Source: a virus
Strand: one strand, 5' to 3'
DNA length: 20,142 bases
IMG/VR virus record: IMGVR_UViG_3300022187_000330
Coordinates: 1 to 20,142 of that record
Shown: one piece after another, positions 1-20,142 of the stretch
Position numbering within the stretch: the stretch's first letter is position 1
Layout: each line of letters begins with the position of its first letter
The notes under the pieces: generated by a model
Told to the model about the DNA's origin: nothing
Seen by the model: the letters and a program-made list of their open reading frames with translations, nothing else
Databases searched by the model: none
Program-made: the position numbers and the translations under genes

Positions 1-919
1 TTATTTCAAATCCAGCAAAAGGATCGTCAGAATTTTCGTCATCTTTATCCTCATCGGGTTCAGATTCTTTCCTAATACCAGCTTGTACGTAAAGAGCTAT
101 ATTTTCTGCTGTTGGATCTTCATCGCCAGGAAGTTTAAGATCTGGTATAGAATTAAAAAGTCTAATAGCCATAGCTTCATCTCCTTTTTCAAGAAGATCA
201 GCTATTTCGTTGTATTTTTGAAGCCTGTATTGTTGGTCTTTTTGGAAAGCAGTAAGTGCCTCCCCTTCTTTTGGTAACGCCCTATATCCATAAACTTTAT
301 TATCAACGTACAAAATTTCAAAACCACCCTTTTCTGCAGCTTTAACTTCAGCAGGAGTTAATTCCTTTTGACTCTTAAGTAATTGATCTAAATCACGAGC
401 AGTAAGTTTTCCAGAAGAAAGAATATCTTCAGGTATTCCTTTTCCTCTCAAAACAGACAGAACACCACGATTAAGAAGTTCAGTAGATTTAAATTGCCTT
501 TCTCTAGCGTCTCTTTGTTCTTCTAACCCCTTAAGATATTCTTTGTCTTTAAGGATTTCAAGTCGCTCTAATTGAATTTTTCTTTTAGTTTCTGCTTCTG
601 CTTGTTCAGCTTTATAGATTGAATCAGCAAGTTGTATTACTTTGCGATCATCACCAATAAGCTTACGTATTTCTTCAGCGTTAAGATCACCGTACAATCT
701 TTTTGCCATAGGCCTATTCAATAAAGGCTCAAGCATTTTTGTAGCGGCTTCTCCAAGTTCTTTCTTCTGTATTCTTTCCTTCCGCTTTTCAAGGCCAGAA
801 GGTATAGCACTAATCATTTGCTGATTAGCCTGAGCTTTAACAGCAGCTATCTTAGGAAGCATAGAGTAATCTTGGCGAAGTGCAGCAAGATTAAGGGGTG
901 ATGATGATTTAAGTGCCAT
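1..919 (-). CDS. Charged coiled-coil protein, partial (3' end beyond window)
   Basis: An open frame starts at ATG 919 and stays open to the left edge, giving 306 visible residues. It begins MALKSSSPLNLAALRQDYSM. The middle (about residues 45-150) is rich in Lys, Glu, Arg, Gln and Leu and looks helical or coiled-coil. The visible C-terminal part turns strongly acidic (EPDEDKDDENSDDP). The start lies 5 nt after the collagen-like gene's stop, so the two genes are probably co-translated. I do not recognise a family. Its place after the tail genes would suit an internal virion or ejection protein, but that is only position. Real coding is supported by a long uninterrupted frame in the same direction as all neighbours and by the tight junction. 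Confidence 0.82.
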   Translation of the reverse strand, partial: MALKSSSPLNLAALRQDYSMLPKIAAVKAQANQQMISAIPSGLEKRKERIQKKELGEAATKMLEPLLNRPMAKRLYGDLNAEEIRKLIGDDRKVIQLADSIYKAEQAEAETKRKIQLERLEILKDKEYLKGLEEQRDARERQFKSTELLNRGVLSVLRGKGIPEDILSSGKLTARDLDQLLKSQKELTPAEVKAAEKGGFEILYVDNKVYGYRALPKEGEALTAFQKDQQYRLQKYNEIADLLEKGDEAMAIRLFNSIPDLKLPGDEDPTAENIALYVQAGIRKESEPDEDKDDENSDDPFAGFEI

Positions 920-924
920 GATAA

Positions 925-2592
925 TTAAATGTTTATTCCACCTATATTTATTCCAGTGCCAGGAATAGTAAATCCACCTTGTCTTTCAGTCCCTCCAAAA
1001 CTAATAAAGTCCTTAGGAAGTAAACTAATACCAGTTTGAAGTAGCTGACCCTGCTGTTCTCTTCGAGCGCCTTCTCTAATAGCTTCAGAGTACTGTCTAG
1101 CAGCCTGTTCACCAAGGACATTCTGAATATCAGTTCCAGCAATTCCAAGGATTTGTCCAGGATCTACTCCAATATCAGGAGCCATTCTGCCATAAATACC
1201 AGACTCAATATCTGCCATCAATCCAGCAGTAGCTCTTTGCTGACCAAGAAGATTGCTTGCAAGTTGCAAGTTTACATTCCTTTGTTCTTCACGCAAACGT
1301 CCTGCTTGCTGTTCACGAAGAGCAGGGTCTAATGTTCTGCCAAGTGCAGCAGCTTGACCATAACCAGCTTGAGTAGCATCGCGAGCCTGAAGGAAAGATA
1401 ACGGACCCATAAGCCTTTCAGCTTCTACTCCTTGCATCTCAGCCCTACGAGCAAGTGATTTCATCAACGGGCTTTGGGCTTCACGTACTCCACCAGTAAT
1501 CTGGCGATAAAGACCAAGTGCAGTCTCTGCTTGCTGAGGAGACACAACCCGATCCAAGTCCAGCATAGACTGAATAAATGATGTAGCCTGAGGAAGAGAT
1601 CCTATTGCTGTTGGATATATGCCAGGAACTTGTCTTGCTTCAAAAGCTTGGATTTCATCAGGAGTAAGATAAGGTAAAAGGGCTTGTAAGTTTGAAACAT
1701 CGAATGTTCCAGTAGCTCCTCTTTCTCCTCTTTCACCACGTTCTCCACGTTCACCTTGCAAGCCTTGCTCTCCTTGTAAGCCTTGTAAACCTTGTTCCCC
1801 TTGCAAGCCTTGTAAACCTTGCAAACCTTGTTCGCCCTGTAAGCCACGTTCACCTTGCAATCCTTGTAAACCCTGGATACCTTGCAGTCCTTGCAGTCCT
1901 TGCAGTCCTTGGATACCTTGTATACCTTGTAGTCCTTGCAGTCCCTGTTCCCCACGTTCTCCTTGAATGCCTTGCAAGCCTTGTTCGCCTCTTTCGCCTT
2001 GGATACCCTGAAGCCCTTGCTCTCCACGTTCACCCTGGATGCCTTGTTCTCCTTGTAAACCTTGCTCTCCTTGTGGACCTTCTTGGTTCGTTATTTGGTT
2101 CCTAAGAGAATCTAAAATCTGTCCAAGGGTAAGTCCATTCTGTACAACTTGATCCAAAAGACTAACACCTTGACCCATTCTGTCATATGGACTATCGCCA
2201 CCTCCTTGTGTTGGCCTTGTTCCGCCATATCCACCATAAATTCCTTCCATATCAATACCCCCTAAATCATTGCCAAAAACATCGGCATCTATAATTGATC
2301 CATCTTCAACATTAAGTCCAGTTTCGTAAATAGAATAATCTGTAGGATCGTAATTACTTGAATCTCCAGTTTCTGGAGGAACATAAGCATCATCACCTTT
2401 TTGAATATATTCTTCAGGAATTGAAAAATCATCTTCAGAAAGACCGTAGTCACCAAGAACCCTTCTAATTCTATCACTATCAAGTTGACCAGCAAGAGCA
2501 AGCTCATCAAAGGTAGCAAGGATTTCTTGCTCTTCCTCCTCGGTGTAGTCTTCTTCGTCTTCGTCGTCTTGGTTGTATTCGTATTCTTGCAT
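925..2592 (-). CDS. Collagen-like virion protein
   Basis: I take ATG 2592 as the start (555 aa). It is preceded by an AAGG/AAGGA ribosome site, and the frame further upstream opens only with TTG at 2685. The N-terminal part (1-170) is very acidic ([14 protein letters not shown] near residue 10) and then Gly/Tyr-rich. Residues 172-294 are 41 uninterrupted Gly-X-Y triplets, mostly GLQ, GEQ, GIQ and GER. The C-terminal 260 residues are Gln/Ala/Arg-rich and look helical (for example [20 protein letters not shown]), ending in a Gly/Ile-rich tail. Known phage collagen-like proteins are usually trimeric fibre or appendage parts. The long helical C-terminus and the coiled-coil neighbour would also fit an internal or tail-tip virion protein. 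The triplets have almost no proline, which is unusual. The call as collagen-like is secure; the virion role is inferred. Confidence 0.85.
1711..2079 (-). repeat. Gly-X-Y (collagen) coding repeat, 41 triplets
   Basis: This is a 9-base-periodic tract encoding triplets such as GLQ, GEQ, GIQ and GER. Position Y is Gln in about 34 of 41 triplets and Arg in most of the rest; Pro occurs once, in the first triplet GPQ. The last complete units before the tract ends are [15 protein letters not shown]. The DNA units (CAAGGT/CTT permutations) differ by synonymous changes, so the tract is kept as protein rather than as a recent identical expansion. Confidence 0.9.
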
Positions 2593-2611
2593 CCTTATCC
2601 TTCCAATACCG

Positions 2612-2664
2612 CTACTTGAGGGTATATCCCGTAGTTTATATCTGTCTGTGGAAAATACATTATA
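2612..2664 (-). promoter_or_regulatory. Candidate promoter and leader hairpin before collagen-like gene
   Basis: The minus strand has a perfect TATAAT at 2664-2659, starting 3 nt past the tail-fibre stop codon. A weak -35 (TTG-containing, CTTGGG) lies about 17 nt upstream, still inside the fibre gene. Downstream, 2634-2612 forms a small hairpin (CTAC GGG, loop ATATA, CCC, bulge, GTAG) in what would be the leader. The leader then reaches a good ribosome site and ATG 2592. This is one of only two places in the operon with a real intergenic leader. The -35 match is poor. Confidence 0.4.
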
Positions 2665-2666
2665 CT

Positions 2667-3869
2667 TTAGTGTAGTGCCACCCAAGATCCGTTAGCGTAC
2701 CCGTAGAACTTGTTTACGCTTGTGTTGTAAATCATCTCGCCATTAGTCGGGGACGAGATAGCGTTCATCTGCGTAGTAGTCATCCTAGGCAGTATTACAC
2801 CACCCGTTGTAGATGTTACTTCTAGTGGAGCAGATGGCAACGAAGTCCCTATGCCTACGTTTCCAGCAGAGCTGTCAATAAAAAGTTTTGTAGACAAACC
2901 GTTTGCTGTCCTAAATGAATGAGTCTCTGCATCATAAAAGGATTTATTTGCAAATGAAGCATGACTCTCTCCATACAACTCAATGTTTGCGCCGCCCGAG
3001 TTACCACCTTGAATCGTGATATTGGCAGCACCGTCTCCACTTTTTAGCAGAGGCGTTATAACCGCAGATGTAATTCTTCCAGTTCCTACAACATGAAGAG
3101 TATCTGAAGGCGATGTAGTTCCAATTCCTACTTGGGGACCTGTTAGAATGGTTATAGCGTCACCATCAACAGTGTTGCCAGATGCTCTATATCCAATTTG
3201 TAAAGCGTTAGAATCTTCACCATGCAAGTACCACCATCTGGCACCATTGCCCCAAATGCCTATTCTAGCTCCGCTTGCATCGTAAGCGCCTAGTTTAGCA
3301 TTACCACCAATTTGAGTATTTATATCTGAAGTGGTCCCTAAACCAACGCAGTTCGTAGACGCATCTACAAACAATGTGCCTGAGTCGAAGTTAGCATCAT
3401 CGGATGCCGTGAGGGTAGTAAATGCTCCAGATCCAGTTCCATCTACCTTTGAATCAGCGTAAGCCTTTATGCTTTGCTGGGTAGCTAATGAAGTAGCGGA
3501 GTCAGAAACCATGTTATCCTCATCCAAAATAGTTACTTCAGCAGGTGCAGCAGAACTGCCAGAAACATTGCCAAGAACCGTAAGGTTAGTAAAATTTTCT
3601 ATCTTAGCCTTAGTAACATTGCTGTCTATAATCTTAGCAGTACTAACTGAGTTCGATGCCAGTTTAACAGTAGTAACTGCGCCAGTAGCAATCTTGCCAG
3701 TATCAATCCCTAGATCCTTAACAATAATTGCCCCAGAGCCAGCCAACTGAGTAGAGATTGAGTCTACTGCTCCTGAAGCAAACACAGCATCATTAACTGC
3801 ATTGTTTAAAGAACTTGCTGTTACCTGATCTCCGTTAGCAAACGTGTTTCCTGTTGTAAGTACTGCCAT
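2667..3869 (-). CDS. Tail fibre protein
   Basis: 400 aa, ATG start, with a one-base TAATG overlap with the nozzle gene. The N-terminal part (about 1-140) has the loose repeat style of phage fibres (GAVTTVKLASNSVSTAKI, then DSNVTKAKIENF), followed by ATQQSIKAYADSKVDG. The middle and end carry three beta-rich fibre motifs: VGLGTTSD, VGIGTTSP and VGIGTSLP. The C-terminus (VILPRMTTTQMNAISSPTNG, then MIYNTSVNKFYGYANGSWV) is a tip segment widely seen at the ends of phage and bacterial fibres, where it probably helps trimer formation or receptor contact. It lies just after the nozzle gene, which fits a fibre attached to a short tail. No intramolecular chaperone or enzyme domain is visible. Confidence 0.85.
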   Translation of the reverse strand: MAVLTTGNTFANGDQVTASSLNNAVNDAVFASGAVDSISTQLAGSGAIIVKDLGIDTGKIATGAVTTVKLASNSVSTAKIIDSNVTKAKIENFTNLTVLGNVSGSSAAPAEVTILDEDNMVSDSATSLATQQSIKAYADSKVDGTGSGAFTTLTASDDANFDSGTLFVDASTNCVGLGTTSDINTQIGGNAKLGAYDASGARIGIWGNGARWWYLHGEDSNALQIGYRASGNTVDGDAITILTGPQVGIGTTSPSDTLHVVGTGRITSAVITPLLKSGDGAANITIQGGNSGGANIELYGESHASFANKSFYDAETHSFRTANGLSTKLFIDSSAGNVGIGTSLPSAPLEVTSTTGGVILPRMTTTQMNAISSPTNGEMIYNTSVNKFYGYANGSWVALH

Positions 3870-6064
3870 TATTCTGCCTTATCTAAACTTCTAAATGATG
3901 TAGCTCCAGCTACCTTTAATGCTCTTAATCTAGGTCGTCCCTTAGTTGTCGTTAATTTAAACTGTAATCCGTAAGCTCTTCTGTTTCCGAATCTGCCCCT
4001 TAATGAGACATCTTCGTCAATAGCAAGAGGAGATCCATTAAGATCACTAATGCTGCTTAGGTCTATTATATCATCTATATTTTCTGTGATTGCCTGCAAA
4101 TCTCCATCTGAAGTATTATCTTCACTGGACTGAATATGCAAGTCAAAATTGTTCCATTTTTTCCTATCTAAAGAATTAAGATTAAACATCCTAGTAATAA
4201 CTGAAGAGGAAACTTGAGAATTAGTAACGGTACCATCTACTTGAACTATGTACAAATCCCTATCGTCAGATCTAGATTCGTACCTATGAACTCCACCGTT
4301 ACGGTTTATTGCGTACACTGACCGCTTATCTCCTTCACCAGCAACAGTTAACTCACTGTACTGCCATTCAGGGTCGTTTATGCTGTCTATAGATTCCCAT
4401 TGCTTGTTAAGAAAATTGTAAATAAGCAAAGCGTTATTAGTGGTGCTATCATCAAGTGGAACAGCTAAGTAGTACCTATTATTGAAATAAACGGACTTAG
4501 CTTTGCTTGCGTACTCCTTGTTAATTCTCTTAATAGTGCCTTCAATGGAAGCTGACAGTGGAACATCTTGTCCTCTAAGATTGTACAAATCAATAAAGTC
4601 TAGTCCATAAACTCCATTGTCGGACAAAAATATCATACTATTACCTATCTGCTGTATGCTATCCCTGGCTAAACAACCAACCTCGTTAGTAATTAACTGA
4701 GATACTGAGCTTCCTAAGTCTAAACTGTTGGCAACAATATGTACACTATTGCGATTAAAGACAACCAACTTGTCATCCGAAAAAGAATGAAAGCCTACAA
4801 TAAAATCAGCAGCACCAGCATTAAATCTAAACTGCCCGTAAATTCTATCGTAAGTATCTGCATCCAGTATATCCGAAAACAGCACTTCATCAACAATATT
4901 TCGATTAGTAATAACAGCCGATCCAGACGTTCCTGTTACATCGTACTGATACGGCACAATCAATCTACGTTGATGATACGTTCCAAATGCAGGAGCAGGA
5001 GAGTGCGTAAATCCTAGTCCAATAGAAACTGGCTGCTGAAAAACAACTCCACTAATATTGCTTTGATTAGATAATTGAACGTAAAAATCTACAGTAAAAG
5101 CAGTATCATCTCTTTCGGCTACAATAAATTGATCTCCTATTGTAAAAGTTGAAGGAGATCCTACACTTTCTATAGTAAAAGTATCCCCGACACTCAAACC
5201 GTTCATTGCTACCAAGTTAGCAAAAGTAGCAGTAGCTTTGCCATCAACAATATCAACATCATTTGGAGTAAGTTGCTTTGGTTGACTGTAGTCTCCGTTG
5301 CTAACAAGAGAAAATGTAGGAGAAGAAATATCTCCATCCCACTCCATTGCAATGTCTCCTTTACGGAAAATGTACAACTTATTAAAGGCTTGAATTACTG
5401 TGCTTCCTTCAGGAACAGTTTCTCCAGCAGGATAAGTAAGCGTTACAGTAGTAGCTCCTGAATCAGCAGTCTTAACTAGAACAGTGCTGTTAGTAGCTAC
5501 ACAAGCTACATAGGATTCAGAATCATTATTAGGATCTGAGAACTCGCAAGAAGCTTCAATAAAGTTACCAGCGGTAGCGTCTAGCTTCATGCCAGTAACA
5601 GTTAGTCCATCATCGGTAGGACTACTATCTAATCCAGTTACGGTGTAAGTAATAACGTAATCACTTATTCGGGTCGCAATAAAATTTCCATTAGGATTTA
5701 TTAACCCAGTGTAATCAAATCCACTAATGTTTACCCCAGTACCATCTATTATCCCGTGAGGATTAGTTCCAAAATCTATAGTAATAAGATCACCAACTCT
5801 AGTAAAAGAACTAACAGCAGGAATTGATTCGTACAGATAAAACGGCAATGTAAAAACGCCAGCAGTAAACGGAGATGAAAATAACTCAATACCTTTTCTT
5901 GGTTGCCACTCTCCGTTCAAATCCATACGGCCATTATTAGATTCAGTCAAAATACCTGGACGCAACTGATCTGGCCTTAACTTATTGTTAAAGCCTGTGA
6001 ACCCTTGGTCTAGATCCTCTTGAATCCGGTTATCTAAATTTCCGTATGAACTGTACCTTGCCAT
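3869..6064 (-). CDS. Tail nozzle / tail tubular protein B-like
   Basis: 731 aa, ATG start directly adjoining the previous stop. Repeated beta-strand blocks typical of the beta-propeller tail nozzles of short-tailed phages (P22 gp10, T7 gp12 type) are visible at about 415-620: a block with DDKLVVFNRNSVHIVANSLD, then MIFLSDNGVYGLDFIDLYNL, YFNNRYYLAVPLDD, NALLIYNFLNKQWESIDS and SVYAINRNGGVHRYE. The N-terminus (GNLDNRIQEDLDQGFTGFNN, with LRPDQLRPG soon after) resembles the adaptor-facing segment of such proteins. The product would plug the end of the tail and mount the fibre. It is encoded next to the fibre but 5 kb from the adaptor, an ordering that separates the two tube components. The assignment rests on fold-type motifs, not on a close match. 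Confidence 0.8.
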   Translation of the reverse strand: MARYSSYGNLDNRIQEDLDQGFTGFNNKLRPDQLRPGILTESNNGRMDLNGEWQPRKGIELFSSPFTAGVFTLPFYLYESIPAVSSFTRVGDLITIDFGTNPHGIIDGTGVNISGFDYTGLINPNGNFIATRISDYVITYTVTGLDSSPTDDGLTVTGMKLDATAGNFIEASCEFSDPNNDSESYVACVATNSTVLVKTADSGATTVTLTYPAGETVPEGSTVIQAFNKLYIFRKGDIAMEWDGDISSPTFSLVSNGDYSQPKQLTPNDVDIVDGKATATFANLVAMNGLSVGDTFTIESVGSPSTFTIGDQFIVAERDDTAFTVDFYVQLSNQSNISGVVFQQPVSIGLGFTHSPAPAFGTYHQRRLIVPYQYDVTGTSGSAVITNRNIVDEVLFSDILDADTYDRIYGQFRFNAGAADFIVGFHSFSDDKLVVFNRNSVHIVANSLDLGSSVSQLITNEVGCLARDSIQQIGNSMIFLSDNGVYGLDFIDLYNLRGQDVPLSASIEGTIKRINKEYASKAKSVYFNNRYYLAVPLDDSTTNNALLIYNFLNKQWESIDSINDPEWQYSELTVAGEGDKRSVYAINRNGGVHRYESRSDDRDLYIVQVDGTVTNSQVSSSVITRMFNLNSLDRKKWNNFDLHIQSSEDNTSDGDLQAITENIDDIIDLSSISDLNGSPLAIDEDVSLRGRFGNRRAYGLQFKLTTTKGRPRLRALKVAGATSFRSLDKAE

Positions 6065-6358
6065 CTAGTATTTGCCTTTTCTGCTTTTAGGAGAACTCTT
6101 AGTACTTCCACCCTTGCCTGCCCACAACTCGGTACAGGCTAAGTGTTTAGCTGTTCCTGGTTTTGCTGTGCTGCACTTATGTCTAGCCTTAAAAGATCTT
6201 CTGGCTGCATCAGAATAGTTATGCCCGTAGCCAGTAGCTCCTGCATGGACAAGCTTACGCTTACCATCTATGCAGTACAGCTTCATTATCTTCTTACCTG
6301 GACGGGTGCTTTTCTTCACCTGCCCACAACTCATTGATGCTTTAGGACTTTTTGCCAC
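6065..6358 (-). CDS. Small basic Cys-containing protein
   Basis: 97 aa from GTG 6358, which overlaps the previous gene by 17 nt; an in-frame ATG at 6334 (89 aa) is the alternative. The protein is rich in Lys, Ser and Gly with four Cys (SCGQ, YCID, HKCS, ACTE). It has a central motif AGATGYGHNYSDAARRSFKA followed by RHKC. The basic tail ends KSSPKSRKGKY. The spaced Cys/His residues would allow metal binding. I do not recognise a named function. It closes a block of five consecutive tiny basic genes, and its stop abuts the nozzle start. Confidence 0.75.
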   Translation of the reverse strand: MAKSPKASMSCGQVKKSTRPGKKIMKLYCIDGKRKLVHAGATGYGHNYSDAARRSFKARHKCSTAKPGTAKHLACTELWAGKGGSTKSSPKSRKGKY

Positions 6359-6623
6359 GTTGTATTGATTGTACTCTTCGAGGTTTACCTGCTGGTTGTC
6401 CCAGACGTTTCTTCTGGGCTATCCTTGATTGTTTCTGAGATGCTGTCATTTCGCTTGCTGTGACTGGTGTACGGCTGCTGACGCGCTTTGAAGGACGACA
6501 GTAGGGTGTACCCCGTCCATCTCCCTCAGATCGACCACAGGGCTTTCCAGTGCGTACATCTACCCACTTCTCCTTGAACCACCGCTTAAGGTCAGCACCT
6601 GCCTTTGTCTTCCGTACAGCCAT
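6342..6623 (-). CDS. Small basic protein resembling DUF5872
   Basis: 93 aa, ATG start sharing a base with the previous stop (TAATG). The N-terminal half has LKRWFKEKWVDVRTGKPCGR, then a Gly-rich spacer and YCRPSKRVSSRTPVTASEMT. This pattern is one I associate with the DUF5872 type found in viruses, including marine ones (from memory, not searched). It has two Cys and a long Arg/Lys/Gln-rich C-terminal tail ending QRGKKS. The function is unknown. The size, charge and setting suggest a nucleic-acid-binding or minor virion protein. Confidence 0.78.
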   Translation of the reverse strand: MAVRKTKAGADLKRWFKEKWVDVRTGKPCGRSEGDGRGTPYCRPSKRVSSRTPVTASEMTASQKQSRIAQKKRLGQPAGKPRRVQSIQRGKKS

Positions 6624-6754
6624 TACTTCTTCTTGCGTTTGCCCCAGTTAGCAGCACCTACCTTGCGACACTTGGCTATAGCCCCACTTGCGTACGCAGA
6701 TGGAAACACTTTGTACCGTGCCTTAACTTTTTTGTAGCAAGCGTCCTTGGGCAT
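6623..6754 (-). CDS. 43-aa basic protein
   Basis: A short frame, ATG 6754 to TAA 6623, which shares a base with both neighbours (TGATG upstream, TAATG downstream). It begins MPKDACYKKVKARYKVFPSA and continues with YASGAIAKCRKVGAANWGK and a KRKKK tail. The segment from VFPSAYASG to NWGK is a motif I recall from small proteins of marine phages. It has two Cys and about one third Lys/Arg. The exact one-base joins on both sides argue strongly that it is real. Function unknown. Confidence 0.75.
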   Translation of the reverse strand: MPKDACYKKVKARYKVFPSAYASGAIAKCRKVGAANWGKRKKK

Positions 6755-6855
6755 CACTTCTTTTTTCTACCGGAACATTTCTTGCATTTGCACCCTCTGG
6801 CAAATATCGCCATGACGGTAGCTCCTGCATCTTTAAGATCAAACAAACACTTCAT
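6754..6855 (-). CDS. 33-aa Cys/Lys-rich peptide
   Basis: ATG 6855 to TGA 6754. The peptide begins MKCLFDLKDAGATVMAIFAR and ends GCKCKKCSGRKKK. The C-terminal C-X-C-X-X-C cluster in a Lys-rich tail could bind metal or form disulphides. It shares one base with the gene before (TAATG) and one with the gene after (TGATG), which supports translation as part of a coupled chain. No family recognised. Confidence 0.65.
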   Translation of the reverse strand: MKCLFDLKDAGATVMAIFARGCKCKKCSGRKKK

Positions 6856-6917
6856 TAGCGTTTTTTCCCACCCTTAGATCCGTAACCACCTTTGCCTTTT
6901 CTTTTTCCGCAAGCCAT
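6855..6917 (-). CDS. 20-aa Gly/Lys-rich peptide
   Basis: ATG 6917 to TAA 6855, encoding MACGKRKGKGGYGSKGGKKR. Nearly every residue is Lys, Arg or Gly, with one Cys and one Tyr. The start follows the upstream membrane-protein stop by 1 nt, and the stop shares a base with the next ATG. It is very short, and the main support is its exact fit in the chain of coupled genes. It could be a packaged DNA- or RNA-binding peptide, but this is a guess from charge. Confidence 0.55.
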   Translation of the reverse strand: MACGKRKGKGGYGSKGGKKR

Positions 6918-6918
6918 A

Positions 6919-7140
6919 TCACTTATCCTCTGTTTCTTTTTTCCTAATCTTAATTCCAAGTACAACAAAATATATGCCTAGGCTAGTAGATACCAAACTA
7001 AGGACTCCACCAACCACTCCAAGTATTGTGTTTAGTTCTGCTATCCTGTCCAACATAGTACCCGTTGCAGCCAATAAACCACCAAGGGAAAAACCAAACC
7101 CCCTTAAGAAAGATTCATGTGCTGCCTCTGGTAAGTTCAT
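6919..7140 (-). CDS. Two-helix membrane protein, holin-like
   Basis: I chose ATG 7140 (73 aa) because it makes an ATGA overlap with the previous stop; an in-frame GTG at 7185 would add 15 residues overlapping the neighbour. Two hydrophobic segments are visible: about residues 13-29 (FSLGGLLAATGTMLDRIA region) and 33-57 (ILGVVGGVLSLVSTSLGIYF). A charged tail KIRKKETEDK follows. Size, two helices and charged end fit a small class II-type holin or antiholin. It follows another predicted membrane protein, so the two may act together in lysis. No endolysin is present in the window to confirm this. Confidence 0.65.
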   Translation of the reverse strand: MNLPEAAHESFLRGFGFSLGGLLAATGTMLDRIAELNTILGVVGGVLSLVSTSLGIYFVVLGIKIRKKETEDK

Positions 7141-7601
7141 TCTGAAAATAGTCTCTTGTTTAAGTCTCGTTGTCCGAAATACCACCCGCCGTAAGCGAAT
7201 GCTATTGTGAAAATTTGCTGGAGAATGACATCCTGGTATTGATCAGGCATCTGGAAGTACAGGATGCCAGCTAGAATGTGTACGCCTACAGCCAGCAATG
7301 GACGCACAGATCCCTTAAATACAAAGTGCCATATCAACAGACCCTTCTGCCAAGGCTTCTCTGCTATGCTGGCTACAGATACCAACGCATCACTCTCATG
7401 CTGGGCTGCTTTCTGAGACGCTTGGAAGTCTGCACTATCAGCAGCAATAGTTCCCTTGTCGATTTGGAGCTTTACCATCTCCCTTTCGATTTCGGCTTGG
7501 GCTTTCATGCCTTTAATCTTCAGCCATCCAGACGCAACAGATCCAGCAATCCCAAGAATGCCGCCTGTCCCTGCGTTAGTTAGTGCTTGAATGAAGTCCA
7601 T
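7137..7601 (-). CDS. Holin-like membrane protein (three-helix type)
   Basis: 154 aa, ATG start sharing a base with the 26-aa peptide's stop (TAATG). An N-terminal Gly/Ala-rich hydrophobic segment (about 11-29, GTGGILGIAGSVASGWLKIK) is followed by a charged amphipathic helix (KAQAEIEREMVKLQIDKG). Two further hydrophobic segments sit near the C-terminus: SVRPLLAVGVHILAGILYF and ILQQIFTIAFAYGGWYFGQ. The layout, including the VRP motif before the second segment, resembles the three-helix holins known from gene transfer agents and many phages. It would make pores in the host inner membrane. The assignment is from topology and general resemblance only. Confidence 0.7.
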   Translation of the reverse strand: MDFIQALTNAGTGGILGIAGSVASGWLKIKGMKAQAEIEREMVKLQIDKGTIAADSADFQASQKAAQHESDALVSVASIAEKPWQKGLLIWHFVFKGSVRPLLAVGVHILAGILYFQMPDQYQDVILQQIFTIAFAYGGWYFGQRDLNKRLFSE

Positions 7602-7681
7602 TATTTACGTAAGCGTTCTAGTGTTTCAGCTATTACGTAAGCTAAAATTAAGAATGCTGCTAGTGATAGTATTACTGTCAT
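7601..7681 (-). CDS. 26-aa single-span membrane peptide
   Basis: ATG 7681 overlaps the preceding stop as ATGA, and its TAA shares a base with the next ATG. The peptide starts MTVILSLAAFLILAYVIAET and ends LERLRK. It has one hydrophobic span of about 16-17 residues, then a charged tail. This matches the look of tiny lysis-associated membrane peptides, and it opens the membrane-protein cassette. Both junctions are exact, so I think it is translated. Confidence 0.65.
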   Translation of the reverse strand: MTVILSLAAFLILAYVIAETLERLRK

Positions 7682-9330
7682 TGTGATAAAAGAGCTATTG
7701 ATGCAGATGAAGATCTTAAAATATATAAATCTCTTGTTACTTCAGATGAGTAAACGTCATCGGCATAAGCGTTGTAAAAGTCGCTAGATGCCGTATATGT
7801 TGATCCATCAATAGTTTGCCAAGATTGTACAATAGATGGAAAGTCGTTTGCAGCAGATGGTATATTTGTTTTCTCTGCTCTATAAGTATATCCAAGCACT
7901 GGAAAGATTGAAGGGTCCCTTATTCCAATGGCGTACAACGCAAATATAGCTCCTGCCCATGCTTGAAGTCCCCTGTACGCGTTTTGAGCGCTAGGAGAAT
8001 ACTTCCAAGGTTGACCAACCAAATTTGCAAACCCACCCCTTACGCCCCAATCAAAATCACCAACATTCATCCATCCACTTGGAGCATCGAAATAAATAAC
8101 ATCACCTTCCAGAAAAGGGCTAGTATCGTTTAAAACAACATCTAAAGTGGTTAAGGTTTGACCCGCATCGTTTAGCGCGTACGTAGTTGAAACAACTCCA
8201 GTTTCACCATCGCTAACTCTAGTAGCAATAGCTCCCTCTGGGATATGCGTTTGATAGTAGTCTCCGCTTACGCCAGTGCCAGCTATTGGAATCCTTAAAG
8301 TTGAACCTCCTGGTTGGGCAGGCAAAGTTCTTTCTCTCCACATAGATGGCTTTATAGTTGATGAATGTGGTGAAAAATCGCTGTCTATAAGTGCTTGTGT
8401 AATCTGAAACGCCTGATCCCAATTTCCAGGAGAAAGGGCCATAAAGTCGGAGTATTCAGAGCTTCTGTCAGTTAGATAAAGTGCAAAAAGTACAGCAGGT
8501 TGGTGCCATTGAAAATGCCCACCATCGGGTCCAACTCCAGTGCCAGAAAAAATTAAAGGATCTGCCCACTGCAAACCATGACCTATCATTGTTTTTGCAA
8601 TTTGCTTAGTTTGAGCCTCTGTATAATAACTAGTTGCTAGGGCTACCATTACCAGAGATATCATTTGTCCTATATACCTTCCATAATTTGGGGAATTAAC
8701 ATTTCCACCACCAAATCTATATGGAGAAAAAGACTGATACCCATAATCGGTGGCCCCCCAAGCAAAACCAAATAATGGATAATGTTGTCCAAAAGATTCC
8801 ATTAAATCTGCGTATGGTGGCAGCGAAAATCCAGTAGAATTGTAAACAGGTCTACTTGAATACCAAGAGTCCACATCTACAGTATAAGACACTGGAGTCG
8901 ATTTGCCAGACCATCCAATGCTTGATCCTAGATATTCCCCAGAAGGAAGAGTGGAAGACAATACGTGCAAAGATGCAATTTCCGTAAACCCGCCAGCTCT
9001 ATTTTCGTATGGATCTTTTGCAACGGTTTTAATTACAATGTCTCCAGCCTGAACTGTTATTGGCAATGTAGCTACACTTCCTGCATCGTAATTATCTTGC
9101 CTTTCGTCAAAGCCTTGATTTGGACCTGCGTCAGAAGTCCTTACAGGATTTAACATTGCTCCGTTTATTAAGTCACCGTTAGAGTCGGTAGTTTGAGACG
9201 GAGTAATTGATGTTATCGTATCAGTTCCAGTTGGTATCGCAACCCATGCTACACCCGCTTCATCTAGTCCCCATGAGTAGTTTCCAGATATGGTGAAGGA
9301 AACTCCACCCATTGTTATTACGGTTGCCAT
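7678..9330 (-). CDS. Large appendage protein, possible tailspike enzyme
   Basis: 550 aa, ATG start 2 nt after the previous stop. The N-terminal ~120 residues are beta-rich with Thr/Ser/Gly (MATVITMGGVSFTISGNYSW). From about residue 145 a helical, aromatic-rich domain begins, containing WYSSRPVYNSTG, SPNYGRYIGQMISLVMVALA, YYTEAQTKQIAKTMIGHGLQ and GPDGGHFQWHQPAVLFALYL. Conserved-looking Tyr, His, Trp and Gln residues sit between helices. A beta insert (about 345-405) follows, then another helical stretch (AYRGLQAWAGAIFALYAIGI). Alternating helices with aromatic/His loops remind me of alpha/alpha-toroid polysaccharide lyases and hydrolases, which phages use as tailspike depolymerases. No catalytic set can be proven by eye. 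It is the last of the appendage genes before the lysis cassette. Confidence 0.55.
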   Translation of the reverse strand: MATVITMGGVSFTISGNYSWGLDEAGVAWVAIPTGTDTITSITPSQTTDSNGDLINGAMLNPVRTSDAGPNQGFDERQDNYDAGSVATLPITVQAGDIVIKTVAKDPYENRAGGFTEIASLHVLSSTLPSGEYLGSSIGWSGKSTPVSYTVDVDSWYSSRPVYNSTGFSLPPYADLMESFGQHYPLFGFAWGATDYGYQSFSPYRFGGGNVNSPNYGRYIGQMISLVMVALATSYYTEAQTKQIAKTMIGHGLQWADPLIFSGTGVGPDGGHFQWHQPAVLFALYLTDRSSEYSDFMALSPGNWDQAFQITQALIDSDFSPHSSTIKPSMWRERTLPAQPGGSTLRIPIAGTGVSGDYYQTHIPEGAIATRVSDGETGVVSTTYALNDAGQTLTTLDVVLNDTSPFLEGDVIYFDAPSGWMNVGDFDWGVRGGFANLVGQPWKYSPSAQNAYRGLQAWAGAIFALYAIGIRDPSIFPVLGYTYRAEKTNIPSAANDFPSIVQSWQTIDGSTYTASSDFYNAYADDVYSSEVTRDLYILRSSSASIALLSQ

Positions 9331-9332
9331 GT

Positions 9333-10028
9333 TTACGGTTTCAACGCCACGGCTATCATTGTGTCACTGGTTGCTAAGCTCGCCGTGGCAGTCCTAGTCT
9401 TGGACCCAGAAGTAGATTCAATCTTTTCATTGATAGAAACAACTGCAACGCTACCAGGATACGGAGTGTCTATTAGTTCAGTTCCATCAGCCCAACTATG
9501 TGTAACATTACTGTTTGTGCTGCCACTAATGGTCACAATCATCGTGTCGCTTACAGTAGTTGTAACATTAACACTCCAAGTGCTGGAAAACCCAACAGCG
9601 GCAGTTCCAAAAGCATCAATGGGAGATCCGCTCGTAGTGCATCCAGAATACGCTCCAACCCAGATGTAGTAATCTTCATTCGAAGGGAAAAACGAGGACC
9701 ATGTTTCGGTTGTGGCTGAAGCACTAGATGATGCTCGTTTCCAATAAGCTGCGGCAGTTGAATGACTACTAGATGTTCCGTCCTTCTCAACAATCTTATT
9801 CCAGCCAGTAGGAGGAGAAGCTGTAGGTTCAGAAAAATCGTTAGTAGTAACCAAAAGAATCAGAATATCATTGGTCGAAACTGCTGGTATATTAACATCA
9901 ATGTTTGTTGGGGAAGAAAAACTAGATGCCGTTGTAGCAGCATACGCTTCTAGTGCAATGTTTATAGAAGTAGGCAATTTCTTCCTGGCTACAGCAGCCA
10001 GAACTCCCTGCGATGTTACATCAGCCAT
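9333..10028 (-). CDS. Beta-sandwich virion/appendage protein
   Basis: 231 aa, ATG start 2 nt after the previous stop. It begins MADVTSQGVLAAVARKKLPT and is then almost entirely Ser/Thr/Val-rich beta structure. The motif NDILILLVTTNDF followed by PPTGWNKIVEKDGTSSSHST and AYWKRASSSA is one I have seen in phage proteins of the jelly-roll type (D-I-L, then P-P-x-G-W, then an aromatic-Lys pair). It ends DTMIAVALKP. Such domains usually decorate heads or tails and may bind sugar. Function is inferred from fold type. It shares its first five residues (MADVT) with the gene before it, and no more. Confidence 0.6.
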   Translation of the reverse strand: MADVTSQGVLAAVARKKLPTSINIALEAYAATTASSFSSPTNIDVNIPAVSTNDILILLVTTNDFSEPTASPPTGWNKIVEKDGTSSSHSTAAAYWKRASSSASATTETWSSFFPSNEDYYIWVGAYSGCTTSGSPIDAFGTAAVGFSSTWSVNVTTTVSDTMIVTISGSTNSNVTHSWADGTELIDTPYPGSVAVVSINEKIESTSGSKTRTATASLATSDTMIAVALKP

Positions 10029-10030
10029 GA

Positions 10031-10714
10031 CTAAGCTCCACCATCCGTCCAGCCGTTAGTAGTGGCATAAGCACCAGTGGCATCATAATACTGAATGGCA
10101 GCAACATCACCAGCCGTTGATAGATTCGTAATTTTGTCCCCGTCATCCAATGCCGTACCATCAAGGTAAATCAAATCAGATGCGTCTGGATCTACGCTTA
10201 CAGCTACCGCCCCAACGGTTTTTACATTAAAATTGGTATCTGAATCTACTGCCAGCATTGTTAGGGTAGCAGCGGCATTAACGTAATTAGTGTGGCCGTT
10301 GCTCATCTGCGAGCGAGTCAATGTGCCAGATCCAGTGTGAATCGTTACTTTACTGCTTGGCGTAGAAATAACGCTTATCCAGTTCGTAGCATCCTTGGCT
10401 GTAAAAATTCCGAACTCGCCAGGATCAATGGTTGTGCTGGCGTCAACGCCGTTTCCAAGATTGTCAGATGCAGCTGGAAATACCTGTAGCACATTTGCAC
10501 CATTGTTGTAAATCTTTACTACATCGTTTACCGCTGCTGTGGGCAAAGTTACTGCATCGTTTGGATTAGCTACTGTAGTAATGTCATTGGTTACATTAGT
10601 TAAAGCCAATCCACCAGCTTGGGTTTGCGTAGCACTGGCAATCAAGCCTGTAGCAAACTGCGATGTTTCAGTTAGGAAGTTGTCAATTTTTGTACTAAGA
10701 GTTACGTCTGCCAT
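10031..10714 (-). CDS. Virion structural protein, decoration/fibre type
   Basis: 227 aa, ATG start. The N-terminus MADVTLSTKIDNFLTETSQF is helical. The rest is beta-rich with a segment common in phage decoration and fibre proteins: NDAVTLPTAAVNDVVKIYNN, then GANVLQVFPAASDNLG, an Ile/Pro-Gly turn (TTIDPGEFGIF) and TAKDATNWISV. In other phages this module folds as a small beta domain on capsid or tail. The C-terminal half (from about residue 120) is another Thr/Asp-rich beta region. The start lies 12 nt after the stop of the 55-aa gene. No enzyme motif is visible. Confidence 0.68.
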   Translation of the reverse strand: MADVTLSTKIDNFLTETSQFATGLIASATQTQAGGLALTNVTNDITTVANPNDAVTLPTAAVNDVVKIYNNGANVLQVFPAASDNLGNGVDASTTIDPGEFGIFTAKDATNWISVISTPSSKVTIHTGSGTLTRSQMSNGHTNYVNAAATLTMLAVDSDTNFNVKTVGAVAVSVDPDASDLIYLDGTALDDGDKITNLSTAGDVAAIQYYDATGAYATTNGWTDGGA

Positions 10715-10726
10715 TTGATTTAATTA

Positions 10727-10894
10727 TTAAGGTCTTAAGTAAAGGTCTGTTCCACCAGGGCGTTTATATTGATCCACTCCACCAGGCCTAAAATAAACGT
10801 CTCCCAATGAGTCAATAGCTCCCAATAAAATACGATAACCAGCACGAGTAAGCATCAGCCCCTCGTTAATCATCTGAAAGCCAAGTGTCCTCAT
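10727..10894 (-). CDS. 55-aa protein with RPGG repeats
   Basis: A short frame, ATG 10894 to TAA 10727. It begins MRTLGFQMINEGLMLTRAGY and ends in three tandem units: DVYFRPGGV, DQYKRPGGT and DLYLRP. The ATG shares a base with the stop of the preceding gene (TAATG), which supports translation. The frame fills the gap between two larger genes with only 12 nt left over. The repeat (D-x-Y-x-R-P-G-G-x) looks like a short beta-hairpin repeat. I do not know its role; its neighbours are virion proteins. Confidence 0.7.
   Translation of the reverse strand: MRTLGFQMINEGLMLTRAGYRILLGAIDSLGDVYFRPGGVDQYKRPGGTDLYLRP
10730..10801 (-). repeat. Tandem D-x-Y-x-R-P-G-G coding repeat
   Basis: Two full 27-base units and one 18-base partial unit encode DVYFRPGGV, DQYKRPGGT and DLYLRP. 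The Asp, Tyr, Arg and Pro positions are constant while the others vary, which suggests selection on the protein. Confidence 0.6.
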
Positions 10895-11208
10895 TAGTCC
10901 ACAAATTCAGTGCTTTGTATTACTGCTGCTGAACCTATTGCTAAAAACTTAGCTGATTTAGCAGCGTTTTTGCTTATCACAATGAGGCCTTGTTCTTTTA
11001 CAAGAAGATGACCGTTGGATGCAGTGGGAGCAGATCCATCAAATGTAACGTATACATTATTATCCTGAATATCAATCAGGACGTAATCAGTGTCTGTATG
11101 AAAAGCAGCAAATGCTACTCCAGTGCCAGTAGTAGGTACAGAAAGGTTTTCTGGAGTGCCGTTCGGGTTTACGTTCCCGATATATAGATTGGAGGTTCTT
11201 GAGTTCAT
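10894..11208 (-). CDS. Small beta-rich virion protein
   Basis: 104 aa, ATG start sharing a base with the adaptor's stop (TAATG). The whole sequence reads as beta strands: NLYIGNVNPNG, GTGVAFAAFHTDTDYVLIDI, NNVYVTFDGSAPTASNGHLL, SAKFLAIGSAAVIQ. A central V-x-F-D-G-S-x-P-T motif resembles a type seen in small phage proteins next to capsid and connector genes. It may be a decoration or stopper-type protein. No family assigned. Confidence 0.62.
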   Translation of the reverse strand: MNSRTSNLYIGNVNPNGTPENLSVPTTGTGVAFAAFHTDTDYVLIDIQDNNVYVTFDGSAPTASNGHLLVKEQGLIVISKNAAKSAKFLAIGSAAVIQSTEFVD

Positions 11209-11837
11209 TATCTAGATTGTTTAGAGACGTATGTATTAAATCGTTTTTTGACCGTGTTGTTATTCATAACCTGGTCGGCTTTTTCTAGCTCATTAGCTAG
11301 GTACTTGTCAGCTACTTGCTCTTCAATTAGTGCTTTGTCATGCTGTCCATCCATTCTAAGAAAGTCAGCATAAACACTGTGAGCAACGTAGTAAAAAAAT
11401 TCTAAAGGAATCTCTTGAGTGCTTTTGTCTCCATCAAGATCCCAGGTACTAGGAATGTCAGTAAGCTCCTTCTTGTAAGTAACAAACGCAGAGTCAGCAT
11501 CAGCAGTTGTTAGGTTAAGAATATGAGCGCCATCTGACTGTACAAAAAACTCGAACTCTAAAGCAGAGTTCCTAAGGAAAGGCTGAGTCCGGTGAATGCG
11601 TATAAACTCAGCAATATCGTTTTTGCTTGCTTGAGTGAATGCAATTACAGAACTAGATACTGTCCTCTCTTCACCTGCAACTAAGTACCGAGGCCACATT
11701 GGAGTAGCTTGGTACGCCTCGTACATTCTGCGTTTAGCAAAATTAAGAAGCTGAGTATTTTCGTTTGTAGTAAATGAAGATACTCCAGCTAAAGCTGATA
11801 TTAAGTCGTATAAGTCTCTGTTGTACTTTACTTGCAT
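11208..11837 (-). CDS. Head-tail adaptor (P22 gp4 / T7 gp11-like)
   Basis: 209 aa, ATG start, TAATG overlap with the gene before. The N-terminus MQVKYNRDLYDLISALAGVS, followed by ENTQLLNFAKRRMYEAYQAT and PMWPRYLV, is the helical pattern of podovirus adaptors, which dock under the portal: a helix, then a helix carrying RR, then W-P. A beta insert (SVIAFTQASKNDIAEFIRIH) and a C-terminal helical bundle (YVAHSVYADFLRMDGQHDKA) follow. Size is right for the family. Role: joins the portal dodecamer to the tail nozzle. The resemblance is structural and I cannot test it by search. Confidence 0.72.
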   Translation of the reverse strand: MQVKYNRDLYDLISALAGVSSFTTNENTQLLNFAKRRMYEAYQATPMWPRYLVAGEERTVSSSVIAFTQASKNDIAEFIRIHRTQPFLRNSALEFEFFVQSDGAHILNLTTADADSAFVTYKKELTDIPSTWDLDGDKSTQEIPLEFFYYVAHSVYADFLRMDGQHDKALIEEQVADKYLANELEKADQVMNNNTVKKRFNTYVSKQSR

Positions 11838-12142
11838 TAAGCTCTATTTGGACTTAGCTCAGGAAACTTTTTATTAAAATATCGTAAGAACTCTCTACTG
11901 TTTACAGTGTCGTGTCCGTACTTATTTACTAATCTAAAATAATCACGAGCAGGCATATTAGCTACGCACTTGCCTAGTATTGGATGAGTCTTACCTACGT
12001 TTGTTTTGGCTTCTTTGGCAGCTTGATTTATTCTATCTTGCTCCTTGGCTTTCTCCATCTTGAAACCTGTATGGATTTCTTTCATGAAAGCCTTGTTTAT
12101 TTCCCCATCCGAATATCTTGGTAGCTTAGTAATTATTTCCAT
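11837..12142 (-). CDS. Hypothetical protein after capsid gene
   Basis: 101 aa, ATG 12142. It is Lys/Glu-rich and helical at the N-terminus (DGEINKAFMKEIHTGFKMEK), with a C-terminal segment PARDYFRLVNKYGHDTVNSR and FLRYFNKKFPELSP. The P-x-R-D-Y-F then F-L-R-x-Y pattern is one I have seen in small proteins encoded just downstream of phage capsid genes; no function is known to me. Its start sits only 4 nt past the T-run of the capsid terminator and has no ribosome site in between, so it is probably expressed weakly or by readthrough. Confidence 0.72.
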   Translation of the reverse strand: MEIITKLPRYSDGEINKAFMKEIHTGFKMEKAKEQDRINQAAKEAKTNVGKTHPILGKCVANMPARDYFRLVNKYGHDTVNSREFLRYFNKKFPELSPNRA

Positions 12143-12146
12143 GTTT

Positions 12147-12182
12147 AAAAAAGGGGAGGCCAGGATTGGCCCAACCTCCCCT
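12147..12182 (-). terminator. Rho-independent terminator after major capsid gene
   Basis: On the minus strand an 8-bp GC-rich stem, AGGGGAGG with CCTCCCCT (12182-12175 and 12159-12152), with a 15-base loop is followed at once by a run of six T (12152-12147). It lies 25 nt after the capsid stop codon. This is the clearest terminator in the window. Confidence 0.9.
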
Positions 12183-12207
12183 AAAACTAAGTATATGATA
12201 CAAAAGC

Positions 12208-13206
12208 TTACGCTACTTCTTCGATCTTACCGTGAGCCTGTGGGTGGTAAACACCGAGGGTCAAAGCGCAATCAACGTAGCCACGCTCACCACCACCCTG
12301 ATTCGGGAGGCGAGTCGATCCCATTGGGATAAGCTCGTGGATGCCGTAGTACTCAGGATTGAGCAAGTAAGCGTAGTCCTTGTTGGTCGTGTCAGGCATA
12401 CAGTCAGGATTGCCATTAACAATCGTAACCATTCCGTGATCGGACTGATAGAACTCAACACTCAACTTGATCTGAGCGGACTCACCGTTGTAGTTAACGG
12501 TACGAACGCTGTCTGCATCAGTCCCACTTACGCCAGCAGTGCGAGCGAAGTCAGAGATAATGCGGCGAACAGCAGTATCAGCAACCATCGTGAGGTTGTT
12601 CGTGGTTCCCGTTTCACGGAAAATAGAAGTGATGAGGTTATTCAACACAGTTTCCGTGAAAGCACCTTCAGCGGCAGCGTGGATGCTGTCAGCAGGAGTG
12701 CGGAATCCAGAAGGAACATCAGCAGGACCAGCGGAGTCAATCCAGTCTCCAAGACCACGCAAAGCGTAAGCAGTGCTAGATCCGTCTTCAGCAGCACGAT
12801 CTTGCGTACCGCAGAGGGTAGCTTCGATGTCGCGCTTTATTTCACGGATAGCTTTAGCTTCAGCCTGAGCAATCTTAGCGGGTCCAACACTGTCAACAGC
12901 TTCCTGAAGATCAGAAACCTGGTAGTCGCGGCGGAACTTTTGGATGTAGTTTCCAAGACGAGCGCGGCCTGCAAACTGATCGGTGAACGTAGTAACGTCA
13001 GCACCTTCACGGATGCCAGCAGTTGAAGGAGCAGACAAAGCGTCTACCGTCCACTCAACGAATGTTGCGGATGCTTTTTGCTTGGAAGCAGAGGAAAGGA
13101 CTGGAGTTTCTTCAGGAGCGAGGATAGTCAAGACATCAGTCAAGTCTTCGCGATTGGAAACACCAGAACCAGGATTAGTCGTATCGTATGTGTTTGAGAA
13201 TGCCAT
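12208..13206 (-). CDS. Major capsid protein, HK97 fold (DUF5309-like)
   Basis: 332 aa, ATG start 1 nt after the scaffold stop. The N-terminus (NREDLTDVLTILAPEETPVL, then TFVEWTVDALSAPS and REGADVTTFTDQ) matches the pattern I know for DUF5309-type capsid proteins: E-D-L-T-D, then S/A-P-x-x-T-P-x-L, then E-W-x-x-D. Next comes YIQKFRRDYQVSDLQEAVDS with a long helix KAIREIKRDIEATLCG, the spine helix of the fold. The C-terminal part contains MVTIVNGNPDCMPDTTNK and YLLNPEYYGIHE, the usual beta/A-domain end. It forms the icosahedral shell. Preceded by scaffold and followed by a strong terminator, as expected for the most abundant product. No N-terminal protease-cut extension is seen, which suits use of a separate scaffold. 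Confidence 0.9.
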   Translation of the reverse strand: MAFSNTYDTTNPGSGVSNREDLTDVLTILAPEETPVLSSASKQKASATFVEWTVDALSAPSTAGIREGADVTTFTDQFAGRARLGNYIQKFRRDYQVSDLQEAVDSVGPAKIAQAEAKAIREIKRDIEATLCGTQDRAAEDGSSTAYALRGLGDWIDSAGPADVPSGFRTPADSIHAAAEGAFTETVLNNLITSIFRETGTTNNLTMVADTAVRRIISDFARTAGVSGTDADSVRTVNYNGESAQIKLSVEFYQSDHGMVTIVNGNPDCMPDTTNKDYAYLLNPEYYGIHELIPMGSTRLPNQGGGERGYVDCALTLGVYHPQAHGKIEEVA

Positions 13207-13207
13207 T

Positions 13208-14278
13208 TTATTTTCTAGCTAATTGTTTGGTTCGTAATGAAATGAAGTCATCTTTTTTGCCACTTTTCTTAAAGCGTGAAGCAAGATCTTGTAGTACCTT
13301 AGAAGACTTACGCTGACCTTGTTCTGGCATAGCAGAAGAAGGAACAGAGGTTTTGGGAGGACTAATCTTGGGCTTGCCTGTTGCCTTTGAAGTAGTACTG
13401 GGTACACTTCTACGAGCGTACATACTGTCTACTGCATGAGCCAGCATATAAGGAAGTTCTGCTCCTAGCACTGGGTATTGTTTGTACACCTTCTGCAAGT
13501 CTTTGTTTGCAGCAATGCTAAAAAACGCCTTCCTGGTTTCGTTATCTTCTTCTTTCAACCATTGAAATTCCTGAAGAGCTTTAGTGCCAAGTTCCTTTTT
13601 CAAGGATTCAGCAGTTTCGTTCCTCTGGACTTTCTTTAGTTGGTCGGGAAGATAAAGATCCCTAGATTTGCGAGCGTTCTTTAAAGCAGATCTTACTTCT
13701 GCTTTAGTCATTTTCTTGCCATCTAGCTCAGTAACTTCGTCGTGAGCGGAGTAATCGTCTGATTCAAATAAAACATCTTCGGCCCATTCGATAATATCGT
13801 TTATCTCCTTAGCCTTTTCTTGTAATGACTTAATATCCTGAACATCGCTAAACGGATTGTCTTGGACATCTTCCGTTTCCTGTTTCAAAGGATCTTGTTG
13901 TAATGATTGTTTTACTCTCTCAAGCTCTTCCTCTGCTGCTTTGCGTTTAGCCGTAAGTTCGCCAAAGCGAGCTACAGCTCTACTACCAAGCTTTTCAGCA
14001 AGATCTTTAAGCTCATCCTCAGATAAATCATCTAAGTTGTACTGTGAAAGAACATCTCCAGTCTCTTCTTCGAAAGATTCGCTCTCAGTTTCCTGAATAA
14101 CTTCTTCCTCGGATTCAACCGCTTCTTCTAGAACTTCTTCCTCTTGAACTTCCTGAGTGTTCTCAGGTTGTCCTCCTTGAAGGCGTTCTAAGCGTTGGAT
14201 GACAAAATCCTCCGCTGATATATTTTCCACTGAGTTTTGTTCGGTTTCAGCGTCAACCGTGATAACTTCGTTAGACAT
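13208..14278 (-). CDS. Capsid scaffold protein
   Basis: ATG 14278 (356 aa) is chosen over an in-frame GTG at 14290 because an AAGGAG ribosome site lies 11 nt before the ATG and runs directly into the GTG. The first 80 residues are extremely acidic (EVQEEEVLEEAVESEEEVIQ). A helical region follows (LSEDELKDLAEKLGSRAVAR, then ELTAKRKAAEEELERVKQSL), and the C-terminus is basic (KSSKVLQDLASRFKKSGKKD, ending RTKQLARK). An acidic coiled coil with a basic C-terminal end that touches the shell is the standard layout of podovirus scaffolds, and the gene sits immediately before the capsid gene. Low sequence conservation is usual for the class, so the call comes from composition and position. Confidence 0.87.
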   Translation of the reverse strand: MSNEVITVDAETEQNSVENISAEDFVIQRLERLQGGQPENTQEVQEEEVLEEAVESEEEVIQETESESFEEETGDVLSQYNLDDLSEDELKDLAEKLGSRAVARFGELTAKRKAAEEELERVKQSLQQDPLKQETEDVQDNPFSDVQDIKSLQEKAKEINDIIEWAEDVLFESDDYSAHDEVTELDGKKMTKAEVRSALKNARKSRDLYLPDQLKKVQRNETAESLKKELGTKALQEFQWLKEEDNETRKAFFSIAANKDLQKVYKQYPVLGAELPYMLAHAVDSMYARRSVPSTTSKATGKPKISPPKTSVPSSAMPEQGQRKSSKVLQDLASRFKKSGKKDDFISLRTKQLARK

Positions 14279-14290
14279 AATTGTTTCCAC

Positions 14291-14346
14291 TCCTTAACGC
14301 CGAGCGATGGCGAAGCCTAATTATAGCACACTTTTTTTGTGCTATA
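14291..14346 (-). promoter_or_regulatory. Extended -10 promoter in a palindrome, with leader hairpin and strong RBS
   Basis: On the minus strand 14346-14322 is a 25-base inverted repeat: arms TATAGCACA and TGTGCTATA around AAAAAAG. The right arm runs into TGCTATAAT, an extended -10 (14328-14320), with no -35 match at 16-18 nt. Transcription would start near 14313, just before a short hairpin with arms CGCC/GGCG (14312-14298). AAGGAG (14296-14291) follows, leading to the scaffold ATG. The palindrome may be an operator, since a bound protein would cover the -10. Confidence 0.62.
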
Positions 14347-14560
14347 GGACAGATGAGAATTTCTTTTGAAGACTCTGCCAATTAACCATTTGCAGAATCT
14401 GGTCGTAAGTAATTATCCGTCCCGAAAGTTGTTGAAGCTTCTCTGTGTTAGCTTCGTGCATTTCAGATATGCACTCTTCTCGAAGAGAGTCAATAAGCTG
14501 AATGAATCTTGCAAAATGTTCGTGGTGAGATAGGGTCTTTAGGTCGTCTTCTATGTTCAT
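14342..14560 (-). CDS. Hypothetical small helical protein
   Basis: 72 aa, ATG start 33 nt after the previous stop. It is helical and charged throughout: MNIEDDLKTLSHHEHFARFI, IDSLREECISEMHEANTEKL, TYDQILQMVNWQSLQKKFSS. Phages often carry a small helical protein of about this size between portal and scaffold; its function is generally unknown to me. The stop codon lies inside the palindrome that precedes the scaffold gene. Confidence 0.68.
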   Translation of the reverse strand: MNIEDDLKTLSHHEHFARFIQLIDSLREECISEMHEANTEKLQQLSGRIITYDQILQMVNWQSLQKKFSSVL

Positions 14561-14593
14561 TGTGCTGCGGATCGCATCATTTTTACTAGTCTT

Positions 14594-14959
14594 TCAATAA
14601 TTTTTCTTTGCAAGCTCGTAGGAAAATGTTCCATCTTCAAGAACACCACCGTGCATAAGCTTACTAACAGCACTAGCAATTTTAGGGTCATTAAATGAAG
14701 GGTAATTTTTTAATCCTCTTTCTTTAGCTACGTTAATAAATTCGTCGCCCTCCATTAAGCTTTTGCCTTCAACCATAGACGGAAGAATAAAATGCTTTCC
14801 ATCAAAAGAAACAGTAGTTGTAACTACATTTGATCCACCAACATTAGGATGTTTTGTGGGAAAAACTTTTTTGCCATCCATAGATTTCAAAATAAAATCT
14901 ACTTTAGAGTCAAAAGCTCTACTATTAGCGTACTCAGATACTGACTTATTATCAGGCAT
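14594..14959 (-). CDS. Hypothetical protein downstream of portal
   Basis: 121 aa, ATG sharing a base with the portal stop (TAATG). The C-terminal two thirds contain KHFILPSMVEGKSLMEGDEF, then INVAKERGLKNYPSF and a Gly-rich end. The run I-L-P-S/T-x-V-x-G-K-x-L, then acidic residues, then A-x-x-x-G-L-x-x-Y-P-S-F is a module I recall from large virion-associated phage proteins, where it follows peptidase or transglycosylase domains. Here it stands alone as a small protein with no enzyme domain. Function unknown; its place beside the portal suggests a virion or assembly role. Confidence 0.7.
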   Translation of the reverse strand: MPDNKSVSEYANSRAFDSKVDFILKSMDGKKVFPTKHPNVGGSNVVTTTVSFDGKHFILPSMVEGKSLMEGDEFINVAKERGLKNYPSFNDPKIASAVSKLMHGGVLEDGTFSYELAKKNY

Positions 14960-17049
14960 TATTGCTGCATATTCTGAGTTTGTACCCCACCCATTTGCGC
15001 TGGTTGTGTCCCAATCCTACCTATTTGCGCGTTCTGAGCTTGCTGTATAGCAAACTGATACTGCCCAGCGTATTTCTGAAGACGAGCAGCAAAAGCCTCA
15101 TCTTCTTGTAAACGCTTCTGGACATCAGGCTGCTGGCTGTACTGCTGAATAACTTGCAGAGCTGCTTGAGCGCCTGACGGACGCGCTGGAACTTCGATTC
15201 CTGCATAAATTTTTGATAAGTCATCTGTAATATCTTTAAGTAGTTTCTCTTGTGCAACTTCAACAGGCTCAAGAACCCCATCAGCCAACACTGGATCAAC
15301 TGAACCTGCTATCAATGTTAGCAAGTTATCTACATTTATCCTCCCGTTGCGGTCTAGCTGTAGGAGGGAAACCATCTGGTTTAGTTTATTTTCCTGTTTT
15401 TCTGGGTCCGTGTTAAGAACATCGTAGCTAATTGTAACGTCGAAGTTCTCGTCAGCGTTCCCCTTGTTAAACATTTGTGGGTCAGGTACGCCTGTAACCC
15501 GAAAGAATATCTGGTCAGGGCCGAATCGCTGGAAGCAACGGTAGCACTGCGAAACAACTTCAGCACAGTGGCTAAGGAACTTGTCCACTAAGAACTGCTT
15601 CCTAATCTGCGAAATAGGAGACACTTCATCTAGCCCAAAAAGCCTATCCGCTTGACTCTCCATTGTTTTCTCTATCTCAAGAGATCCTTGATTGTACGGA
15701 GGCGTAGGCCCGTACTCAATGTCTCCCTTGCGGCGATAAGGCACGTACCTTCCTGGACCCCAATCTGTAGGAGCTTGGCCTACTGGGTGAAAAATTGGAG
15801 GGACGGTGGCAAGACTATTCCTGTCGATACGGCTATCACGTTCTATCTTGACTTGTTGCTGTATTCCTTTGAGTAGACTTGGGATAGTCATCGTGTCGTA
15901 CAGTCGCTTGCTGTCTTCAGATAGCTTAGTAACTACTACTGGGTAATCCTCGTAGCCGTTAAGCAACTCGAACTTCGCGTACCCAGGTACATCACCATTG
16001 CCACTGAACTCCTTGTGGAATACTGTGCAGTATATTCCTTCGGAGCCGTCCTCCTTATCAACTAGACGTTGAAATCCGTAAACTATTTCTATTAGCTCTT
16101 CAGCTTCGTAAGCGTTGTCGGTAAGGCTTAGTGATCTACGGCCTTCCTGCTCGCGCTCAATGGAGTCTATGTTTACCCCACGGTATTTGTCTATAACCAA
16201 ATCAACAAAATCCTCATTCCACCCATCCGTAGATACTTTATTCTCTAGCTCCTGAGCAGTGTAGTACGTCTTCCAAAAACAGTAAGGCGCTCGCTGTGGA
16301 TCTGTAACATACGGAGGGAAAATAAAGTCCCCATCGGGAGCTAATGTCTTTACCTCTGGAGCATTTACCTGGCGGCGAACAACTGGCAACTCAGCAGATC
16401 CAACATCCGCTAGTTCAGCTAGTGCCTTCTTTGCTCGTTTAACTGTAACGCCATCAAACGTGCGTTGCAGCATAGATACCATCTGATCTTCGTTCTGCCC
16501 AGAAAGAATCATCTCTGCTAACTGAGGGCTAACTTGGGCAATCTGGTTAAGGTCTAGCCTCTGAAGGAACTTCCTGTCCTCTGAGTGCCAACCTACGTAG
16601 CTGATAAGCAATCCACGCTCTAATAAGTAATTAGCCCCTAGCTCCATTTCTTTATTAAAACGGGAAATGTACTTAGAGGAAATCATCCACTTAAGGAAGT
16701 TAGAAACTATCTTAGCCCTGCCTACATCCTGAACCTCTACTGGGAAAGCCCTAATGTTAGCCCTAGACAAAGAAGCCATAAAGAGGGATACAAGGCGAGT
16801 GATTCGCTCATCAATAACATGGCTTTCCATGTCAGATGCTCCTTCCCACGGGAAAGCGTCAGCACCGTGCTTACGAAGATCTCTGCTCTTTCCAGGCCAC
16901 CAATTACGGCGTTCATCATAACTTTCTCTGCACAGATCAAAGTACGCTTCAAGCTCAACCACTGATTGGTCGTAGGCATAACGAAGGGACTCTATATCTG
17001 GTTCAGCACTAACGTAGGTTAGTGACTCTGAAACTGAATCACTTTGCAT
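14959..17049 (-). CDS. Portal protein
   Basis: 696 aa, ATG 17049, overlapping the gene before by 11 nt. The N-terminal region has RESYDERRNWWPGKSRDLRK, PWEGASDMESHVIDERITRL and LSRANIRAFPVEVQDVGRAK, a pattern typical of podovirus-type portals: paired Trp, then P-W-x-G-A-S-D, then a long helix and a beta wing. A stem/wing region follows (about 240-400, with PPYVTDPQRAPYCFWKTYY), then the clip and helix region (DTMTIPSLLKGIQQQVKIER, VGQAPTDWGPGRYVPYRRKG). A long Gln-rich C-terminal tail ends the protein (QPAQMGGVQTQNMQQ), like the barrel end of P22-type portals. It forms the dodecameric ring for DNA entry and exit. Length and position after the large terminase agree. Confidence 0.9.
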   Translation of the reverse strand: MQSDSVSESLTYVSAEPDIESLRYAYDQSVVELEAYFDLCRESYDERRNWWPGKSRDLRKHGADAFPWEGASDMESHVIDERITRLVSLFMASLSRANIRAFPVEVQDVGRAKIVSNFLKWMISSKYISRFNKEMELGANYLLERGLLISYVGWHSEDRKFLQRLDLNQIAQVSPQLAEMILSGQNEDQMVSMLQRTFDGVTVKRAKKALAELADVGSAELPVVRRQVNAPEVKTLAPDGDFIFPPYVTDPQRAPYCFWKTYYTAQELENKVSTDGWNEDFVDLVIDKYRGVNIDSIEREQEGRRSLSLTDNAYEAEELIEIVYGFQRLVDKEDGSEGIYCTVFHKEFSGNGDVPGYAKFELLNGYEDYPVVVTKLSEDSKRLYDTMTIPSLLKGIQQQVKIERDSRIDRNSLATVPPIFHPVGQAPTDWGPGRYVPYRRKGDIEYGPTPPYNQGSLEIEKTMESQADRLFGLDEVSPISQIRKQFLVDKFLSHCAEVVSQCYRCFQRFGPDQIFFRVTGVPDPQMFNKGNADENFDVTISYDVLNTDPEKQENKLNQMVSLLQLDRNGRINVDNLLTLIAGSVDPVLADGVLEPVEVAQEKLLKDITDDLSKIYAGIEVPARPSGAQAALQVIQQYSQQPDVQKRLQEDEAFAARLQKYAGQYQFAIQQAQNAQIGRIGTQPAQMGGVQTQNMQQ

Positions 17050-17266
17050 AAAATCTGCTTTTAATGTCTTCTAGAAGATGGCTAATGTACCACTTGTGTA
17101 CACCTATTCTATCACACAATTCTGATGGTGGTATGTCTTGTTGGTCTTCGCCTCTAACAGTGCGTACAAAAATTTCCCAAGCAAGCAGTCTATCTACTTG
17201 CTCATCTATAAAATCTTGGTCAAGAACCATATTACGCAACGTATCTATAGCTTCGTCCTCTAACAT
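17039..17266 (-). CDS. Small protein with helix-turn-helix-like segment
   Basis: 75 aa, ATG 17266, overlapping the gene before by 35 nt and the portal by 11 nt. The N-terminal half is acidic and helical (MLEDEAIDTLRNMVLDQDFI). The C-terminal half, PPSELCDRIGVHKWYISHLL, has the spacing of a helix-turn-helix (helix, Gly turn, second helix) and ends EDIKSRFYAK. It may bind DNA or a packaging protein. No family assigned, and the helix-turn-helix reading is by eye. Confidence 0.65.
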   Translation of the reverse strand: MLEDEAIDTLRNMVLDQDFIDEQVDRLLAWEIFVRTVRGEDQQDIPPSELCDRIGVHKWYISHLLEDIKSRFYAK

Positions 17267-17603
17267 CTTCTATCATCTCAATCGTTATTGTTTTGCCCTT
17301 CATTTTCCCTTTGTGCTTCCTGGCAATAACAACTGGGACCTTCATCTTAATTTCATCTATGTAAGCAAACACGTAGCTAGGATTAGGAGCTTCAGCTAAT
17401 ACCTTGCCTTTGTAATGCTTAGGAACAATCTCCTCAACGAACATACAGTCAATTAGTATTTTTTGACCTTCTTCGTCCACCCAAGTATTCTTTCCTTTGC
17501 CAGTAAGCATATCAGCAGATAGCTTGCTTTTAGCCAGTTCAAGAAATGAATCGAAGTCTTTAGCAAACTGAGTTGCCAGTTTAGTTAATTTTACTTTAGC
17601 CAT
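17232..17603 (-). CDS. Hypothetical protein after large terminase
   Basis: I chose ATG 17603 (123 aa), 2 nt after the terminase stop; an in-frame TTG at 17609 would add two residues. The N-terminus is Lys-rich and helical (MAKVKLTKLATQFAKDFDSF). The middle is beta-rich (EGQKILIDCMFVEEIVPKHY, then SYVFAYIDEIKMKVPVVIAR), followed by a strongly basic patch KHKGKMKGKTITIE. I do not recognise a family. The location between terminase and portal suggests a packaging or assembly accessory. Confidence 0.7.
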   Translation of the reverse strand: MAKVKLTKLATQFAKDFDSFLELAKSKLSADMLTGKGKNTWVDEEGQKILIDCMFVEEIVPKHYKGKVLAEAPNPSYVFAYIDEIKMKVPVVIARKHKGKMKGKTITIEMIEDVRGRSYRYVA

Positions 17604-17605
17604 AA

Positions 17606-19252
17606 TCAATATCCTAATCCTGAGCGTGTTGTCATCATGCTTCTAGAAAGTACGTGGTCTGGACCGTCTCCTCCATTCGCCATTCGCAAATATCGAATAA
17701 CGTCAAAGAAGTCCTTCAATGGTTCATCTGCCTTGCCAGAAGCGTTATAGTTAATTAAAGAGTCTATTAAGTTTCCGCAGTCTTGGTGAATGTAGCACCT
17801 GGGGCGATTAGCTGAATCTATAGGTACATTGGGGTTGTAGCTGAACCACTCGTCTATTGCACTAATTCCTATCTCTTCCATTCTGCCATCTGACGGAATA
17901 AAGGTCATTCCACAATCATCGAACTCAGTAAACAAGTCATCGTTATCAGAGTTCTCCTTAGCAAAGTACCTACTATCCCCTATCCGCTCGAATACTTCTA
18001 TACCAAGATCTTCCTCAATTTCTGTAAATAAGTCCACGTACCCCTGTACGTTGTACCCTATCTTCTTCGATGCAGGGCCGTAACGCCACTTAGGATCTCC
18101 GAATATCGCCCATTCTCCGTAATAATCCCTGTCAGGCCATTCTTTACGGATGTACACATCACCTTTCTCATTTACTCCTGCCCATAACGCTACGTAATTC
18201 CTGGCTCCCGCTGGGTCAACTACCTGATAACAAGTGTACCTGTGCTTGTCAGATATGTCAGGGAAGGACATCCCGTACTTGTTCGGCTCATCGTTTAAAA
18301 CATTTACCTCTGTGTTAAACAACGGCAGCAAAGAAGTCATGCTCTTTACTGGTATCCCGTAAGCACGAACAAGTATCTCTTCCTCTGGTCTGCCCCTAAG
18401 ATCCTTAGCAATACGCTCGTAACCTCCAAAGGGGTTCTCGTCCGAGTGCAGATAAACCACTGAAGCATCCCTAGATGGACTGTACTGCTTGATAGGAACG
18501 TCTTTATCTATCAAGGAACCATAACGAGTCTGTAACGTCTGTACGTCCTTTAAGTACTCTGCCACAAAGGGAGTATAGCCATCAATCGGAGTAAAGCCTA
18601 TGCCCATCTTGGCATCCCTAGTAGCTAGTCGGAACCTAAGGGTATTTACTAGCGTAGCGTCTCCAAGGTACTCGTCTAGCCAAGCCCCTATATTCAGGCC
18701 AACTGGATCAGGGAAACCGAACTCAAAACCTTCAAGGATAGTCTGGTTGTTGCTGAACTGAGTATAAGTCTTGAAATCTACACGGGTACGGGTATCAGGA
18801 AAGATAAAGCTCTTAGCAGTGAACCCGTTCTGCATACTGTAATTTATGTATCCCTCGATACTCTTAGTCTTCTTCTTGAACTCCTTGGGCATCATCTCCC
18901 ATATCGCTGCTTGCTGCACCTTAATGGAAGTATCCTCGTTCTGACTAAAGCACACTAAGTGACCATCGTTGCTCTCAGTCACTGCCTCCATGACAATCTT
19001 AGCGAACCCTGTAGTTTTACCAGATCTGTTCCCACCAAGGACCAAGCACTCGTTGTACTCCTTTAACCCTTCCTTTATACGCTCCCATCCAGGCAAGTTG
19101 AAGCCATGACGAATAGGATCGTCCTCAGATGCCTTAATCCTACTCTCGTGAGCCTTGTGTAGCTCTTTAAGAAGATTAAGGTCGTTCTCGTACAGCCAGA
19201 TAATTTCCTCTGCTGTAGGAGGAACTAGTAAAGGATGTTCAGTAAATTTAAT
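17606..19252 (-). CDS. terL: Terminase large subunit
   Basis: DNA-packaging motor ATPase and nuclease. Numbered from an ATT codon at 19252 (548 aa): Walker A GNRSGKTT at 74-81, Walker B-like AWLDE with the acidic pair at 193-194, and nuclease-type acidic residues in VVDPAG (D346), IGDSR (D426) and FFDVIRYL (D517). The open frame upstream of the first TTG (19096) encodes 52 residues including EEIIWLYENDLNLLKELHKA and DDPIRHGFN before LPGW, which is the usual N-terminus of this family, so the TTG start would truncate it. No ATG, GTG or TTG exists between the upstream stop (19267-19265) and 19096. ATT 19252 overlaps the preceding gene's stop; CTG 19195 is another option. Function is secure; the start is not. 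Confidence 0.93.
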   Translation of the reverse strand: MKFTEHPLLVPPTAEEIIWLYENDLNLLKELHKAHESRIKASEDDPIRHGFNLPGWERIKEGLKEYNECLVLGGNRSGKTTGFAKIVMEAVTESNDGHLVCFSQNEDTSIKVQQAAIWEMMPKEFKKKTKSIEGYINYSMQNGFTAKSFIFPDTRTRVDFKTYTQFSNNQTILEGFEFGFPDPVGLNIGAWLDEYLGDATLVNTLRFRLATRDAKMGIGFTPIDGYTPFVAEYLKDVQTLQTRYGSLIDKDVPIKQYSPSRDASVVYLHSDENPFGGYERIAKDLRGRPEEEILVRAYGIPVKSMTSLLPLFNTEVNVLNDEPNKYGMSFPDISDKHRYTCYQVVDPAGARNYVALWAGVNEKGDVYIRKEWPDRDYYGEWAIFGDPKWRYGPASKKIGYNVQGYVDLFTEIEEDLGIEVFERIGDSRYFAKENSDNDDLFTEFDDCGMTFIPSDGRMEEIGISAIDEWFSYNPNVPIDSANRPRCYIHQDCGNLIDSLINYNASGKADEPLKDFFDVIRYLRMANGGDGPDHVLSRSMMTTRSGLGY

Positions 19253-19466
19253 TGCTCGCCCAGTCTATTCTCTCTAGCTCTTGTAAGGACTTCTTGGCAA
19301 CTAAGGCCAATAAAATAGCTAGGTTCTCTTGGAAGTACTCTTCTTCCATCTTGTTAAAAACATCGTACTCGAAACCATTCTCCGTAACGGTAGCAACTAA
19401 AACAGTTTTCCACCCTGGAGTAATGGTATCTAAGGACTTCTGAACTAATTCAAGGTTCTGATTCAT
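19248..19466 (-). CDS. Hypothetical small protein
   Basis: 72 aa, ATG sharing a base with the preceding stop (TAATG). The sequence shows beta strands (TPGWKTVLVATVTENGFEYD) then a helix (YFQENLAILLALVAKKSLQE) and ends ERIDWASN. The stop overlaps the probable terminase start region. No family recognised. A fusion to terminase by +1 frameshifting at its end cannot be excluded but has no clear slippery site. Confidence 0.7.
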   Translation of the reverse strand: MNQNLELVQKSLDTITPGWKTVLVATVTENGFEYDVFNKMEEEYFQENLAILLALVAKKSLQELERIDWASN

Positions 19467-19720
19467 TAAATAACTCGCCTTATATCGTGCCTAATAGGGT
19501 CAGCCTTAAAAGGTTTTGTTTCAATGGTGGAGGAAGTGGGATTCGCACCCACGTCTTCAGAAGCTTGCCCCTGAGTCGAATCTATGTTTCCCCCTCTAAA
19601 TCTACTTTCGTACTTCTTGATGTCCGTGTAAAAAGGTTCCTTAGGACGGAATATCCTATTGTACCCATCGTAAAACTTATCCCAATTAGTAGTCCTGTTT
19701 CTATTGCCTTTACCGTTCAT
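19466..19720 (-). CDS. Hypothetical protein containing an embedded tmRNA-like element
   Basis: 84 aa, ATG 19720, overlapping the terminase small-subunit candidate by 11 nt; its stop shares a base with the next ATG (TAATG). The first ~40 residues (MNGKGNRNRTTNWDKFYDGY, then RIFRPKEPFYTDIKKYESRF) are basic and aromatic and look like a genuine short protein. From about residue 42 the frame crosses the tRNA-like element, giving a Ser/Thr/Gly-rich stretch of unconvincing composition (GGNIDSTQGQASEDVGANPT). It resumes as KPFKADPIRHDIRRVI. The coupled junctions at both ends suggest translation goes straight through the RNA element. No known family. Confidence 0.65.
   Translation of the reverse strand: MNGKGNRNRTTNWDKFYDGYNRIFRPKEPFYTDIKKYESRFRGGNIDSTQGQASEDVGANPTSSTIETKPFKADPIRHDIRRVI
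19525..19594 (-). ncRNA. Minimal tRNA-like domain of tmRNA (no tag region)
   Basis: A 70-nt minus-strand segment folds completely as follows. Acceptor stem GGGGGAA with TTCCTCC (7 bp, third pair G-U). D-region ACATAGATTCGAC, containing the tmRNA signature GATTCGAC. Stem TCAGGGG with CTTCTGA (7 bp, two G-U) closed by CAAG. Linker AGAC. T arm GTGGG/CCCAC with 7-base loop TGCGAAT. Then A73 and encoded CCA. The G3-U70 pair plus A73 are the known alanyl-tRNA synthetase identity elements, and tmRNA has GAC directly before its T arm. There is no anticodon arm, so it is not a tRNA. There is no tag frame or pseudoknot region, so it is not a whole tmRNA. The one deviation is G at T-loop position 55. 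Expression and charging are unproven. Confidence 0.68.
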
Positions 19721-20142
19721 CTTCTAAATCTATTACCTGAGCTTCTTTCATCTTGTTTCTAGCCCTCTCCATTAGCTCCTTGTAGTCCTCGTCAGTGTAA
19801 ACCTTCTCCTCCCTGTTAATACTTGTAGCTTCTCCCCTAGCCAACAAAGCCTCCCTAGCTGAATTAGCCTTAGCTATACTAATATCCTTAATGTCCTTAA
19901 ATGTAGGCTTAAGTTCACCTGACTCCATGTCTTCTCGTACCTTCTGTACCATGTCCTCCTCTAAGGAACTAATGTTCAAATAAGAATAAGAAGCTAACTG
20001 ACCACCAAGCTCTCTCCACTTGCCTAGATGATCCGCATAAGTAGCCAGTACCCTAACAATAGTATCCCTCTTAAATCCGTACTTGCGTACTAATTGAGTC
20101 TGAGTCTTGCCACTAGCACTCAAAAATAGTATCTTAGCAGCC
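19710..20142 (-). CDS. Terminase small subunit candidate, partial (5' end beyond window)
   Basis: The frame is open to the right edge (143 complete codons), so a TTG at 20123 is probably not the true start. The visible N-terminus, AAKILFLSASGKTQTQLVRK then YGFKRDTIVRVLAT, reads as a helix-turn-helix (helix, turn at the Gly, recognition helix KRDTIVRVL), expected for the DNA-recognition domain of a small terminase. A helical middle follows (SSLEEDMVQKVREDMESGEL) and a charged C-terminus (YTDEDYKELMERARNKMKEA, ending IDLEDER), which would suit oligomerisation and contact with the large subunit. It sits three genes before the large terminase. A different DNA-binding regulator is the alternative. 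Confidence 0.65.
   Translation of the reverse strand, partial: AAKILFLSASGKTQTQLVRKYGFKRDTIVRVLATYADHLGKWRELGGQLASYSYLNISSLEEDMVQKVREDMESGELKPTFKDIKDISIAKANSAREALLARGEATSINREEKVYTDEDYKELMERARNKMKEAQVIDLEDER

Follow-up and report, generated by a model that had tools for sequence, protein, structure and literature searches.

A block of five small basic phage proteins, three of them related to Tlr6F or DUF5872: conserved cysteine pairs and fusions of one member to head proteins

Small basic proteins accompany packaged DNA in several systems, including the T4 internal proteins, the microvirus J protein and the sperm protamines, the last of which are also cross-linked through Cys. The products of the five small genes described here may work like these proteins, but they are folded mini-domains. 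By family, the relatives already described are Tlr6F (DUF5754) and DUF5872. Almost every polinton-like virus has a conserved Tlr6F, as do several virophages, many giant viruses and some phages that are poorly characterised (PMC4642659; PMC12220804), and the family has been noted since 2015 without a known structure or function (PMC4642659). In the giant virus CpV-BQ1, DUF5872 is reported alongside DUF5754 (PMC12085832). In the available portions of the literature, no function is stated for DUF5872, DUF5754, DUF6321 or Tlr6F, and neither Tlr6F nor DUF5872 is connected with head proteins or with Cys pairing. A further described relative is the T4-GC119 protein of cyanomyoviruses (Syn19_101, SSCSM1_29 and the S-P4 protein), which holds modules A, B and DUF6321 in a single chain and carries structural or virion labels in S-P4 and S-SCSM1. 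Unlike the genes of the window, it is a large fused protein of tailed cyanobacterial phages, and no Tlr6F module was found in the S-SCSM1 scan. The families are known by name already; the head-protein fusions of Tlr6F are added here. These fusions, the division of DUF5872 between two genes and the strictly paired Cys together give a concrete, testable location and chemistry for these small protein families in cultivable phages.

The window is the whole stretch of DNA that was analysed, 20,142 bases in length, and is an entire IMG/VR record. Judged by the capsid protein, its closest annotated relative is phage C75C1 (64% identity). The five-gene block at 6065-6917 is confirmed as real, with B, A and D under purifying selection and recurring in relatives (Table 1). 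At least three of the five genes are conserved across many viruses, and two of these also have known counterparts in the giant viruses that infect algae and amoebae. The genes are transcribed head to tail in the order F, E, B, A, D. The F/E, E/B and B/A junctions overlap by one base each and the A/D junction by 17 bases, and the end of gene D is one base apart from the start of the 731-aa gene at 6064.

A sequence-only reading had described five small, overlapping, basic, Cys-bearing frames, and the frames, their basic character and the presence of Cys in all five are confirmed. It had also given some of them Cys in the form C-X-C-X-X-C, which E carries alone among the five. The same reading had placed the block between lysis and tail genes. 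The lysis side of this placement is not confirmed, as the 73-aa upstream product has zero matches in Pfam or PHROG and the PHROG matches of the 154-aa product are all of unknown function. On the downstream side, the 731-aa product matches head-closure and virion-structural PHROGs (phrog_3287, E 2e-10; phrog_578, head closure Hc3, E 4e-8). Elsewhere in the window, a tail-fibre-like protein at 925-2685 on the minus strand bears a long collagen-like repeat.

Table 1. Genes of the block and their neighbours in the window.
Feature	Position	Strand	Net charge	Cys	Basis
F: 20-aa basic peptide MACGKRKGKGGYGSKGGKKR, accessory member	6855..6917	minus	+8	1	open reading frame
E: accessory basic peptide of 33 aa containing GCKCKKC	6754..6855	minus	+8	4	open reading frame
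B: 43-aa counterpart of the DUF5872 N-terminal half, with one Cys pair	6623..6754	minus	+13	2	
A: 93-aa C-terminal half of DUF5872 with an invariant Cys pair	6342..6623	minus	+20	2	
D: 97-aa DUF5754/Tlr6F-type module, two Cys pairs, GTG start	6065..6358	minus	+21	4	
Downstream neighbour: 731-aa head-closure/virion structural-like protein	3869..6064	minus			PHROG matches
Upstream neighbour: membrane-like protein of 73 aa without a family match	6919..7140	minus			
Upstream neighbour: 154-aa protein, best match phrog_6637 (unknown function)	7137..7601	minus			

A profile search of the 93-aa protein against DUF5872, suggested by the sequence-only reading, gives a clear match. Protein A aligns to positions 48-111 of the Pfam model (PF19197) with 58.8 bits, which passes the gathering cut-off of 27.5 for the C-terminal half. 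The N-terminal half is absent from the A chain of the window and sits in the adjacent gene B, which matches positions 11-42 with 14.4 bits, under the cut-off, and phrog_727 with E 1e-17. Natural fusions of B and A occur in two other loci, where one frame spans DUF5872 positions 7-112 of 116 (L128, 51.4 bits) or 12-112 of 116 (L131, 47.7 bits). Because these single-frame fusions cover nearly the whole Pfam model, genes B and A are, at the level of sequence, one DUF5872 split in two. The window version differs from the Pfam family in being divided between two genes that overlap by one base. A third module, C, corresponds to DUF6321; it matches with 75-86 bits in Syn19_101 and P-SCSP2 and is present in many relatives. 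DUF6321 has no match in the window record in a search whose controls were silent too, and C is taken as missing from the window. The NCBIfam search returned nothing, and sequence searches with A, B and D and profile searches with D and A found zero matches in the PDB up to E 10. The structure model of an A/B fusion is weak (pTM 0.37), and its BFVD matches are a lead only.

Window D matches DUF5754 (PF19058) with 11.5 bits, below the gathering cut-off of 27.4. Its homologue in the elemo Flavobacterium phages, which is 63% identical to it, matches the same model with 44 bits and passes the cut-off. Through this intermediate, D is assigned on sequence similarity to the DUF5754/Tlr6F module. Window D resembles the Tlr6F/DUF5754 proteins of other viruses, to which it is related via the elemo homologue, in being small and virus-associated; it differs from them in overlapping gene A within a late phage operon, beside a split DUF5872. 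The family appears to occur in viruses rather than cells. In a set of 84,980 genomes, 25 DUF5754-type loci are present, 24 of them in records titled as MAGs and one in an isolate-labelled assembly. The AlphaFold model of D predicts a beta-hairpin followed by two helices, with a mean pLDDT of 79.9 and values of about 90 across most of residues 11-80. Its BFVD matches in Foldseek are ICP1 ORF125, a phage XkdF, Tunisvirus and Chloriridovirus. No solved structure resembling D was found by PDB sequence and profile searches or by structure alignment to 999 chains. The VIA-align matches of the model are regarded as noise, with 12 of the 999 chains at Z 2.0-2.1, all of them metallo-beta-lactamases.

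Some D variants, at L168:18237-18485 and similar loci, have a C-terminal half that resembles DUF6321. The L168 protein matches DUF5754 with 21.0 bits and DUF6321 with 15.3 bits, both below cut-off. Since the C and D profiles overlap on the same ORF, DUF5754 and DUF6321 may share a common C-terminal half, which is suggested as a lead only. Apparent C+D fusions in the first profile scan were rejected, being one short ORF caught by two overlapping profiles rather than two domains. After this overlap the C profile was rebuilt as pure DUF6321.

The Cys residues of these modules are conserved in pairs. Both conserved Cys are present in 128/128 distinct A homologues and in 25/25 members of the C family, and all 91 distinct B homologues have either zero or two Cys; for these counts identical rows were collapsed and rows with less than 85% profile coverage dropped, and relatedness limits the number of independent events. 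In the D family, columns 12 and 30 hold both Cys in 70 sequences, neither in 8 and a single Cys in none. Columns 63 and 77 hold both in 67, neither in 11 and a single Cys in none. Read by eye on window D, the two pairs are Cys 11 and 29 and Cys 62 and 75. The two pairs of D are lost independently, with five sequences retaining the first pair only and two the second only. An odd Cys total occurs in 7 of 78 D sequences, owing to extra Cys elsewhere. After clustering at 80%, the pairs are still unsplit in 22 B clusters and 20 D clusters. The D alignment contains 41 homologues after a similarity filter of 0.88, of which 40 were used and one fragment was left out. A B homologue (L110) has its two Cys at positions unlike those of the others, as if the pair had moved.

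The pairing in B and D fits disulfides better than a single zinc site. Disulfides give pairs whose members come and go together, each pair independently of the other; the loss of a single Cys4 zinc site would remove four residues at once. An invariant four-ligand zinc-finger set is absent from D, where pairs are lost independently or altogether. The zinc binding raised in the sequence-only reading is disfavoured by the strict pairs, by the independent loss of the D pairs and by whole sub-families that are free of Cys. The bacterial cytoplasm is reducing, so the strict Cys pairing suggests that the proteins act outside the cell, in the virion.

The D module is fused to head proteins in several phages. 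In ICP1, Gp125 is an XkdF-type prohead protease (PF14550, 39.3 bits) with a D module as its C-terminal part. The published assignments for this phage, in the portion of the paper available, are Gp125 as protease, Gp124 as scaffold and Gp127 as portal (PMC9040626). The Foldseek search with the D model recovers ICP1 ORF125 and a phage XkdF independently. Contig L265 encodes the protease and then D, in the same order as ICP1. Contig L266 has a ChaB-like start followed by D and then the protease, and in Vibrio phage 1.101.O D lies ahead of the protease, so that three architectures are present across these sources. The fusion is exceptional; in a later scan, 3 of 208 D ORFs carry the protease, namely those of L264 (ICP1), L265 and L266. 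In Aphanizomenon phage CL131, the 1393-aa ORF012 (L253:4402-8583) contains a portal domain (60-419), D (approximately 535-605), a pyrophosphatase-like domain (631-752) and a Mu-F domain (991-1103). This portal ORF is among 23 virion proteins found by LC-MS/MS, according to the part of the report available (PMC6293099). The presence of a pyrophosphatase domain within a portal fusion is unusual.

Because D is fused to an XkdF-type protease and lies between portal and Mu-F, these fusions would place the D module in the head interior; the linkage to head proteins is for D only, and in relatives. ICP1 Gp125 and window D both hold the module, although that of ICP1 is fused, nearly uncharged (net charge +2) and without Cys pairs. 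The fused D module of CL131 also has no Cys pairs. D genes are also present away from head genes, beside GroEL/GroES in elemo and beside a peptidase in HTVC106P. A proposed position of the HTVC008M D gene beside the portal was rejected, as the neighbour is a cytidyltransferase.

Homologues of the other modules are listed in published virion proteomes as fused proteins. A whole-genome profile scan of S-SCSM1 identifies one module-bearing ORF, SSCSM1_29 (A 29, B 67 and C 93 bits); one extra 12-bit match to a short frame was disregarded. SSCSM1_29 is labelled 'virion protein' in the sequence record. The S-SCSM1 paper, as far as its available text goes, reports 45 virion proteins found by MS, and the label presumably reflects MS detection. 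The T4-GC0119 protein of S-P4 is annotated 'Phage T4-like structural protein'. In S-CREM2, the two ORFs identified by a whole-genome scan are gp137, which bears module C, and gp160, which bears A and B, and the published MS table lists both, with 4 and 7 unique peptides, respectively. The coverage of gp137 is 4.1% from 4 peptides, which need not derive from the C module. By hand count, 29 of 48 S-CREM2 CDS of at least 890 nt are detected by MS, so the detection of two of two is unsurprising and indicates presence, not enrichment. A calculated virion-proteome enrichment (P 0.009) was set aside as it ignores protein length, for which the length-matched count is 29/48. The available text of the virion-proteome papers itself warns of carry-over after CsCl. 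Only fused homologues are listed in the published virions; the five window proteins and their stand-alone homologues are not seen there. In the available part of the P-SCSP1u cryo-EM paper, no density is assigned to a DUF6321 protein. The earlier suggestion that the proteins are packaged with the genome gains support through homologues only, from the two cyanophage virion proteomes, the portal fusion and the prohead-protease fusions.

Given that relatives form parts of phage head proteins and that the Cys are strictly paired, the mini-proteins are probably small disulfide-stapled head proteins rather than zinc fingers. The best explanation, held with middling confidence, is that they are late-made proteins of the head interior that neutralise or order the packaged DNA, with disulfides stapling them once the particle is released. 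The five proteins would be made late, as a head-associated cassette, and would enter the procapsid with the portal, scaffold and protease complex or with the DNA. Their basic surfaces would then neutralise or arrange the packaged DNA. After lysis, the conserved Cys pairs may close as intramolecular disulfides that staple each mini-domain outside the cell, a step suggested by the pairwise conservation. The DNA-condensing role given to the block in the sequence-only reading remains plausible for the stand-alone proteins, but the basic charge is not kept when D is fused. High positive charge is found in the window proteins (+8 to +21) and in CRP-901 (+19), but ICP1 D is only +2, so DNA neutralisation is not the general role of D. 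Charge neutralisation by itself cannot be the core function of D, of which docking to head components is likely a part.

It is possible, and proposed here tentatively, that Tlr6F, DUF6321 and DUF5872 form one toolkit of disulfide-stapled mini-domains of the head interior, traded among tailed phages as single genes, split pairs and fused chains. Of its members, DUF5754 and DUF5872 occur in giant viruses as well, and polinton-like viruses also have DUF5754. Tlr6F would serve portal and prohead protease as a module in the head lumen, and strict Cys pairing would mark proteins adapted to work outside the cell.

The main rival is that the proteins are cofactors of procapsid assembly or maturation, which bind portal, scaffold or protease and then leave or are degraded. 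The fusion to the XkdF protease, the location of the genes next to TerL, or flanked by scaffold and capsid, in several phages, and the weakly charged D of ICP1 are all in keeping with this role. It is judged fairly unlikely, since purified-virion proteomes list fused homologues and the Cys pairing is hard to reconcile with a purely cytoplasmic role. Late regulatory or host-interaction peptides that bind RNA or DNA, are left unpackaged and are merely encoded in the late operon are quite unlikely. The accessory members are small, basic and variable, and the D genes of elemo and HTVC106P lie beside GroEL/GroES and a peptidase, as would be expected of such peptides; the cyanomyovirus T4-GC119 gene is also placed in a hotspot with metabolic genes, according to the part of the source available (PMC3037559). 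The Cys pairing argues against this role, as do the repeated fusions to the portal and to the prohead protease. The host-modifying peptides suggested in the sequence-only reading gain no support from this analysis. Zinc-binding mini-proteins, in which Cys pairs coordinate a metal, possibly across subunits or jointly by B and A, are very improbable. All five proteins contain Cys, E contains CKCKKC and a pair is typical of each module, but D loses its two pairs independently (5 and 2 cases), B and D have sub-families without Cys, and a module with two Cys and no further invariant ligand does not form a classical site. That the block is non-functional or selfish clutter in a late-operon hotspot is barely credible and already contradicted for B, A and D, for although E, F and other tiny basic genes vary in membership, the dN/dS values are 0-0.39, conservation is long-range and D is kept in 16 of 18 capsid-ascertained contigs.

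The selection on codons that underlies this last point was measured by the Nei-Gojobori method against the window. Among the 13 non-identical relatives listed per gene, dN/dS is 0-0.09 for B, 0.08-0.39 for A and 0-0.12 for D, in comparisons at more than 80% length and 75% identity, with up to 14 listed per gene. The broken frames and lack of codon selection that the sequence-only reading had named as grounds against the block are not seen for B, A and D (dN/dS 0-0.39). For F and E, L095 is the single informative relative, with 4 synonymous and 0 nonsynonymous changes in F and 2 and 1 in E.

In a profile scan of 244 sources (the window and 243 loci), A is present in 134, B in 133 and D in 124. 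In 128 of these 134 A-bearing sources, B immediately precedes A or forms a fusion with it; the set was mostly fetched via A or D and so is biased as a sample for gene order. Within this A/D-biased sample, the B-A part of the five-gene order proposed for checking is conserved, and E and F are narrow. In a less biased, hand-picked subset of 18 contigs fetched by capsid gene, each with at least 6.5 kb downstream, D is present in 16 and A and B in 12. B adjoins A in CRP-7, C72C1 and HTVC027P and is near A in P-SCSP2. HTVC106P, C75C1 and CRP-901 also carry B and A. Among cultured phages, HTVC106P and CRP-901 have B, A and D as stand-alone genes, and the elemo phages of Flavobacterium BAL314 have D alone. 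Genes for TerL, portal, scaffold or capsid lie close to the modules in P-SCSP2, CRP-7, C72C1, Syn19 and P-SCSP1h. In the cyanomyovirus Syn19, A, B and C are fused into one protein, Syn19_101, encoded after gp16; the gene on its other flank is presumably gp17.

E and F are accessory basic peptides of narrow distribution that are exchanged rapidly. The E profile has matches in 5 sources, the window among them; in relatives, different tiny basic genes take the place of E. The DNA of F is identical in L088, L090 and L155, and F-like Gly/Lys peptides without Cys are present in L094, L097 and L098. Further families of tiny basic genes swap places upstream of D in L009, L093, L096, L099, L100, L101 and L103. 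The types that swap are GLYANIxAKRKRI, which is also found as P-SCSP1h_00019, HKMPNGQLHSGKTH, KITxADFKALK and KKSCGCKSCMGRRRVR.

Small genes of this kind are unannotated or called in the wrong frame in several public phage records and are therefore undercounted. In C75C1, the B gene (L001:25138-25305) is unannotated, and an overlapping wrong-frame CDS0044 (25124-25312) is annotated instead. Both B and A are unannotated in CRP-901, where they lie upstream of gp67 (L246, approximately 3464-3870). Roseophage SIO1 contains an unannotated D gene (L250, approximately 5001-5222).

Follow-up and report, generated by a model that had tools for sequence, protein, structure and literature searches.

A tag-less tRNA-like domain of tmRNA nested in frame within a small phage gene upstream of the terminase

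The window, i.e. the whole stretch of 20,142 nucleotides analysed here (positions 1 to 20,142 of the IMG/VR record IMGVR_UViG_3300022187_000330), carries on its minus strand phage structural and packaging genes, including those for a major head protein (phrog_1328) and the large terminase (17606..19096; phrog_2, E=3e-11). Upstream of the terminase and on the same strand lie a 72-aa ORF (19248..19466), whose ATG start overlaps the stop codon of the preceding gene as seen from the ORF list and the sequence, then that gene itself, a small ORF of 84 aa (19466..19720) with homologues in other phages, and finally a gene that is open at the window end (19710..20141). The last shows a weak, sub-threshold helix-turn-helix similarity and is conserved beside the terminase in relatives; likely, it encodes a small terminase or a regulator. 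Elsewhere on the minus strand, a 586-aa ORF (925-2685) with a long collagen-like Gly-x-x repeat probably specifies a tail or fibre protein.

Nested within the 84-aa ORF is a tag-less tRNA-like domain (TLD) of tmRNA, 70 nt long (19525..19594, minus strand, 5' end at 19594, CCA at 19527-19525; GGGGGAAACAUAGAUUCGACUCAGGGGCAAGCUUCUGAAGACGUGGGUGCGAAUCCCACUUCCUCCACCA), whose A73 is followed by the terminase gene 432 nt downstream. In cmscan it matched the tmRNA model RF00023 with E=7.4e-12 and 37.2 bits over model positions 1-374, tmRNA being the best match of its clan in Rfam. About 314 model positions are missing, corresponding to the whole mRNA-like part and the pseudoknots, and the rest is matched end to end. 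Together with the covariation described below, this confirms that a complete tag-less TLD, as proposed in the first-pass annotation, is real, with exact coordinates and strand.

Read from its 5' end, the element starts with the acceptor strand GGGGGAA (19588..19594), which forms 7 bp with 19529-19535, including G3-U70. A D loop without D stem follows (CAUAGAUUCGAC, A18 G19; 19575..19587), matching that of tmRNA, and then a P2-like hairpin, UCAGGGG-CAAG-CUUCUGA, of 7 bp with a CAAG tetraloop (19557..19574). The T arm GUGGG-UGCGAAU-CCCAC (19536..19552; 5 bp, 7-nt loop), preceded by GAC, and the acceptor 3' strand UUCCUCC with A73 and CCA (19525..19535) both fall within the RF00023 match, and GATTCGAC is present alongside these determinants. 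The hairpin occupies the place of the tmRNA P2 plus the entire mRNA-like part: no tag reading frame, pseudoknot or long P2 is present, 18 nt standing in their place (17-45 nt in relatives), and neither the anticodon arm nor the D stem of a tRNA is present in the window TLD. Thus far the anticipated signatures (acceptor, G3-U70, A73 and CCA, GAC, T arm, P2 stem) were all recovered, but two details differ: position 55 of the T loop UGCGAAU is G instead of U, and AUUCGAC in the D loop is preceded by AG instead of GG (A18). The window TLD combines a stemless tmRNA-type D loop (GGAUUCGAC type) and the T arm in an A18/G55 variant. In a scan that selected for G55 and not for A18, A18 was paired with G55 in 67/67 G55-type tmRNAs examined, mostly two-piece ones from viral contigs, and the three U55 tmRNAs seen carry G18.

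The window copy scores below the Rfam gathering score of 47, which 10 of 19 TLD-bearing relatives exceed (best 54.3), and ARAGORN called neither a tRNA nor a tmRNA in the window; standard finders such as ARAGORN and the Rfam cut-off miss many such RNAs. Furthermore, the minimum-free-energy fold of the lone TLD gives no cloverleaf (z=-1.6), its D loop pairing with the T arm, owing to the partial complementarity between the D and T loops in tmRNA. The structural evidence is the covariance-model match and the comparative covariation, not the minimum-free-energy fold. A permuted tmRNA at 19555-19369 was also considered and rejected, as it reached only E=0.86 and its downstream half is not conserved; the downstream AATGGTTTCGA is missing from the relatives checked, with the exception of the near-identical L030.

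The element is widespread among viral contigs. A first pattern scan of IMG/VR returned 28 loci, and a scan for the T arm and acceptor end returned 82 stretches, with about 80 contigs carrying the element. The 5' half was complete in all 80 loci analysed, which comprise 50 distinct sequences and 34 distinct P2 hairpins and share the D loop consensus GA[TC]T[CT]GA[CT]; among the distinct sequences, acceptor pairing was 7/7 in 44 and 6/7 in 6. As these scans fix the T arm, its invariance is subject to ascertainment bias and has to be judged on loci found through the terminase, where it holds too. In C75C1, the nearest named phage, the ORF ahead of the terminase is unrelated and contains no TLD.

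Comparison of 26 distinct copies showed that the TLD is an RNA under selection. All seven P2 pairs vary on both sides with pairing kept, 95.5% of P2 cells being standard pairs, and double changes numbered 65 vs 22 in shuffles (score 0.948 vs 0.25); upon any slide of the helix all measures collapsed, with a covariation score of at most 0.2. Several P2 types occur (UCAG.., GAAAGC.., GGAAGAGG.., GUUCGC.., AUUAUCC.. and a long 45-nt form), most of them well paired, and they are interspersed on the terminase tree. From this distribution, part of the P2 variation is block swapping by recombination among close relatives, and the double changes hence represent fewer events than cells. G3-U70, A73 and the GAC-T arm were kept in 26/26 copies. 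Moreover, in the same nine phages the synonymous divergence of 0.45 and 0.62 in the flanks of the TLD drops to 0.00 across the acceptor/D part and 0.08 across the T/acceptor part. Compensatory changes among related phages, for which the first-pass annotation had suggested to look in acceptor, P2 and T stems, were thus found in P2, acceptor and T arms being almost frozen. A captured relic, or a chance resemblance within coding sequence, is hardly credible in view of these data: the window copy does lie under the Rfam cut-off and its single-sequence folding is unremarkable, but an E value of 7e-12 and the recurrence in about 80 contigs speak against it, and P2 covariation and frozen synonymous sites refute it.

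The protein encoded around the TLD is constrained as well. The conserved parts of the ORF, N-terminal (19595-19720) and C-terminal (about 19466-19524), flank the TLD and have dN/dS values of 0.17 and 0.09, pointing to purifying selection, and the frame through the TLD is open in 67/67 loci of the window's phage group, with TLD lengths of 70, 73 and 97 and indels in threes, whereas it is closed in 4/6 loci of a group with phrog_9 terminases. Hence, the proposed overlap of protein and RNA constraints within a translated frame was borne out. In-frame insertions have a hot spot in the TLD-bearing gene. Besides the TLD, an 11-codon stretch, a tRNA-Thr and a cysteine-rich stretch of some 60 residues were seen in this ORF, all keeping the frame; the last directly follows the TLD (CTICGLNYCDSPCPGPTEDGWEYE) in L004 (5607-5794) and occurs also in L148, L171 and L187. 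Relatives that keep the protein but lose the stems without compensation had been named in advance as evidence against a functional RNA. Six relatives without TLD (L042, L043, L047-L050) indeed retain the ORF, with terminases about 95% identical, but these are losses of the whole element, and the remaining copies keep their stems by compensation. Among those checked, short GATTC-like remnants are retained in L042 and L049, and none were seen in L043 and L047. The terminase tree fits an ancestral TLD with at least three losses, and the element is dispensable, as close relatives have lost it that often.

The tie to the packaging operon is strict. In 75/75 testable loci, i.e. all those extending far enough from the TLD, the TLD lies 8-1072 nt upstream of the large terminase on the same strand, and this is true of three phage groups with terminases that BLASTP does not meaningfully relate to one another. 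One contig, L014, combines the window-type ORF and TLD with a terminase sharing 99.4% identity with its counterpart in L160, a contig with another TLD type, and is, judging from these sequences, a recombinant. Beside this neighbourhood, we noted that about 300 nt upstream of the TLD are strongly conserved in several contigs (L005 85-420, L009, L011, L013 and L023), following a TATAAC promoter-like box and in several cases near the contig end, possibly a cos or late-promoter region.

Such linkage raises the question of whether the element acts in cis on the packaging operon: the tRNA-like fold might be an RNase P/tRNase cleavage site, or a recognition site for SmpB/EF-Tu, that separates or times terminase expression, and since ORF translation and TLD excision would be mutually exclusive, the arrangement could work as a switch. 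The occurrence of one element before dissimilar terminases in three groups, its in-frame position throughout the window's group and the stop/start overlap with the next gene are all in line with this proposal. On the other hand, the frozen D loop, G3-U70 and A18:G55 exceed what a cleavage site needs, the operon is unchanged in relatives without TLD, and tag-less TLDs elsewhere sit in tRNA arrays or by other genes. We therefore regard a role in cis as conceivable, if on balance rather improbable.

An attachment site (attP) matching a host ssrA gene was a further suggestion of the first-pass annotation. tmRNA genes are common integration sites (PMC11915505) and the arms are conserved at the DNA level, but among 25 contigs of up to 44.8 kb no tyrosine integrase (PF00589) was found, the search being confined to that family; besides, both TLD halves are present and P2 has been replaced many times. 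When a genome collection was scanned with the 20-nt T-arm block, 36 stretches were returned, tmRNA and tRNA genes for the most part, and among the matches listed none had the UUCCUCC acceptor. The same 25 contigs contained neither a phage SmpB nor a second full tmRNA. With no tyrosine integrase, SmpB or second tmRNA found in these contigs, a relic is unlikely and an attachment site very improbable, and the latter suggestion was abandoned.

Tag-less TLDs also occur in the company of tRNA genes. In five contigs (L058, L064, L065, L067, L119), a tRNA-Thr(UGU) begins no more than three bases after the TLD, one ORF covering the two, and these TLDs have no encoded CCA, as expected of a gene processed by the tRNA pathway. 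Tag-less TLDs of other sequence, 81-82 nt long and scoring 40-76 bits, were found in L016, L017, L021, L026 and L027, those of L026 and L027 inside arrays of 24 and 20 tRNA genes, respectively. Likewise, the Microbacterium phages Vitas and Franklin22 contain unannotated 91-nt tag-less forms (L253 540-630 and L252 549-639) beside tRNA genes. Several unrelated forms exist, and therefore tag-less TLDs arose or were captured more than once. Two of these contigs have further features: L017 contains a pistol ribozyme (5916-6012, minus strand; RF02679, 50.7 bits, above the cut-off), and the TLD-holding array of L026 a tRNA-Sec-like match (3962-4043, plus strand; 43.4 bits, just below the cut-off).

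What could such a RNA do? Of the functions proposed at first, competition with host ribosome rescue appears to be the best reading, with a precedent in an RNA similar to that of mycobacteriophage DS6A. Specifically, the 70-nt element may be a functional TLD-only tmRNA gene whose processed product acts in trans as a decoy of host tmRNA-SmpB, a proposal to which we give an even chance. As we infer it, the TLD would be transcribed as part of the late terminase operon and freed from the mRNA by host tRNA enzymes, with RNase P acting at the 5' end, trimming at the 3' end and the CCA being encoded or added. The RNA would then fold into acceptor, T arm, D loop and P2 stub, retaining the surfaces for AlaRS (G3-U70), EF-Tu and SmpB but no tag frame and no pseudoknots, and it is from this combination that a decoy action follows. 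It would sequester SmpB and, if charged, might enter stalled ribosomes while offering no message on which to resume, so that host trans-translation would be damped late in infection.

The specific tmRNA match without mRNA part, the P2 covariation, the frozen synonymous sites, the kept G3-U70, A73 and GAC-T arm, the tandems with tRNA-Thr(UGU) and the unrelated tag-less TLDs of other contigs argue for this decoy, as do published data. PMC4131195 and PMC11915505, which cite Mao et al. 2009, report a TLD-only tmRNA from DS6A and strong inhibition of tmRNA by a molecule of similar make, whether chargeable or not, perhaps by titration of SmpB. By cryo-EM, the TLD D loop touches SmpB, and the third-pair G-U is the AlaRS signal (PMC8363625); both are kept in the window family, which together with the DS6A precedent leads us to favour the decoy. 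Against it, excision would cut the mRNA of the surrounding gene, and a phage would not obviously profit from a block of rescue, as lambda immP22 needs tmRNA to grow (PMC2862035). Furthermore, the strict terminase linkage is unexplained by a decoy alone and keeps a role in cis alive.

That phages can need rescue (PMC2862035) would also suit the opposite function, a stripped-down but working rescue RNA, in which the charged TLD with host SmpB takes over the stalled peptide and ribosomes are released untagged with the help of another host factor. The charging determinants are retained in all 26 copies, and tag-less mitochondrial tmRNAs, kept with SmpB, were argued to help with incomplete mRNAs (PMC11915505). 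However, having neither a resume codon nor a stop codon, such an RNA could not let the ribosome terminate, the 25 contigs encode no SmpB of their own, and the similar RNA described in PMC4131195 inhibits tmRNA rather than helps it. This function thus seems quite unlikely to us. Finally, decoy and cis element might be joined, one DNA stretch holding two codes, a protein when ribosomes pass and an excised tmRNA decoy otherwise, so that excision, inhibition of rescue and terminase expression would be coupled as a switch late in infection, the cassette having reached the same pre-terminase spot in unrelated phages by recombination; we consider this unlikely.

To date, several RNAs resembling this element have been described. 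The TLD-only tmRNA of DS6A is also phage-encoded, consists of little beyond the TLD and has no tag. It is described as a single mycobacteriophage case (PMC4131195, PMC11915505), whereas here a separate sequence family occurs in many marine phage contigs, is of the A18:G55 type, is fixed beside the terminase, often lies in frame inside a protein gene and is sometimes in tandem with tRNA-Thr. Thus, the kind is known, and its widespread, terminase-linked, protein-overlapping form appears to be new, since we did not find this family, its abundance, its pre-terminase place, its in-frame nesting or its tRNA tandem in the open-licence PMC literature. A second relative, known from marine phages and alphaproteobacteria, is the two-piece (permuted) tmRNA (RF04321; PMC9004378), in which the T-arm block GACGTGGGTGCRANTCCCAC is identical and the A18:G55 pair common; the window T arm recurs identically in other viral contigs, as part of full two-piece tmRNAs. 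In contrast to these, the window TLD is one continuous RNA in normal order, with no tag piece and no intervening segment. Full two-piece tmRNAs are present in many viral contigs among L110-L213; their tags include ANESYALAA, GEGNFALAA and ANDNYAPFDFALAA, and some differ rather from the usual ones (DNHIDYRMAA). Tag-less forms are further known from jakobid mitochondria and, at about 65 bp, from plastids (PMC11915505), but these are organellar, work with nuclear SmpB, and are neither phage-borne nor nested within coding sequence. Processing is presumably shared with phage tRNA gene clusters, and some TLDs adjoin tRNA genes, yet the TLD has neither anticodon arm nor D stem. The family offers a natural minimal TLD for testing the requirements of SmpB and AlaRS. 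It also illustrates clearly how a gene for a structured RNA, in some phages accompanied by a tRNA gene, can lie in frame within a protein gene, where the constraints on RNA and protein can both be measured. With it, what was the single oddity of DS6A becomes a class of phage RNA that is widespread, under selection, tied to the DNA-packaging operon and, as we propose, aimed at ribosome rescue.
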